Below are positions 1-64,000 of a stretch of DNA of 64,000 nucleotides, piece by piece (the stretch's first letter is position 1; every line of letters starts with the position of its first letter). Source of the stretch: Archangium violaceum (lineage in GTDB: Bacteria; Myxococcota; Myxococcia; Myxococcales; Myxococcaceae); NCBI RefSeq assembly GCF_016887565.1, contig NZ_CP069396.1, positions 496,001 through 560,000 of the forward strand, read 5' to 3'. A program made the translations under genes and the position numbers. The notes beneath the pieces were generated by a model that was not told where the DNA came from, did no database searches, and saw only the letters and a program-made list of their open reading frames with translations.

Positions 1-383
1 ACGACGGAGGGGGCGCCGGAGATCAGGAACAGGTCATTGGCGTTGATGCCGTTGGTGGTGCCAACGAGGGAGATGGGGTTCACGAGGAACAGGAGCCCGG
101 CACGTTGGAAGGGTCCGCTGGAGGTCTGGCCGGCGAGCACCACGTCGTAAACGGCGAAGCGCCTTCCGGAGAGAGGGTTGGGCCGGATGCCGCAAGCGGC
201 GAAGTAGCGCTCGAGCTCCTGCCGTAGGATGGGCTCTTCGGGCAGGGGGCTGAACTGCGGAAGCTCCAGGGAGGGCGTATCGAGGAACGTTTGAGCGCGT
301 GCGGTGAGGCCGAGCCCCAGCCCGGCCACCAGCAGGAGCCGCACCGCGTGGAGGAGGATTCGTCCGCTGTGTCTGGCCTTCAT
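1..383 (-). CDS. Secreted protein of unknown function, N-terminal part (runs off the window)
   Basis: An open frame begins at an ATG at 381-383 and stays open for 127 codons to the window edge. The protein begins MKARHSGRILLHAVRLLLVA and continues with a hydrophobic stretch ending in TARAQ, a good Sec signal peptide with an Ala-x-Ala-type cleavage site. The mature part contains TFLDTPSLELPQ and later GRRFAVYDVVLAGQTSSGPF. The end in view, GTTNGINANDLFLISGAPSV, reads like a surface or structural protein. I do not recognise a family. A perfect 8-nt-spaced Shine-Dalgarno (GAGAGGAG) precedes the ATG but lies inside a hairpin. The gene follows the bicupin gene on the same strand with about 100 bp between. 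Confidence 0.6.
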   Translation of the reverse strand, partial: MKARHSGRILLHAVRLLLVAGLGLGLTARAQTFLDTPSLELPQFSPLPEEPILRQELERYFAACGIRPNPLSGRRFAVYDVVLAGQTSSGPFQRAGLLFLVNPISLVGTTNGINANDLFLISGAPSV

Positions 384-387
384 GTCC

Positions 388-421
388 GCCACTCCTCTCC
401 CTGTCATGAGAGAGGAGTGGC
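388..421 (-). promoter_or_regulatory. 12-bp perfect inverted repeat covering the ribosome-binding site of the following gene
   Basis: On the minus strand the arms are GCCACTCCTCTC and GAGAGGAGTGGC, separated by a 10-nt loop. The 3' arm contains the GAGAGGAG Shine-Dalgarno, 8 nt from the ATG at 383. In RNA the site would be fully paired, so the hairpin could limit translation. It could equally be a palindromic operator, or a terminator for the bicupin gene that ends at 485, although no T-tract follows. The pairing is seen; the role is inferred. Confidence 0.5.
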
Positions 422-484
422 CTGACTGGAGATGTGACGTGACGCGCGTCCAGGCTCCCTCGGCCGGTCTCAGGGGGCGGGACC

Positions 485-1618
485 CTACTTCTTGGATGCC
501 GGCGGCTGGACGAGCTTCAGGTCGAGCTCGTTCAGCTTCGAGAGGACCCGGTCGAACCTGAAGGGAGCGGGCGTTTGGGGATACACGTAGGCCGGGTAGG
601 GGTCTCCGAGGGTGCGGAAGAAGGACTCGAAGAGACCCGGGGTGAGGAAGCCGACCATGCGCGTGTAGTGGCTGTTGAGCTGGTAGGCGTGAATGGTGCG
701 GGCGGGGGCGTGGACGAAGTCACCCGGAGCCAACGTCACCGTGGCGTCGTTGACCCGCATGGTGATGGAGCCATCCAGACAGAAGAAGGTCTCCGTGTGC
801 TTCTCATGGTAGTGCAGGGGAATCATGTCTCCGGCGGGGCCCTCGCTCACGACGACGATGAACTTGCCATCGCTGTTGCGCTGATCGCCGACGAGGGAGA
901 AGACCTCACTGCCCGCGACCAGCCGCTGGCCTTCACCCGAGGCGAGGACGTAGGGAACCTTCTTGTCGGGGACCGTGCCATTGCTCACGCGCTGGGGAGT
1001 GCTCCTGCTCGGCGCCTTGCTCTCGAAACGGACATCGGCGCTGGCCTCCGCCTTCTTCAGCGACTCCCTGGGAATCTCGGGGTTGACCTCCGGAGGCTGC
1101 ACATAACCCTCATAGGGTTGGCCGAGCGCCTTGTAGAGCGAGCCCATCTCCCTGCCGGTAGACCATGAGATGAGCCGGGTGCGGTGGCTGCGCATCTTGA
1201 AGGCATGGGGGGTGCCCTCCGGGATGCTCGCGAAGTCACCACGGATGAGGAGGTAGTGCCCTCCACCGAGCCAGAGCTCGACCTCTCCGTCGAGGACCAG
1301 GAGGGCCTCGTGCGTCCGGGCATGGGTGTGCAGCGGGAGATTCGCGTCCCGTCCACCCGTCAGGACAGCGGCCTCGAAGAGCTCCTGGGTGTCCACGCCT
1401 CGGGCGATCAGGCCCGCGACCAGCCCGCCCACGAGATACCGCTCGCCCTCACCGTTGCGGATGAAATAGGGCACGGCCTTGCCCGGCAGCTTGCCCTCGG
1501 GCACGACCTTCTGGATGTCGATGCCGGGAGCTGTCTGGGGTTGGGGAGTGTCCAGGGCGTGGGCGATCTGGCCCGTGCCGAGGACGAACATCAACAGAGC
1601 GGCCCATGGGTGTCTCAT
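485..1618 (-). CDS. Secreted bicupin, quercetin 2,3-dioxygenase-like
   Basis: A 377-residue protein with a signal peptide (MRHPWAALLMFVLGTGQIAHA) and two cupin domains. Domain 1, about residues 80-190, carries HTHARTHE and a later His in GTPHAF. Domain 2, about 250-340, carries HYHEKHTE and a later His in RTIHAY. Both therefore keep the His-x-His...Glu...His metal set. Two-domain cupins of this kind include flavonol dioxygenases such as quercetinase; the exact substrate is unknown. The chosen start is the Met directly before the signal peptide, because an upstream Met at 1666 would put 16 charged residues in front of it. It is divergent from a LysR gene, its probable regulator. Confidence 0.75.
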   Translation of the reverse strand: MRHPWAALLMFVLGTGQIAHALDTPQPQTAPGIDIQKVVPEGKLPGKAVPYFIRNGEGERYLVGGLVAGLIARGVDTQELFEAAVLTGGRDANLPLHTHARTHEALLVLDGEVELWLGGGHYLLIRGDFASIPEGTPHAFKMRSHRTRLISWSTGREMGSLYKALGQPYEGYVQPPEVNPEIPRESLKKAEASADVRFESKAPSRSTPQRVSNGTVPDKKVPYVLASGEGQRLVAGSEVFSLVGDQRNSDGKFIVVVSEGPAGDMIPLHYHEKHTETFFCLDGSITMRVNDATVTLAPGDFVHAPARTIHAYQLNSHYTRMVGFLTPGLFESFFRTLGDPYPAYVYPQTPAPFRFDRVLSKLNELDLKLVQPPASKK

Positions 1619-1733
1619 TGAATCCTGCCTGTGTATGCGGGGGTGGAATCGAAACGTGCGAGGCAAGGATGTTGGGGTTCGTTCGAGAACTCCAATAGAT
1701 TGAAAGGTGACCTGTAATCAGCGGGAGTGATGA

Positions 1734-2618
1734 ATGGAACTGCGCCATCTTCGCTACTTCGTCGCCGTGGCCGAGGAGCTGCACTTCGCCCGGGCCGCCA
1801 GCCGGCTGCGGATCGTTCAGCCCGCGCTGAGCATGCAGATCAAGGCACTGGAGGAGGAGCTGGGGACACGGCTGCTCGAACGGACGCGGCGCCATGTGGA
1901 GCTCACGGAGGCGGGCAGACTCTTCCTGGAGGAGGCACGCCGGACACTGGAGCAGGCGGAGCGTGCGGCGCGAGTCGCGGAACGAGCGGGCCGGGGAGAG
2001 CTGGGGCGCCTGGAGATCGGGTTCTCGGTCAACGTCGCCTACTCGGGGGTGCTGGCCAGGACGCTCAAGGCCTTCCGCCAGCGCGCGCCGGAGATCGAGC
2101 TGCTGCTGCATGAGTTACACCCGTTCGACCAGCTCGAGGCCCTGGTGGAAGGACGCATCCAGGTCGGCCTGCTCACGGCCCCGGCCCTGCCCGTTCCTCC
2201 AGAGTTGGTGACGGTGCGGGTGGCGACCTGGCCCTTGATGGTGGCGATGCCCGCTGGCCACCCGCTGGCCGCGCGCGCGCGTGTCCCGGCCGACCTGCTG
2301 GTGGAGGAATCCTTCATCGACTTCAGCGGGTCGAAGGACGAGCAGGGGCTCTCCGTTTTGCAGCGCATCTGGGGCTTCACCCCTCGGATCCGCTATCGCA
2401 GCACCAACATCATGGCGGTCATCAGCCTGGTGGCCGCGGGCCTTGGCGTGGCCCTGGTGCCCGAATCCATGGTGTCGCTCAACATCGGGGGCAACGTCGT
2501 CTACCGTCCGCTCACCGGCGTGACCGAGTCGATGGAGCTGTCCGTGGCGTACCGCCGTCACGAGAAGGCTCCGGCCGTGCGGACCTTCCTGGAGGTGGTC
2601 CGGAGCCTGTCGGGATGA
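1734..2618 (+). CDS. LysR-family transcriptional regulator
   Basis: 294 residues, the usual LysR length. The N-terminus MELRHLRYFVAVAEELHFAR followed by RAASRLRIVQPALSMQIKAL is the classical LysR winged helix-turn-helix at residues 1-60. The rest is a two-lobed periplasmic-binding-like effector domain with a late GLGVALVPES segment. A GGGAG precedes the ATG. The gene is divergent from the secreted bicupin, the usual arrangement of a LysR protein with its target. The 115-bp intergenic region holds a partial dyad, GTTCGTTCGAGAAC at 1677-1690, a weak candidate binding site. An aromatic or flavonoid-type inducer is inferred from the bicupin only. It converges with the TetR gene, 5 bp apart. Confidence 0.9.
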   Translation: MELRHLRYFVAVAEELHFARAASRLRIVQPALSMQIKALEEELGTRLLERTRRHVELTEAGRLFLEEARRTLEQAERAARVAERAGRGELGRLEIGFSVNVAYSGVLARTLKAFRQRAPEIELLLHELHPFDQLEALVEGRIQVGLLTAPALPVPPELVTVRVATWPLMVAMPAGHPLAARARVPADLLVEESFIDFSGSKDEQGLSVLQRIWGFTPRIRYRSTNIMAVISLVAAGLGVALVPESMVSLNIGGNVVYRPLTGVTESMELSVAYRRHEKAPAVRTFLEVVRSLSG

Positions 2619-2623
2619 GCCTC

Positions 2624-3337
2624 CTACCCGCGTTCCCGGCGGGAGCGCCGGGGCGGTGAGCGTCTCACGGGCCCGCGCCCACCCGCGGGCTCCTCGAGCA
2701 GGGCCGGGCCGAGCAACTCGAGGCACTCGGCGAGGACCTCGCCCGGGTCGCGCTTCCTCCCCGCGGAGAACGGCTGCTCCAGCGCGAGGCGTCCCGCGGT
2801 GGCCAGGACGGCACCGGCCAGGCGCGCCCGCTGCGAGTCCGGGAAGATACCCAGCCACTCGGCGACGACGTGCGCGAGCGCGACCTCCGCATCGGTGAGG
2901 ATCTGCAGCCACACCGCGCGGAGGCTCTCCGTCTCGTTCAGCACGGGGAGGAGGTTCTCCCAGTTCATGGAGTGCTCCTCCGCGATGGACTGGTGGAGCG
3001 CCGCCACCATCGCCTCATGCAGGGGCCGGCCGCGGGGGGCGGCTCGCATGTCGGAGACGACGCGCGCGAGCGCCGCGTCGACGGCGGGGCGGATGGCGTC
3101 CTCCTTCCGGGGGAAGTACCGGTAGAAGGTCCGCTCGGAGAGGCCCGCGTGGGCCGCGAGCTCCTTGACGGTGAAGTCGCTCGTGCGCTCCCGCATGAAC
3201 AAGCCGATGACGGCGCGCGAGGCCTCGAGCATCGCCTGGTCGCGCCCCTCGCGCGGGGCGAGGGTGAGGGGCGCGGGCTCCCGGTCCGCGCCCGGGGCCG
3301 GCCGTTCCTGGGGTTGGGCGCGCAATCGCTGGGGCAT
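2624..3337 (-). CDS. TetR-family transcriptional regulator
   Basis: 237 residues from the ATG at 3337 (MPQRLRAQPQERPAPG). The TetR helix-turn-helix lies at about residues 40-90 and includes FTVKELAAHAGLSERTFYRY followed by FPRKEDAI, a textbook recognition helix. The C-terminal ligand domain is mostly helical and not diagnostic. An upstream GTG/ATG would add a proline- and arginine-rich leader that overlaps the divergent promoter, so the internal Met was preferred. The gene is divergent from the coq4-like/P450 pair, 84 bp away, and is the likely repressor of that pair and of itself. A TGCCA/TGGCA box cluster in between is a candidate operator. Confidence 0.88.
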   Translation of the reverse strand: MPQRLRAQPQERPAPGADREPAPLTLAPREGRDQAMLEASRAVIGLFMRERTSDFTVKELAAHAGLSERTFYRYFPRKEDAIRPAVDAALARVVSDMRAAPRGRPLHEAMVAALHQSIAEEHSMNWENLLPVLNETESLRAVWLQILTDAEVALAHVVAEWLGIFPDSQRARLAGAVLATAGRLALEQPFSAGRKRDPGEVLAECLELLGPALLEEPAGGRGPVRRSPPRRSRRERG

Positions 3338-3368
3338 GGCGCGAAGTCTAGCCACGGGTGGCGGTTTC

Positions 3369-3394
3369 TGCCAGTTCCGTGGCATAAACTGCCA
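3369..3394. promoter_or_regulatory. Candidate TetR operator: three TGCCA/TGGCA half-sites one helical turn apart
   Basis: TGCCA at 3369, TGGCA at 3380 and TGCCA at 3390 alternate in orientation. They form two overlapping dyads with spacers of 6 and 5 nt. The boxes sit in the 84-bp gap between the divergent TetR gene and the coq4-like gene, close to where either promoter must lie. The repeats are seen; binding by the neighbouring TetR protein is inferred from position. Confidence 0.4.
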
Positions 3395-3421
3395 GGGGTC
3401 ACCCACCCACGGAGAACCGAG

Positions 3422-4126
3422 ATGAACTTCAGCTCACCCACCTCCCGCATCGAAGACGGCCTCTTCCTGCCCGAAGGCGCGTCGCTGTTCACACGTCTGC
3501 GTGTGGCGGTCCGGGCCCTGAAGGTTCTCGAGAAGCGCCCCGATGACAGCGTCGCGGCGCCGTTGCTCAACGCGAGCCTCGACGGCGACGTCTTCCAGCG
3601 GCTCTGCTCGGAGCTGGCGAAGAGCGAGGACGGCCGGGAGCTGCTCGCCTCACGCCCCAGCCTCCAGCGCGGCAACATCGACCTCGCGGCGCTCGGCCGG
3701 CTCCCGGAAGGGACGCTCGGGAACGCGTTCGCCCGCTACTTCTCGGACAACGGCATCCAGCCGTTCGAGAGCCCGTACGAGGTCCGCAACGACGTGGACT
3801 ACCTCATCAAGTGGTACCGGGAGACGCACGACCTTCACCACGTGGTGACCGGCTACAAGACGGACGCGCTCGGCGAGATGGAGCTCCAGGCCTTCGTGGC
3901 CGGCAACCTTGGACTGCGCACGAGCGTCCTCATCCTCCTGTTCGCCGCGGTGCTCAAGCCGCATGGCCTCCCTCCTTTCTGGAAGTACCTGCGAAAGGTG
4001 CGCGCGGCGTACCGGCGGGGCCAGCGGTCCGAGAAGCTCGTCCGCGTGCGGTACGAGCGCTTCTGGGAGGCGCCGGTCGAGGCGGTGCGCCAGCAGCTCG
4101 GGATCCTCCCTTTGACCCAGGCCTGA
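3422..4126 (+). CDS. Coq4-family protein (ubiquinone biosynthesis Coq4-like)
   Basis: 234 residues. The segment ETHDLHHVVTGYKTDALGE fits the Coq4 metal motif HDxxH-x11-E exactly (His-Asp-Leu-His-His, then eleven residues, then Glu). Coq4 proteins act at the quinone-ring modification stage of ubiquinone biosynthesis in eukaryotes and proteobacteria, on or near the membrane. The ATG at 3422 has GGAGA five bases upstream. The gene is followed after 11 bp by a cytochrome P450 on the same strand, with a divergent TetR gene on the other side. Myxobacteria mainly use menaquinone, so a Coq4 homologue beside a P450 suggests a specialised substrate rather than ubiquinone itself. That last point is inference. 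Confidence 0.8.
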   Translation: MNFSSPTSRIEDGLFLPEGASLFTRLRVAVRALKVLEKRPDDSVAAPLLNASLDGDVFQRLCSELAKSEDGRELLASRPSLQRGNIDLAALGRLPEGTLGNAFARYFSDNGIQPFESPYEVRNDVDYLIKWYRETHDLHHVVTGYKTDALGEMELQAFVAGNLGLRTSVLILLFAAVLKPHGLPPFWKYLRKVRAAYRRGQRSEKLVRVRYERFWEAPVEAVRQQLGILPLTQA

Positions 4127-4137
4127 CTTCCACGACC

Positions 4138-5517
4138 ATGAATACGGCACTCTCCATCGACGCGCCCCGTACCCTCAACGAATACGCCCCTTCCACCCTC
4201 GAGATGATCAAGGCGATCCGGCGAGAGGGTTTCCTCGGATGGCTGATGAGCGTCTGGCGCCAGCACGGGGACCTGGTCCGCATCCGGATGGGCGCGAAGT
4301 CGTTCCTCCTGGTGACCCACCCGGACCACGTGCGCCACGTCAACGTCACGCACCGCGAGAGCTACGACAAGGCCGAGAGCTACGACGTCCTCCGCGAGCT
4401 GCTGCTCGGCAATGGCATCGTCACCGCCACCGGGGTGGACTGGCGCCGGCAGCGCAAGCTCATGGCGCCGTTCTTCACCCCTCGCGGCGTGGAGAAGTTC
4501 TACCCCATCTTCCTCTCCGACACGCAGCGGCTCATCGAGCACTGGCGGTCCCACCACCAGGGCTCCGGCCGCCCCGTCGAGATGCTCGACGAGATGATGC
4601 AGGTCACCGCCGCCGTCATCCTCCACTCGGTCTTCAGCACCGACTCGGGCGAGACCCTGCTGCGCATCAAGAACTCGATCGAGACGATGATCTCCCACAT
4701 CTCGGGCATGCAGATGCGCCCCGTGCAGGTGCCACAGTGGGTGCCCACCCCCGCGAACCTGCGGTTCCGCCGGGCCCAGAAGCTCGTGACGTCCTACATC
4801 CGCGAGCTCATCGCGCGGCGCCGGGCCATCCCCACCGAGCAGTGGCCGGATGACCTGCTGACGAAGCTGATGACGACCCGGGACGAGGAGACGGGGACGC
4901 TCATGGCGGAGCAGCTCCTCGTCGACAACGGCCTGACCATGTTCGCCGCCGGGCATGAGACCACGGCGCGGACGCTCTCGTTCTTGTGGTACGCGCTGTC
5001 CCAGAACCCGGAGGTGGAGCGGCGGCTGCACGCCGAGCTGGACTCGGTGCTGGGCGAAGCGCCTCCGACGCTCAACGACTTGAGGAAGCTCCCGTACACC
5101 CTCCAGGTCGTGAAGGAGGTCCTCCGGCTCTATCCGGCCGCGCCGATGTACGCCCGTGACGCCGTGGCCGAGGACGATCTCGATGGGGTCCGCATCCCGT
5201 CCGGCACGAGGATGATCGTCTTCGACTACGCCACCCACCGGCACCCGGCGTTCTGGGACGAGCCGGAGCGCTTCGATCCCGACCGCTGGTTGCCCGAGCG
5301 CGAGGCCGCGCGCCATGCTCACGCCTACCACCCCTTCGCTATCGGACCGCGCATCTGCCTGGGCAACAACTTCTCACTGCTCGAGACACACGTGATGACG
5401 GCCATGCTCGCACGCCGCTTCAAGCTGCGCCTGAAGCCCGGCCACGTGCCGCGGTTCGACATGTTCGGCACCCTCGGGTCGAGCAACGGCTTGCCGATGC
5501 TGATCGAGGCGCGCTGA
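4138..5517 (+). CDS. Cytochrome P450, stand-alone, fatty-acid/steroid-type fold
   Basis: 459 residues with every P450 landmark. The I-helix oxygen-binding motif is AAGHETTART, the K-helix ExxR is in KEVLRLYP, the PERF-type segment is EPERFDPDRW, and the heme loop FAIGPRICLGNNF has Cys at about residue 407. It lacks a fused reductase, so it needs external electron partners, none of which is adjacent. Its AGHETT I-helix and heme loop resemble class E/CYP102- and CYP4-like enzymes more than the Streptomyces type. It starts 11 bp after the Coq4-like gene and is very likely co-transcribed with it and repressed by the divergent TetR protein. The substrate is unknown. Confidence 0.92.
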   Translation: MNTALSIDAPRTLNEYAPSTLEMIKAIRREGFLGWLMSVWRQHGDLVRIRMGAKSFLLVTHPDHVRHVNVTHRESYDKAESYDVLRELLLGNGIVTATGVDWRRQRKLMAPFFTPRGVEKFYPIFLSDTQRLIEHWRSHHQGSGRPVEMLDEMMQVTAAVILHSVFSTDSGETLLRIKNSIETMISHISGMQMRPVQVPQWVPTPANLRFRRAQKLVTSYIRELIARRRAIPTEQWPDDLLTKLMTTRDEETGTLMAEQLLVDNGLTMFAAGHETTARTLSFLWYALSQNPEVERRLHAELDSVLGEAPPTLNDLRKLPYTLQVVKEVLRLYPAAPMYARDAVAEDDLDGVRIPSGTRMIVFDYATHRHPAFWDEPERFDPDRWLPEREAARHAHAYHPFAIGPRICLGNNFSLLETHVMTAMLARRFKLRLKPGHVPRFDMFGTLGSSNGLPMLIEAR

Positions 5518-5576
5518 GCCCCTCCCTCACCGCTCGAGGCTTTGCAATGCCCCTGGGCTCGCGGTAGCGAGGGGGC

Positions 5577-6698
5577 ATGCGCATTCCGGATTTCAAGCTC
5601 GAGCGGTACTTCGCTCAATGGGAGTTCAAGGCGCCGTACCTGCTGTGCAGCTCGGACATCGAGGGCTGGCGGATGAGCGAGCTGCTCGCGCTGGCGGACG
5701 AGGACGGGCGCGAGCGGTGGGAGCGGCTGACGCTGGGCTACACGGAGACGCAGGGCCTGCCGGTGCTGCGCGAGGAGATAGCTCGGCTGTACCAGGGCGT
5801 GTCACCGGAGCAGGTGCTGACCTTCGCGGGAGCGGAGGAGGCCGTCTTCGTGCTGGTGAACGTGCTGCTGGGGCCCGGGGACCACGCGGTGGTGACGTGG
5901 CCGGGATACCAGTCGCTGCACGAGGTGGCGAGGGCGACGGGGGCGGAGGTGTCGCCGCTGAGGCTGCGCGAGGAGGACGGCTGGCGGGTGGATCTGGAGG
6001 CGGTGAAGCGCGAGCTGCGGCCGAACACGAAGCTGCTGGTGGTGAACTTCCCGCACAACCCGACGGGGGCGCTGCCGGACGCGGCCACGTGGAAGGCCCT
6101 GCTCGCGCTGACGGAGGAGCGCGGGGTGTACGTGCTGGCGGACGATGTGTACCGGATGCTCGAGTACGACGCCGGGGACCGGCAGCCCTCGGCGGTGGAG
6201 CTGTCGGGCCGGGGCTTGAGCCTGGGCGCGATGTCGAAGTCGTTCGCGCTGGCGGGCTTGCGGGTGGGGTGGCTGGTGGGGCGTGACACGGCGCTGCTGG
6301 AGCGGTGCGCGGCGTACAAGGACTACACGAGCATCTGCAACTCGGCGCCCAGCGAGGTGCTGTCCCTGGTGGCCCTGCGGGCGAAGGAGCGGGTGCTGGC
6401 GCGCAGCCGGGACATCCTCACGCGCAACCTCTCCGTGCTGGATGACTTCTTCGCCCGGAGGGCGGACACGTTCCGGTGGGTGCGCCCGAGGGCGGGGAGC
6501 GTGGCCTTCCCGAAGCTGCTGCGCGACATGCCGGTGGGCGAGTTCTGCCAGCGGCTGGTGGAGAAGGAGGGCGTGCTGCTGCTGCCGGGAGACGTGTATG
6601 ACTTCCCGGGCAACCACTTCCGGTTGGGGCTGGGCCGCACGAACATGCCCGAGGCCCTCGCGAGACTGGAGCGCTTCTGCGACACGCTGTGGCGCTGA
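5577..6698 (+). CDS. PLP-dependent class I/II aminotransferase
   Basis: 373 residues, somewhat shorter than typical aspartate aminotransferases. The fold-type I features are all present: NFPHNPTGA for substrate and PLP binding, VYVLADDVYRMLEY with the pyridine-contacting Asp and Tyr, and SLGAMSKSFALAGLRVGW with the PLP lysine at about residue 221. A strong GAGGGGGC precedes the ATG. The N-terminus RIPDFKLERYFAQWEFKAPY matches a branch of small class I aminotransferases that includes capreomycidine-synthase-like enzymes, so the amino acid substrate is uncertain. It lies 59 bp after the P450 on the same strand and could belong to that transcript. Confidence 0.88.
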   Translation: MRIPDFKLERYFAQWEFKAPYLLCSSDIEGWRMSELLALADEDGRERWERLTLGYTETQGLPVLREEIARLYQGVSPEQVLTFAGAEEAVFVLVNVLLGPGDHAVVTWPGYQSLHEVARATGAEVSPLRLREEDGWRVDLEAVKRELRPNTKLLVVNFPHNPTGALPDAATWKALLALTEERGVYVLADDVYRMLEYDAGDRQPSAVELSGRGLSLGAMSKSFALAGLRVGWLVGRDTALLERCAAYKDYTSICNSAPSEVLSLVALRAKERVLARSRDILTRNLSVLDDFFARRADTFRWVRPRAGSVAFPKLLRDMPVGEFCQRLVEKEGVLLLPGDVYDFPGNHFRLGLGRTNMPEALARLERFCDTLWR

Positions 6699-6810
6699 GG
6701 CGGGCGCCTCCCCTCTGTCCGACAGCATGAGCCCGCTTCAGGAAGTTGGTGGAGCCGGTGCGTGTTGGGAGTAGGGTTCACCCCGGGTAGTACCTTCCGA
6801 CGAGACCTTC

Positions 6811-7758
6811 TTGGACGATAAGACCGACCATCGCATCGCGCTGTTCCTGGACTTCGAGAACCTGGTGACGAACACCGGGTTCTCCGCCGCCAACTTCGAC
6901 CTGCAGCCCGCCATGGATCGGCTGTTGGAGCGGGGCAAGGTGGTGTTCCGCCGCGCCTACTGCGACTGGTCCCGCTTCAAGGAAGCCAAGGGCAACCTCC
7001 ACGAGTTCGGCGTCGAGCTCATCGACGTGCCGCCCTCGACACGCTCGGGGAAGAACGGCGCGGACATGCGCCTGGTCATCGACGCGCTGGAATTGTGCTA
7101 CGCGCGCGAGCACATCGACACCTTCGCCATCGCCTCGGGGGACAGCGACTTCTGCCCGCTCGCGTACAAGCTGCGTGAGAACGGCCGCCAGCTCATCGGG
7201 CTCGCGGTGAAGGAGGCCACCAGCCCCCTGTTCGTGAAGGCCTGCGACGAGTTCATCTACCTGCGGCCCCGTACCCGCGCGGAGAAGGACAAGGAGAAGC
7301 GCGCCCACGACCAGGACGAGGGCGGGCGAGGCCGCAAGCACGGCAAGGGGCATGGGGCCGGCGAGCGCCAGGGGAAGGAGCAGGCGCACGGCGGCAAGGG
7401 CAAGGCCGAGAGTTCGAAGACCGAGGTGCCGGACATCGCGCTGGAGGTGGTGCAGCGCCTGCTGTCGCGAGCCACCGGGCCGGTCAACCCGTCGCTCATC
7501 AAGGAGACCATCGTCCGCAAGGAGCCGGACTTCGACGAGCGCGAGCTCGGCTTCTCCACCTTCGCCAAGCTGCTGGCCGCCATGGAGCAGGACGGGTTGC
7601 TCAAGCGCGTGCAGCAGGGCCGGCAGTGGTACGTGGTGGGGCCGGACGCGGCGCCACCCGAGCCCCCCCAGGGCCGGGGCCGCAACCGGGGCGCCGCCGC
7701 TCCCGCGGAGGAGGAGGACGAGGAGGAGGTCTACCCCGACCCCGTCGACGACTTCTGA
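6811..7758 (+). CDS. NYN-domain and OST-HTH/LOTUS protein, predicted RNA-acting nuclease
   Basis: 315 residues with a TTG start. No ATG or GTG exists between an upstream stop at 6772 and the domain, and RIALFLDFEN must be near the N-terminus. Residues 1-150 form a NYN (PIN-like, LabA/DUF88) domain with the acidic set in FLDFEN, NGADMRLVIDAL and IASGDSDFCPL. A Lys/Gly/His-rich linker follows at about 160-205. Residues 205-280 (VVQRLLSRATGPVNPSLIKE to GRQWYVVGPD) fit an OST-HTH/LOTUS RNA-binding winged helix. The tail is acidic (EEEDEEEV). The combination implies RNA binding and cleavage in the cytoplasm; the target is unknown. Confidence 0.85.
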   Translation: MDDKTDHRIALFLDFENLVTNTGFSAANFDLQPAMDRLLERGKVVFRRAYCDWSRFKEAKGNLHEFGVELIDVPPSTRSGKNGADMRLVIDALELCYAREHIDTFAIASGDSDFCPLAYKLRENGRQLIGLAVKEATSPLFVKACDEFIYLRPRTRAEKDKEKRAHDQDEGGRGRKHGKGHGAGERQGKEQAHGGKGKAESSKTEVPDIALEVVQRLLSRATGPVNPSLIKETIVRKEPDFDERELGFSTFAKLLAAMEQDGLLKRVQQGRQWYVVGPDAAPPEPPQGRGRNRGAAAPAEEEDEEEVYPDPVDDF

Positions 7759-7845
7759 GTCGCACCCGGGCCTCGCCGCCTGGGTTTCACTCGGAGTCTC
7801 ACCCGAGACGTATGATTGACGCTCATCCTCCCACCAGGAGCAGCG

Positions 7846-8844
7846 ATGCCGCGTCAATCATTGCAAGGCCTCACATGGGCCGCCGTGCCCCTGCTGTGCG
7901 TGCTGTGCTCGGCCTGTGAGGCCCCCGTCTCGCAGGTGCCCCCGGCGCTGGAGACCGCGCTGGCCGTCAACGCGTCGGCGCTCTCCGTGTCCTCCTCCTA
8001 CATCGACATCCGGCTGCGCACGGGCAGCGGTGTGTCCATCGGGCGGACCTGCGGCGCGGCGAACGAGGTCTCCCCCACCTGTGCCAGCGGCCAGGCCTCG
8101 GACTTCAACCATCATTGGATCTCCCCCTATGACGGGACGTTCACCTTCAGCACGCAGGGGGCTGGCACCAACTTCGACACGGTGCTGCAGGTCACCCGCT
8201 GGAGCGACAGCGTGCCGCTCGGGTGCGGGGACGACGCGTCCGGCACACTCCAGTCCTCGGTCACCTTGAACCTGGCCGCCAACCAGGAGCTCCGCATCAC
8301 CGTGGATGGGAAGGGGTCGGCCTGTGGTCTCTTCCAGCTCGACATCACCGGCGTGCCGTCGACGTGCGGCCCCTGCAACACCCCGCCGAGCCCGTGTCAC
8401 GAGCGCAATGGCACCTGCTCCGGCTCCACCTGCGTGTACGCGATGAAGCCCACGGGCTCGGCCTGCGATGACGGGAACGCGTGCACCGTGAGCGACACCT
8501 GCGGCGGCAGCGGCATCTGCCAGGGCACCCCCATGGCCTGCAACAGCCCTCCGGGGCAGTGCTACGCCTCTCCCGGCACCTGCAACAACGGCACCTGCAA
8601 ATACGCTCCCAAGCCCGCTGGCAGCTGGTGCGAGGACGGCGACTCCTGCACCAGCTCCGATTCCTGTAGTGGAAGTGGTTGGTGCTACTCGGGCCAGCGC
8701 GTCTGCTGTGCCAATGGCGGGTGGCTCTGCAACGGTTTCTGCTGTGGCACGAACGAGTACTGCGACGGTCTCTCCTGCCGCGCCAACTGCGACGACACGT
8801 CCGGCCCCGTCATGCTCCGGCCCATGTGCCCCGTCATGTATTGA
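7846..8844 (+). CDS. Cysteine-rich secreted lipoprotein
   Basis: 332 residues from the ATG at 7846, which has AGGAG upstream. A signal sequence ends at VLCSAC, a somewhat atypical lipobox. Residues about 40-170 look like a pre-peptidase C-terminal-type beta-sandwich (ISPYDGTFTFSTQGAGTNFD, then a TVLQV strand). From about 175 the protein is Cys-rich with two copies of a CDDGNACTVSDTC / CEDGDSCTSSDSC repeat, each preceded by a spacer containing GTCxxxxCxYA. Repeats of this type are common in myxobacterial surface proteins and are presumably disulfide-linked. The C-terminus adds CCANGGWLCNGFCCGTNEYC. No enzyme motif is visible. Confidence 0.8.
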   Translation: MPRQSLQGLTWAAVPLLCVLCSACEAPVSQVPPALETALAVNASALSVSSSYIDIRLRTGSGVSIGRTCGAANEVSPTCASGQASDFNHHWISPYDGTFTFSTQGAGTNFDTVLQVTRWSDSVPLGCGDDASGTLQSSVTLNLAANQELRITVDGKGSACGLFQLDITGVPSTCGPCNTPPSPCHERNGTCSGSTCVYAMKPTGSACDDGNACTVSDTCGGSGICQGTPMACNSPPGQCYASPGTCNNGTCKYAPKPAGSWCEDGDSCTSSDSCSGSGWCYSGQRVCCANGGWLCNGFCCGTNEYCDGLSCRANCDDTSGPVMLRPMCPVMY

Positions 8845-8951
8845 GCCGGGGACATGGCTGGTGGCCACCGGGTCCAGGTCAGCTGGAACAGGTTCTTTCA
8901 GGGGTGCTCTCGCCGCGAAGGACGGGGCACCTTCCGGGCGCGTTTCGGACG

Positions 8952-8976
8952 AACTGGTCTGACAGTCGGACCAGTT
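8952..8976. terminator. Hairpin between convergent genes, possible bidirectional terminator
   Basis: Perfect 8-bp arms AACTGGTC and GACCAGTT surround a 9-nt loop. The hairpin lies in the 184-bp gap between the 3' ends of the Cys-rich lipoprotein gene and the opposing beta-propeller lipoprotein gene. There is no T-run, so a rho-independent role is only suggested by position. Confidence 0.35.
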
Positions 8977-9028
8977 GCTCCCGAGCGCGCCCGGGACCTC
9001 CCTCCTTGAAGGACCTGCCCCACCTGTC

Positions 9029-11068
9029 CTAGCGGGCGTGGTGCAGGAGCTGGCCAGTGCCGCCCACGGCCCACGTGCCGGTGCGGGTGCCCCAGACGCC
9101 CACCAGCGTGTGGGCCGTGCCACTGCCCTGGCGCCGCCAGCGGGTGCCGTCGTAGTGGAGCAGGATGCCGCCCTCGCCTACCGCCCAGACATCGTCGCGG
9201 CCGCTGCCCCAGATGTCCTCGAGCTTCAGGCCCGCGGCGCTGGTGGTGTCCACCTCGAAGGTCGACCCGTTGTAGTGCACCAGCACGCCCTGGTCTCCCA
9301 CCGCCCAGATGTCATCCGCGTTACTGCCCCAGATGGCACGCAGGGTGTGAGACGTGACCGAGGCGCCCGCGGGCGTCCATTCCGCGCCGTTGTAGAACTC
9401 GAGGTTTCCCGCGTCTCCGACAGCCCAGTAGTACTCGGGTGTCAGACCCCAGACGTCATGGAGGGTGAAGTCCCCCGCGCCGGCATCCACCCACTCCTTG
9501 CCGGTCCACAGGGCGCGCCTTCCTGCCTTGCCCACGAGCCAGATGTCCGAGGCTCCCGTCCCATGGATTCCCTGGGGCTCCAGCCCCGTCGGCAGCGCAT
9601 GGCCGTTCCACTGCTTGCCATCCCATCGCCAGGCCTTGGCGCCAATGGCCCAGACGTCCTCGGGTCCCGCGGCCCAGGCGAGGTGCACCAGCTCCGGAGG
9701 CGGCGGGGCCTCCTTCCACGCCTCACCATCCCAGGCGAGTGCGGCGCCCGTGGAACCCCTGGCGCCGAACACCCAGACATGGTCCGCGTCCGTCCCGGTG
9801 ATGGCACTCCAGCTCACCCCCGGAGCCAGGTTCCGCTCGAACAGGCTCCACCCGCGCGCATCGCGGTGCAGCATGGCGCCGCTGCTGGCGAACACCCAGA
9901 CGTCGTGGGGCCCGGTGCCGCGTACCGCGAGCAGATCGGCCTGGGTCCCGGAGTCGACTCGGGACAGCGCCTGTCCGTTCCAGTGCAGGAGCGTGCCCGC
10001 GTTGCCCACCAACCACACGTCATCCGGGCCGCTCCCCCACACGCCGTTGAGGCGGACCGCGCGCGGCGAGGGCACGGCCACCCAGCCCGAGGCGACCGTC
10101 CAACGGGCGATGGCTCCCGTGGTGGCCACCGCCCAGCCCGCGGTGCCGCCCGGCGCCATCCACAGCGCGGAGTAGCGCTCGCCCGGCGAAGCGAGGCTCG
10201 GGAGGGAGGCCGCGCCCTTCCAGCCCGTGCCATCCCACCGGGCGGAGCCATTGCCACCGGCGAGGGCCCAGATCTCCGTCGAGGACTGGCCCCAGAGCGC
10301 GGAGAGATTCCAGCCCGAGGCGTTGTCCACGGCATTCCAGCCGGCGGCCGTCAGGCGCCAGACGCGCCCGTCCGTGGCCCCGGTGGTGGTGGGCGTCTGC
10401 GTCATCCACCCGTCCGTGGGGGAGAGGATGGCGAGGCCGGCGCGGGCCGTGGTGGGCGCGAGGGGCACGATGCTCCAGTTCTTGCCATCCCAATGCGTCA
10501 TGTCCCCGGTGGCGCCGCCCGCCCAGATGTCCGAGGGGCCGGAGCCGGACAGGACGCTCAGGTCCTGGGAGAGGCCGGTGTGCAGCGCCATCCAACGTGA
10601 GCCATCCCAATGCAGCGCGTGGCCTCCGGCGCCGCCCGCCCAGAAGTCGTTGGCGGCCGAGCCCCAGGTGGACTTCACGGGCTCACCGTAGGGCGTGGGG
10701 TTGGCCCAGCACCACTCATCCGTGCTGCACACGGTGCCAGGGTTCAAGAGCACTCCGGCGTCCGAGCCGGCGTCGTGTCCCGAGCTTCCGGCATCGGAGC
10801 CCGCATCGTGTCCCGAGCTTCCGGCATCGGAGCCCGCGTCGTGTCCCGAGCTTCCGGCATCGGAGCCCGCGTCGCGTGGCGGCTCACCGCCCGCGTCGTT
10901 TCCCGAGCCTCCGGCGTCCAGGGGAGTGCTCGCGTCGGGCTCTCCCTCGTCTCCGCCGGAGGGGCACGCCACGAGCATCAACGAGGAGAAGAGCAGCGCT
11001 CCGCGGACAAGAAACAGGCAACGCGCGTGCAACGATTTGAAGAGGGCTGCGCGGGATTGATTGGGCAT
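9029..11068 (-). CDS. Outer-membrane lipoprotein with Asp-Ala-Gly repeats and a beta-propeller
   Basis: 679 residues. The signal peptide ends in a lipobox LMLVAC. Residues about 40-110 are low-complexity DAG-rich linker encoded by a 33-bp DNA repeat (SSGHDAGSDAG units). From about residue 130 to the end there are about a dozen repeats of the form WGSxxxDVWAVGxxGxxxHxxG, for instance WGSGPDDVWLVGNAGTLLHW and WGSNADDIWAVGDQGVLVHY. These should fold as one or two propellers. The architecture of lipid anchor, flexible stalk and propeller suggests a cell-surface binding protein. No catalytic motif is seen. It is divergent from the Hint-domain gene across 292 bp. Confidence 0.82.
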   Translation of the reverse strand: MPNQSRAALFKSLHARCLFLVRGALLFSSLMLVACPSGGDEGEPDASTPLDAGGSGNDAGGEPPRDAGSDAGSSGHDAGSDAGSSGHDAGSDAGSSGHDAGSDAGVLLNPGTVCSTDEWCWANPTPYGEPVKSTWGSAANDFWAGGAGGHALHWDGSRWMALHTGLSQDLSVLSGSGPSDIWAGGATGDMTHWDGKNWSIVPLAPTTARAGLAILSPTDGWMTQTPTTTGATDGRVWRLTAAGWNAVDNASGWNLSALWGQSSTEIWALAGGNGSARWDGTGWKGAASLPSLASPGERYSALWMAPGGTAGWAVATTGAIARWTVASGWVAVPSPRAVRLNGVWGSGPDDVWLVGNAGTLLHWNGQALSRVDSGTQADLLAVRGTGPHDVWVFASSGAMLHRDARGWSLFERNLAPGVSWSAITGTDADHVWVFGARGSTGAALAWDGEAWKEAPPPPELVHLAWAAGPEDVWAIGAKAWRWDGKQWNGHALPTGLEPQGIHGTGASDIWLVGKAGRRALWTGKEWVDAGAGDFTLHDVWGLTPEYYWAVGDAGNLEFYNGAEWTPAGASVTSHTLRAIWGSNADDIWAVGDQGVLVHYNGSTFEVDTTSAAGLKLEDIWGSGRDDVWAVGEGGILLHYDGTRWRRQGSGTAHTLVGVWGTRTGTWAVGGTGQLLHHAR
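10764..10862 (-). repeat. Three tandem 33-bp units in the lipoprotein linker region
   Basis: Units at 10764-10796, 10797-10829 and 10830-10862 are near-identical, differing at one or two bases; a partial fourth unit follows from 10863. Each encodes eleven residues of the SSGHDAGSDAG linker in the beta-propeller lipoprotein. Near-identity at the DNA level suggests recent expansion by slippage or recombination, so copy number may vary between strains. Confidence 0.85.
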
Positions 11069-11360
11069 ACGTCCCCCCGTGTTTCGTGTGAAGAATTACG
11101 GCGTGGCTGAAGTCAGGCAGAGACTCGCGGTGAAGAGAACTGTGTACTGGAGTCTCGCGGTTCTCACCAGGAGTTCGTGAAATACAGCCAAGTGGAATTT
11201 CGACACTCTCACGGCTCGGAGAACGCCTGACGCATTCCGGAAAACCTCGTTTCCTCATCGTTTCAAGAAACACGATTGCAATTCTAAAAAACTCATTTAC
11301 AGTCACACCCCGCGTGCAGTCAGCCCGCACGTACGGTGTGACAACAAAGCAGGGGGAAAA
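11069..11360. promoter_or_regulatory. Divergent intergenic region, AT-rich toward the Hint-domain gene
   Basis: The 292-bp spacer is clearly more AT-rich than its surroundings in its right half (11230-11330). It contains the dyad GTTTC-AA-GAAAC at 11260-11271 and an A-rich stretch CTAAAAAACTC. Promoters for both the lipoprotein gene and the Hint-domain gene must lie here. I cannot assign convincing -35 and -10 boxes. Confidence 0.35.
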
Positions 11361-13229
11361 ATGCAGACCAGGACTCAGTCGAAGTGGAAGCAGGCGGCTC
11401 GGCTCGTGCCGCTCTCGGGCCTGATGTTGATGACGGCTGGTTGGACCAACCCGCTGTACGCGCCCGTCGGAGATGCCGAGCAGTCGGAGCGGCTGGTGCG
11501 CAAGTTCGACGAGGCCACCCGGCAGCCGGATGTCTATCAAATCGACCTGGATCTGTCGGATGACCAGGACTGGGCCTTCCTGCGCAGCCGGCTGAAGTCG
11601 GCGGGCAAGTCCGCGGAGAACTCCCCGGAGCTCTTCAGGCGCCTGGATTACATGCGCGAGCGCGCCCTGACCCGCAAGGACACCGCGGGCCTCGCCGCGA
11701 CCGAGACCTGGTGCAATCACTTCCTCAAGTACAGCCAGCCCCCCGTCACGGCCAATGGCTTCACCACCTTCTTCCCGGTGGTGGAGGTGGCGTGCAAGGA
11801 CGGCGCCGAGTACGTCTACGCCGACCTCGTCAACTACGACGTGAATGACGCGGAGACCGACACGCGGCAGCTCTCGTCGGCCTCGGGTGAGGACTACAGC
11901 GGCGGTCTGAACTTCAACTCCGTCTCCGCTCCGGCCACGGTGGCCACCGGCAAGGGCCGCGGGCTGCGCATGGAGTCGATGGTGATGGCCCTGGGCGCCA
12001 CCCTGGACCAGACCTCCTATATCGTGGAGCGCGCGGCGGCCATCGACTCCCAGCCCTCGCTGACCCTGACCCACCCCCGCAAGGTGCTCGTGGGCGCCGC
12101 CCGGGCGGAGATCATCGCGTGCCAGCTGCGCGGCGGCGCGGATTGTGATTACGCGGTGGCGGGCTACTCGTCCGGCAGGCTGGTGCCCTATCCGTCCGCC
12201 CCGACGGGCGTGGCGGCCTCGCTGCCCACCTCTCCGGGCGTCCTGAACACGGCCGACTACTGGACCTTCAGCTCGCCCTACAACTACCAGAACCTCTACG
12301 TGCCCATCCGGGGCACCCTGAGCGGTGGTGCCAGCGGCGGCTTCAAGTGCGTCATCACCAGCGTCGACCGCGCGCGCATCCAGCTCATCGCCGCGGTGAC
12401 GGGCCGCACCTGCCTCAACGAGACGCAGTTCCTCGGCTCCATCACCACGGGCGGCCTGACGAGCAACATCAACGTGCTGACGAACATGAACCGGCTGTTC
12501 AACCAGGCGGGTGCTGGCACCAGCCCGGCGAGCTGCGCCGCGGAGACGATCGTCAACGAGCTGACCCGCTACAGCATCCTGATTTCCGGCACGGTGAGCT
12601 GCAACTCGGTGACCAAGCGGTTCTTCATCCCCTACCCGACCCCGGCCACGGGCGGCGCCACCAACATCTACTTCTGGAACAGCTGCATGGCCGAGGGCAC
12701 CAGCGTGAAGCTGGCCGACGGCCGCGTGGTGCCGGTGGAGGAGGTGAAGCAGGGTGACAAGGTCGTCGCCGATGCCAAGGGCTCGGTGCTGACGGTCACC
12801 GACGTGGCGCGCGGCAATGAGATCAAGCCGCTCTTCCGCCTGCGTGACGACGCCGGCCACGACGTGACGCTCACCGAGATGCACCCGGTCATCAAGTCCA
12901 ACGGCGAGGTGGTGGCCACCAAGAACCTGAAGGTGAAGGACCAGGTGAAGACGGACAAGGGCGTGGCCACGCTGACGTCCATCACCCAGGTCGCCGCGGA
13001 CCAGCAGCGGGTGTACAACCTGCGGCTGGGCACGGATCAGGAGCTGCTCGCGGTGGGCAAGAACGGCCGCACGCTGTTCGCCGGTGGCTTCCTGGTGGGT
13101 GACCTGAGCATGCAGGACGAGCTGCAGATGCCCAAGCAGGAGCAGCCGGTCGCCGTGCTGGAGCGTCTGCCCAAGGCCTGGCACAAGGACTACCAGAACC
13201 GCGTCAACGCCTCCAAGAAGGCCAGGTAG
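11361..13229 (+). CDS. Secreted protein with C-terminal Hint (Hedgehog/intein-like) domain
   Basis: 622 residues with a hydrophobic N-terminal export segment (LVPLSGLMLMTAGW). About 440 residues of unrecognised, Cys-containing, Ser/Thr-rich sequence follow. The Hint domain begins at Cys442 in NSCMAEGTSVKLADGRVVPV and continues with VEEVKQGDKVVA. The block-B TxxH is in TLTEMHPVI. The last Hint strand reads TLFAGGFLVGDLS, where splicing inteins have His-Asn. The nucleophile Cys and block-B His are therefore present but the terminal Asn is missing, which fits Hedgehog-type cleavage or ester transfer rather than splicing. About 55 residues follow the fold. GGGGGAAAA precedes the ATG. Function of the N-terminal part is unknown. 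Confidence 0.8.
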   Translation: MQTRTQSKWKQAARLVPLSGLMLMTAGWTNPLYAPVGDAEQSERLVRKFDEATRQPDVYQIDLDLSDDQDWAFLRSRLKSAGKSAENSPELFRRLDYMRERALTRKDTAGLAATETWCNHFLKYSQPPVTANGFTTFFPVVEVACKDGAEYVYADLVNYDVNDAETDTRQLSSASGEDYSGGLNFNSVSAPATVATGKGRGLRMESMVMALGATLDQTSYIVERAAAIDSQPSLTLTHPRKVLVGAARAEIIACQLRGGADCDYAVAGYSSGRLVPYPSAPTGVAASLPTSPGVLNTADYWTFSSPYNYQNLYVPIRGTLSGGASGGFKCVITSVDRARIQLIAAVTGRTCLNETQFLGSITTGGLTSNINVLTNMNRLFNQAGAGTSPASCAAETIVNELTRYSILISGTVSCNSVTKRFFIPYPTPATGGATNIYFWNSCMAEGTSVKLADGRVVPVEEVKQGDKVVADAKGSVLTVTDVARGNEIKPLFRLRDDAGHDVTLTEMHPVIKSNGEVVATKNLKVKDQVKTDKGVATLTSITQVAADQQRVYNLRLGTDQELLAVGKNGRTLFAGGFLVGDLSMQDELQMPKQEQPVAVLERLPKAWHKDYQNRVNASKKAR

Positions 13230-13267
13230 TCGCTGAGGCCCGCGAGGGTCCTGTCACCGTGTAGACC

Positions 13268-13299
13268 CGGGAGGAGGAGGCCATGGCCTCTTCCTCCCG
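13268..13299. terminator. Near-perfect palindrome between convergent genes, bidirectional terminator candidate
   Basis: A 32-nt palindrome with a single mismatched pair (CGGGAGGAGGAGGCC against GGCCTCTTCCTCCCG around a central AT). It ends directly at the stop codon of the immunity-like gene and lies 38 bp after the stop of the Hint-domain gene. A strong stem and position between convergent genes suggest termination in both directions; only a short T-run is present. Confidence 0.5.
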
Positions 13300-14518
<1,219 letters not shown>

Positions 14519-14640
14519 GACGCCATGTGCGCGCGAGGGGCCGCTCGGGTCAAGGACTACGGCCGCGGGGCGCTCCCGGGTGAATAGGGCCCTGGAGTGA
14601 GCCGTCTACACCGGCCGTGTTCTCCAGGAGCCCGCACATC

Positions 14641-15201
14641 ATGAAGGTTCTTCACGTGCTTCTCGCCGGGGTGTTGTTGATGGGGTCTGGCTGTATCTCC
14701 GTGTCACATCCGCGTCACGGACACCGGCCTCCGCGTCCGACGCGTCCGCCTCCGCCTCCTCCCTCTCATCCGCCAGAGCCGCCTCCTCCGGCACCGCATC
14801 CTCCTCCGGGCTCCATGAACTTCAGCGTCCCGCCGGATCGCGTTCCTCCCAAGGGTCTGTGCCGCATCTGGTACCGCGGGCTCCCGCCCGACCGGCAGCC
14901 CGCGTCCATGACCTGCGCTCGCGCCCACCAGACGGCTCGCGCTCATGGCGGTCTGGTGATCATCGCCACCTCTCCCCGCTCGTTCCAGACTGGCGAGGTC
15001 GCCGCGACCGATTACGGGCCGGTCGACTTCAGCGGTGTTCCTCCCGATCGTCTGCCTCCTCCCGGCCTCTGCCGCGTCTGGTTGGACGGCGTTCCCCCCG
15101 ACCGGCAGCCTCCTCCCATGTCCTGTCCGGAGGCTTCCGCGTATCAGCGCCACTCCGGCGGACGGGTGCTCTTCATGCCCGCTTCGGACGTCTCACCGTA
15201 G
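14641..15201 (+). CDS. Lipoprotein with polyproline stalk and two short repeats
   Basis: 186 residues from the ATG at 14641, with AGGAG about ten bases upstream. The lipobox is LMGSGC. A proline-rich stalk spans about residues 30-60 (RPTRPPPPPPSHPPEPPPP). Two related modules follow: VPPDRVPPKGLCRIWYRGLP with PDRQPASMTC, and VPPDRLPPPGLCRVWLDGVP with PDRQPPPMSC. Each module keeps two Cys, probably as one disulfide. The VPPxxxPPxGxCRxW motif is found in many bacterial envelope lipoproteins of unknown function. Nearby genes give no further clue. A 34-bp palindromic repeat lies 37 bp downstream. Confidence 0.75.
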   Translation: MKVLHVLLAGVLLMGSGCISVSHPRHGHRPPRPTRPPPPPPSHPPEPPPPAPHPPPGSMNFSVPPDRVPPKGLCRIWYRGLPPDRQPASMTCARAHQTARAHGGLVIIATSPRSFQTGEVAATDYGPVDFSGVPPDRLPPPGLCRVWLDGVPPDRQPPPMSCPEASAYQRHSGGRVLFMPASDVSP

Positions 15202-15238
15202 GGCTCGTTCCTCGGGTTCTCGATCAGGGGGACGGATA

Positions 15239-15272
15239 CCCTCACCCCGTCCCTCTCCCAGAGGGAGAGGGG
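15239..15272 (-). repeat. 34-bp palindromic intergenic repeat, copy 1
   Basis: On the minus strand it reads CCCCTCTCCC-TCT-GGGAGAGGG-ACG-GGGTGAGGG. The same 34-bp unit occurs at five other places in the window, and this copy is identical to the one at 55606-55639. The first 22 bases form a strong hairpin; the GGGTGAGGG tail is invariant. It may act as a processing or termination element for the lipoprotein transcript. Confidence 0.8.
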
Positions 15273-15593
15273 AGGTGACTCGATCGGGTGACGGATGGTC
15301 CTCCGCGTGTCGTCGCGGCTTTCATGGGGACTCCTCTCGGCTCGGAGTCGCTGACCATGGTGCTGGCAGATCATCCGCGCCCGGCCCTCGGGAGGCTCCA
15401 TCGCCTATGGCTCGAAGGCCATTCGTGAATGGACGGCCTTCCTCGACGCCAACCAGCGCACCCGGTTGCAGCCAGCGACCCGCCCCGCACCGTGGCCGTG
15501 GCTCCTCTTCACCCACGGTGAGAGTGGGTTCAAGCCTCATGCCGCGATGCGCTATACCGGCTCCTCCACGCTTCAACCCAAGAGGGGGACCTC
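15273..15593. other. Intergenic stretch with a possible coding relic
   Basis: No confident gene lies here. One plus-strand frame between about 15370 and 15590 reads like protein (for example AIREWTAFLDANQRTRLQPA) but has no start signal of its own and runs into the beginning of the next gene in another frame. It could be the remains of a decayed gene. Nothing else is visible except the Shine-Dalgarno GAGGGGG for the LURP-one gene. Confidence 0.3.
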
Positions 15594-16217
15594 GTGTCGA
15601 CCGCCATTCAGCAGCGCCCGCGCAGTGATCTGGCCCCTGGCCGCTTCGGCCAGAGCCGCTACATGATCCGCAGGAAGTTCTTCAAGCTCTTCGGCGGCGC
15701 CTTCCACATCTACGACGACGCGGGCAACGTGGTCTTCTACTCGAAGATGAAGGCCTTCAAGCTGAAGGAGGACCTGCGCGTCTTCACCGGCGAGGACATG
15801 CAGGAGGAGGTCTTCAGCATCAAGGCCCGCAACATCCTCGACATCAGCGCCACCTACGACATCACCGAGTCGGCCACGGGCCAGAAGCTGGGCGCGCTGC
15901 GCCGCAAGGGCCTCAAGTCCATCCTGCGCGACGAGTGGCTCATCCTCGACGTGAACGACCAGGAGGTGGGGATGATCCAGGAGGACAGCATGCTGCTGGC
16001 GCTGGTTCGGCGCTTCCTGTCCAACCTGGTGCCGCAGACCTTCCAGGCCACGGTGGGCGGCGCGCCGGTCTTCACCTTCCGTCAGCGCTTCAACCCCTTC
16101 ATCCAGAAGATCGACCTGGACTACTCCATGGACACGGGCGGGAAGCTGGACCGCCGCCTGGGTATCGCCGCGGCGGTGCTCCTGTGCGCCATCGAGGGCC
16201 GTCAGCAGGGCGGGTGA
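15594..16217 (+). CDS. LURP-one-related (tubby C-terminal-like) protein
   Basis: 207 residues with a GTG start preceded by GAGGGGGA. From residue 23 (YMIRRKFFKLFGGAFHIYDD) to the end it fits the LURP-one-related/YxjI family, a 12-stranded barrel around a hydrophobic helix, related to tubby and scramblase folds. Key stretches are NVVFYSKMKAFKLKEDLRVF, the repeated R-K-G-L-K-S turn and the final helix DRRLGIAAAVLLCAIEGRQQ, which is the central hydrophobic helix. Bacterial members are uncharacterised; membrane or phospholipid association is inferred from the fold. It converges with dusA, 12 bp apart. Confidence 0.8.
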   Translation: MSTAIQQRPRSDLAPGRFGQSRYMIRRKFFKLFGGAFHIYDDAGNVVFYSKMKAFKLKEDLRVFTGEDMQEEVFSIKARNILDISATYDITESATGQKLGALRRKGLKSILRDEWLILDVNDQEVGMIQEDSMLLALVRRFLSNLVPQTFQATVGGAPVFTFRQRFNPFIQKIDLDYSMDTGGKLDRRLGIAAAVLLCAIEGRQQGG

Positions 16218-16229
16218 GCCCCGCGCGGT

Positions 16230-17264
16230 TCACGCCGCGGCGGACACGGGGACCGGTGGCTCGTCGAGCACGTGCGCCGGTACCTGGGCGAGGGCGTCCC
16301 GGAGGACCTCCATCCCCGCTCCGGCCCGGCACGCGCGCTCGCTCAGCACCCGCCGCCAGCCTCGCGCGCCCTGCTGTCCCGCGAAGAGCCCCAGGATGTG
16401 ACGCGTGACGCGCGACAGGTGCACGTCGCGCGACAGCAGCCCCTCGACGTAGGGCATCAGCGCCTCCACCACCTGGCGCCGGGTGGGCGCGGGGGCCTCC
16501 TCGCCGAACACCCGCGAGTCCGCGAGCGCCAGCATGTAGGGGTTCTGGTACGCCTCGCGGCCGATCATCACGCCGTCAGCCCACTCCAGGTGCGCGCGCG
16601 TCTCCGCCAGCGACTTCACGCCGCCGTTGAGCACGATCGTCAGGTGGGGGAAGTCCGTCTTGAGCTGCCGCACCACGTCGTAGCGCAGCGGGGGAACCTC
16701 GCGGTTCTCCTTGGGGCTGAGGCCCTGGAGGAACGCCTTGCGCGCGTGCACGATGAAGGTGTCACAGCCCGCTGCGTGCACCGTGCGCACGAAGTGGGTG
16801 AGGAGCTCGTACGAGTCCAGGTCGTCGATGCCGAGGCGGTGCTTGACCGTGACGGGGAGGCGGGTGGCGCCGCGCATCGCCTCGACACAGCGGGCCACGA
16901 GGTCCGGTTTCGCCATGAGGCACGCGCCGAACATGCCGTTCTGCACCCGGTCCGAGGGGCAGCCGACGTTCAGGTTCACCTCGTCGTAGCCCCACTGCTC
17001 CGCGATGCGGGCGCACTCGGCGAGCTGCTCCGGCTCACTGCCTCCGAGCTGCAGGGCGAGCGGATGCTCCTCCGGGGAGTAGTCGAGGTGCCGCGCCTTG
17101 TCGCCATGGAGGATGGCGCCGGTGGTGACCATCTCGGTGTAGAGCCGCGTGCGCTTGGAGATGAGGCGCAGGTAGTAGCGGTCGTGGCGATCCGTCCAGT
17201 CCATCATCGGAGCGACGGAGAGGCGGTGGCTCGGCACGGGGGTGGGGCGGGGGCTCGAAGTCAT
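16230..17264 (-). CDS. dusA: tRNA-dihydrouridine(20/20a) synthase
   Basis: 344 residues from the ATG at 17264; a TTG directly upstream could add one residue. This FMN enzyme reduces uridines in the D-loop of tRNA with NADPH. Diagnostic segments are [20 protein letters not shown] at the N-terminus, [20 protein letters not shown] with the catalytic Cys, and [28 protein letters not shown] is typical of DusA rather than DusB or DusC. FMN phosphate contacts are in VLNGGV and [12 protein letters not shown]. It is close to full length for DusA. It stands alone and is convergent with the LURP-one gene. Confidence 0.95.
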
Positions 17265-17364
17265 CAATGGTTTCCCTACGGACTGCCCTGTCTACGGGCG
17301 GCCAGAGGATAACGTTCCCGAGGCCGCACGGCAGGTCCTCCGCGAGGCGGGGGAGCGCATCCTG

Positions 17365-19326
17365 TCACTTGGAGGAGTCGGGACGGAAGCGCCGCTCGAT
17401 GCGCGAGCGCAGCAGCTCCAGGACTTCCTTCTCGGAGGTACCGGCCTCGGGCGCCAGCTTCAGCGTGATGGCGCCCCGGCCCACCCGCGTCTCCCCGTCG
17501 AGCTCCTTGCCTCCCTGGACGAGCCGCACGTGCGAGGGGTCCAACTCCACGCCATAGGGCTGGAGGTACAGGTCCACGAAACGCTGGCGCAGCTGGGCCA
17601 CGGTGAGGGCCTCGCGCTCCTCGGGGAGGAGCTGGAAGCCGATGGTGGTGCCCGCGAGCCGCAGGCCCTGCTCGACGATGGTGCCGAGCCGCAGCGCATG
17701 GGGCAGCAGCGCCTCCTGGCCCTCGGAGCGGCTGTAGAGCCAGTAGCTCTTCTGCACGTGGGAGCACAGCGGGCACAGCATGCCGTTGAGCTCGTCGAGC
17801 CCGCGGGTGCGCAGCAGGTGCTGGAGGAGCACCTCCTCGCCACAGCGCTTGCACTGCTCCTGGGGGCCGATGACGGCGAGCACCGAGCGGCCCCGCTCGG
17901 CCACGTCCGCGCGCTGGAGCGCCAGCGGCACGGCGGCGAGCAGCTCGGCCTCGCGCAGTTGGAGGCCGAAGCGGATCTCCTTCTTCATCACGCGCATGCC
18001 GAGCTCCAGGTGGCGCGGCAGCCGCGTGAGGGCCTGGTCGAAGGAGGGGGCGTCCGGCATGTCGAGCTCGCGCAGCAGCTCGTAGCGCTCGGCCCAGGCC
18101 TCGCTGGTGTCGAGCCCCGGAGGCGGGCGGCCGGCGGCCTCGGCGAAGAAGGCCATGAGGGTGAGGGCGACCTGCCAGGGCTCCTGGGTGACGGCGTCCT
18201 CGAGGCGGCGGGCGAGCTCGCGCGCGGCGGGCGTGGCGCGCTGGCGCTCGAGGCGGAGCACGCCCTGGCGCACCAGGGGGCTCTCCTGCACGGGGTCGAA
18301 GGCGCGCAGCTTCCGGCCCTTGACGTTCTCGGCGAGCGTGGACATGCGCTTGTTCCTCAGGGAAGTGAGAGTGCGCGCGGCGCGCTCGAGCTGGCGCAGG
18401 CGGGCGCGCGCGTCCTGGGCGAGTCCGTGGACCTCTTCCTCCATCTCCGCGCGGGTCTCGGCGAGGTAGTCGCGGCCCTCGGCCTCGCGGCGTTTGGCCT
18501 CTTCGTGGAGGCGGGCGGTGGCGGTGGAGCGGAGGCTCTCGCGCTGCTGGCGCAGGGAGTGGGCGGCGGTGGAGAGGATGCGGATGCGGCGCTCGAGGTG
18601 CGCCAGGCGCTCCTCGTCGGTGAGCGAGTCCGCGGCGGTGTCGCCCGCGCCCACCCTGGCGGCGATCAGCTCCAGCGTGGTGCGATCTCCCGCCTCGTAG
18701 GCCACGTTGACGCGGGCCATGAGGGAGTCGAGCCGCGTGCGCTCCTCGTCCGACTGCGCGAGGTCCGGGTGGAGCAGCCGGGCCAGCCGGCGATGGAGCC
18801 GCTTGAGGACCACCGCCTCGTCCTCGCGCTCGGCCAGGACGTCCTCCTCGGAGGGCTCGTCGTCCTCGGGCGGGTCCTCGTCCTCGAAGGCGTCCGCGTC
18901 CTCGTCTTCGTCGTCGAAGGAGGCGCGCTTCGAGGAGTCGTCCCTGGCGGCGCTGGTTCGGCGCTCGGAGGCCGGAGCGGGGGCGGTGCGCGAGGACTGC
19001 TCGGGCGGAGTGGACGGGGGGAGCGCGGGCTGTTCGAGGAGTCGGGTGAGGGCGGAGGCGGCGTCCTGGAGGTTGCGGAGCCGGCGCAGCAGCCGCTCGG
19101 AGCGGCTCACCTCGTCGAAGGAGGCGGAGAGGGTGTCCTCGTAGGCGCGGGCGAATCGCTCCAGGTCCAGGCTGAGCGAGTCGAGCTCCGTGTCGAGCGA
19201 GTCGATCTCGGCGAGGAGCTCCTTGAGGCGCAGCTCGGCGCGGCGCACGGGCGACTCCTCGGGGGGAGGCGCGACGCGGAGCAGGGCCGACTCGGGAGCG
19301 AGCGGAGCTGTCGACGAGGAGGACAT
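17365..19326 (-). CDS. J-domain protein with coiled coil and zinc finger
   Basis: 653 residues from the ATG at 19326 (MSSSSTAPLAPESALL). An N-terminal coiled coil covers about residues 20-90. A strongly acidic linker (DDEDEDADAFEDED) precedes a J-like domain at about 170-235, in which RLHRRLARLLHPDLAQSDEE carries the HPD tripeptide at about 186-188. A long charged helix follows (about 245-330). A CxxC...CxxC finger lies near residue 490-520 (CKRCGEE and CPLCSH). The HPD motif implies stimulation of an Hsp70 (DnaK) ATPase, with the finger as a client or partner site. No DnaK gene is adjacent. Family-level name: J domain-containing protein. Confidence 0.75.
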   Translation of the reverse strand: MSSSSTAPLAPESALLRVAPPPEESPVRRAELRLKELLAEIDSLDTELDSLSLDLERFARAYEDTLSASFDEVSRSERLLRRLRNLQDAASALTRLLEQPALPPSTPPEQSSRTAPAPASERRTSAARDDSSKRASFDDEDEDADAFEDEDPPEDDEPSEEDVLAEREDEAVVLKRLHRRLARLLHPDLAQSDEERTRLDSLMARVNVAYEAGDRTTLELIAARVGAGDTAADSLTDEERLAHLERRIRILSTAAHSLRQQRESLRSTATARLHEEAKRREAEGRDYLAETRAEMEEEVHGLAQDARARLRQLERAARTLTSLRNKRMSTLAENVKGRKLRAFDPVQESPLVRQGVLRLERQRATPAARELARRLEDAVTQEPWQVALTLMAFFAEAAGRPPPGLDTSEAWAERYELLRELDMPDAPSFDQALTRLPRHLELGMRVMKKEIRFGLQLREAELLAAVPLALQRADVAERGRSVLAVIGPQEQCKRCGEEVLLQHLLRTRGLDELNGMLCPLCSHVQKSYWLYSRSEGQEALLPHALRLGTIVEQGLRLAGTTIGFQLLPEEREALTVAQLRQRFVDLYLQPYGVELDPSHVRLVQGGKELDGETRVGRGAITLKLAPEAGTSEKEVLELLRSRIERRFRPDSSK

Positions 19327-19521
19327 GCGAGGTGGCGGGGGCTTCCTGGTGCAGGGTACCCGATAGCGGGGTGATCGCTCGTAAATGCTCCGAGCGCAAG
19401 TGGACGCCCGCCTGCCTTGGGAACGACCTCTCGTCGCGGTTCCCGCTGACTGTCTGCCCGCCTCCCATGGAAGCCCGGGCCGGTCCGGCCTATGATCTCC
19501 CCCACACCCTGGAGGAGTGCC

Positions 19522-19740
19522 ATGGCAGGTAGAGACCCTTACCGTCGCGTCTACGGCACCCAGTCCCTGCGTCGCGTGGGCGGTGGACAGGATCGCTTCG
19601 ACAAGGAGGCCCACGAGGGCCCCATGGAGTCCCCCATCCCCTCGGTGCGCGAGCAGCGTCAGCTGAACGCGCCGCTCAACCCGGGCCGCAAGAGCTTCGC
19701 CTCGGCCCTTGAGAAGGTGTCTACGCCACCGAAGAAGTAG
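19522..19740 (+). CDS. Small conserved-looking protein, unknown
   Basis: A 72-residue protein, MAGRDPYRRVYGTQSLRRVG at its start, hydrophilic and rich in Arg, Gly, Pro and Gln, probably disordered. A perfect GGAGGAG lies five bases before the ATG and codon use matches the neighbours, so it looks real despite its size. It is divergent from the J-domain gene. Its last 20 bp overlap the end of the convergent MBL gene. No function can be proposed. Confidence 0.65.
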   Translation: MAGRDPYRRVYGTQSLRRVGGGQDRFDKEAHEGPMESPIPSVREQRQLNAPLNPGRKSFASALEKVSTPPKK

Positions 19741-20575
19741 CTGCGGTCGTCCTGGCCGAGTCGCCGGCCAGTTGCCGCCACTGCTCCTCGTCGTGGGCGC
19801 AGAATACCCGCACCTTGCCGGCCTGCTCCCGCACCAGCTCGCGCAGCCGCTCCTGGTTGTGCAGCCGCTCCTGGCGGTTCATCTGGATGAGGTTCTGGAA
19901 CAGGCGCAGTCCCGCGGGGCAGCGCGGGTGTTCCGTGTCCACCTCGCCGCGGAAGAAGAAGGCATCTCCCGCGTGCAGCAGCCACGTGTCTCCCCGGTCC
20001 ACCGCCACCGCGCAGTGTCCTCGCGTGTGCCCCGTCAGCGGCACCAGGAGGATCTCCGGTGGCAGGCCCTCCAGTTGGCGCACGCACTCGAAGCCGAACC
20101 ACCGCTCGCCCCGCGTTGCCTCGTACAGCTTCCAGTCCGCGCCGTGGGCCCACTGCACCTGCTGGTAGCGTATCCGCTCCGTGAAGGCCCGCCTCTCCGA
20201 CGCCGCCACGTGCTCCTTCGCGTACACGTGCACCTTCGCTCGCGGGAAGTCCGCCAGGCCCCCCGCGTGGTCCGAGTCCAGGTGCGTCAGCACGATGTGC
20301 CGCACGTCCTCGCGCCGGTAGCCCAGCCGCTCCACCTGCCGCGCCATGGTCTCCTCCGGGTCCAGCTTCGGACGCAGCGGCGCCAGGCCCTTGCGCACGC
20401 TCCGGTGGGACTCGGCGTGGATGTCCTCCAGCCCCAGCGCCGTGTCCACCAGCACCAGTCCCGCGTTCGTCTCGATGAGCAGGCAGTGGCACACCATGCG
20501 CGCACCCGCGTGGCCCAGCACCAGCCCGCTGGCGGGAATGCACATCGTCGCACCGTTCAGATGATGGATTCGCAT
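19721..20575 (-). CDS. MBL-fold metallo-hydrolase (lactonase-like)
   Basis: 284 residues with the metallo-beta-lactamase fold. The motifs in order are IVLTHLDSDHAGG at about residue 95, GHTRGHCAV near 170 and HAGDAFFFRGE near 190, with a late FCAHDEEQW. In the first motif the second His of HxHxDH is Asp (His-Leu-Asp-Ser-Asp-His). That substitution is found in a branch of AHL-lactonase-like and related hydrolases, and it would change the zinc set. The substrate is unknown; ester or lactone hydrolysis is likely. It is divergent from the SitA6-type toxin gene and overlaps the preceding small gene by 20 bp at the 3' end. Confidence 0.88.
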   Translation of the reverse strand: MRIHHLNGATMCIPASGLVLGHAGARMVCHCLLIETNAGLVLVDTALGLEDIHAESHRSVRKGLAPLRPKLDPEETMARQVERLGYRREDVRHIVLTHLDSDHAGGLADFPRAKVHVYAKEHVAASERRAFTERIRYQQVQWAHGADWKLYEATRGERWFGFECVRQLEGLPPEILLVPLTGHTRGHCAVAVDRGDTWLLHAGDAFFFRGEVDTEHPRCPAGLRLFQNLIQMNRQERLHNQERLRELVREQAGKVRVFCAHDEEQWRQLAGDSARTTAATSSVA

Positions 20576-20641
20576 CGGCTCGCGAGCATGGGCCGCGGCT
20601 CGCCGATGTCAACACAGCCCGGTTCGAGAGTCCCGGCCACC

Positions 20642-20656
20642 CCCGCTGACAGCGGG
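20642..20656. promoter_or_regulatory. Short palindrome in the MBL/toxin divergent region
   Basis: CCCGCTG-A-CAGCGGG, a perfect 7-bp dyad around one base, lies between the MBL gene and the toxin lipoprotein gene. It is a possible regulator site; nothing else supports a role. Confidence 0.25.
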
Positions 20657-20728
20657 CACTCGGGTGCGCCATGCTCCTCCGCCGGGAGGGGCCTGTCCTG
20701 ACATGGGTTCCCACCCACTGGGGGGTGT

Positions 20729-22194
<1,466 letters not shown>

Positions 22195-22209
22195 CGGTAG
22201 GCTTGGCCC

Positions 22210-23118
22210 ATGGTCGGGCTTCTCCTGCTGTGCCTGGGCGCCGCGTCCGTGACCGTCTCCGCGGCGGGTGATCTGCACCTGGGTTCACCCTCCACCGAGG
22301 CGCACGTGGCGCCGCTGTCCCGGTTGCTCGAGGGCGACGTGCGCTTCGTGAACCTGGAGGGCCCCATCACGAAGTCCGGCCGCGAGTCCGGAGTCGCGGC
22401 CAGGGGCAGGCCCACAGGGCCGCTGCGCTTCAACGCGCCTCCCCTCGCGGCGAAGTGGCTGAAGGGCCGCGTGGACGTGGTCTCCCTGGCCAACAACCAT
22501 GCCCTGGACCAGGGTGAAAAGGGGCTCGCGGAGACGGTGTCGCGGCTGCGCGAGCGGGGCATCCAGGCGGCCACTTCCTCCACGGACGCGGAGCTGGAGC
22601 GCGGAGGCCACAAGCTTCGCCTCATCGCGCGCGAGTTGCCCGAGCACTGGTCTCCGGAAGAGGAGTCCACACTGGAGTCCCGGGTGCGTCAGGCGCGCGA
22701 GGCGGGCCAGGTGGTGCTGGTGTCGCTGCACTGGGGCCTCACGGGCTCTCTGCTGCCCACGGAGGAGCAGCGCCGGCTGGCGGGGAAGCTCATCGACGCG
22801 GGAGCCACGGCGGTACTGGGACACGGTCCGCACACGCCGCAGGGAATCGAGCGGCACGGGCGAGGCATCATCGCGTACTCGTTGGGCAACCTGGCCTTCG
22901 CCTGCGGCTGCACGGACGAGCGTGACGCCTACGTGCTGCGCTTCCGCATCGACGACGCGGGGGCGGCGGTGGACGTGGAGGCCGTGCCCCTCCAGGCTGG
23001 TCTGCGCGAGCCTCCCCGGCGCTCGGACGACCTGGGCGTGGCACAGCTCCTCCAGAGCCTCTCCGAGGACCTGGGCAGCGAGGTGCGGCTCCAGGGCGGA
23101 CGGGTGCTCATCCGCTGA
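22210..23118 (+). CDS. CapA-family metallophosphatase-like protein
   Basis: 302 residues with a hydrophobic N-terminus (VGLLLLCLGAASVTVSAAG). The CapA features are present: AAGDLHLG with the first metal Asp and His, RFVNLEGPI with Glu, VVSLANNHALDQGEKGL with Asn-Asn-His, LVSLHWG, and LGHGPHTPQGIERHGRGIIA. CapA proteins belong to the calcineurin-like phosphoesterase superfamily and are linked to poly-gamma-glutamate capsule. No capB or capC is nearby, so a generic exported phosphoesterase is as likely. It begins 15 bp after the immunity gene and may be read through from it. Confidence 0.85.
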   Translation: MVGLLLLCLGAASVTVSAAGDLHLGSPSTEAHVAPLSRLLEGDVRFVNLEGPITKSGRESGVAARGRPTGPLRFNAPPLAAKWLKGRVDVVSLANNHALDQGEKGLAETVSRLRERGIQAATSSTDAELERGGHKLRLIARELPEHWSPEEESTLESRVRQAREAGQVVLVSLHWGLTGSLLPTEEQRRLAGKLIDAGATAVLGHGPHTPQGIERHGRGIIAYSLGNLAFACGCTDERDAYVLRFRIDDAGAAVDVEAVPLQAGLREPPRRSDDLGVAQLLQSLSEDLGSEVRLQGGRVLIR

Positions 23119-23187
23119 CCGGAGCCCGGTGCGGCGCGTGCTGTTCGTCTCTCTCGGTTCCGCCCACCCGGGGCGGTCAGGGGCTCA

Positions 23188-24261
23188 TCAAGCCCCGGAG
23201 ATGAAGCCGGGGTCGGGCGGGTCCTTGCGGTGCTCGGGGTTGGGGATGAGGAAGTCCTCGTCCTTCAGGGCTCCGCCGAGCTCCTTCTCCACGGACTGGA
23301 TGAGCTTCACGTTGCGCTGGTCGTTCTTCGTGAGGCGCGCATCCGTGTAGTCCGGGTCCGCCTTGTACCAGGGCATGTGCGCGAAGTGCTTTTGCAGCAC
23401 CGGCGACTTGAAGGGCCGTCCGCGCCGCGCGTAGAGGGTGTTGCGCAGCAGGCGCAGGTCGCGCAGCGACAGCTCGCGCAGCTCCTTGAGCGAGAGCACC
23501 TCGTCCAGGGACTTCTCCAGCTCTCCGCGCGAGGCGTCGTCCGAGGCGAAGCTCCCCATGGCGCGGCTGAGCAGGCCCAGCTCGATGCGCTCCTGGGGCT
23601 CGAGCTTCTTGAAGTCCGGCGCACGGGGGGCCGAGGGCTGGGAACTGGCCAGCGAGCGGTGGTACGTGCAGTCCTTGGAGCTGACGATCTCCTTCTCGAC
23701 CTCGGAGAACTCGTAGCGAATGACCTTCTGCTCGGCGTCCGCCGCCATGAAGTCGTTCGGGTCGCAGGAGGGAAGGTCGCGGCCCTTTGCGTCCTCGTAC
23801 GTCGGGGCATCGCCCCACCACTTGCCGGCCTTGGCCAGGAGGGTGTCCCGCCTCTCCTCCAGGTCCTGGTAGGTGAGGCTCATCTCGTGGCGGGCGATGG
23901 CCTGCACGTTCACGCGATCGACGTCCGAGAGCAGCTTGTAGGAGAAGCTCGGGTTGGGCTTGAACCAGGGCTGCTGTTTGAAGTGCTCGCGCAGCCAGGT
24001 CTTGCGGAAGCCCGCCCAGCCATAGCGGGCGAAGATGGTGTTGCGCAGGATGGACAGCTCGCGCAGCGACTTGCCGCGCAGTGCGGGGCAGTCCGGCTCG
24101 ATCGACTCATCCTCCTCCGTGTCCGGGTCGTCCTCGACGCCCCTCGGGCAGAGGGGCTTCTCCGAGTACCCGGCGATTTCAATGGCCGCGGGGGGAACGT
24201 AGGGCTCCGCCGCCACGCCAAGGCCAGGCAGCAGGAGACTCACGAGCAGGGCCACGCGCAT
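23188..24261 (-). CDS. Exported protein with two YARHG domains
   Basis: 357 residues with a signal peptide (MRVALLVSLLLPGLGVAAEP). Two YARHG domains are seen. The first, about residues 70-125, has LRNTIFARYGWAGFR and HFKQQPWFKPNPSFSYKLLS. The second, about 285-335, has LRNTLYARRGRPFKSPVLQK and HFAHMPWYKADPDYTDARLT. YARHG domains occur in extracellular and cell-wall proteins; a role in binding is likely but unknown. A middle segment rich in charged residues contains CDPNDF and KDCTYH. The Met at 24261 was chosen because the signal peptide begins there. It is divergent from the M15 peptidase gene. Confidence 0.85.
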   Translation of the reverse strand: MRVALLVSLLLPGLGVAAEPYVPPAAIEIAGYSEKPLCPRGVEDDPDTEEDESIEPDCPALRGKSLRELSILRNTIFARYGWAGFRKTWLREHFKQQPWFKPNPSFSYKLLSDVDRVNVQAIARHEMSLTYQDLEERRDTLLAKAGKWWGDAPTYEDAKGRDLPSCDPNDFMAADAEQKVIRYEFSEVEKEIVSSKDCTYHRSLASSQPSAPRAPDFKKLEPQERIELGLLSRAMGSFASDDASRGELEKSLDEVLSLKELRELSLRDLRLLRNTLYARRGRPFKSPVLQKHFAHMPWYKADPDYTDARLTKNDQRNVKLIQSVEKELGGALKDEDFLIPNPEHRKDPPDPGFISGA

Positions 24262-24322
24262 GGAAGGACCATACCCCACCACCACGGGGCACGCGGAGGC
24301 GCGGGTGTGCCACCATGGCGCC

Positions 24323-25102
24323 ATGCCTTTCGCCGTCACGAATCGCCGGGTTCCGCGCCTCCCGTGCGTGCTGCTCTCCCTCGCGCTCGGAGGTTTCGCC
24401 CGGGCCGAGGAGGCTCCTCCTCGGGCGCTGGCGTGCCTGTCGAAGTGGTACCCGGTGGAGCCGGTGAAGGTGGACGGCGCGTGGCACTTCAAGCTCGGGG
24501 GGGCCACGTACCCGTGGGACGACGGACGACAGAAGTCCTTCGAGGAGAAGCTGGCCTCACCGGACCTGGAGGACACGTTCTCCATTCCCTACGTCCCCGG
24601 GCCCATCACTCCGGTGACGCGCGAGAACGAGGACCCGGGGCGCATCCGGTTCGACGCGCTCTTCCACGCGACCTACGGCGACACCCAGGCGCACGTGGAC
24701 GTGGTGGACATCGACTTCCTGGGACAGAAGCTGAAGGTGCACCGGAAGGTGGCGCCGGCCTTCGCGCGCGTGGCGAAGCGGCTCGACGAGGCGGTGAAGC
24801 GGGAGCCCTCGCTGCGGCCGTACCTGATGAACCTGGGAGGCACCTTCGTGTGGCGGAACATCGCCCAAACCAACCGGCAGAGCGCGCACTCCTACGGCAT
24901 CTCCATCGACGTGAACGTGAAGCGCTCGCACTACTGGGAGTGGGCGAAGCCGAAGGAGCCGGTGCGCTGGGCCAACCGGATTCCCCAGGCCATCGTGGAC
25001 GCCTTCGAGGCCGAGGGCTTCATCTGGGGCGGGCGCTGGTACCACTATGACACGATGCACTTCGAGTACCGGCCCGAGCTGTTGGACCCGGCCTGCAGGT
25101 AG
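24323..25102 (+). CDS. M15-family peptidase (D-Ala-D-Ala carboxypeptidase-like)
   Basis: 259 residues with a signal peptide (LPCVLLSLALGGFARAEEA). The zinc ligands of M15 peptidases are all in place: SAHSYGISIDVNVK supplies His and Asp, and FIWGGRWYHYDTMHFEYRPE supplies the catalytic-side residues and the last His. M15C enzymes cleave D-Ala or peptide cross-links in peptidoglycan. The periplasm is the likely site. The upstream ATG at 24260 would give a non-hydrophobic leader, so the Met at 24323 was preferred. The stop codon directly abuts the stop of a small convergent gene. Confidence 0.85.
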   Translation: MPFAVTNRRVPRLPCVLLSLALGGFARAEEAPPRALACLSKWYPVEPVKVDGAWHFKLGGATYPWDDGRQKSFEEKLASPDLEDTFSIPYVPGPITPVTRENEDPGRIRFDALFHATYGDTQAHVDVVDIDFLGQKLKVHRKVAPAFARVAKRLDEAVKREPSLRPYLMNLGGTFVWRNIAQTNRQSAHSYGISIDVNVKRSHYWEWAKPKEPVRWANRIPQAIVDAFEAEGFIWGGRWYHYDTMHFEYRPELLDPACR

Positions 25103-25288
25103 CTACTTCTCGGGCTCTCCCTTGGCGGGCTCGCGGGACTCGTCCGAGCTGGCGTGCTGGGGACGTCGATGGGCACCCTGCTCTTCGCGGGTGGGCTGCC
25201 CCTCCTCCTTCTCGTGCCGCGGATCCGTGGGACGTCCGAACATGTCCTCGGCGGGCTGCGGGGGAGGGGGTCTGTCCTGGTTGGCCAT
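25103..25288 (-). CDS. Small hydrophilic protein, unknown
   Basis: 61 residues (MANQDRPPPPQPAEDMFGRP at the start), very rich in Glu, Arg, Pro and Gln, without hydrophobic segments, so probably disordered. AGGAGG lies nine bases before the ATG at 25288, a near-ideal signal that decides the start. Stop codons of this gene and the M15 peptidase gene are back to back. No family is recognised. Confidence 0.55.
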   Translation of the reverse strand: MANQDRPPPPQPAEDMFGRPTDPRHEKEEGQPTREEQGAHRRPQHASSDESREPAKGEPEK

Positions 25289-25402
25289 GGTGGAATGCCT
25301 CCTGAAGACCAACGGTCATGATGCCCCCGTCCGGCGGCAACGTGGCCCGGGAGTCCGGCAGGAGGGCAGGCGGGAAGGGGAGCCTCTCCCGTCACCCCTG
25401 CC

Positions 25403-26398
25403 TCAAGGCAAGGGGCTGGCGGCGGTGACCAGGACCGGGGGCCAGAAGCGCGCCGCGAGGGCCTTGTCGGCCGAGGCGAGCCACTTGTGCCGCTTCACGT
25501 CGTAGAGGCGCGCGGCCTCCTCGCTGGACACGAGGAGCACGTCCTCACGCAGGTAGAGCTGGAAGCAGGCCTCGGCGGGAAGCGCGAGGCGCTCGGGCTC
25601 GGTGATCCGGGAGCCCTCGTACCAGCTCAGGGGCATGCAGGAGTCGGGCTGCCCGGCCCGTGCCCTCCACGAGAAGAGCGGACCGCCCGGAGTCCGCGCG
25701 AGGACCCACTCGCCATCTCCACCGGAGCGCTTATGGGGAAAGGCGTTGCCGAGCGCGGCGAGGTCATCGCTGCCGCGCTCCACCGTCACCGTCGCGCGGA
25801 GGGCCTCGGGGTCGTCGCGCGAGGTGGAAGGCCCGAAGGAGGCCAGCTCCAGCGTCTCGAGCAGCCGCCAGCCATCGCCCTCGTGGAGGAAGGCGCGGGC
25901 CACGGGCCGCCCCTCGGCGGTGGTGGGCAACCCCTCGGGGGAGACGAGCGCGACGGGGTGGCCCTCGGGGTCGAAGCCGAGGTCCGTGGTGTGGCCGAGC
26001 CAGGGCAGCGCGAGCTCGACGCCCTGGCCCGAGGCGAAGTCCACCACCCACGCGCGCTCGGGGGCCTCGACGTGGGACGCCAGGAGCACGGCGCCCTTGC
26101 CTCCGTCATGGCTCCACGAGAGCTGGGCGCGCTCGCATGCCCCCTCGAAGGTGAAGAGCTCCGCGCGGGCGCCCTCCAGTCCGAGCCGGACCCACCGGCA
26201 GTGCTCCGGGGGCACGGGCTCGAGGAGGGAGAGGCTGAGGCCGGTGATGCGGACGGGTGCCCCGGAGGCGGCCGGGGCGGGAGTGGGGGCCGGCGCGGCG
26301 ACCGCGGCGGGGGGCGGGGGCTCGGCGGGCCTCGGCCTGCACGCGCCCAGCAGGAGCGCGGCGCACAAGAGGCTCGGCGGACCGGGTCGGCGTGCCAT
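25403..26398 (-). CDS. Lipoprotein of unknown function
   Basis: 331 residues. The signal peptide ends in the lipobox LLLGAC. An Ala/Pro-rich linker (PAAVAAPAPTPAPAASG) follows, then a domain of about 270 residues. It has short repeated beta motifs such as WVVDFASGQGVELALPWLGH and LFSWRARAGQPDSC, reading like an irregular propeller. Three Cys in the mature part (CRW, CERA and CFQLYL) may form disulfides. I see no catalytic motif. It follows the AmpG-like gene on the same strand after 72 bp and may share its transcript. Confidence 0.7.
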   Translation of the reverse strand: MARRPGPPSLLCAALLLGACRPRPAEPPPPAAVAAPAPTPAPAASGAPVRITGLSLSLLEPVPPEHCRWVRLGLEGARAELFTFEGACERAQLSWSHDGGKGAVLLASHVEAPERAWVVDFASGQGVELALPWLGHTTDLGFDPEGHPVALVSPEGLPTTAEGRPVARAFLHEGDGWRLLETLELASFGPSTSRDDPEALRATVTVERGSDDLAALGNAFPHKRSGGDGEWVLARTPGGPLFSWRARAGQPDSCMPLSWYEGSRITEPERLALPAEACFQLYLREDVLLVSSEEAARLYDVKRHKWLASADKALAARFWPPVLVTAASPLP

Positions 26399-26470
26399 GG
26401 AAGCTCCGGGTGGAAGAAAGGCCACCCGGAACCTTGTCAGACAGTGGACGTCGCGTGAACCCCTTGACGC

Positions 26471-27766
26471 TCAGCGCGCCACGGCGGTGGCGGCGGCGGG
26501 CTCCGAGGGCGCGGTGGGCTCGGGTGCGGGCGGCTCCTCCACGGGGGCGGCGATGCCCTCGGGCAGGAAGCCCAGCAGCACGAGCGCGGGCAGGGCGAGC
26601 ACCACGGTGAGGCCGAAGAAGCCGGCCCAGCCCATCCACTCGGCCAGGTAGCCGGAGGTGGCGGTGAGCATGCGGCTGCCCAGGTTGGCCAGCGCGGAGA
26701 GCAGCGCGAACTGGGTGGCGCTGAAGCGCTTGTTGCACAGCGACATGGTGAAGGCGCCGAAGGCCGTGGTGGCCATGCCGCCGCACAGGTTGTCCGTGCA
26801 GATGGCCAGCGCGAGCATGAGGTGGTGCTTGCCCACCAGCGCGAGCGCCAGGTACGTGAGGTTGGTGAGGGCCTGGAGCGCGCCGAAGATGAAGAGGCTG
26901 CGGCGCGTGCCCAGCTTCGCCAGCAGCACGCCGCCGAACAGCGCGCCCACGATGGTGGCCCCCATGCCCACGCCCTTGCTGATGGCGCCCACCTCCAGGT
27001 TGGAGAAGCCCAGCTTGAGGAAGAAGGGCGTCGTCATTCCGCCCGCGATGGCATCGCCCAGCTTGTAGAGGAGCAGGAAGAGCAGGGCGAGCACGGCGCC
27101 GTTGCGGCGGAAGTAGTCGAAGAAGGGGACGACGGCGGCCTCGGTGAGGGTGCGCGGGGGGCGCTGGCCCTGGGGCTCGCGGGCCAGCAGCGTGGCCACC
27201 ACGCCCACCAGCATGAGGGCGCCCATGAGCCAGTAGGTGCGCGGCCAGCCGATGAACTGCGAGAGGCTGAGGGCCACGGCGCCGGCGGCGATCATCCCGA
27301 AGCGGTAGCCCATGACGAAGGTGGCGACGCCGAAGCCGCGCTCCTCCGCGGAGAGGGTGTCGGTGCGCCACGCGTCGGAGACGACGTCCTGGCTGGCGGA
27401 GAGGAAGGCCACCAGCAGCGCCAGGCTGGCCATGGCCAGCGGCGAGTCCTTGGGGTTGACGGTGCCCATGGCCGCGATGGCGCCCATGAGGCCCAGCTGC
27501 GTGACGAGCATCCACCCGCGCCGCCGGCCCAGGAAGGGCAGCGCCTTGAGGTCCATCAGGGGCGCCCAGATGAACTTGAAGGTGTAGGGCGAGGCCACCA
27601 GGGTGAAGACGCCGATCGTCTTCAGGTTGACGCCCTCGTTGGTCATCCACGCGGACAGGGTGCCACCCACGAGCAGCAGGGGCAGACCGGAGGCGAAGCC
27701 GAGCGCCACGAGGAGCCATGCACGCGGGCTGGCGAGGACCTGACGAAGGGAGGGCTTGGAGGACAT
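26471..27766 (-). CDS. MFS transporter, AmpG-like (muropeptide permease family)
   Basis: 431 residues with about twelve membrane segments. AmpG hallmarks are visible: FASGLPLLLVGGTLSAWMTN, TFKFIWAPLMD, GWMLVTQLGLM, SQDVVSDAWRTDTL and a KLGDAIAGGMTTPFF helix in the second half. AmpG imports anhydro-muropeptides across the inner membrane for cell-wall recycling, but many myxobacteria carry several AmpG-like proteins, so the cargo is not certain. The C-terminus is an Ala/Pro/Glu-rich tail. The ATG at 27766 has GGAGG upstream. The nearby M15 peptidase would be a plausible partner in peptidoglycan turnover. Confidence 0.85.
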   Translation of the reverse strand: MSSKPSLRQVLASPRAWLLVALGFASGLPLLLVGGTLSAWMTNEGVNLKTIGVFTLVASPYTFKFIWAPLMDLKALPFLGRRRGWMLVTQLGLMGAIAAMGTVNPKDSPLAMASLALLVAFLSASQDVVSDAWRTDTLSAEERGFGVATFVMGYRFGMIAAGAVALSLSQFIGWPRTYWLMGALMLVGVVATLLAREPQGQRPPRTLTEAAVVPFFDYFRRNGAVLALLFLLLYKLGDAIAGGMTTPFFLKLGFSNLEVGAISKGVGMGATIVGALFGGVLLAKLGTRRSLFIFGALQALTNLTYLALALVGKHHLMLALAICTDNLCGGMATTAFGAFTMSLCNKRFSATQFALLSALANLGSRMLTATSGYLAEWMGWAGFFGLTVVLALPALVLLGFLPEGIAAPVEEPPAPEPTAPSEPAAATAVAR

Positions 27767-27915
27767 GGGCAGGGGCACAGAATACCGGCCCTGGGGAGGA
27801 ATCCATCCTCCGCGTCGAGGGCGCGGTCGCCACAGTGTCCGCCCGGCTGCTGAGCGGGCCCGGCGCTTGTCCTCCAGGTGGCGCTTGCCAGCATGCCCGG
27901 GGGCCACGAATGCGA

Positions 27916-27948
27916 ACGCCCCCTCCCCGGAACGCGGGGAAGGGGCGT
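27916..27948 (-). terminator. Strong GC hairpin after the Oar-like gene
   Basis: Arms ACGCCCCCTCCCCG and CGGGGAAGGGGCGT, with one mismatch or bulge, enclose a 5-nt loop. The hairpin is about 55 bp past the stop of the TonB-receptor gene (minus strand). It lies 150 bp upstream of the AmpG-like gene. It probably separates the two transcripts. Confidence 0.45.
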
Positions 27949-28003
27949 CTGTCACACCACTCGGCGGCCCGCTACGTCCAGGCCGCCGGATGGAGGGCGG
28001 TGG

Positions 28004-30832
28004 CTAGTACTGGTAGCGCACGCCCAGCTGCACGCGCAGCGGCTGCTGACGCGAGGACACGAGGCCGAAGTTGTTCGGGTTGCTCAGACCGTCGTCGCGG
28101 CGGATACCGGTGGCGCTCGCCGAGTTGAACAGGTTGAACGCGTCCGCGATGAGGCTGATCTTCTGGCCGGTCAGCTCCGAGAAGTCGTAGGTCGCGCGGG
28201 CGTTGACCACCAGGACGTCCGGCAGGCGGAACTCGGTGATCTGCTTCGGGTCGTTGCCAGTGCCCGGGGTGGTGCCCACGGGCGAGCGCAGGATGTAGCC
28301 GGTGACGGCGTCGTCCGCGGAGTTGTAGCGCTTGGCCAGCGGCGTGCCCGTGGCGAAGCTGATGCTGGGACCGATGCTCAGGCCCTTCCACGTGTACGAG
28401 CCGGTGAACTTGATCTGGTGCCGCGTGTCGCCCAGCGCGTAGCCCGTGTAGAACTGCTTCTGGCGCACGTTGTCGTACTGGCCGATGCCGGTGCCCAGCT
28501 GGCCCATCGACTCGTTGCCCGGACCGTAGCGGAAGGACAGCGTGTAGGCCGCGTAGAACTCGATCTCCGGCGTGGGACGGCCGTCCAGGATGAGGTCGAC
28601 GCTCTGGTACTTCACCCAGTTATCGTCCGGACGGGTGAACTGGTAGACCACGCCCTTGCTCGGATCCCGGTAGCCGATGACGCGCGTACCGGTCGGATCC
28701 CACAGCACGTTGGTCTCGACCGCGTCCCAGATGTTCTGCAGGTGCTTGTAGGTGTACTCGACGCCGATGCTGGTGCCCTTGAGCACCTGGCGGCGCAGGC
28801 TCACCATGATTTCGTCCGAGTGCGGCGCGGTGTGGTTCTTCGGATCCACCAGGGTGCCGCCCGGACCACCCGTCTCGTACAGCTTGTCGAACGCCTTCGT
28901 GGTGGCGTTGTACTGGTAGGTGGTGGAGATCGGACCGGACGAGGAGTTGGCCGCCGAGAGCAGCGACAGCGTCTCGTTGGAGCGCCCGTAGAAGGCCGAC
29001 AGGACGGTCTTCTGGTCACGCGTCACGTCGAGCGCCGCACCGAGGCGGGGACCGAAGCCGGCCAGCTGCGACACGATGCGGTTGTCCGCGTCCTGGGTCA
29101 CGCCGTAGTCGAAGCGCAGACCGGGCAGGATGGTGAGCCAGTCGGTCGGCTTGTAGCGGTCCTGCACGTAGAAGCCGAGGCCCAGGCCCTGCTCGACGGT
29201 GCTGAAGTCCGGGGTCTCGACGTACTGGTAGCAGCCACCGGAGAACGTGCCGTCGCCGTTGTCGACGCACAGGCCGGCCTCACCCGCGCCACCGCCGCGG
29301 TCGGTGTAGTTCCTGCCGCCGGGGAGCGACTGGGAGTAGTCGCGGCGGACCACGCGGCCCTGGAAGCCGACCTCGGCCTCGTGACGCTGGCCGAAGATGG
29401 TGGCGCGCTTGGTGGCGGAGAGGTCCGCCATCGCCGTGTAGCGGGCATCGGCCGAGCGCGAGGCGGTGTTGTACCAGGAGCTGCCGTCGTCACGGTTGAG
29501 GTGACGCGCACGGTTGGGGTCGTACGTCAGGGTCTGGTCGTTGTAGGCGTTGCGGATGGCCTCGAGGTCGAGGTTGCCCATCTGGCCCTGGGGACCGGAC
29601 TCGATGGTGTTCTGCTGCGCACCCACCTGGGCCTTGTAGGTCACGTCATCCGTGGGGAAGTACTCCCAGATGAGGGTACCGAAGGCACCACCCTGCTTCT
29701 GCAGGCGGCTGGCGAACGGCGTGGTCGAGTTCGCCGTGGCGCTGCTGTTGTCCGCGTAGGCGATGGTGGCCGGGTCGGACGAGGCGGACAGCGTGAGGCG
29801 GCTGTGCGAGCCGGGGGCGAACGTCAGCTTACCGCGCAGGTAGTGACCGATGAACTCGCGGTTGGGGGCCTGGAGGTTGAGCGGCGGGCCCGACGGCACG
29901 GAGGCCTGGTTGTTGGTGTACTGGTAGGAGACGTTGAACCAGAGCTTCTCCTTGAGGATGGGGCCGCTGACGTTGATGTTGCCCTGGGCGCCCTGGGTCG
30001 GCGGGCGGATCGTCGGGTCGAACGGACGGTAGCCCTCGTACAGGTTGGAGCCGTACTGGGCCGGCGCCGCCAGCTTGTAGTGGTTGCCGTAGAACGACGC
30101 GTCGACGTGGAACTCATCCGAACCACCGTTCGTGATGAGGTTGATCACGCCGCCCATCGAGTTGTACTTCGCCTCCATACCGCCGGTGAGGACGGCGAAG
30201 GAGCCGACGGAGTCGAAGTTGATGTTGGCGGAGAACGTGTTCGTCACCGGATCGGTGATGTCCATGCCGTCCACCAGGTAGCGGTTCATGATGGAGGTGG
30301 CGCCGCGCACGTCCGGGTTGGCACCACCGCTCACGCCCGCGACCTGCTGGGCCACGTTCTGGTAGCTGCGGCCCGAGGCGACCTTCGACTGACCGGACGA
30401 AGAGAGCACCGTGCCGGACTGGGTGGTGTCGGGGCGGGTCGGAGGAGCCTCGTACTCGACGACGATGGTCTCCTCGGCGGCCGACTCCACGTTCCACTGG
30501 AGGTTCAGCGGGCTGGTCTCGCCCTGGCGCACCGTGAGCTTGCGCTTGAGGGGCTTGACGCCCTCCATGCTGAACTCGACGGTGTACTCACCGGGGGGGA
30601 GGTTGGCGATCTCGAAGTAACCGTCATTGGCGGTGGCGATCTCCTTGGAGCCGCCGATGAGGGCCGGCGAGGAGATGGTCACCTTGACGCCCGGAAGGGC
30701 CGCCTTGGTGCCGGACTCGAGGAGCTTGCCGTTGATGCGGCCGTTCAGCTCGCCGGCGGCGAATGCCGTGCCCGGACCGGTGATGGCGAGGGCGAGGGCG
30801 AGGGACAACCACTTCTGATTCTTGAATTTCAT
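28004..30832 (-). CDS. Oar-like TonB-dependent outer-membrane receptor
   Basis: 942 residues with a signal peptide (LSLALALAITGPGTAFAA). Residues about 28-115 form a carboxypeptidase-regulatory-like beta-sandwich (TANDGYFEIANLPPGEYTVE). The plug at about 145-260 has RSYQNVAQQVAGVSGG, PDVRGATSIMNRYLVDGMDI and GGVINLITNGGSDEFH. The remaining 680 residues are a predicted barrel that ends in QLGVRYQY, a typical C-terminal outer-membrane signature. This is the architecture of Oar from Myxococcus xanthus, a protein needed for development, and of Oar-like transporters and secretion pores. Substrate unknown. The preceding lipoprotein gene is 24 bp upstream on the same strand and is likely the first gene of the operon. 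Confidence 0.9.
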   Translation of the reverse strand: MKFKNQKWLSLALALAITGPGTAFAAGELNGRINGKLLESGTKAALPGVKVTISSPALIGGSKEIATANDGYFEIANLPPGEYTVEFSMEGVKPLKRKLTVRQGETSPLNLQWNVESAAEETIVVEYEAPPTRPDTTQSGTVLSSSGQSKVASGRSYQNVAQQVAGVSGGANPDVRGATSIMNRYLVDGMDITDPVTNTFSANINFDSVGSFAVLTGGMEAKYNSMGGVINLITNGGSDEFHVDASFYGNHYKLAAPAQYGSNLYEGYRPFDPTIRPPTQGAQGNINVSGPILKEKLWFNVSYQYTNNQASVPSGPPLNLQAPNREFIGHYLRGKLTFAPGSHSRLTLSASSDPATIAYADNSSATANSTTPFASRLQKQGGAFGTLIWEYFPTDDVTYKAQVGAQQNTIESGPQGQMGNLDLEAIRNAYNDQTLTYDPNRARHLNRDDGSSWYNTASRSADARYTAMADLSATKRATIFGQRHEAEVGFQGRVVRRDYSQSLPGGRNYTDRGGGAGEAGLCVDNGDGTFSGGCYQYVETPDFSTVEQGLGLGFYVQDRYKPTDWLTILPGLRFDYGVTQDADNRIVSQLAGFGPRLGAALDVTRDQKTVLSAFYGRSNETLSLLSAANSSSGPISTTYQYNATTKAFDKLYETGGPGGTLVDPKNHTAPHSDEIMVSLRRQVLKGTSIGVEYTYKHLQNIWDAVETNVLWDPTGTRVIGYRDPSKGVVYQFTRPDDNWVKYQSVDLILDGRPTPEIEFYAAYTLSFRYGPGNESMGQLGTGIGQYDNVRQKQFYTGYALGDTRHQIKFTGSYTWKGLSIGPSISFATGTPLAKRYNSADDAVTGYILRSPVGTTPGTGNDPKQITEFRLPDVLVVNARATYDFSELTGQKISLIADAFNLFNSASATGIRRDDGLSNPNNFGLVSSRQQPLRVQLGVRYQY

Positions 30833-30856
30833 GTTCTTTTCTCTCCCGCGCTCTCG

Positions 30857-31927
30857 TTACTGGTCCTGGTTCTCGGCCTGGAGGCAGTAGACGAGGCTGC
30901 TAGCGCCAGTCACGGCCTTGATGGTGGCGGCATAGTCCGCCTCGATCTCGGCCGCGCTCGTGGGCAGCTCCGTCGCCGCGCCCGGGTCGTAGGTGTAGAC
31001 CTTGCACACCGGCGAGTAGCCGGGCTGGCCGCGCGCGGCCTGCAGCACGTCCTCGCCCGCGCCCAGGGCCCCCGAGACCGGGTAGTACAGCTTCTGCGTC
31101 ACGATGCTCACGACCTCGGCACCGGCGCTGTTGGTCGTCGTGGTGGTGGGGACCTGGCCACCGTCGATGTAGGCCAGCAGGTACTGGTTGTACCAACCCC
31201 ACTTCTGGATGCCGACGCCGGTCAGCGGGAGCGACTCGTCATCCGCGGAGACCAGGTCCTCGGCGTGGTAGACGCCCGAGCCCGGATCGATGACGGCATA
31301 GGCGTGGTAGGTGCTGTCGGGGATGCCGACCATCTTGCCGTTGACGGGGGCGGTGAGCGGCACCACCACCTCGCGGCTGGCCACCACGGCCTCCTCGCTC
31401 TTGAGCTGCTGGCAGGCCACGCCGTTGGACGTCACCTGCACCTTCGAGACGATGGGCACGTAGGAGTATGTCGGCGTGGCACCAGTGGCGTACGTGGCGG
31501 TGGGCAGCCGGGTGAAGATGGTGCCCTGCTCGCCCATGTTGATGCCGTCGCGCTCGAGGTCGAACGCATAGTTCGCGGGCGCATCGCAACCGTCGAACAC
31601 GTAGGCGCTGGGGGTGGCCTGGACCGCCGTGGCGCCCCTGCGCAGCGTGAGCGCGTTGGCCAGGCCCGCCGTCGTGCGCAGGGTGGTCGGCAGCTGGAAG
31701 AGGAAGTACTCCACGCGCTGCTCACCGGCCGAGGCCAGCTTGGCCTGGAAGGCGCCGAGGCCCGCGATCTGACGGTTGCCCCCGCTGCCCAGATAGTCGG
31801 CCGGGAAGTTCGTCACATCGATCGGACCGGCGTTGAACTCCGTACCGCTCCACCGGTCATACACATTGCACCCGCTCAGGCCCATCAGGGCGAGCGAGAG
31901 CGGTAGCACCATCCGCTGCACTCTCAT
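30857..31927 (-). CDS. Outer-membrane lipoprotein, probable partner of the Oar-like receptor
   Basis: 356 residues from the ATG at 31927 (GGAGG upstream). The signal peptide MRVQRMVLPLSLALMGLSGC ends at the lipobox LSGC. The mature chain is beta-rich with several Cys (GCDAP, VACQQ, VCKVY, VYCLQ) and no known motif; FPADYLGSGGNRQIAGLG lies near its start. It is encoded 24 bp before the Oar-like gene, so the two are almost certainly co-expressed. A lipoprotein beside a TonB-dependent or Oar-type pore may serve as a surface binding subunit. That function is inferred from position. Confidence 0.75.
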   Translation of the reverse strand: MRVQRMVLPLSLALMGLSGCNVYDRWSGTEFNAGPIDVTNFPADYLGSGGNRQIAGLGAFQAKLASAGEQRVEYFLFQLPTTLRTTAGLANALTLRRGATAVQATPSAYVFDGCDAPANYAFDLERDGINMGEQGTIFTRLPTATYATGATPTYSYVPIVSKVQVTSNGVACQQLKSEEAVVASREVVVPLTAPVNGKMVGIPDSTYHAYAVIDPGSGVYHAEDLVSADDESLPLTGVGIQKWGWYNQYLLAYIDGGQVPTTTTTNSAGAEVVSIVTQKLYYPVSGALGAGEDVLQAARGQPGYSPVCKVYTYDPGAATELPTSAAEIEADYAATIKAVTGASSLVYCLQAENQDQ

Positions 31928-32022
31928 CAACAGCCTCCACTGCGAGTTGACGGCAGGAGCGCGCATGTCGACCCGTGCCCGTCCCATCGCGAGCTTTTCG
32001 TATGGCTTCGGGTTTCTTGGAT

Positions 32023-32056
32023 TCGAGAACCGGCCCCCACTGCATCCGGTTCTCGA
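32023..32056. promoter_or_regulatory. 11-bp inverted repeat in the leader of the lipoprotein-oar operon
   Basis: TCGAGAACCGG and CCGGTTCTCGA form a perfect dyad with a 12-nt loop, about 100 bp upstream of the lipoprotein start. If transcription begins near 32086 the repeat is in the 5' leader as a stable hairpin. Otherwise it could be an operator. Role unproven. Confidence 0.4.
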
Positions 32057-32093
32057 GCCCACGCCCCCAGGATTCTGAGAGCGCGTTGATGAA

Positions 32094-32122
32094 TTGATAC
32101 AAGACGGTCATCGCCCTGTAAA
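32094..32122. promoter_or_regulatory. Candidate sigma-70-type promoter, readable on both strands
   Basis: On the minus strand TTTACA, 17 nt and TATCAA would drive the lipoprotein-oar operon with a leader of about 160 nt. On the plus strand the same bases read TTGATA, 17 nt and TGTAAA toward the GST gene 300 bp away. The minus reading is more useful because of distance. No transcript data support either. Confidence 0.4.
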
Positions 32123-32425
32123 GTCGGGTGCCCGACGGACCCGGGGAGGTTGGGAATATCCACCCCCTTGACGGCAGCAGTCGGGACACCGGGTGAAGAA
32201 GTACCCCGTGCCTTCTTCCCTCTGGGGACGGGGGGTGGTTCCCTACGTGGAGTGAGGGGGAGGAAGCTCCGCGGCCCTCTGGCTCCGCGCATAAGCGGCG
32301 GGAATGGTGGGGGCCCGGACCTTCAGGGAAACGGGGGTCCCCACTCCGCCGGGACACGCGCCCGGGCGATCTGGCATAGGGAGCGCGCCCGTTTCCAGGG
32401 CATCCCTACCCCCAGGAGTAGCACC

Positions 32426-33040
32426 ATGAAGCTCTATGAGCACCCGATGTCCAGCGCGGCCTTCAAGGTCCGCGCCCTCGTGTACGAGCTGGGCCTGCCC
32501 GTCACGTTCGTCACCGTCGACATGATGAAGGGCGAGCACAAGGCGCCCGACTTCCTCGCCAGGAACCCCAACGGCAAGGTCCCCACCCTCGAGGACGACG
32601 GCTTCTGTCTCTGGGAGTCCAACGCCATCCTCTGTTACCTGGCCGCCAAGAAGCCCGAGAGCGGGCTGCTGCCCACCGACGCGCGCGGCGTGGCCCAGGT
32701 CCAGCAGTGGCTGCAGTGGCACGCCACCACCTTCGCCCCCTCCACCGGCGAGGTGATGGGTGAGACCCTCTACGCGAAGTTCATGGGTCGCGCGAAGGAC
32801 GAGGCGAAGTACGCCGCCGGCATGGAGAAGGTCCGCCGCGACCTCGGCGTGCTGGAGAAGACGCTCGCCGGCAGGGAGTACCTCTGCGGCAAGCTCACCA
32901 TCGCCGACTTCTCCCTCGTCTCCGCCCTGCTGCTGCGCACCCCCATGGGTGTCGACCTCGAGCCCTTCCCCCACGTGAAGGCCTGGGTCGCGCGCATGGA
33001 GGCTCGCGAGAGCGTCCGCAAGTCCCTGCCTCCTCTCTAG
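32426..33040 (+). CDS. Glutathione S-transferase family protein
   Basis: 204 residues, the usual GST size. The thioredoxin-like N-domain (MKLYEHPMSSAAFKVRALVY) has a Ser-Ser-Ala turn in the catalytic position and the NGKVPTLEDDGFCLWESNAI glutathione-binding segment, where the cis-Pro and Glu-Ser pair are typical. The C-terminal helices contain LCGKLTIADFSLVSALLL, the standard N-capping box with the folding Asp. The substrate is unknown; detoxification of electrophiles is general for the fold. A clear AGGAG lies before the ATG. It stands alone. Confidence 0.93.
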   Translation: MKLYEHPMSSAAFKVRALVYELGLPVTFVTVDMMKGEHKAPDFLARNPNGKVPTLEDDGFCLWESNAILCYLAAKKPESGLLPTDARGVAQVQQWLQWHATTFAPSTGEVMGETLYAKFMGRAKDEAKYAAGMEKVRRDLGVLEKTLAGREYLCGKLTIADFSLVSALLLRTPMGVDLEPFPHVKAWVARMEARESVRKSLPPL

Positions 33041-33073
33041 CGAGCGGCGGGACCCGGGGTGGGGCGCGGAAGA

Positions 33074-33107
33074 CCCTCACCCCGGCCCTCTCCCAGGGGG
33101 AGAGGGG
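33074..33107 (-). repeat. 34-bp palindromic intergenic repeat, copy 2
   Basis: On the minus strand CCCCTCTCCC-CCT-GGGAGAGGG-CCG-GGGTGAGGG. It sits between the 3' ends of the convergent GST and coiled-coil genes. Differences from copy 1 are confined to the loop and the spacer. Confidence 0.8.
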
Positions 33108-33113
33108 GTTCTT

Positions 33114-33734
33114 CTAGTAGCGGCGCTGGCGCCGGTCCTCGCGCAGCTCCTGCTTGTCCTCGCGCAGCTCCTGCTTGTTCTGCCTCATCTCCTGCCGGCC
33201 CAGGTCGATGAGCTGCGTGATGAGCGTGCGCGTGCGGTTCAGGTCCGACGGCCTCCGGCTGCCCACCAGCGTGGACAGCTCCCGGGCGATGCTCATGCGC
33301 GCCGACAGCGAGGCCTTCTCCACGCGCACGTCCCGGATGTCGTCCCGCCGATCGCGGCGGTCATCCCTGTACTCTCCCCGGCCCTGCCACCGGTCCGAGC
33401 GCGCCTCCCGGCCGTCCCTCCGCACCTCGGCCTTGTCCGCCTCCAGCTCGTTCTGGCTCTCGGCCAGCTCCGCCCTCACCAGCTGGCGCAGCCGGTCTTC
33501 CACATCGCGCATGTCGCCCTCGTCCCGGCGCGCATAGGCCCGGTCGAAGCGCGTCAGCACGTTCTCCAGCTCCGCCACGTCGCGACGGTCGTCCCGCATC
33601 TCGCGCTTGTCCTGGCGCACTTCCCGGCGGTCCTGCGCGCGCTCGTGCTGGTTGTTCCACCCCTGCGCGTACGCGCCTCCGGAGAAGAGGAGGGAGGCGA
33701 CCAGGGCGGAAGACAGGCGGTTCATTCGGTTCAT
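33114..33734 (-). CDS. Exported highly charged coiled-coil protein
   Basis: 206 residues with a signal peptide (RLSSALVASLLFSGGAYAQG). The mature protein is almost entirely Arg, Asp, Glu, Gln and Lys, with runs such as RREVRQDKREMRDDRRD and the C-terminal QELREDKQELREDRRQRR. This predicts long amphipathic or coiled helices, and the DNA is correspondingly repetitive. No family is recognised; periplasmic or envelope localisation follows from the signal peptide. AGGGG lies nine bases before the ATG. It is convergent with the GST gene across a 34-bp repeat. Confidence 0.7.
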   Translation of the reverse strand: MNRMNRLSSALVASLLFSGGAYAQGWNNQHERAQDRREVRQDKREMRDDRRDVAELENVLTRFDRAYARRDEGDMRDVEDRLRQLVRAELAESQNELEADKAEVRRDGREARSDRWQGRGEYRDDRRDRRDDIRDVRVEKASLSARMSIARELSTLVGSRRPSDLNRTRTLITQLIDLGRQEMRQNKQELREDKQELREDRRQRRY

Positions 33735-33921
33735 GGTGGGTATCCCCTGAAGTTCAAATCACGGTTTCGTGAACGCCGCTTCTGACGGACCCTCGCGGGC
33801 TTTATTTCAATCCCCGCGCCCCCGGTGCTCCCTCACTCCGAGTCACAGGGCGTCACCCGGGGAGCGTCTCGCCCTCTGAGAGGCTGCGCGGGGAGGACTG
33901 CTCGGGTAGCGTGCGGCGTCC

Positions 33922-35208
33922 ATGGCCCCATGCCTCCTCAACATCGACCTGGGCGAGCTGCCCGACGAGGACGAGCGGCTCTACACGTATGCGCAGGTGG
34001 CGAACATCGCCTGTGGCGGGCACGCGGGGGACGAGCGCTCCATGCGTCGGGCGCTCCACGCGTGCGCGCGCCATGGGACGCGGGTCGGAGCGCATCCTTC
34101 CTTCGTGGACCGTGAGCACTTCGGGCGGCGGGAGTTGTCGGTGGCTCCCGAGGTGCTGAGTGCCCAGGTGGCCGCCCAGTGCGCCGAGCTGACGATGCTG
34201 GCCTCCGAGGTGGGCGTGCCCGTGCGCTACGCCAAGCCGCACGGGGCCCTGTACCACGCGGCCAACCGCGAGCCCGCGCTCGCGCGCGCGGTGGTGGACG
34301 GCATCGTCAAGTCCCTGGGCCCGGGGGTCACCTTCATCGGTCCGGGCGCGGGTGCGCTGCGCGAGGCGGCCCGGGCGGTGGGGCTGGCCTACGCGCGCGA
34401 GGGGTTCGCGGACCGGGGGACGCTTCCAGATGGCTCGCTGATTCCACGCGGGCAGCCGGGCGCGGTGCTGAGCGAGCCCTCCCTGGCGCGGGAGAACGCG
34501 CTGCGCCTGGTGCTGGAGGGGACGGTGGACACGCTGTGCGTGCACGGGGACTCGCCGGGCGCGGTGGAGATGGCCCGCGAGGTGCGCGAGGTGCTGGACG
34601 TGCTCTCCCTGCGCACCGAGTCGCTCGGGGAGGCCGCGCTGCGGCTCGTGCTGCCCGCGCGGCTGGAGCGGCGCGCCGTGCTGGAGGCGTTGAAGGCCCA
34701 TCCCCGGGTGGTGGATGTGGTGGTGGGCGAGGCGCACGCCTGCGTGTACTTCGACCCCGCGGCTCCGCCCGAGGATCCGCGGCACGTGCTGGGCCGGCTG
34801 ACCGCGAGTCCGGCGGTGGTGGAGAAGCGGCCGCTCGTCACCGTGCGCGTGCGCTACGACGGACCGGACCTGGAGGCGGTGGCCGAGAACGTGGGCCTGT
34901 CGGTGGACGACGTGGCGCTGCTGCACGCCTCGCGCGAGTACACGGTGCGCAGCGTGGGCTTCCTCCCGGGCTTCGCCTACCTGGGCGAGGTGGATGCGCG
35001 CATCGCCGTGCCCCGGCTCTCCACGCCGAGGACGCGTGTGCCGGCGCTCTCGGTGGGGCTCGCCGGACAGCGCACGGGCATCTACCCGTTCGCCTCGCCG
35101 GGCGGGTGGAACCTCATCGCCACCGCCGTGGACTTCACCGCCTTCCGGCCCGACTCCGGCGCGCTGCTGGGACTCGGTGACCGGGTGCTCTTCGAGCGGG
35201 TGGACTGA
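33922..35208 (+). CDS. 5-oxoprolinase subunits A and B as one fused protein (PxpA-PxpB)
   Basis: 428 residues. Residues 1-225 are PxpA (LamB/YcsF): NIDLGELPDE, ANIACGGHAGDERSMRRAL and VGAHPSFVDREHFGRRE. Residues about 235-428 are PxpB (allophanate-hydrolase subunit-1-like): VGFLPGFAYLGEVDARIAVP, TPRTRVPALSVGLAGQRTGI and YPFASPGGWNLIATAV. PxpABC hydrolyses 5-oxoproline (pyroglutamate) to glutamate with ATP, disposing of a toxic by-product. In most bacteria the subunits are separate. The pxpC gene follows one base later. No frameshift is visible, since one continuous frame carries both domains. Confidence 0.9.
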   Translation: MAPCLLNIDLGELPDEDERLYTYAQVANIACGGHAGDERSMRRALHACARHGTRVGAHPSFVDREHFGRRELSVAPEVLSAQVAAQCAELTMLASEVGVPVRYAKPHGALYHAANREPALARAVVDGIVKSLGPGVTFIGPGAGALREAARAVGLAYAREGFADRGTLPDGSLIPRGQPGAVLSEPSLARENALRLVLEGTVDTLCVHGDSPGAVEMAREVREVLDVLSLRTESLGEAALRLVLPARLERRAVLEALKAHPRVVDVVVGEAHACVYFDPAAPPEDPRHVLGRLTASPAVVEKRPLVTVRVRYDGPDLEAVAENVGLSVDDVALLHASREYTVRSVGFLPGFAYLGEVDARIAVPRLSTPRTRVPALSVGLAGQRTGIYPFASPGGWNLIATAVDFTAFRPDSGALLGLGDRVLFERVD

Positions 35209-35209
35209 C

Positions 35210-36067
35210 ATGGACGCAACGTGGGAGGTGCTCGACGTCGGCGGGGCGGTGCTGGTGCAGGACGGGGGACGCGCGGGCAGCATGCACCAGGGGGTGCCAC
35301 CCGGCGGCGCGCTGGTGCCCGAGTGGCTGGCCGCGGCCAATCGCGCGGTGGGCAACGTGTGGAGCGCGGCGGCGCTGGAGTGTTACGGGCGGCTGGAGCT
35401 GCGGCTGCACGGGCGGAGCGCGTGGGTGTCGGTGGACGGCCGGGCCTTCCAGGTGGAGGACGGCGGGCGCGTCTCGGTGCCGGCGCCCGATGGGGCGGTG
35501 GTGCGCTACGTGGCCGTGGAGGGCGGGCTCGCCGTGCCCGAGGTGCTCGGCGGGCGGGGCACGCTGCCGGTGGCGCGGTTCGGCGGTCTCGAGGGCCGCT
35601 TGCTCAAGCGCGGGGACGTGCTGCCGCTCGGGCCTGGAGGTGGCGCCCGGGTGGAGACGACGGGCACGGCGCCGTCGCTGGAGTCCGAGGTGCGCGTGGT
35701 GCTCGGGCCGGACCTGGGCTTCTTCGGCGCGGGCGCGGCGGAGGTGCTGCTGGATGGCACCTTCACCGTGTCGGACTCGAGCGACCGTGTGGGCATGCGG
35801 CTGCACGGGCCGAGGTTGCCGCAGGCCGACGCGGGCTCGGGACTGTCCGGACCGATGGTGCGCGGCGCCATCCAGGTGCCATCCTCGGGAGAGGCCATCG
35901 TGCTCGGGCCGGACCATCCCACCATGGGCGGCTACCCGGTGCTCGCGGTGGTCATCCGCGCGGACTGGGGCAGTCTGGCCGCTCGCAGGCCGGGAGCGCC
36001 GGTGAGGTTCCGCGCGGTGGACCTGGACGAGGCGCGCGACCTCTGGAGCCGGCTCGCTCCCGCGTAG
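35210..36067 (+). CDS. pxpC: 5-oxoprolinase subunit C (biotin-dependent carboxyltransferase-type fold)
   Basis: 285 residues, about 30 shorter than many PxpC proteins. The sequence runs from VLVQDGGRAGSMHQGVPPGG and ALVPEWLAAANRAVGN to VVLGPDLGFFGAGAAEVLLD, SDRVGMRLHGPRLP and IQVPSSGEAIVLGPDHPTMG, all standard for the KipA/allophanate-hydrolase subunit-2 family. It starts one base after the stop of the PxpA-PxpB gene and must be translationally coupled to it. Together the two proteins form the ATP-dependent 5-oxoprolinase. The 3' end is 5 bp from a convergent lipoprotein gene. Confidence 0.92.
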   Translation: MDATWEVLDVGGAVLVQDGGRAGSMHQGVPPGGALVPEWLAAANRAVGNVWSAAALECYGRLELRLHGRSAWVSVDGRAFQVEDGGRVSVPAPDGAVVRYVAVEGGLAVPEVLGGRGTLPVARFGGLEGRLLKRGDVLPLGPGGGARVETTGTAPSLESEVRVVLGPDLGFFGAGAAEVLLDGTFTVSDSSDRVGMRLHGPRLPQADAGSGLSGPMVRGAIQVPSSGEAIVLGPDHPTMGGYPVLAVVIRADWGSLAARRPGAPVRFRAVDLDEARDLWSRLAPA

Positions 36068-36072
36068 GGAGC

Positions 36073-36501
36073 CTACGGCCGCGGCTGCTGAGACGTGCCG
36101 TCCTCCCCGCTCTCGGGATTGTCATTGATGGGCTGCGGGGACTGGGAGCCCGGGTTGTTCGGCTCCTCGCCGGTCTCGTTGCTCAGGTCGCGCTCCTCGC
36201 CCAGGGGGCCCGGCTCGAGACCCGGGTTGCCCGCGGGGGCATGGGTGTCCCCCTGGTGCACGCCCGGCTCCCGCTCGCGCGTGCCCTCGTCGGGCAGCGG
36301 GTTCACGTCCTGGCCGCGCTCCGGGTTGTCGTAGCCCGAGCCGCCGGTGTCGGTGTCGGTACTCGGAGGCGGTGGGGGGGTCTGATTCGGGGCGGTGGTG
36401 GTGTCCGTGCCGGTGGTGGCGCCCTGGTCCGTCTTGCAGGCGGTACCGAAGGCCACCGCGCCCGCGAGGAGCCCCGTCAGCAGAAGCTTCGTCTTCGTCA
36501 T
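36073..36501 (-). CDS. Small disordered lipoprotein
   Basis: 142 residues. The signal peptide (KLLLTGLLAGAVAFGTAC) ends in the lipobox FGTAC. The rest is Pro, Gly, Glu, Asp and Thr-rich without structure (TTGTDTTTAPNQTPPPPPST is typical). It is probably a flexible envelope protein. AGGGGAAG lies before the ATG. No function can be assigned. Confidence 0.65.
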   Translation of the reverse strand: MTKTKLLLTGLLAGAVAFGTACKTDQGATTGTDTTTAPNQTPPPPPSTDTDTGGSGYDNPERGQDVNPLPDEGTREREPGVHQGDTHAPAGNPGLEPGPLGEERDLSNETGEEPNNPGSQSPQPINDNPESGEDGTSQQPRP

Positions 36502-36649
36502 GGCGTCTTCCCCTTGTCTCGTGTGTGCCGCTGTGGCCGGAAGCTGAGGCGTGTCCCCGTTGCGTGCAGCGGCGGCTCGCCGGGCAGGTCGCTCGGCGGC
36601 ATGGCGACTTGCCTGCCCTCCGGCCGTCCGGGCGTTACAGTGGCGCCCC

Positions 36650-37192
36650 ATGACACCCGATTTCCGCCTGGTCCCCGCCCTGCCCGAGCACGTGGACGTG
36701 TGGATGGCCATGCGAGATGAGCCCGTCTCGCGTGCCCTGATGCCGCTGGAGCCCGCCACGCGCGAGTCGCTGCTCGAGCGCCTCCGCTCGTCGACCAGCG
36801 ACCTGTCCGACCCGAAGGCCACGAGCTTCCGGTGGATGGTGGAGCTCGACGGACGCATCATCGGCACGGTGGCCGCGCGGGAGCTGTCGCGCTTCCAGGG
36901 GCGGGTGGAGATCGGCTACATGCTCTCGAGCGCGTACCACGGCCGGGGCATCGGCACGCGGGCGGTGGCCAGGGTGCTGGAGCGCCTCTTCGAGTGGCCC
37001 TTCCTCCACCGCGTCTGGCTCACCACGGCGGCGGACAACCTCGCCTCGCAGGGCGTGGCGCGGAAGCTGGGTTTCAAACTGGAGGGCGTGATGCGCGAGC
37101 ACTACCTCATTGACGGCAAGCGCAAGGACCAGCAGGTGTGGGGATTGCTGCGTTCGGAGTGGGAACAGGCCTCGAGCAGGAGGGTGATGTGA
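36650..37192 (+). CDS. GNAT-family N-acetyltransferase (RimJ/RimL-like)
   Basis: 180 residues. [18 protein letters not shown] is the usual first helix. The acetyl-CoA loop is in [20 protein letters not shown] (Q/RxxGxG/A type), and the final motif A/B region includes [20 protein letters not shown] and REHYLIDGK. This layout is closest to ribosomal-protein or small-molecule acetyltransferases of the RimJ/RimL group. The last four bases overlap the GTG of the following ROK kinase gene, so both are likely co-translated. Confidence 0.9.
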
Positions 37193-38082
37193 CGGCACTG
37201 TGGGGTGGCATCGAAGCGGGAGGGACGAAGTTCGTGTGCGCGGTGGGGACGGGACCGGACGACATCCGGGCCGAGGTGCGCATCCCCACCACGACGCCCG
37301 AGGCGACGGTCGGTCAGGCCCTGGCGTTCTTCCAGGCGCAGACGCGCGAGCGGGGCCCCCTGGCCGCCATCGGCATCGCGTCCTTCGGTCCGGTGGACCT
37401 CCACCCGGACTCACCGACGTACGGCTTCATCACCTCCACGCCCAAGCCGGGCTGGAGGAACGCGGACGTGGCCGGACCGTTCCGGCGCGCCCTGAACGTC
37501 CCGGTCGGCTTCGACACCGACGTGAATGGCGCGGCGCTCGGAGAGAACCGCTGGGGCGCGGCCCGGGGGCTCGACACGTTCGTCTACCTGACGATCGGCA
37601 CCGGCATCGGCGGGGGCGGGCTGATCAACGGCCGGTTGATGCGCGGCCTCCTCCATCCGGAGATGGGCCACTTCCGCCTGCCTCACGACCTCCAGGCGGA
37701 TCCCTTCCCCGGGGGCTGTCCCTTCCACGGCGACTGCTTCGAGGGGCTGGCGTCCGGCCCGGCCCTGGAGAAGCGCTGGGGCCAGCGCGCGGAGACCCTG
37801 CCGGCCGAGCATCCCGCCTGGGCGCTCGAGGCGCACTACATCGCGCTCGCCCTGATGAACTACATCTGCACGCTCTCGCCCCAGCGCCTCATCGTCGGCG
37901 GAGGGGTGATGGCGCAGCGGCACCTCTTCCCACTGGTGCGCTCCGAGGTGGTGCGACTGCTCAACGGCTACATCCAGTCGCCCGCCATCCTCGAGCACAT
38001 CGACGCGTACATCGTCCCGCCCGGCTTGGGAGATCGCGCCGGGGTGCTGGGCGCCCTCGCCCTGGCCCGCGAGGCCAGGTAG
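37189..38082 (+). CDS. ROK-family sugar kinase (fructokinase-like)
   Basis: 297 residues with a GTG start overlapping the preceding stop (GTGA). AGGAGG lies just upstream. The ATP-binding motif [15 protein letters not shown] is at the N-terminus, followed by the sugar site [17 protein letters not shown], the phosphate loop [14 protein letters not shown] and the ROK zinc motif [10 protein letters not shown]...[16 protein letters not shown]. Those features match ROK fructokinases. The enzyme phosphorylates a hexose in the cytoplasm. A sugar-binding lipoprotein gene lies on the opposite strand 22 bp away (convergent). Confidence 0.9.
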
Positions 38083-38104
38083 GAGGGCGCGCCAGCGGTG
38101 GACC

Positions 38105-39226
38105 TCAGGGCGTGAGCTGCGCCGAGGCGCAAGCGCTCGCGTAGGAGCCCTCGCAGATCTGCGCGGTCGTCCAGAACCCGTCGGCGACGACGGTGCTCTT
38201 CACGTTGTCCTTCGTGACGACCTGCGCGGGCAGGAGGATGGAGGGCACGTCCTTGGCGCCGTTGTTCACCTTGCCGTTCACCCGGCCGGGGGGCAGGGGG
38301 TTGCCGCGCGCCAGCGCCACGGCGACCTCGGCGGCGATCTCCCCCTCCGCCTTGATGGCCTTGTAGACGGTCATGAACTGCTCACCCGAGAGGATGCGCT
38401 GGATGGCGGCCAGCTCGGCGTCCTGCCCGGTGACGGGCGGGAGCGGCGACACACCGGCCGCCTTCATCGCGGCGATGGCACCACCGGCCGTGCCGTCGTT
38501 GGCCGCGTACACGCCGACGATCTTGTCCTTGCCGAGCGAGGTGATGGCCTGCTCCATCTGCTGCTGGGCCTTGTCCGGGCTCCAGTCCGGGGTGTCGTAC
38601 TCGGCACCCACCTGCAGGCCGCTGCCGTCGAGCACCGAGTGCGCGCCCGCCTTGAAGAGCTTGGCGTTGTTGTCGGTGGGCGAGCCGTTGATGATGACGA
38701 TGGAGCCGCTGCCCTTGCCATCCGCCTTGAGCTTGTCGAGCAGCGCCTGGGCCTGGAGCTTGCCCACCTTCTCGTTGTCGAAGGAGATGTAGTAGTCCAC
38801 GTCCGCGTTGAGGATGAGGCGCTCGTAGCTGAGGACGGGCACCTTGGACTGCCGGGCGCGCGTCACGATGGCGGCGGCCGAGGCCGAGTCCACGGGGTCC
38901 AACACCAGCACCTTGGCCCCGTTGGTCAGCGCCGCCTCGGCCTGGTTCTGCTGCTTGGAGGCGTCCTGGTCCGCGTTGCTGTAGAGAATCTCACAGTTCG
39001 CGCACAGCTCCTTCACCTTGCGCTCGAAGTGCGGACGGTCATGGGTCTCGTAGCGGGCGGTCTTCGACTCCGGCAGCAGCAGGGCGATCTTCACGCCCGA
39101 GGCGGCTCCACCCGCCGGGGGGGCCTCGGGGCCCTTGGCCTCCGTGCTGTCACGCTTGCAGGCCGGCGCGAGGAACATCAGCGCGGCGAGCACACCCACG
39201 GTGCGAATCCGAGACGTCGAACGCAT
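38105..39226 (-). CDS. Sugar ABC-transporter substrate-binding lipoprotein (XylF/ChvE-like)
   Basis: 373 residues. The signal peptide ends in the lipobox LAPAC. The type-I binding fold begins with VKIALLLPESKTARYETHDR and continues with NGAKVLVLDPVDSASAAAIV, VPVLSYERLILNADVDYYIS and VVADGFW near the end, as in xylose-binding XylF. It would deliver a pentose or similar sugar to a permease. No ABC permease or ATPase gene is next to it, so it is an orphan here. AAGGA lies nine bases before the ATG at 39226; a GTG two codons upstream is a possible alternative. Confidence 0.88.
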   Translation of the reverse strand: MRSTSRIRTVGVLAALMFLAPACKRDSTEAKGPEAPPAGGAASGVKIALLLPESKTARYETHDRPHFERKVKELCANCEILYSNADQDASKQQNQAEAALTNGAKVLVLDPVDSASAAAIVTRARQSKVPVLSYERLILNADVDYYISFDNEKVGKLQAQALLDKLKADGKGSGSIVIINGSPTDNNAKLFKAGAHSVLDGSGLQVGAEYDTPDWSPDKAQQQMEQAITSLGKDKIVGVYAANDGTAGGAIAAMKAAGVSPLPPVTGQDAELAAIQRILSGEQFMTVYKAIKAEGEIAAEVAVALARGNPLPPGRVNGKVNNGAKDVPSILLPAQVVTKDNVKSTVVADGFWTTAQICEGSYASACASAQLTP

Positions 39227-39334
39227 GACCACCCGTCCTTCTCCAATGAGACGGTCCCTTCATGAGACCGGGGTGCATCCTGTGTTTCTCCCGGGGGCCG
39301 CCACAAGTTTCTCTTCTTCCGGAGTGGACACTCC

Positions 39335-39850
39335 TCACTTCGCCGAGGTGAACACGGCTCCCATGGCGGCGCCGACCAGTCCCTGGAAGGGCCCGAGGAA
39401 GAGGCTGCTCTTGGTCAGGTAGCCGATGATGCTCTCGGAGCCCTGCAGCTGCCTGAGCAGGGGCATGGCGAACAGGACGACGTTCACCACGAAGAGGTAG
39501 GAGACGGAGAGCCAGAAGGCCAGACGGAAGTAGTAACGCTCGACGGTCTGCTCCTGGGAATGGGGCTTGCGTGCCTCCTTGGCCACGACGCCGGTCACCA
39601 GGAGCAGGGTCGGCATCAAGGTGGGCAGGAACCAGCCCCATACCTCGTTCGGGCTCTGCCCATGACCTTCGTAGAAGCTCGTGAGCGTCTGGATGATCAG
39701 CACGAGGAAGGCGGGGGCCGCGCCCATGTACCAGACGAGGAGCAGGCGGCGTTGGCAGCGGGTGAGGCTCATCCTGCGTCCGGAGCGCCGCTGCTCGGGG
39801 AGAGAGGGGAAGGGGGTACTGCCGTGGGTGGTCGAGGCGGTGCTGCTCAT
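39335..39850 (-). CDS. Membrane protein of unknown function
   Basis: 171 residues with four predicted membrane helices (for example YMGAAPAFLVLIIQTLTSF, WFLPTLMPTLLLVTGVVA and FWLSVSYLFVVNVVLFAMPL). The N-terminus is Ser/Thr-rich and soluble. The start ATG overlaps the stop of the upstream lipoprotein gene (ATGA), indicating translational coupling, so the two may work together in the envelope. No family recognised. Confidence 0.65.
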   Translation of the reverse strand: MSSTASTTHGSTPFPSLPEQRRSGRRMSLTRCQRRLLLVWYMGAAPAFLVLIIQTLTSFYEGHGQSPNEVWGWFLPTLMPTLLLVTGVVAKEARKPHSQEQTVERYYFRLAFWLSVSYLFVVNVVLFAMPLLRQLQGSESIIGYLTKSSLFLGPFQGLVGAAMGAVFTSAK

Positions 39851-40716
39851 GGTGCACCTTGGAGCGCGTTGGTGATTCCCGCGGCCTTCAGGTGTTCCAA
39901 CGCCGTGAGTGCACTGGGTTTGACGAGGTTCGCCTGGGCCGAGGTGGAGGGCTTCTCGAACTCATAGATAAGCACCTGCGCTTTGTGATTCGACGTATAG
40001 GGTTGCGCTCCCGTGGTGCGATCCAGGACGAGCGAGCCCGAGGACAACCAGGCCATGGCCTTCTCGCGCTCGGCTGGCTCTCCGAGGGACACGGTGGCGC
40101 TGGTGACCAGGAAGACGATGAGCCGGAACCGGCCCTCGGGCGCCACGAACAGGCCGCGCAGATAGTCCCTCAGGCTGCGAATCCTCGCGGGTTTGAGCCT
40201 GTCCCCCCATCGATCGGGAGGAGGAACGGGGGTTCCGTCCTCCCGGATGTGCTCGAGCTGGGTGACGAGCGCGAAGCCCTGGGGAACCCGGAACCAGGCC
40301 ATCTCGACGTACCCCTGGGCCTGGAGGGCCTTCGAGAGGTGATCGGCGACCTGCCCGAGCGTGCTCTCCGGGGTGGGCGATGGCAGGAGGTTGCCTGGAA
40401 TGACGGTGGAGGTGCTGGGGGCGGGTGGGGGCCAGGGAAACTCCGGGCTGGCGTCGGTGGCTCCGTTGGCCTTCTTGGCTGCCCGCCGTGGCGTTTTCTT
40501 CCCAGACGTGCCGCCTTGAGACTCGGCGGTGTCCCCGGTCCCTCCCGTCTCTTCCGAGACGTCGGCGCTCCTCTGCTCCGTGCGCTCATCCGGCGGGAGC
40601 TCCCCCTCCGGCGCCGTGTGCGACGGGGGTTCCCCGGAATCGCGAGGCTCGGGCTGCCGCGAGCGGGGGCAGGCGACCAACAGCAGGAGCATGAGGAGGG
40701 GCAGTGCATGGCGCAT
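39847..40716 (-). CDS. Lipoprotein of unknown function, coupled to a membrane protein
   Basis: 289 residues from the ATG at 40716. The signal peptide (HALPLLMLLLLVAC) has the lipobox LVAC. A Glu/Gly/Ser/Thr/Pro-rich linker spans about residues 20-120. The C-terminal domain, about 125-289, contains ALQAQGYVEMAWFRVPQGFA, LVTQLEHIREDG and YLRGLFVAPEGRFRLIVFLV. Its stop overlaps the start of the downstream membrane-protein gene. It is divergent from a GAF histidine kinase gene. No family recognised. Confidence 0.7.
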   Translation of the reverse strand: MRHALPLLMLLLLVACPRSRQPEPRDSGEPPSHTAPEGELPPDERTEQRSADVSEETGGTGDTAESQGGTSGKKTPRRAAKKANGATDASPEFPWPPPAPSTSTVIPGNLLPSPTPESTLGQVADHLSKALQAQGYVEMAWFRVPQGFALVTQLEHIREDGTPVPPPDRWGDRLKPARIRSLRDYLRGLFVAPEGRFRLIVFLVTSATVSLGEPAEREKAMAWLSSGSLVLDRTTGAQPYTSNHKAQVLIYEFEKPSTSAQANLVKPSALTALEHLKAAGITNALQGAP

Positions 40717-40742
40717 GCACCGATTTCTCCTGCTCGTCAGGG

Positions 40743-40789
40743 GAAACGTCACGTCGGGGCCCGGGCACCCGTTCCGGAGCCGACGTTTC
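40743..40789. promoter_or_regulatory. 8-bp inverted repeat in the lipoprotein/kinase divergent region
   Basis: GAAACGTC at 40743-40750 and GACGTTTC at 40782-40789 are inverted. A second pair, CGTCGG at 40752 and CCGACG at 40780, partly overlaps. They lie between two divergent genes and may form an operator or a leader hairpin. No binding factor can be named. Confidence 0.3.
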
Positions 40790-40872
40790 ATCTGGACTGT
40801 GTTCGAGAGGAGGCCGACCGCTCGTACCCTGGCCCGCCACTCCACACAGGAGCCGTGACTTTCGGTTTCCGG

Positions 40873-42165
40873 ATGCGCGTTGAAGTCCTGGGCGAGCTAA
40901 AACGGGGGCGCTGGGTCTCCGTCGCTCACTTCGCCCCGCTTGCTCACATGGCCCGCTCCATCGAATCCGACGTCGAGGCGATCTCCCGGTTGGAGGCCGT
41001 CCCCACCATCCTGCGGGTCGTGACGGAGACGACGGGCCTTCGCTTCTCGCTCGTCGCGCGCGTCACCCGGGACACCTGGACCGCGTGCGCGGTGCACGAT
41101 GAGATCGCCTTTGGCTTGAAGCCCGGCGACAGCCTCGAGGTCGCGACCACGCTGTGCAGCGAGGTTCGCGACTCCCTCACCCCCATCATCATCAACCACG
41201 CCAGCCAGGATCCTCATTACCGCGACCATCGGACTCCCAAGATGTACCGCTTCGAGAGCTACATCGCGGTGCCCATCTTCCTGAAGAACGGGGCGTACTT
41301 CGGGAACGTCTGTGCGCTCGATCCGCTGCCCGCGAAGCTCACGGAACCGAGAATCCTGGCGATGATGAAGCTCTTCGCGGACCTCATCGCCCACCAGCTC
41401 GACGCGGAGGAACGCCAGAGCGCGACGCGCGAGCAGCTGCTGAGCGAGCAGCAGACCGCGGAGCTGCGCGAACAGTTCATCGCCGTGCTCGGCCATGACC
41501 TGCGCAATCCGCTCTCCTCCGTGACCCTGGGCGCGGACACGCTGCTGCGCGCTCAGCTCTCCGAGCGGGAGCACAAGGTCGTCCGGCGGATCCGCGAGAG
41601 CAGCCGGCGCATGTCGAGGCTCGTCGACGACGTGATGGACTTCGCCCGGGCGAAGCTGGGAGGTGGAATCAGCCTCTCGATGTCACCCGTGGACGACCTG
41701 GCGGTCTCGCTCCGGCACATCGTCTCCGAGCTGGAGAGCGCGCACCCCGAACGCACCATCCGGTTCGTCGCCGACGAGTGCATGGGAGTCCTCTGCGACT
41801 GTGAGCGCGTGGGCCAGCTGCTGTCGAACCTGGTGGCGAACGCGCTCGAGCACGGCGAGCCCGGCGAGCCCGTGGACGTCTGGCTGCGGCGCACGGAGGA
41901 CGGCGTGGTGCTGACGGTCACCAACCGCGGCACGCCCATCCCTCCCGAGATGGTTCCGTTGCTCTTCCGCCCCTACCGGCGGGGGCCCGCCGGCCATCCG
42001 CGCACCGGCCTGGGGCTCGGGCTGTACATCGTGTCGGAGATCGCCCGAGCCCATGGCGGGACGATCGACGTGTCCTCATCGAGGGAGCAGGGGACGGCCT
42101 TCACGTTCACCCTGAAGTCGAGCGCGCGGAGCGAACACGCGCCGCGCAAGCTCAACGCCCTCTGA
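40873..42165 (+). CDS. GAF-domain sensor histidine kinase
   Basis: 430 residues. A GAF domain covers about 40-190 (EAISRLEAVPTILRVVTETT onward, with SYIAVPIFLKNGAYFGNVCA). The HisKA helix at about 205-270 has the phospho-acceptor His in VLGHDLRNPLSS. The HATPase domain, about 310-425, shows NLVANALEHG (N box), an LTVTNRG segment and TGLGLGLYIVSEIARAHGGT. It lacks membrane segments and a receiver, so it senses a cytoplasmic signal and needs a separate response regulator, which is not adjacent. Start choice is uncertain: ATG at 40873, or ATG at 40948, which has no clear Shine-Dalgarno either. Confidence 0.9.
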   Translation: MRVEVLGELKRGRWVSVAHFAPLAHMARSIESDVEAISRLEAVPTILRVVTETTGLRFSLVARVTRDTWTACAVHDEIAFGLKPGDSLEVATTLCSEVRDSLTPIIINHASQDPHYRDHRTPKMYRFESYIAVPIFLKNGAYFGNVCALDPLPAKLTEPRILAMMKLFADLIAHQLDAEERQSATREQLLSEQQTAELREQFIAVLGHDLRNPLSSVTLGADTLLRAQLSEREHKVVRRIRESSRRMSRLVDDVMDFARAKLGGGISLSMSPVDDLAVSLRHIVSELESAHPERTIRFVADECMGVLCDCERVGQLLSNLVANALEHGEPGEPVDVWLRRTEDGVVLTVTNRGTPIPPEMVPLLFRPYRRGPAGHPRTGLGLGLYIVSEIARAHGGTIDVSSSREQGTAFTFTLKSSARSEHAPRKLNAL

Positions 42166-42172
42166 CGAGGTC

Positions 42173-42198
42173 CGCCCCCTCCCCGAGGGGAGAGGGCG
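42173..42198. terminator. GC hairpin between convergent kinase and transketolase genes
   Basis: CGCCCCCTCCCC and GGGGAGAGGGCG pair around a GA centre with a slight bulge. It lies between two converging stop codons, 8 bp and 13 bp away, and looks like a variant of the window's palindromic repeat without its GGGTGAGGG tail. Termination in both directions is likely. Confidence 0.4.
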
Positions 42199-42210
42199 CT
42201 CGCGGGGCGA

Positions 42211-44265
42211 CTACTTCTTCGCCTGCTCCATCACCTCGTGGGCCACCTTCACCACGTTGTCCACGGTGAAGCCGAACTTCTGCTGCAGGGCCTTGAGGGG
42301 CGCGGACGCGCCGAAGCTGCGCATGCCCACCACCGCGCCGCGCAGCCCCACCCAGCGCTCCCAGCCGAACGTCGCCGCCTTCTCCACCGCCACCCTCGCC
42401 CGCACCGACGACGGGAGCACCTGCTCGCGGTAGGCCTCGTCCTGCCGCTCGAACAGCTCCCACGAGGGCATGCTCACCACGCGCGTCTTCACGCCCTGGC
42501 CCTCGAGCTGCTCACGGGCTTGCAGGCACAGCGACACCTCGCTGCCCGTGCCGATGAGGATGACGTCGGGCGTGCCCTGGCTGTCCACCAGCACGTAGGC
42601 GCCCTTGGCCAGCCCCGAGGCCGGCGCGTACTTCGTCCGGTCCAGCGTCGGCACCGCCTGCCGCGTCAGCACCAGCACCACCGGCTCGTGCCGCAGCGGG
42701 GCGATGACCCGCCAGGCCTCCGTCACCTCGTTGGCGTCCGCCGGACGCAGCACGATGACGCCGGGAATGGCGCGCAGACTGGCCAGGTGCTCCACCGGCT
42801 GGTGCGTGGGGCCGTCCTCGCCCAGACCGATGGAGTCATGGGTGAAGATGTGGATGCTCGGCACCTCCATGATGGCCGACAGACGGATGGCGGGCCGCTC
42901 GTAGTCGCTGAAGATGAGGAAGGTGGCGCTGTAGGGGCGCACCTTGCACAGCGCCATGCCGTTGACGATGGAGCCCATGGCGTGCTCGCGCACACCGAAG
43001 TGGATGTTGCGCCCGGCGTGGTCCCCCGGCTTCATCGCCCCGGAAAAGGACAGGTACGTCTTGGTGGACGGGTTGAGGTCCGCCGAGCCACCCACCAGCC
43101 AGGGGTAGTTCTTCGCCAGCGCGTTGAGCACCTTGCCGCTCGTCTCGCGCGTGGCCGCGCCCTTGGCGTCCGCGGGGAACGTGGGCAGCTCCTTGTCCCA
43201 GCCCGCGGGCAGCTCGCGCCGCTGCATCCGCTGCAGGTGGTCCGCCAGCTCGGGGAACTGCTTCTGGTACTCGGCGAACTTCGCCTCCCACTCGGAGCGC
43301 AGACGCTTGCCGCGCTCGCCCACGCGCTGGGAGAAGCGCTCGCGCACGCCGTCGGGCACGAGGAACCTGGCGTCCTCGGGCCAGCCGTACTTGCGCTTGG
43401 CGCCCTTGAGCTCCTCCTCCCCCAGCGGCTCGCCATGGGCGCTGGCGCTGCCCTGCTTCTTGGGGGCGCCGTAGCCAATCTGGCTGCGCACGATGATGAG
43501 GGTGGGAAGGCCCCGGTCCTGCTTGAAGGTGCGGAAGGCCTGGGAGAGCGCGTCCAGGTCGTTGGCGTCGGCCACGTGGAGCACCCGCCAGCCGTAGGCC
43601 TCGAAGCGCTTGCCCACGTCCTCGGTGAAGGCCAGCTCGGTGCTGCCGTCGATGCTGATGTGGTTGCTGTCGTAGACCCAGCAGAGGTTGGGCAGCTTGA
43701 GGTGGCCGGCGAGGGAGGCGGCCTCGCTGGCCACGCCCTCCATCAGGTCGCCGTCACCGCAGATGGCCCAGACGTCGTAGTCGAAGAGCTCGAAGCCGGG
43801 GCGGTTGAAGTAGCCGGCGAGCCAGCGGGAGGCCATGGCCATGCCGACGGAGTTGGAGACGCCCTGGCCGAGGGGGCCGGTGGTGGTCTCCACGCCGCTG
43901 GTCCAGCGGTACTCGGGGTGACCGGGGGTGGAGCTGTCCAGCTGGCGGAACTTCTTGATGTCGTCCAGGGACACGGCCACCTCGTCCTCGACGGAGTAGG
44001 TCGAGGTGACGCGGCGCACGCCGGTCAGGTGGAGCAGGGAGTAGAGCAGCATGGAGGCGTGCCCGTTGGAGAGCACGAAGCGGTCGCGGTTGGGCCAGAC
44101 GGGGCTGGTGGGGTCGTAGCGCAGCTCCTGCTGCCAGAGCTGGTAGGCGACGGGGGCGAGCGCCATGGGCGCGCCCGGGTGGCCCGAGTGGGCCTGTTCC
44201 ACCGCGTCCATGGAGAGGGTGCGGATGGTGTTGATGCAAAGCCAGTCGGTCGGATCATGGATCAT
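42211..44265 (-). CDS. tkt: Transketolase
   Basis: 684 residues, normal for transketolase. It transfers two-carbon units between ketose and aldose phosphates in the pentose phosphate pathway using thiamine diphosphate and Mg2+. Key segments are [20 protein letters not shown] with the conserved His, the TPP motif [20 protein letters not shown]...[26 protein letters not shown], and the pyrimidine-domain stretch [16 protein letters not shown] second His motif is in [20 protein letters not shown]. The gene is alone, divergent from a small DNA-binding-like gene and convergent with the GAF kinase gene. Confidence 0.96.
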
Positions 44266-44448
44266 GTCTGGGATTCCTCAGTGCCGGGCGGGCCGAACCA
44301 TGCCCGAAGAGGGGCGCGGACGCCGCAGCATTCGGCATGGGATGAGCGGGGGTGGACGGTGGGGGGAGTGGCCGGGTCGACAGAGCGGGGTGGGGAGGGT
44401 GTTGGTCGGACTGGCGGGAGGACCCCCTGAGTGGCATATGGTGCGCGC

Positions 44449-45063
44449 ATGTCGATCGAGAAACCGTTGCTGGAGATGGTGCAGGCGGAGCTCCGGACCC
44501 GGCTGGGGCCCATGCACAAGGCCGTTGCACGCATGGGAGAGCGGCTGGATGTCATCGAGGAGCTGTCGGACATCGTCCTGCGGCTGGCACCGTTGGCCAC
44601 GCGGATGCAGTCATTGCAGCTGGCGCTGCCGGGAATCGAGTTGCCGCCTGCGGGCCGAGGCCGTGGGGGAGGCAGGCCGCCGGCGGTAGCGGCGCTGGTG
44701 CCGGCGCCCCGGGGGAAGGTAGCGGCGGCGGTGGAGCCGGAGAGGAGGAGGGGCCGTCCGGTGGAGGCGGCGGGACGGCGGTGCGCGGTCATCGGGTGCA
44801 AGAGGCCGGCGCGTTCGAAGGGGTACTGCTCTGCGCACTACCAGAAGCTGAGGTTGCTGGTGAAGTCGAACCGGCGGCCGGCCAGCTGGGTGGACGACGC
44901 GGCGCCGCAGTCGGTGCAGGAAGTGGTGTTGCCGAGGGGCCGGGCTGCGTCGAAGGCATTGGCGGAGGCGGCGGCGCCGCAGAGGCAGGAGCCGCAGACG
45001 CCGCCGAAGCCGAAGGCCTGGGTGCGGAAGAAGGGTGGGCAGGAGCGGATCTCACTGCACTGA
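44449..45063 (+). CDS. Basic protein with AT-hook-like and Cys-rich motifs
   Basis: 204 residues. An N-terminal helical segment (EKPLLEMVQAELRTRLGPMH onward) is followed by an Arg/Gly/Pro-rich linker with GRGRGGGRPP and ERRRGRPVE, resembling AT-hooks. A compact CAVIGCKRPARSKGYCSAHY motif then supplies three Cys and one His with the spacing of a small zinc site. The tail is basic. Proteins with this CxxxxC...CxxH motif are found in myxobacteria beside AT-hook segments and probably bind nucleic acid. Function inferred, not established. Two 34-bp repeats follow. Confidence 0.6.
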   Translation: MSIEKPLLEMVQAELRTRLGPMHKAVARMGERLDVIEELSDIVLRLAPLATRMQSLQLALPGIELPPAGRGRGGGRPPAVAALVPAPRGKVAAAVEPERRRGRPVEAAGRRCAVIGCKRPARSKGYCSAHYQKLRLLVKSNRRPASWVDDAAPQSVQEVVLPRGRAASKALAEAAAPQRQEPQTPPKPKAWVRKKGGQERISLH

Positions 45064-45076
45064 GGCACCCAACCCA

Positions 45077-45110
45077 CCCCTCTCCCGCCGGGAGAGGGAC
45101 GGGGTGAGGG
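45077..45110 (+). repeat. 34-bp palindromic intergenic repeat, copy 3
   Basis: CCCCTCTCCC-GCC-GGGAGAGGG-ACG-GGGTGAGGG, 14 bp after the preceding stop codon. It is the first of two copies in the same gap, both in the same orientation. Confidence 0.85.
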
Positions 45111-45143
45111 TAACGCGAGCCCCGGGTTCCAGCCCGAGTCAAT

Positions 45144-45177
45144 CCCCTCTCCCTCTGGGAGAGGGTCAGGGTGAGGG
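45144..45177 (+). repeat. 34-bp palindromic intergenic repeat, copy 4
   Basis: CCCCTCTCCC-TCT-GGGAGAGGG-TCA-GGGTGAGGG, starting 67 bp after the start of copy 3. Two direct copies in one intergenic space suggest the element duplicates or inserts side by side. Confidence 0.85.
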
Positions 45178-45285
45178 TCTGCCCATGGACGAGAGAAGCC
45201 CGCCTGCGGCACGAGCGGGTTGGGACGTGGACCCCTGCCCCGAGGAGTCGTTGACACACCGTGCCGGGAGTGATTTCCGGCGGGC

Positions 45286-45798
45286 ATGAGCGATCAGTAT
45301 CCGGTGACGGTGGCAGTGAAGCGCCCGGACGGGCGAGTGGAGCAGGTGCGAGTGGGGACGGCGACCCGGAATGGGGACGGGTTCACGCTGAAGCTGGGAG
45401 ACATGACGATTGGAGCGACGCCGGACGCGGCGGCGGCGGCGCCGAGGAGGTCGGCCTCGTACGGAGGAGGCGGCGGAGGGGGAGGAGGCGGAGGAGGAGG
45501 TGGCGCGGCGGGAGAGATCTCGGTGTTCCCGAACTACGGGCGGAGCAAGGGCGGGCCCATCCGAGGCGCGAGCATGGGGGACCTGGAGTACTACGCGAAC
45601 GGCGCGAGGCGCTCGCTGGGGGACCCGAGCAAGTCCCGCTGGCACGACCGGGAGCGGGCGTTGCTGGCGTCCATCGAGGCGGAGATCGCCCGGCAGCGCG
45701 GAGGCGAGGGCGGAGGAGGCGACGAGCCGCCGCCGCACGGGGACGACGACTACAGCGGCGGCGGGGGCAACGACGACGACAGTGGCATCCCGTTCTGA
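45286..45798 (+). CDS. Small protein with ExoX-C-like domain and SSB-type acidic tip
   Basis: 170 residues. Residues 1-45 form a short beta domain (YPVTVAVKRPDGRVEQVRVG). A poly-Gly linker follows. A conserved helical segment, about 80-135 (FPNYGRSKGGPIRGASMGDL then EYYANGARRSLGDPSKSRWH and ALLASIEAEIARQ), resembles the C-terminal module of ExoX-like exonucleases and related DNA-repair proteins. The last residues are acidic, NDDDSGIPF, like the DDDIPF tip of SSB that recruits repair enzymes. No OB-fold is present, so it is not SSB itself. A DNA-repair or SSB-interaction role is inferred. The start has only a weak Shine-Dalgarno. Confidence 0.65.
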   Translation: MSDQYPVTVAVKRPDGRVEQVRVGTATRNGDGFTLKLGDMTIGATPDAAAAAPRRSASYGGGGGGGGGGGGGGAAGEISVFPNYGRSKGGPIRGASMGDLEYYANGARRSLGDPSKSRWHDRERALLASIEAEIARQRGGEGGGGDEPPPHGDDDYSGGGGNDDDSGIPF

Positions 45799-45804
45799 GC
45801 CGAC

Positions 45805-47553
45805 TCAGGCGGCCGAAGCGGTTCCCGGCGCCTCACCGAGGGGCAGGTGGACGATGAAGGTCGTCCCCTGGCCCACGGAGCTGCGCACCTCGAGGCAGCC
45901 GTGGTGCGCGTCGACGATGCGGCGCACGATGGCGAGGCCGAGGCCGGTGCCGGCGGCCTTGGTGGTGTAGAAGGGCTCGAACATGCGGGCCATGACCTCG
46001 GGGGGGATGCCCGGGCCCGTGTCGGTGATGGTGAGCGAGGCCATGGTGCGGCCGCCGCACTGTTCGCGGCCCAGCTCCACGCGCAGCTCGCCGCCCTGGG
46101 GCATGGCCTGCAGGGCGTTGGTGAAGAGGTTGCTGAGGGCGAGGTGAAGCAGCTGCGGGTCCAGGAGCGTCTGGGGCAGCTGCGGGTCCAGCGCGCGTGT
46201 CACCCGCACCTGTCTGGCGCCGGGCTCCGAGCGCAGCGAGGACTCCAGAGCGCCTTCCACGACCGAGTCGAGTGCCTGGGGGAAGAGGCGGGGCTCGACG
46301 GGACGGGCGAAATCCAGCAGGCCGGTGACGAGGTGGTCCAGCCGGGCGATCTCCTCGCTCATGACGCCGAGCAGCTCCCAGGCGGTGCTGTTCTCCTCGG
46401 GGGTGGCCATGCGGGTGAGGGCGGCGACGGAGTTGGAGATGGCGGCCAGGGGGTTGCGCACCTCGTGGGCGACGCTGGCGGACAGCTCGCCGAGGGCGGC
46501 CATGCGCTCGCGGTGCACGAGGGCCCGCTGGGCGTGGGCCAGCTCCTCCAGGGACAGGTGGAGCTCGCGGTTGAGGTGGGTGGCCTTCTCCTGGGCGGCG
46601 CGGCGCTCGCGCAGGGCGGCGGCGAGCAGCAGCCCCGAGACGCCCATGGCGGCCAGGAAGGTCTGGAGGAAGACGACGCTGCGGGTGGTGGAGTGGGGCG
46701 ACACGAGCGCCGGGGAGAAGGGCCCGTTGCCGGCGAGGGTATGCAGGAGGGACAGGCCGGCGAGGATGGCGAGGGCGGCCGTGGTGCCCCGGGCCTCGAA
46801 GCGAAGGGCGGCCCAGAGGATGAAGGGGAAGGCGAGGTAGGTGACGGGGTGGTAGTCGCTGGAGTCGAAGGGGGCCCAGGAGAAGACGAGCTGCACGGTG
46901 AGGCCCAGCAGCAGCAGCAGCGCCACCAGCTCCGCCTGGCGCGCGCGGCTCCAGCCGTCGAGTCCGCGCGTGGCCCAGGTGAGCAGCGCGGGTGTCACCA
47001 GCAGCACGCCCATGGAATCGCCGACGAAGAAGACCCACCACTGACTCTTCCAGGCCGACCAGGGAATCTTCCCCAGCGACGCCAGCAGGGGGACGTTCCA
47101 GGAGGCGCTGAGCAGGGTGGTCAGCAGGGCGGCTCCCAGCAGCGCGAGCACGTCCCGCACCCGCTCCAGGGTGGGGCGGATGCCGACGTAGCGGCGCAGG
47201 AGGAAGGCCCCGAGGAGCGCCTCCAGGAGGTTGCCGGTGGAGAGGACGAAGGAGGAGAGGTGGGGCAGGCGCCCCGGCGTATAGGCGAAGGGCTCCACGA
47301 TGATGGCCACCAGCAGGAGCGCGGGCCAGGAGCGGAAGCGCGACAGCAGGAGGGCGGCGAGCGCCACGCCACTGGAGGGCCACAGGGCGGAGACGTGCTC
47401 GTCCGGGGGGACGATGCTCATGCCCAGGCGCGTGCTGGCGAAGTACACGAGCGCGAACAGCCCCACCCTCGCGAGGGGATGCCAGCGTTGGAGGATGTGC
47501 TTGGTGTCAGGCACGAAGGGGGGGTCAACGCGCGGGGCCTTCCACGCTGACAT
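45805..47553 (-). CDS. MASE1-domain sensor histidine kinase
   Basis: 582 residues. Eight to ten membrane segments in residues 25-330 form a MASE1 sensor (PPDEHVSALWPSSGVALAAL, FVVGDSMGVLLVTPALLTW-type helices). A coiled segment leads to the HisKA domain with the phospho-His in ALGELSASVAHEVRNPLAAI, and a HATPase domain with NLFTNALQAM, TDTGPGIPPEVMARMFEPFY and TGLGLAIVRRIVDAHHG. The sensor probably detects an envelope or membrane signal. No response-regulator gene is adjacent. The start at 47553 lacks a strong Shine-Dalgarno but upstream sequence is not coding-like. An 8-bp G/C dyad (47576-47599) lies in its 73-bp promoter region. Confidence 0.9.
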   Translation of the reverse strand: MSAWKAPRVDPPFVPDTKHILQRWHPLARVGLFALVYFASTRLGMSIVPPDEHVSALWPSSGVALAALLLSRFRSWPALLLVAIIVEPFAYTPGRLPHLSSFVLSTGNLLEALLGAFLLRRYVGIRPTLERVRDVLALLGAALLTTLLSASWNVPLLASLGKIPWSAWKSQWWVFFVGDSMGVLLVTPALLTWATRGLDGWSRARQAELVALLLLLGLTVQLVFSWAPFDSSDYHPVTYLAFPFILWAALRFEARGTTAALAILAGLSLLHTLAGNGPFSPALVSPHSTTRSVVFLQTFLAAMGVSGLLLAAALRERRAAQEKATHLNRELHLSLEELAHAQRALVHRERMAALGELSASVAHEVRNPLAAISNSVAALTRMATPEENSTAWELLGVMSEEIARLDHLVTGLLDFARPVEPRLFPQALDSVVEGALESSLRSEPGARQVRVTRALDPQLPQTLLDPQLLHLALSNLFTNALQAMPQGGELRVELGREQCGGRTMASLTITDTGPGIPPEVMARMFEPFYTTKAAGTGLGLAIVRRIVDAHHGCLEVRSSVGQGTTFIVHLPLGEAPGTASAA

Positions 47554-47626
47554 GAAGACAGGGATGAGGCAAACACCCCCACCCCCCGGACGGTGGGGGC
47601 CGGTGTCGATGATATGACAGAGGGCC

Positions 47627-48259
47627 ATGTTCTTCCTGCGAGCGGATGGATGGCCAGCCCTGGCCCTGGCTCTCGTGCTGTGCGTGGTGCCCCTGACGTC
47701 GCGTGCGGCGCCGGAGTCGGCGCGCTTGCTGCCGGAGCAACCGGCGTCGGCGATGATTGTGGACAACCCGGTGAAGTGGATGGCGCTGGAGCTGGCGACG
47801 GGAGCGGGCGCGGCGGTGGTGTCGGTGCCGGCGACGCTGGCGCTGAGCGCGTGGGTGGGCTCGCTGTCGAGCAACCTGGTGCTGGCGGCCGCGCCGGCGA
47901 TGCTGTTGTTGGTGGCGCTGCCGCCGCTGGCGGTGGCGGGGGCGCAGTGGTTCGTCGGCAACCTGTTGCAGCCGGGCAGCGTGCGTCTGCAGCCGGCGGT
48001 GTGGGTGGCGCTCGGGGTGCACGTGTTGGCGGTGACGGGCGCGGTGCTGCTGGGGGCCACGGTGCACGACCTGGGCAACGCGGCGCTCTTCACGCTGGTG
48101 GAGGCGGTGCTGCTGCCCACGGCGGTGACGCTGACGATGCGCGCGACGTCTCCGGCCCCGCTGCCCTCGGCGCCCCGCGTTCCCGAGCCGCCGCGCTCCG
48201 TGGTGGAAGCCACCGCCTCGCGCGCGCTGGTGGTGCCCCTGCTGCGTCACACGTTCTGA
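47627..48259 (+). CDS. Membrane protein of unknown function
   Basis: 210 residues with a signal peptide-like first helix (LALALVLCVVPLTSRAAPE) and about three further hydrophobic segments (LELATGAGAAVVSVPATLAL, AAAPAMLLLVALPPLAVA and WVALGVHVLAVTGAVLLG). The middle part resembles DUF-type proteins that pair with outer-membrane biogenesis genes, but I cannot name a family. AGAGGG precedes the ATG. It is divergent from the MASE1 kinase and 17 bp upstream of the serine hydrolase on the same strand. Confidence 0.6.
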   Translation: MFFLRADGWPALALALVLCVVPLTSRAAPESARLLPEQPASAMIVDNPVKWMALELATGAGAAVVSVPATLALSAWVGSLSSNLVLAAAPAMLLLVALPPLAVAGAQWFVGNLLQPGSVRLQPAVWVALGVHVLAVTGAVLLGATVHDLGNAALFTLVEAVLLPTAVTLTMRATSPAPLPSAPRVPEPPRSVVEATASRALVVPLLRHTF

Positions 48260-48276
48260 ATCCCACCCGAGCTCCC

Positions 48277-49452
48277 ATGCATCGACACCCCTCCCGCGAC
48301 AAGTTCTGGCTGCCCGCGCTGGCGGCCCTGGCGCTGTCTTCCGCGTTGCCCGCGAGGGCCGCCGAGTGTCCCACCGGTCTCACGTGGCCCACGGAGGGCT
48401 GGCCCGATGGCCGGGCCGAGGTGGCCTCGGCGAGGGCGGCTCAGATCCAGGCCCTGGAGGACTATGCCTTCACGCTCCAGGGTGAGGACGAGGAGCGCAA
48501 GGGCGTGCGCACGGATGGGCTGCTCCTCATCCACAAGGGACGGGTGGTGTACGAGCGCTACGGGCGTGGCTTCGACGCGAGCAAGAGGCACCTGTCCTGG
48601 TCGGTGTCGAAGAGCTTCACCAGCGCGCTCGCGGGTATCGCGGTGAAGCGGGGCGCGGTGGCGCTGGACGACTCCATCTGCGAGTACGTGAAGGCGAGGC
48701 GGCAGGAGAGCTGCGCCATCACCGTGCGCAACCTGCTGGAGTTCTCCTCGGGGCTGGACTGGCGGGAGGACTACGAGAACGGCGGCAGCTACCAGACGTC
48801 CTCGGTGCTGGCGATGCTGTACGGCGAGGGCCGCCAGGACATGGCGTCCTTCGTCACCGGGCACGAGCTGAGTGACAAGCCGGGCACGTCGTGGAGGTAC
48901 TCGTCCGGGGATGCGACGCTGCTCGCCGGGGTGTTGGACGCGGCGCTGCGGCCCTCGCTGGGCAAGGACTGGGCGTGGACGCTGCTGCTCGACGTGCTGG
49001 GGATGAAGAGCGCCACCTGGGAGCGGGACGGCAAGGGCGTGGTGGTGGGCTCCTCGTACTTGCATGCCACGCCGCGAGACCTGGCGAAGCTGGGCTTCCT
49101 CTACCTCCATGACGGGTGCTGGGCGGGTGGGCGGGTGTTGCCGGCGAACTGGGTGACTCAGTCCACGCAGGTGTCCGAGCCCATCCGCCTGAAGTCCTAC
49201 GAGCGCGGCTCCGATGACGTGCAGGGCTGGCAGTGGTGGCTCAACCGTCCCATTCCCGGCGTACAGGCGGAGCTGCCCTGGCCGAGCGTGCCCGAGGGCG
49301 CCTACGCGGCACGTGGACACTGGGGGCAGTCCATCACCGTCATCCCCTCGAAGGAGCTGATCGTGGTCCGGACCGCGGACGACCGGGACGGGAGCTTCTC
49401 CCTGGACACGTTGCTGAAGCTGTCCCTCGCGGTGGTGGAGGAACTGCCATGA
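48277..49452 (+). CDS. Exported serine hydrolase, class C beta-lactamase/DD-peptidase fold
   Basis: 391 residues with a signal peptide (LPALAALALSSALPARAA). The catalytic SxxK tetrad is SVSK in HLSWSVSKSFTSALAG. The second motif is YSSGD (Tyr-Ser-Ser in place of YxN), and a late RGHWGQSI replaces KTG, as in many class C-like esterases. These enzymes act as peptidoglycan D,D-hydrolases, esterases or amide hydrolases; the substrate is not fixed by sequence. Its stop overlaps the ATG of the following lipoprotein gene (ATGA), so both are coupled. Confidence 0.85.
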   Translation: MHRHPSRDKFWLPALAALALSSALPARAAECPTGLTWPTEGWPDGRAEVASARAAQIQALEDYAFTLQGEDEERKGVRTDGLLLIHKGRVVYERYGRGFDASKRHLSWSVSKSFTSALAGIAVKRGAVALDDSICEYVKARRQESCAITVRNLLEFSSGLDWREDYENGGSYQTSSVLAMLYGEGRQDMASFVTGHELSDKPGTSWRYSSGDATLLAGVLDAALRPSLGKDWAWTLLLDVLGMKSATWERDGKGVVVGSSYLHATPRDLAKLGFLYLHDGCWAGGRVLPANWVTQSTQVSEPIRLKSYERGSDDVQGWQWWLNRPIPGVQAELPWPSVPEGAYAARGHWGQSITVIPSKELIVVRTADDRDGSFSLDTLLKLSLAVVEELP

Positions 49453-49766
49453 AGACCTGGAGCCGGGTGACGGGGTTGCTCGCGTGTGGCGCGATCCTCT
49501 CCTGCGGGGAGAGCGACACGGTGCGGCGTCCCTACGACAACAATGACCTGCAGCTCGTGACTTCGTACACGGCGAAGGACTTCTGCTCCTGCGTCTTCGT
49601 GATGGAGATGAGCGAGGAGTATTGCCGGCGCTGGACGAAGGCGAGCCCCGCGGTGGCCACGGTGCACGTGGACTACAAGGAGCGCACGGTGCGGACGGCC
49701 GCGGCGCTGCTGTGGGGCGAGAAGGCCCGCTTCGTCAGCGAGCGCGACGGCTGCGTGCTGGAGTAG
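49449..49766 (+). CDS. Small Cys-containing lipoprotein
   Basis: 105 residues. The signal peptide ends in a lipobox AILSC. The mature chain has four Cys (FCSCVF, EYCRRW, DGCVLE), probably as two disulfides, and a beta-rich second half. It overlaps the serine hydrolase gene by four bases and is probably a coupled partner of that enzyme. No family recognised. Confidence 0.65.
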   Translation: MKTWSRVTGLLACGAILSCGESDTVRRPYDNNDLQLVTSYTAKDFCSCVFVMEMSEEYCRRWTKASPAVATVHVDYKERTVRTAAALLWGEKARFVSERDGCVLE

Positions 49767-49873
49767 GTGTCCGTCTTCGAGCCTGGGTGGACAGATGGAG
49801 CGGGAGGTGCCCGTGAGTGCCGGTCTATCCAGGTCTCGAGTCGTGCGGTGTTGGGTGGCCCTGTTCGCAGTAA

Positions 49874-50590
49874 GTGAATCACCCGCGCAGCGAGGCCTTC
49901 TACAACAAGGAGACGCTCTTCGGCATCCTGGCGAAGGCGGCTCTCGGAGAGCCCGCCCTCCTGCTTCCGAATGAGCGCAATCTGCGTCCCGACATCACCG
50001 ACATCACCGTCTGGGTCGTCTTCGAGATCAAACCCTCGGGTGAACAGGGCCTCCAGGAAGGGCGGCAGGATGTGCGGACCTATCTGGCCGCGCTGAACCG
50101 GGTCGTGGCTCCAGAAATGAGCTTCTCGGGAGGGACGGATTTCCGAGGACAGATCCTGATCCGTTTCGCTCAGGGGCAATATATCTGGCGCTTGGAGTGG
50201 CAGACCACCGAACCCGGAGTGGTCCAGTATCGGTGGAACCGAAGTCAGCAACGCTTCGAATCAGAAGCAGCCGCGTATCAGGCCGGGCAGTGGGTGGAGC
50301 TCACCGTTCAGGAGATGCAGCAATACGGTGGGTGGGTGGGACAGGCCGTTGAAGGCATGGTCACCCGACGCGAGCAACTCGCCACGTTCAGCGGAAGCGT
50401 GGGCCTGGTCATCCACGTCATCGGCGATGTCGCGACGGCCGTTTTCTCGAGTGTGACCTTCGGCGGGATGGGCTCGGGCTCCGGGGCTCGGCAGCCCCCT
50501 ACCCAGGGGGGTGGACAGGTCATCCCCTTTCCCGCGCGGCCTCCACCCACCGCGCCTCCTGCGAAGATGCCCGCCGCCGCGGGCATGTGA
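49874..50590 (+). CDS. Putative nuclease toxin module (restriction-endonuclease-like)
   Basis: 238 residues with a GTG start directly after an in-frame stop and no good Shine-Dalgarno. Residues about 30-75 carry LRPDITDITVWVVFEIKPSG followed by EQGLQEGRQDVRTYLAALN, a PD-(D/E)xK-type arrangement (Asp in RPDITD, then ExK in EIK, then a Gln/Arg helix) as in Tox-REase domains. The centre is beta-rich. A hydrophobic helix occurs near residue 175 (SVGLVIHVIGDVATAVFSSV), and the end is Pro-rich and disordered. There is no signal peptide, so it may be a toxin module whose secretion leader is missing. The stop overlaps the start of the next gene (GTGA). The toxin role is inferred. Confidence 0.55.
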   Translation: MNHPRSEAFYNKETLFGILAKAALGEPALLLPNERNLRPDITDITVWVVFEIKPSGEQGLQEGRQDVRTYLAALNRVVAPEMSFSGGTDFRGQILIRFAQGQYIWRLEWQTTEPGVVQYRWNRSQQRFESEAAAYQAGQWVELTVQEMQQYGGWVGQAVEGMVTRREQLATFSGSVGLVIHVIGDVATAVFSSVTFGGMGSGSGARQPPTQGGGQVIPFPARPPPTAPPAKMPAAAGM

Positions 50591-51417
50591 CATTTGATAG
50601 GACGTGCCTCCATATGGCGCCTGGGCAGTCTCCCTCTCTTCAGATGCCGTCCTTCCTCCATGGCCTCTACCCCGAGGTCCATCGGAAGACGCGAACGGAG
50701 GGACTCCGGTGTGGCGAGCAGTACCGGAAGGACGGTTCCTTTCCTCCTCCCCGAGAGCTGTTGGAGGTGCCACCGGGTGAGGTCGTGGTCGCACACGACG
50801 TCGTTGATTTTCAGCGAGAGCGCCCCGTCTGGCGGCTGCACCTGATCTCTCGCGTCATGGAAGGACTGTACGAGGCCCTGGATTGGCAGAGCCCAATCCC
50901 CGTGAGGGATGCCTACGAGGAGTTCTGTCGCGAAACGGCCTGGGGTGCGTTGTACTTCGCCATCTCGCCCACGGCACCGAAGAGCGCGGAACGTACGGCA
51001 CTGCGCCTCCAGGCCGTCCTGCGTTTCTGGGAGCCGCTCCAGTCCGCGCGCTACCTCTTCAGCTCCCCACGGGCCGCGCTCACCTTGGAAGAACTGATGA
51101 GGGCCTCCTGCGACTGGGCCATGGATGCGTGGTGCCCCGAGGGCGAGGATTCGGTACGTGCACGTCTGGAGTCGGCGGCGGCCCGGATGGCCCGAGCGAC
51201 GCGGGAGGACAGCATCGAGGCCATTCTTCGCGAGATGCCGCGGGCGCTCGTACATGCCCGCGATTTGAAGCACCGGGACGTGGTGGGTGATCCCCTTCTC
51301 CTGCGCGAGCGTCTCGCGGCGCTCGACCCACGCGCGTTCGACCGGGTGTCCGGTGCCTGCACGTCGGATGTGCTCGCGCTGCTGTATGCCTGGGATCGGC
51401 AGCTCGGAAAGCACTAG
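50587..51417 (+). CDS. Unknown protein, probable immunity or partner of the preceding module
   Basis: 276 residues with a GTG start overlapping the preceding stop by four bases. It is largely alpha-helical and charged, with several Trp (PVWRLHLISRVMEGLYEALD, CDWAMDAWC). No signal peptide, membrane segment or known motif is visible. Tight translational coupling to the REase-like protein is the arrangement of toxin and immunity genes in polymorphic toxin loci. The immunity role is inferred from that context only. It ends 3 bp from the convergent sigma-54 activator gene. Confidence 0.5.
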   Translation: MTFDRTCLHMAPGQSPSLQMPSFLHGLYPEVHRKTRTEGLRCGEQYRKDGSFPPPRELLEVPPGEVVVAHDVVDFQRERPVWRLHLISRVMEGLYEALDWQSPIPVRDAYEEFCRETAWGALYFAISPTAPKSAERTALRLQAVLRFWEPLQSARYLFSSPRAALTLEELMRASCDWAMDAWCPEGEDSVRARLESAAARMARATREDSIEAILREMPRALVHARDLKHRDVVGDPLLLRERLAALDPRAFDRVSGACTSDVLALLYAWDRQLGKH

Positions 51418-51420
51418 TCC

Positions 51421-53235
<1,815 letters not shown>

Positions 53236-53640
53236 CTCTGATGCGCTCCCGCGTCAACGGTGAAGCCAGGGCGGAATTCCAGAGAAATCAAGAGAATGGC
53301 TTTTCGTCCAGAGGGGGCGACCGCGGGCGAGGGTGCTGGCTCGGTGGGCGTCGGGGCGCCCTGCTTCAATTCCGAAGCACCTCTCGGGCTGGTGGTGGAG
53401 GGGAGACGATTCGCGCCATTGCGTACAGATACAGCCATTGTATGCGCGGGTGTCGCGGAGGCTGACAGGGGGGGTCGAGCCAGTGTGAGGGAGCGCGCAC
53501 TCGGGGAGGGGGAGTCGTCGGCCAGGAGACGCGAGAAGAGGAGGGAGAGCGGTGCCGGCTGCGAGAGGCGTGGTTAGGGTGGACCATGAGCGCTTCGCGG
53601 CGGGCGGAGCCCGGGGTCCGGCGCACCTGGAGGGAGAGGG
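53236..53640. other. Divergent intergenic region, 405 bp
   Basis: The gap separates the sigma-54 activator gene from the first DUF2378 gene. I see a 6-bp dyad TGCTTC/GAAGCA at 53362-53379 and a promoter-like TTGCGT, 16 nt, TATGCG at 53419-53446 toward the DUF2378 gene. On the other strand TACAAT at 53437-53442 could be a -10 for the activator gene. No sigma-54 consensus (TGGC...TGC with the right spacing) is obvious. The rest is GC-rich without an evident gene. Confidence 0.4.
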
Positions 53641-54273
53641 ATGGTGCCAATGAGCACGAGCATCTGTGAGGTCGGGGTGGACCGGGGCACGCAGGATTTG
53701 CGCGGGGACCTGGAGCGGAAGCTCTCGCTGGCGACGCCCATGGACACGGTGCGGGGCATGTTCTGCCTGGGCACGCTGGATGCGGTGAGGTCGCTGGCGG
53801 GCGAGGCGGCCATGCGCCTGTGCGTGGAGGCGGGAGGCGAGCCGCGCTTCGTGGAGTTCTTCAACTACCCGGTGAGCACCTACCTGAGGGTGAACGACGC
53901 GGCGGCGCGGGTGCTGGAGCCGAGGTGCGGCGGGTGGGAGGAGGCGCAGCGGCAGCTGGGGCGGCGCGCCACGGCGGACATGCTGCGCTCGGCGGCGGGC
54001 AAGGCGTTGATGATGCTCTGCAAGGGCGAGTCGCGGCGGCTGATGGGGATATTGCCCTCGGCGTACCGGTCGGCGGTGAGCTACGGGGACCGCTCGGTGG
54101 TGTGGGATGGGGCCTCGCGTGGCCGCATCCTGATGAGGCGCGACTTCATGCCGAGCGCGTACCACGAGGGCGTGCTGATGGCGGCGCTGGAGCAGGTGAA
54201 CGCGCGCTCGGTGTCGGTGCGGGCCTGGAGGATGGGGGTGCTCGACTGTGAGTACCTCGTCTGCTGGCAGTAG
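53641..54273 (+). CDS. DUF2378 (TIGR02265) family protein, first of two
   Basis: 210 residues. The family features are MDTVRGMFCLGTLDAVRSLA, the FVEFFNYPVSTYLRVNDAAA segment, GWEEAQRQLGRRATADMLRS and the RRDFMPSAYHEGVLMAALEQ region near the end. TIGR02265/DUF2378 proteins form a large paralogous family restricted to Myxococcus and relatives; their function is unknown. The protein is soluble and mixed alpha/beta. AGGGAGAGGG lies before the ATG; a second in-frame ATG three codons later is also possible. Its paralogue follows after 241 bp. Confidence 0.85.
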   Translation: MVPMSTSICEVGVDRGTQDLRGDLERKLSLATPMDTVRGMFCLGTLDAVRSLAGEAAMRLCVEAGGEPRFVEFFNYPVSTYLRVNDAAARVLEPRCGGWEEAQRQLGRRATADMLRSAAGKALMMLCKGESRRLMGILPSAYRSAVSYGDRSVVWDGASRGRILMRRDFMPSAYHEGVLMAALEQVNARSVSVRAWRMGVLDCEYLVCWQ

Positions 54274-54514
54274 CGCGGGCGCAAGCTTTGCGCCTCGGTG
54301 AGGCGCGGGCGCGTGCAGGATTTTCGTCCCGTGGGCCAGGTGGGTGTCGGCCAATGGACTCACGATGGGACGGGGGGTGCTGGGGGGCCACGAAGTGTGG
54401 AATGGCGGACGGAATGGGTCCGCATGGACCCTCACGGCACATGGGATGCAGCGGGAAGCGCCTCACGCGTGGCGGAGATGGGCCGCGCATCCTCCAGCTC
54501 CGGGGTAACGGCCA

Positions 54515-55132
54515 ATGTGCATCGAGGCGGTGACGCTGTCGGAAGCGGCGTGCGGTTGGGAGCGGGACCTGGAGTGGAGGATGTCCAGGGCGGCACCGGA
54601 GGACACGGTGCGGGGACTGTTCTTCAACAGCGTGCTGACGGCGGTGAGGAAGCTGGGGTGCGAGGCGGCGGTGAGGAGCTGCCATGAGGCGGGTGGAGAG
54701 GGGCGGTTCCTCGACTTCTATAGCTACCCGCTGAGGACGTTCCTGCGGCTGTTGGGGTGCGCGGCGCGGGAGCTGGGAGCGAGGATGGGAGGAGGCGAGG
54801 CGGTGCTGCGCGAGCTGGGGCGGCACGCGAACGCGGGCTTCCTGGCCTCGCCGGTGGGGCGGATGGCGGTGCTGATGTCCTACGGCAGCCCGAGACGGAT
54901 GATGGAGAGCATGCCGGACATGTACCGGCACTCGCTGAGCTTCGGGGAGCAGTGGGTGGTGTGGACGGGGCAGAGCCGGGGCCGCTTCGTGTTGAGGGGA
55001 GACTTCCTGCCGTCGGCGTGCCACGAGGGCGTGCTGGAGGCGATGTTGGAGTCATCGGGCGGACGCCGGGTGCGGGTGTCGCGCGAGTGGACGCACGAGT
55101 TGGATGGGGAGTACGCGTTCAGCTGGGGGTAG
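54515..55132 (+). CDS. DUF2378 (TIGR02265) family protein, second of two
   Basis: 205 residues, homologous to the preceding gene: EDTVRGLFFNSVLTAVRKLG against MDTVRGMFCLGTLDAVRSLA, FLDFYSYPLRTFLRLLGCAA and RGDFLPSACHEGVLEAMLES align at the same positions. The two diverge enough that the duplication is not recent. Function is unknown. rnhA follows 15 bp later on the same strand. Confidence 0.85.
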   Translation: MCIEAVTLSEAACGWERDLEWRMSRAAPEDTVRGLFFNSVLTAVRKLGCEAAVRSCHEAGGEGRFLDFYSYPLRTFLRLLGCAARELGARMGGGEAVLRELGRHANAGFLASPVGRMAVLMSYGSPRRMMESMPDMYRHSLSFGEQWVVWTGQSRGRFVLRGDFLPSACHEGVLEAMLESSGGRRVRVSREWTHELDGEYAFSWG

Positions 55133-55147
55133 GATGGAGGGCCTCGC

Positions 55148-55636
55148 ATGTCCCTACCCCTGGTCCACATCTATTGTGATGGCGCGTGCTCACCGAACCC
55201 TGGCATTGGAGGCTGGGGTTCCATCCTGATTTCGCCGGCGCACGGCAACGCGAGGCGGGAGCTGAGCGGGGGGGAGCCGGAGACGACGAACAACCGGATG
55301 GAGCTGACGGCGGCGCTGATGGCGCTGAGGGCGTTGAAGGCGCCGTGCCGGGTGGAGCTCTTCACGGATTCAAAGTACGTGCGCAACGCCTTCGAGGAGA
55401 AGTGGCTGGAGAAGTGGCAGCGCACGGGTTGGAAGACCTCGAGCAAGCAGCCGGTGCAGAACGAGGACCTGTGGAGGGCGCTGTTGGAGCAGACGAAGGT
55501 GCACCAGGTTCGATGGAACTGGGTGCGAGGGCACGCGGGGCACGAGGAGAACGAGAGAGCGGACGCGTTGGCGGTGGCGGCGAGGCTGGCCCTGGCGGCG
55601 AAATACCCCTCTCCCTCTGGGAGAGGGACGGGGTGA
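55148..55636 (+). CDS. rnhA: Ribonuclease HI
   Basis: 162 residues; Escherichia coli RNase HI has 155. The enzyme removes RNA from RNA-DNA hybrids. The four catalytic acids are present: [11 protein letters not shown] (Asp), [13 protein letters not shown] (Glu), [13 protein letters not shown] (Asp) and ENERADALA (Asp), with the [15 protein letters not shown] loop. The last residues, [11 protein letters not shown], and the TGA stop are encoded by the 34-bp intergenic repeat at 55606-55639, so the natural C-terminus has probably been replaced or extended by its insertion. Confidence 0.95.
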
Positions 55637-55639
55637 GGG
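55606..55639 (+). repeat. 34-bp palindromic repeat, copy 5, inside the 3' end of rnhA
   Basis: CCCCTCTCCC-TCT-GGGAGAGGG-ACG-GGGTGAGGG. It is identical to copy 1 and overlaps the rnhA coding end. The TGA of its invariant GGGTGAGGG tail serves as the rnhA stop. Confidence 0.85.
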
Positions 55640-55696
55640 TATACAGACCCGTATTCCCCCCTCGAGACGCCAGAGGAGAACAGGGAGGACCCCGAG

Positions 55697-56113
55697 ATGG
55701 ATCCGCGAACCGCGGGTGACGACGAATTCCTGGAGTCAGTGGAGACCACGAAGTGGCCAGGGGAGCACTTCGGGCACCGGGAGCACGTGAGACTGGGGTG
55801 GCTGTACCTGCGCCGTGAAGGACCGGAAGCGGGCTACGAACGGCTCCGGAGCACCATCCAGCGATACGCGGCGGCGCTAGGTGCCGCGGGCAAGTACCAC
55901 GAGACGGTGACGAGGGCGTGGAGCGCGCACGTCTACGGCGCGCTGAAGGAAACGCCGACGCTCGAGCCGTTCGAGGCCTTCCTGAAAGCACACCCGGAAC
56001 TGCTGAACGGCAGACTCCTGGAGCGCCACTACCGCAAGGAGACGCTGGACTCGGAGGCCGCGCGGCGAGAGTGGGTAACGCCAGACGTCTCGCCGCTGCC
56101 CGGGTTCCCGTGA
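55697..56113 (+). CDS. Conserved small protein, unknown
   Basis: 138 residues. Two His-containing stretches, FGHREHVRLGWLYLRREGPE and GKYHETVTRAWSAHVYGA, are spaced as in a small helical family seen in many bacteria without known function. The rest is helical and charged. GGGAGGA lies before the ATG, which supports the start. It might bind a metal through His and Glu residues. It is convergent with the MDR oxidoreductase gene. Confidence 0.65.
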   Translation: MDPRTAGDDEFLESVETTKWPGEHFGHREHVRLGWLYLRREGPEAGYERLRSTIQRYAAALGAAGKYHETVTRAWSAHVYGALKETPTLEPFEAFLKAHPELLNGRLLERHYRKETLDSEAARREWVTPDVSPLPGFP

Positions 56114-56168
56114 GGCACGGCGGAGAGGACCTGCCATCCAGAGCAGGCCCTCTCCAGGAGCACGGCCG

Positions 56169-57179
<1,011 letters not shown>

Positions 57180-57307
57180 GGTGCTCCTGTCGGGTGGGGG
57201 ACGAAAGACCTCGTCCCACGTGAAAGCCAGGGTACGGAGAGGATGCCGGAGGAGGCGTTTCGATTCAGAGAGAACTGGCCAGGGAGCGTACGAGACAGCA
57301 CGATGAG

Positions 57308-58006
57308 GTGGTGAGTACTCGTCATGTCGCAGGCAGCGGGCGGGAGGAGATCCTCGTGGCGGCGATCCGGGAGTTCGCGGACCACGGCTACGCGGGCGCG
57401 ACGACGGCGGGCATCGCGCGGCGGGCGGGGGTGACGCAGCCGCTGGTGCACCACCACTTCGGCTCGAAGAAGGGCCTGTGGAACGCCGTGCTCGAGGACC
57501 TCTTCCTCGAGCTGCGCACCGTGATGGGGGAGGCCCTGCGCAAGGTGGAGGGAGCGGACCGGTCCACCCGGCTGACGCACCTGCTGCGCGCCTTCGTGTG
57601 CTTCAGTGGACGGCGCCCGGAGCTCTCCCGCCTCATCCGCACCGAGAGCAGCACGGGGGGCGAGGGCTTCGAGGACCTCTTCGAGAGCCGGCTCTCGGTG
57701 GCGCTGTCCTTCCTGCTGAAGGAGCTGTCCGCGGCGGTGGAGGAAGGGACGATCCGTCCGGTGGACTCGCGCTTCGCCTACTTCGCCATCATCGGCGCGA
57801 GCACCCAGGCCTTCGCGCAGCCCGAGCTGGCCCGGCGCGCCTTCGGGCTGGACGTGAAGGATGAGCAGTCCATCGAGCGCTACGCGGACCTGGTGGTGGA
57901 GCTGGTGACCCAGGGACTTCGCGTCACCCCGGAGAGGAAACGCCCGGTGGCCCGGAAGGGCCCGGCCTCCCGCTCCAAACAGCGCCGACATTCCTCCTCC
58001 TCCTGA
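57308..58006 (+). CDS. TetR-family transcriptional regulator
   Basis: 232 residues with a GTG start (two consecutive GTG codons, either possible). The helix-turn-helix is TTAGIARRAGVTQPLVHHHF followed by GSKKGLWNAVL, a standard TetR recognition helix. The C-terminal domain is all-alpha. Its basic tail (RKRPVARKGPASRSKQRR) is unusual for the family. It lies between the divergent MDR oxidoreductase and the downstream CYP102 gene and could repress either. Bacillus CYP102A1 is controlled by a TetR-type repressor, which makes the CYP102 gene an attractive target. Confidence 0.9.
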   Translation: MVSTRHVAGSGREEILVAAIREFADHGYAGATTAGIARRAGVTQPLVHHHFGSKKGLWNAVLEDLFLELRTVMGEALRKVEGADRSTRLTHLLRAFVCFSGRRPELSRLIRTESSTGGEGFEDLFESRLSVALSFLLKELSAAVEEGTIRPVDSRFAYFAIIGASTQAFAQPELARRAFGLDVKDEQSIERYADLVVELVTQGLRVTPERKRPVARKGPASRSKQRRHSSSS

Positions 58007-58072
58007 CCACAGGGGCCTGCCTGGCGGCACACGGACCCTCCTGACACCTGCCCGCGACACGGGCGGGCCGGG

Positions 58073-58101
58073 TTGACGCGGCGCGCCCAGGTGCTTATAG
58101 C
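58073..58101 (+). promoter_or_regulatory. Promoter of the CYP102 gene
   Basis: TTGACG, 17 nt, TATAGC: a near-consensus sigma-70-type promoter 50-75 bp upstream of the start. The -10 box overlaps the left half of an inverted repeat, so a bound repressor would block it. Confidence 0.6.
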
Positions 58102-58126
58102 TCAATAAGGCTGATTGCCCTATAAG
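58094..58126 (+). promoter_or_regulatory. Candidate operator of the CYP102 gene
   Basis: CTTATAG at 58094-58100 and CTATAAG at 58120-58126 are inverted with 19 nt between; a third ATAAG lies at 58105. The left arm covers the -10 box. Site for the upstream TetR regulator is inferred from position and by analogy with the TetR-controlled Bacillus system. Confidence 0.45.
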
Positions 58127-58149
58127 TCCCCAGGGACAGGAGTCCTCGA

Positions 58150-61100
58150 ATGAGCACCGCCACGGTTCACGCCCCCATCCCCCAGCCCCGCAAGCGCCCC
58201 CTGGTGGGCAACATCCCGGACCTGGAGGGGGAGACGCCCATCCAGTCGATGATGAGGCTGAGCCAGGAGTACGGGCCCATCTTCCGGCTGAGCTTTCCGG
58301 GCCGCTCCATTCTCGTCGTCAGCTCGCACGCGCTGGTGGACGAGGTGTGCGACGAGAAGCGCTTCGACAAGTCGGTGGGCGGGGCGCTGAAGAACATCCG
58401 CGACTTCGCGGGGGACGGGCTCTTCACGGCGTACACGGACGAGCCCAACTGGGCGCTGGCGCACCGCATCCTGATGCCGGCCTTCGGGCCGCAGGCGATG
58501 AGGGGCTACTTCGACTTCATGCTCGACATCGCCGAGCAGATGCTCACGAAGTGGGAGAGGCTCGGGCCGGACGCGGACCTGGACGTCACGGACAACATGA
58601 CGCGGTTGACGCTCGACACCATCGCGCTGTGCGGGTTCGGGTACCGCTTCAACAGCTTCTACCAGCGGGAGATGCACCCCTTCGTGGACGCCATGGTGCG
58701 CAGCCTCGCCGAGGCGGGTGATCGGGCGCGGCGGCTGCCCTTGCAGACGCGGCTGATGCTGATGACGCAGCAGCAGTACCAGCGGGACATCGAGTACATG
58801 CACCAGGTGGTCGACGAGGTCATCCGCGAGCGGCGCCGCAACGGGGACGCGGCCACGCGCAAGGACCTGCTCAGCCTGATGCTCCAGGGGGTGGACCCGG
58901 TGAGCGGGCAGGGGCTGGACGATCTCAACATCCGCTACCAGGTGGTGACGTTCCTCATCGCCGGCCACGAGACGACGAGCGGGCTGCTGTCCTTCACGCT
59001 CTACGAGCTGCTCAAGCACCCGGAGGTGCTGACGCGAGCCACCGAGGAGGTGGATCGGGTGCTCGGGAGGGACTCATCGCGGCGCCCCACCTTCGAGCAG
59101 ATGGGCAGGCTCACCTACCTGGACCAGGTGCTGCGCGAGTCGCTGCGCCTGTGGCCCACGGCGCCGGCCATGGGGCTGCTGGCGAGGGAGAACACGATGC
59201 TCGGGGGCACATGGCCGGTGCGCAAGGGCGAGCCGGTGATGGTGCTCACGCCGACGCTGCACAGGGATCCGGAGGTGTGGGCGGACCCGGAGCGTTTCGA
59301 TCCGGAGCGCTTCAGCCCGGAGGCCGTCGCGGCGCGCCCGCCCAACGCGTGGAAGCCCTTCGGAAACGGGCAGCGCGGGTGCATCGGCCGGCCGTTCGCG
59401 ATGCAGGAGGCGGTGCTGGTGCTGGCGATGCTGTTGCAGCGCTTCAAGCTCATCGACCACACGCGGTACCAGCTGCACATCAAGGAGACGCTGACGCTCA
59501 AGCCGGAGGGCTTCCGGATGCGCGTGCGGGTGCGAGACGACGCGGAGCGGACGGTGGTGGACCTGCGGCCGGTGACCCCGGTGACGGCGCCGGAGAAGCC
59601 GACGTGGACGTCCGGGCCGGTGGCGCGGCACGGCACGCCGCTGCTGGTGCTGTACGGCTCGAACACGGGCTCGTCGGAGGCGTTCGCCCAGCGCATCGCG
59701 AGTGACGCGGCGGTGCAGGGGTACGCGCCCACGGTGGGGACGATGGATGCGTACGCCGGGCGGCTGCCGCGCGAGGGAGGCGTGGTCATCGTGACGGCCT
59801 CGTACAACGGCCACCCGCCGGACAACGCGAAGGCGTTCTGCCGGTGGTTGGAGGAGCTCCAGCCGGGGGCGCTCGAGGGGGTGCACTACACGGTGTTCGG
59901 CTGCGGCAACCGGGACTGGGCGGCGACGTGGCAGGCGGTGCCGAGGCTGGTGGACGAGCGGCTGGCCGCGGCCGGTGCGAGCCGGATGCTCACCCGGGGC
60001 GAGGCGGACGCGCGTGGCGACTTCTTCGGCGACTTCGATGGCTGGTTCCAGGGCGTGTGGCCGACGCTGGGCGAGACGTTCGGGGTGGAGGCGGCGGAGA
60101 CGAGCCAGGCGCCGCGCTACGAGGTGGAGCGGCTGGACCAGGTGGCGGATCCGCTGGAGCTGGCCCATGGAGTGGTGCCGATGGAGGTGCTGGCCAACCG
60201 CGAGCTGGTGGACATGACGTCACCGTTCGGCCGCTCGAAGCGGCACGTGGAGGTGAAGCTGCCGGAGGGGATGACGTATCGGACGGGAGACCACCTGGCG
60301 GTGCTGCCGGAGAACGCGCCCGAGCAGGTGGAGCGGGTGGCACGGCGGTTCCGGTTGGATCCGGAGGAGACGGTGCTCATCCGGCGCACGCGGGAGGAGC
60401 AGAGCACGCTGCCATTGGACAGGCCGGTGACGGTGCGCGCGTTGCTGGGCCTCTACGTGGAGTTGTCGATGCCTGCCACGCGGAGCGACCTGCGGCTGCT
60501 GGCGAAATACACGGCGTGCCCGCCGGAGAAGAAGCAGCTGCTCGCGCTCGCGGAGGGGGGAGTAGGGCAGGAGGACTACCGCACGCAGGTGCTCGAGAAG
60601 CGGGTGAGCGTGCTGGACCTGCTGGAGGACTTCCCCGCGTGCGAGCTGCCGTTCGGGGTGTTCCTGGAGATGTTGCCGTCGATGAAGCCGCGCCGGTACT
60701 CCATCTCGTCCTCGCCGCTGGAGGCGCCGGACCGGTGCACCCTCACGCTGGCGGTGGTGGACGCGCCGGCGCTGTCGGGGCGGGGACGGTACCGGGGCAC
60801 GTGCTCGAACTACCTGGCGCGCATCGAGCCGGGCTCACGGATTCCAGCCGTCGTCCGGGAACCGCACTCGCCGTTCCGGCCGCCCGAGGACCCGAGCGTG
60901 CCGGTGGTGATGATTGGAGCGGGCACGGGGCTGGCACCGTTCCGCGGGTTCATCCAGGAGCGGGCGAAGCTGGCCGAGGAGGGGAGGAAGCTCGGGAGGG
61001 CGCTGCTGTTCTTCGGGTGCGACCACCCGGAGGTGGACTTCCTCTACCGGGGCGAGCTCGAGGGCTGGGAGAAGCAGGGGGTGGTGGAGGTGTACCCCGC

Positions 61101-61359
61101 GTTCTTCCGGCAGGAGCGCGAGGAGGTGAAGTTCGTGCAGCACCGGCTGTGGGAGGAGCGGGAGCGGGTGGGGGCGCTGCTGGAGGCGGGGGCTTGCGTG
61201 TACGTGTGCGGTGATGGCCGCTACATGGCCCCCGCGGTCCGGGAGACGGTGGCGCGCATCCACCAGGAGCGGACCGGCTGCACGCCGGAGCGGGCCGCCG
61301 ACTGGATGCGCGAGCTGGAGAAGCAGGGGCGCTACCTGGCCGACGTGTTCGGCGGGTAG
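58150..61359 (+). CDS. Self-sufficient cytochrome P450-reductase fusion, CYP102 (P450-BM3) family
   Basis: 1069 residues. The P450 domain (1-475) follows BM3 closely: PIQSMMRLSQEYGPIFRLSF, CDEKRFDKSVGGALKNIRDF, FAGDGLFTAYTDEPNWALAH, I-helix FLIAGHETTSGLL, and heme loop FGNGQRGCIGRPFA with Cys at about 411. The linker leads into a flavodoxin domain (about 495-640: LLVLYGSNTGSSEAFAQRIA, TASYNGHPPDNAKAFCRWLE) and FAD/NADPH modules (about 680-1069: RRYSISSSPLEAPDRCTLTL, IGAGTGLAPFRGFIQERAKL, CGDGRYMAPAV). BM3 enzymes hydroxylate long-chain fatty acids at subterminal positions with NADPH. GGAG lies before the ATG. It is probably regulated by the upstream TetR protein. The following P450 is on the other strand. 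Confidence 0.97.
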   Translation: MSTATVHAPIPQPRKRPLVGNIPDLEGETPIQSMMRLSQEYGPIFRLSFPGRSILVVSSHALVDEVCDEKRFDKSVGGALKNIRDFAGDGLFTAYTDEPNWALAHRILMPAFGPQAMRGYFDFMLDIAEQMLTKWERLGPDADLDVTDNMTRLTLDTIALCGFGYRFNSFYQREMHPFVDAMVRSLAEAGDRARRLPLQTRLMLMTQQQYQRDIEYMHQVVDEVIRERRRNGDAATRKDLLSLMLQGVDPVSGQGLDDLNIRYQVVTFLIAGHETTSGLLSFTLYELLKHPEVLTRATEEVDRVLGRDSSRRPTFEQMGRLTYLDQVLRESLRLWPTAPAMGLLARENTMLGGTWPVRKGEPVMVLTPTLHRDPEVWADPERFDPERFSPEAVAARPPNAWKPFGNGQRGCIGRPFAMQEAVLVLAMLLQRFKLIDHTRYQLHIKETLTLKPEGFRMRVRVRDDAERTVVDLRPVTPVTAPEKPTWTSGPVARHGTPLLVLYGSNTGSSEAFAQRIASDAAVQGYAPTVGTMDAYAGRLPREGGVVIVTASYNGHPPDNAKAFCRWLEELQPGALEGVHYTVFGCGNRDWAATWQAVPRLVDERLAAAGASRMLTRGEADARGDFFGDFDGWFQGVWPTLGETFGVEAAETSQAPRYEVERLDQVADPLELAHGVVPMEVLANRELVDMTSPFGRSKRHVEVKLPEGMTYRTGDHLAVLPENAPEQVERVARRFRLDPEETVLIRRTREEQSTLPLDRPVTVRALLGLYVELSMPATRSDLRLLAKYTACPPEKKQLLALAEGGVGQEDYRTQVLEKRVSVLDLLEDFPACELPFGVFLEMLPSMKPRRYSISSSPLEAPDRCTLTLAVVDAPALSGRGRYRGTCSNYLARIEPGSRIPAVVREPHSPFRPPEDPSVPVVMIGAGTGLAPFRGFIQERAKLAEEGRKLGRALLFFGCDHPEVDFLYRGELEGWEKQGVVEVYPAFFRQEREEVKFVQHRLWEERERVGALLEAGACVYVCGDGRYMAPAVRETVARIHQERTGCTPERAADWMRELEKQGRYLADVFGG

Positions 61360-61370
61360 TGGCCGGCGCT

Positions 61371-62561
61371 TCACTGGCGCGGGATCAACTCCACCGGCAG
61401 CGCGGCGGGGCCCCGCACGGCGAGGGAGTACACCCAGTCGATCTCCCGCCGCTTCATGACGAGGGCCTGGATGCGGGGAAGGAGCGCCTCCAGGCCGATT
61501 CGTGCCTCCAGGCGCGCGAGCTGCGCGCCCAGGCAGTAGTGGATGCCATGGCCGAACGTGAGGTGCTGCGTCTGCTTGTCGCGGCCGGGCAGGAAGCGCT
61601 CCGGCTCGGAGAACTGCCGCTCGTCGCGGTTGGCCGAGGCGGCGGACAGGAAGACCATGGAGCCCTGGGGGAGGGTGGTATCGCCGATGCGCACGTCGGT
61701 GCTCGTCAGACGGTAGCCCAGGGGGATGGGGCACTCGATGCGGAGCACCTCCTCGATGAAGTTGACCCGGTGGGCCTTGTCCTCGCGGGCCTTCTCCAGA
61801 TGCTCCGGGTAGCGGGAGAGGTACACGGTCATGTTGCCGATCAGGTTCGTCGTCGTCTCCAGACCGGCGGGTAGCAGGAGGTAGAGGAAGCTGACGAGGT
61901 CCTCGCGCGAGAGCCGCTGACCGTCCACCTCGGCGCGGAGCAGATCGCTCACCATGTCCTCGCGAGGCTGGCGGCGCCGGTCCTCGAGGACCTCGTCGAG
62001 GTAGCGCCCCATCTCGCCGAGCGCGTCGCGGATCTCGTGCTGCTTCTCGGGCGTGTCCGCGCCGGTGACGGTGGCCATGGCCATGCCCCAGCGCTGGAGC
62101 TTGGGGTAGACGGAGCGGTCCACGCCAATCATGTGCCCGATGACGGCGCGAGGCAGGAGGAAGGCGAACTCCTGGACGAAGTCCACGTCGCGGCGGCGAA
62201 CGGCCTCGGTGGCGAGCTCCTCGGCGGTCTGGCGGACGAAGGCCTCGAGCCGGGCCATGCCGGTGACGCCGAAGGCGCGGTTGATGAGGGCGCGGAGCTT
62301 GCCGTGGCGCACGGGCTCTGCGGTGACGAGGGATTGCGCGAAGGGGTTGGGCTTGAGCCAGGGCGGCTCGGCGAGGAGGGCGAGTCCCTCGGACGAGAAG
62401 CGCTGCGGGTCCTTGAGGGCGGCCATGACGTCGTCATAGCGGGTGACGAACCAGACGCCGTTGGGGTCCACCTGGCACACGGGCGAGCGGTTCCGCAGCT
62501 CGGCGAGGAAGGGATAGGGGTCGGCCTGGTACTCGGGGGCGAGCAGGTTGAGTCGCGTCAT
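61371..62561 (-). CDS. Cytochrome P450, soluble, bacterial CYP107/CYP105-like
   Basis: 396 residues from the ATG at 62561 (GAGGAG upstream). The I-helix motif is LPAGLETTTNL, ExxR is in EEVLRI, and the heme loop FGHGIHYCLGAQLARLE has Cys at about 343. The overall form is that of stand-alone enzymes such as CYP107 that tailor natural products. It requires ferredoxin and reductase, which are not adjacent. It follows the tyrosinase gene on the same strand after 89 bp, so both may act on a shared aromatic substrate. That link is inferred. Confidence 0.93.
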   Translation of the reverse strand: MTRLNLLAPEYQADPYPFLAELRNRSPVCQVDPNGVWFVTRYDDVMAALKDPQRFSSEGLALLAEPPWLKPNPFAQSLVTAEPVRHGKLRALINRAFGVTGMARLEAFVRQTAEELATEAVRRRDVDFVQEFAFLLPRAVIGHMIGVDRSVYPKLQRWGMAMATVTGADTPEKQHEIRDALGEMGRYLDEVLEDRRRQPREDMVSDLLRAEVDGQRLSREDLVSFLYLLLPAGLETTTNLIGNMTVYLSRYPEHLEKAREDKAHRVNFIEEVLRIECPIPLGYRLTSTDVRIGDTTLPQGSMVFLSAASANRDERQFSEPERFLPGRDKQTQHLTFGHGIHYCLGAQLARLEARIGLEALLPRIQALVMKRREIDWVYSLAVRGPAALPVELIPRQ

Positions 62562-62650
62562 GGCTCCTCGGCGGAAGGTGGTGGAAGGAGGCCAGAGGCT
62601 ACTCCAGGCCGCTGACCCCTTTCGGTGCCGCACGGGAAGTCGCGAGGCCC

Positions 62651-63784
62651 TCACTCGTAGCGGTAGCCGAGCGCGAAGCTGTCCTCGAGGTCTCGTGGGG
62701 TGACCATGATGCCCGCCTCATGGAAGGGCATCAGCATGGAGTCGATGTCATTGCCGGGGTGACCGGAGACGGGGAGGTAGGAAGGGATGCCGTGGAGGTG
62801 TTGCCACTGGTCCCAGATGCGGTCGACGTTGGCGTGGTGGAGGAAGAAGACGGGGTCATTGGGCGAGGTGGAGAGGCCCATGGTGCCGAAGACGTAGCGG
62901 CCGTCGGAGGTGACGGAGAGCAGGCCGCTGACCCAGCCGTGCACGACGTTGTGCATGGTGGGGGTATTGAGGGGCAGGAGGACCATGAAGCCATCGGGGG
63001 CGCAGACCATGCTGAGCTGACCGGGAGGGTCCCTGAAGCCCTCGAGGTAGTTGCGGAAGCTCAGACGCGAGTCGCTGGTGGTGTCGTAGGGATGCACGTC
63101 GTAGAGCGGGACGGAGAGCGAGGCCTGGACCTCCTGGGGCGAGGGGAGGGCGGTGGCGGTGGGCAGGGTGCGGAAGGCGCGGACGAGCCAGGGCGAGACG
63201 GAAGGCTGCTCGTTCCAGCCGAGGGGCTGGAGGGTGAGAGGCCAGCGACCCTTGCGGAAGGGGCCGGAGTGGACGGTGTACCCATCGGAGGGGTCGCCAT
63301 CGCCGCCCATGAAGTCATCCTGGAAGACGGAGGCGGTGCTGTCGGGGCGGGTCCAATCCCAATAGGGGACGGTGAGGTTCTTGTCGCCGCTGACCTCGCG
63401 CAGAGCGTCTTCGAAGAGGAGGAGGAACTGGCGGTGCCAGGGGAGGAAGAGGGGACCGGCGTGAGCCATGGGCATGGAGCCATGAGGCATGCTGGGGTCG
63501 CACACGTAGAGGGAGCGGTGCCAGTCGACGAACTGGTCGTAGTAGCTGAGGCCGGGCGAGTATGGAGAGGGCACCTTCTTCAGCTTGAGGATGGCTTTGA
63601 CGAGCTCCTTGCGCTCCTTGGGCGAGAGCGTGCGGACGTCCCTGCGAACGCGGATGGCCCGAGGCCTGAATGAGACCTGAGCTGGAGGAGCCTCCGCGTG
63701 GGCCTCCGAGCCAGGGCCCGTGAGGAACAGGTACAAGAGGACGGACAGGGTAATGGCGTGAATCGGGCTTCTCTGTGAATACAT
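62651..63784 (-). CDS. Secreted tyrosinase (type-3 copper enzyme)
   Basis: 377 residues with a signal peptide (HAITLSVLLYLFLTGPGSEA). The CuA His residues are in DWHRSLY, PMAHAGPLFLPWHRQFLLLF, and the CuB His in TMHNVVHGWVSG and DPVFFLHHANVDRIWDQWQH. That is the full set for a phenol oxidase, with VPYWDWTRP between. Tyrosinase oxidises phenols to o-quinones and can make melanin or cross-links. No caddie protein gene is visible. AAGGGGGG before the ATG fixes the start. It is likely the first gene of a pair with the P450. Confidence 0.92.
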   Translation of the reverse strand: MYSQRSPIHAITLSVLLYLFLTGPGSEAHAEAPPAQVSFRPRAIRVRRDVRTLSPKERKELVKAILKLKKVPSPYSPGLSYYDQFVDWHRSLYVCDPSMPHGSMPMAHAGPLFLPWHRQFLLLFEDALREVSGDKNLTVPYWDWTRPDSTASVFQDDFMGGDGDPSDGYTVHSGPFRKGRWPLTLQPLGWNEQPSVSPWLVRAFRTLPTATALPSPQEVQASLSVPLYDVHPYDTTSDSRLSFRNYLEGFRDPPGQLSMVCAPDGFMVLLPLNTPTMHNVVHGWVSGLLSVTSDGRYVFGTMGLSTSPNDPVFFLHHANVDRIWDQWQHLHGIPSYLPVSGHPGNDIDSMLMPFHEAGIMVTPRDLEDSFALGYRYE

Positions 63785-63923
63785 GTTTCCCCCCTTCTGA
63801 GGGGAGAGGTAGCACGAGAGAGGCAGGGAGGAGTGAGGACGGAGGGGCCGAGGGGTGAACCATCCACCACGAGACAAAGAGATCCACGAAGCCGCTGAAC
63901 AAATTCAATGTGCCCGTGGAAGT

Positions 63924-63957
63924 CCCCTCTCCCTCTGGGAGAGGGCTAGGGTGAGGG
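63924..63957 (+). repeat. 34-bp palindromic intergenic repeat, copy 6
   Basis: CCCCTCTCCC-TCT-GGGAGAGGG-CTA-GGGTGAGGG. It lies about 140 bp upstream of the tyrosinase start, between that gene and the next one. Confidence 0.85.
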
Positions 63958-63981
63958 TATAGGTCCTACCCGGGAGAATCC

Positions 63982-64000
63982 ATGCCGCGCTCACCTGCAG
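63982..64000 (+). CDS. Possible start of a further gene (window edge)
   Basis: An ATG at 63982 has GGGAGA seven bases upstream and the next codons (MPRSPA) are open to the window end. Only six residues are visible, so nothing can be said about the product. Confidence 0.3.

Follow-up and report, generated by a model that had tools for sequence, protein, structure and literature searches.

The locus and its domains

Within the 64,000 nucleotides of the Archangium violaceum genome that we analyzed (the window), one open reading frame encodes a PxpA domain followed by a PxpB domain, and the gene for PxpC lies just behind it (Table 1). The first-pass annotation, which was made from the sequence alone, had described a continuous A-B frame with PxpC starting one base later. 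Both statements are correct for the window: the ATG of pxpC is one base past the TGA of the fused gene, in a different frame. At other fusion loci (L001-L019 and the loci that we aligned), the spacing between the fusion and PxpC varies, from overlap up to a few hundred bases. Downstream of the fusion, there is a PxpC match in all 19 of the loci L001-L019 and in all 10 of the loci L064-L073.

Table 1. Features of the fused gene and of pxpC (positions are those of the window)
Feature	Coordinates	Strand	Description or basis
fused pxpA-pxpB gene	33922..35208	+	ATG...TGA, one open frame, 428 aa plus TGA stop
PxpA domain (LamB_YcsF), residues 1-228	33922..34605	+	Pfam PF03746
joint, residues 226-236	34597..34629	+	35-protein alignment without a gap; AlphaFold2 secondary structure
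PxpB domain (CT_C_D), residues 229-428	34606..35205	+	Pfam PF02682
pxpC gene (CT_A_B), 285 aa plus stop	35210..36067	+	Pfam PF02626

Searches against Pfam locate the joint between two complete domains. In the fusion protein, LamB_YcsF matches residues 6-225 (4.9e-62; 210.1 bits, above the gathering cutoff of 22) and CT_C_D matches residues 251-408 (2.2e-44; 152 bits, cutoff 22.1). In the PxpC protein, CT_A_B matches residues 28-268 (7.4e-58; 196.7 bits, cutoff 25). By comparing segment lengths, we also found that the window's PxpA is about 12 residues short, just before the DTLCVHGD motif.

Another protein with two Pxp subunits per chain is TTHA0988 of Thermus (PDB 3oep). Its N-terminal part is similar to the window's PxpB and its C-terminal part to the window's PxpC. 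However, TTHA0988 joins B to C, while the window joins A to B. The window's PxpC is separate, in another frame and behind a stop codon, so this locus is not of the TTHA0988 type.

Upstream, and divergent from the fused gene, a 206-aa protein is encoded on the - strand (33114-33734). It has a signal-peptide-like start and a charged body that is rich in R, E, and D, and it has no match in Pfam. Downstream of pxpC are a GNAT acetyltransferase (36653-37192, + strand) and a ROK-family protein (37138-38082, + strand), in overlapping frames, and then a convergent gene for a periplasmic sugar-binding-type protein (38105-39232, - strand). There is no transporter gene among the neighbors that we scanned, in contrast to the unfused operon of genome G018, which includes an MFS gene (see below); this counts against the PxpABC-type reading that we propose below.

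Occurrence of the fusion

In the window's own genome, a single contig of 13.2 Mb, we scored all 73 candidates and found one match to the fusion. We searched 147 Myxococcia genomes and found a match in 76 of them. In 52 of the 147, the match is a full-length fusion without a stop codon, and the fusion is thus present in many myxobacteria. All 52 genomes are from the window's family (Myxococcaceae), they include 5 of the 6 genomes from its genus, and every one has a single match at E <= 1e-8. The other 24 matching genomes have no unbroken full-length match: 5 of these are from the same family (G002, G018, G053, G121, and G016) and 19 are from other families. A phylum-level sample of 195 genomes, which overlaps the 147, added two matching genomes, and both of these are unfused.

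We aligned 35 distinct fusion proteins, which derive from 41 of 47 fusion loci and were recognized by a sequence motif. (The motif missed the other 6 loci, which have full-length matches in the genome searches and are outside the count of 35.) These proteins are 428 or 429 amino acids long, and gaps occur only in column 2 (in one row) and in the last column (in 22 rows). The length of the joint is therefore invariant, with no insertion or deletion in any of the 35 proteins.

Neither chance nor sequencing error explains a two-domain frame of such length that stays open in 52 of the 147 genomes. We considered it very improbable that errors in sequencing or assembly created the joined frame, or that an internal start splits its product into two proteins. 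The frameshift or assembly error at the joint that the first-pass annotation had named as a way to be wrong is ruled out by the 52 genomes and the 35 gap-free joints. As for an internal start, some species do have a GTG near the joint, and GTG at residue 227 (in 8 of 35 proteins) is the commonest of the start-like codons at columns 226-236. However, none of these codons is conserved, and none of the 35 proteins has a gap there.

Both parts of the fusion are under purifying selection: against four relatives, dN/dS is 0.18-0.28 in the PxpA part and 0.32-0.56 in the PxpB part. For the 30-codon joint, dN/dS was 0.12-0.85, which is noisy as the segment is too short. This is an old, conserved, and ordinary operon fusion in a known and widespread enzyme family.

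The myxobacterial fusion also occurs, at 70% identity, in a record titled Comamonas sp. KCTC 72670 (BNCN01000002.1, our L069), a title that looks mislabelled.

The first-pass annotation had also stated that the usual order of the three genes is pxpB-pxpC-pxpA. That order does occur, but A-first orders are common too. We scanned 84,980 species for relatives, using the fusion itself as the query (so the sample is biased), and kept 80 loci from at least 585 relatives. Among these 80, 75 loci have all three domains: A comes first in 69 of them, and the other 6 are B-C-A. All 11 unfused Flavobacteriales loci that we checked also have A first, and A precedes B in 65 Halieaceae-type genomes (those of the G202 family, described below). 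Because A-first is frequent in all three samples, we rejected the idea that A before B is an unusual order. On plasmids, 226 of 606 matching records cover most of the query at one joined site, which indicates adjacency of A and B rather than their order. In published work, the orders in Corynebacterium glutamicum (T-A-B-C) and Clostridioides difficile (A-G-B-C) both put A ahead of B (PMC13274462), and the three pxp genes are described as adjacent in Thermococci (PMC9258230).

The joining of A to B is uncommon in what we sampled. Of the 80 kept loci, A and B are in one frame in 11: ten myxobacterial records (including the one titled Comamonas) and L093, which is from a Crocinitomicaceae MAG (Bacteroidota). 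B and C are in one open frame in 19 of the 80. L093 resembles the window in having PxpA and PxpB in one frame, in that order, with PxpC next; it differs in that it retains the 12-residue segment and has an independent origin. We consider it independent because its A and B group with two unfused proteins (L149 and L152) from the same taxonomic order. In two samples of genomes around L093, 17 of 299 and 19 of 150 gave a match, and the fusion is seen in L093's own genome only. (Among the Flavobacteriales, we read 11 of the 16 other matching genomes as open reading frames; the other 5, and later matches, were judged by their separate A and B matches and short frames.) G256 seemed to have a second Flavobacteriales fusion, given its equal open-frame lengths, but it has stop codons between A and B, so we rejected it. 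The A-B fusion is uncommon in the phyla that we sampled, and it has arisen at least twice. A word search of an open-access library that lacks the founding paper (Niehaus 2017) listed no report of a PxpA-PxpB fusion.

The family of G202, a Halioglobus MAG, shows how close to fusion the two genes can be. We searched 140 genomes from this family and 123 have a match. In 65 of the 123, A and B share a frame and only one stop codon (TGA, TAA, or TAG) separates them, yet among the matches in the 140 genomes, none has A and B joined without a stop. At loci L075, L081, L083, L085, L087, L092, and L099, B seems to begin a few codons from the stop. These 65 genomes are one substitution away from a fusion and none of the matches is fused, so fusion is not automatic.

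This bears on whether the fusion has any functional meaning. Overlapping operon genes could have become joined by a neutral accident, with simple inheritance ever since; we take this seriously, though we lean slightly against it. The fusion follows a single clade, and joining of Pxp genes is not rare, given the 19 loci with B and C joined and TTHA0988. However, the fusion was retained through 52 genomes with an unchanged joint in the 35 aligned proteins; A and B were fused independently in the Crocinitomicaceae MAG; and the 65 genomes from the G202 family that have only one stop in the way have not fused.

Origin of the fused gene

We built trees for each subunit, with 65 rows for A and with 63 and 62 of those rows for B and C. 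The fusion rows form one clade in the A tree (95/80), the B tree (99/92), and the C tree (SH-aLRT 99). Of our other alignments, A2 was set aside, as all 51 of its B-only rows fell on the A part, and the smaller sets A3 and A4 were used.

The nearest separate PxpB is from genome G062 (4.35 Mb, one contig), which we take to be Vulgatibacter. Its B is the sister of the fusion's B (100/99), and its A and B are 58% and 61% identical to the corresponding parts of the fusion. Like the fusion locus, the G062 operon has the gene order A-B-C and a short PxpA; it differs in that A and B are separate genes. The stop of A and the start of B overlap as ATGA, with B in frame +2. G062 likely retains the state before the fusion, with separate A-B-C genes and overlapping ends of A and B. 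Polyangia-like relatives also have the A-B-C order with tight or overlapping ends. A PxpA that lacks about 12 residues before DTLCVHGD is common to the Myxococcota A-B-C relatives that we compared, and is also found in the Verrucomicrobia loci L127 and L136. In five Polyangia-like loci (L107, L110, L117, L118, and L124), it is the other junction that is joined: PxpB and PxpC are in one open frame and PxpA is separate.

We propose that the window encodes the Myxococcaceae form of a PxpABC-type enzyme, and that pxpA and pxpB of an A-B-C operon merged, most simply once, in the ancestor of the fusion clade. We consider this probable. The route would begin with an A-B-C operon in which A and B overlap as in G062, with B in another frame. 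A short insertion or deletion would then have removed the overlap and the tail of A, which would bring both into a single frame with no linker between them.

Four unfused relatives, G018 (L031), G002, G053, and Hyalangium versicolor (L074), are arranged differently, as B-C-A (loci L031-L033 and L074). In the G018 operon (L031, 4472-7960), a gene for an MFS transporter lies between C and A. The gap between C and A in G002 is about the size of that in G018, and C and A are adjacent in G053 and in Hyalangium. The A proteins of these four are sister to the fusion's A (23 rows together, 100/98), while their B and C proteins are on the canonical side (B, 100/99). The first-pass annotation had proposed that separate genes in close relatives would count against the fusion. 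Such relatives do exist, as G002 is one of the six genomes from the window's genus; but its genes are in a B-C-A operon and its B and C belong to another clade.

The B-C-A lineage might have had the fusion in the past. When we held the unfused A of the B-C-A loci inside the fusion clade, the placement was not rejected (p-AU of 0.52 and 0.59; the two held trees score 0.08 and 4.87 log units above the free tree), and in a denser A tree the fusion rows were together at 96/71 only. Given these values, fission or replacement in the B-C-A lineage is possible, and so is loss of a former fusion. Behind the unfused A of G002, we looked for a leftover PxpB, as a tblastn match continued past the TGA to residue 265. 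When read in all frames, this was not a convincing PxpB, so we rejected it; the DNA there is presumably the end of a convergent gene.

Substrate and subunit arrangement

In this family, PxpB and PxpC would use ATP to phosphorylate 5-oxoproline, and PxpA would then open the ring, which yields glutamate. This division of labor is assumed in PMC13274462, and the biochemistry of the family is described in that paper and in PMC8453981. Compared to PxpABC from Escherichia coli (YbgL/YbgJ/YbgK), Bacillus subtilis, or C. glutamicum, the window has the same three domains, neighboring genes, and most of the conserved residues. It differs in having A and B in one chain, in its shorter PxpA, and in that all of its parts score below curated cutoffs.

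At the level of domains, the window's proteins are of the PxpABC type; none of the three reaches its curated NCBIfam cutoffs. The A part misses all five PxpA models (the best gives 201.5 bits against a cutoff of 226), and the B part misses the PxpB model (114.5 against 145.55). PxpC misses both the PxpC model (150.2 against 500) and a domain model (192.8 against 230.2). The parts from G062 fail as the fusion's do. In contrast, the proteins of a canonical myxobacterial set (L035) exceed the cutoffs for A (331.6 against 226), for B (198.4), and for the C domain model (296.1), although L035 itself misses the 500-bit PxpC model and three PxpA equivalog models. The G018 proteins (L031) are mixed: PxpB and the PxpC domain model pass, and PxpA misses 226, with 201.8 bits, much as the fusion does. 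Of the columns that are conserved in at least 90% of 28 unfused rows, the window retains 38 of 42 for the A part, 24 of 26 for the B part, and 26 of 31 for PxpC. The changed positions include Y167 to T in A, G376 to L in B, and D36 to V in C.

The first-pass annotation called this a 5-oxoprolinase. The domains agree with that name, but because A, B, and C are all below the NCBIfam cutoffs, we would describe 5-oxoproline as the putative substrate. The fused enzyme might instead be a diverged relative that uses ATP to open some other lactam or cyclic amide. We think that this is unlikely. It would fit with all three parts being below the curated cutoffs while each L035 protein passes at least one curated model, with the altered family-conserved positions in every subunit, and with the short PxpA, which the Myxococcota A-B-C relatives that we compared have in common. 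On the other side, the majority of the conserved residues are retained, and each genome with the fusion has only one match. Also, the closest unfused PxpA proteins are in B-C-A operons with PxpB and PxpC from the canonical side; in L031, PxpB and the PxpC domain model pass, so this type of A appears to serve an ordinary PxpBC. Closely related A proteins thus occur with two kinds of BC, which suggests that the A part of the fusion still works as a PxpA.

In an AlphaFold2 model of the fusion (from 52 aligned sequences), the mean pLDDT is 93 and the pTM is 0.83, a value that comes without a domain-to-domain error. The last helix of PxpA (214-228) is followed by a three-residue turn and by the first strand of PxpB (232-234), so the model confidently has the domains meeting without a linker. 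Residues 2-230 of the model align to the PxpA-type chain 2dfa (Z 32.4, rmsd 1.6, 225 residues) and residues 230-428 align to 3mml_B (Z 22.4, rmsd 3.1, 194 residues). From these alignments, both domains are complete and the junction is linker-free. A model of the independent fusion L093 has a pLDDT of 93.3 and a pTM of 0.76.

The first-pass annotation had reasoned that the fusion fixes the stoichiometry and suggests a close contact between the subunits. The stoichiometry follows by construction: a fused chain has A and B at 1:1. As for the contact, the pTM and the linker-free joint fit with it, but the model does not show it. The model suggests a defined arrangement of the A and B domains, and an A-B interface within the chain would be consistent with it. 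Solved structures that match by sequence are 1v6t, 2dfa, 1xw8, and 2xu2 for the A part; 2phc, 3oep, 3mml, and 5dud, among others, for the B part; and 5dud, 3mml, and 3oep, among others, for PxpC. Among the listed matches, the solved chains consist of a single subunit (A or B), of B together with C, or of larger proteins of the urea-amidolyase type, and none has A with B.

If the fusion is advantageous, then this may be because it couples the ring-opening subunit to the phosphorylating pair at an A:B ratio of 1:1. The fusion may also ease the transfer of the reactive phosphorylated intermediate to PxpA. A more specific proposal is that the Myxococcota A-B-C lineage, with its short PxpA and its PxpB and PxpC below the cutoffs, is a distinct lactam opener, maybe with another substrate, and that the linker-free weld in Myxococcaceae passes an unstable intermediate between fixed sites. 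We view this as speculative and unlikely.

Apart from its use as a construct, the fusion is of a routine kind, affects a metabolic enzyme that is widespread, and holds little surprise. As a construct, the natural A-B chain without a linker is ready for structural work on the arrangement of A and B and for tests of channelling of the intermediate. The B-C-A operons, which pair a fusion-type PxpA with a canonical-type PxpBC, are a natural subunit swap that bears on the same question.
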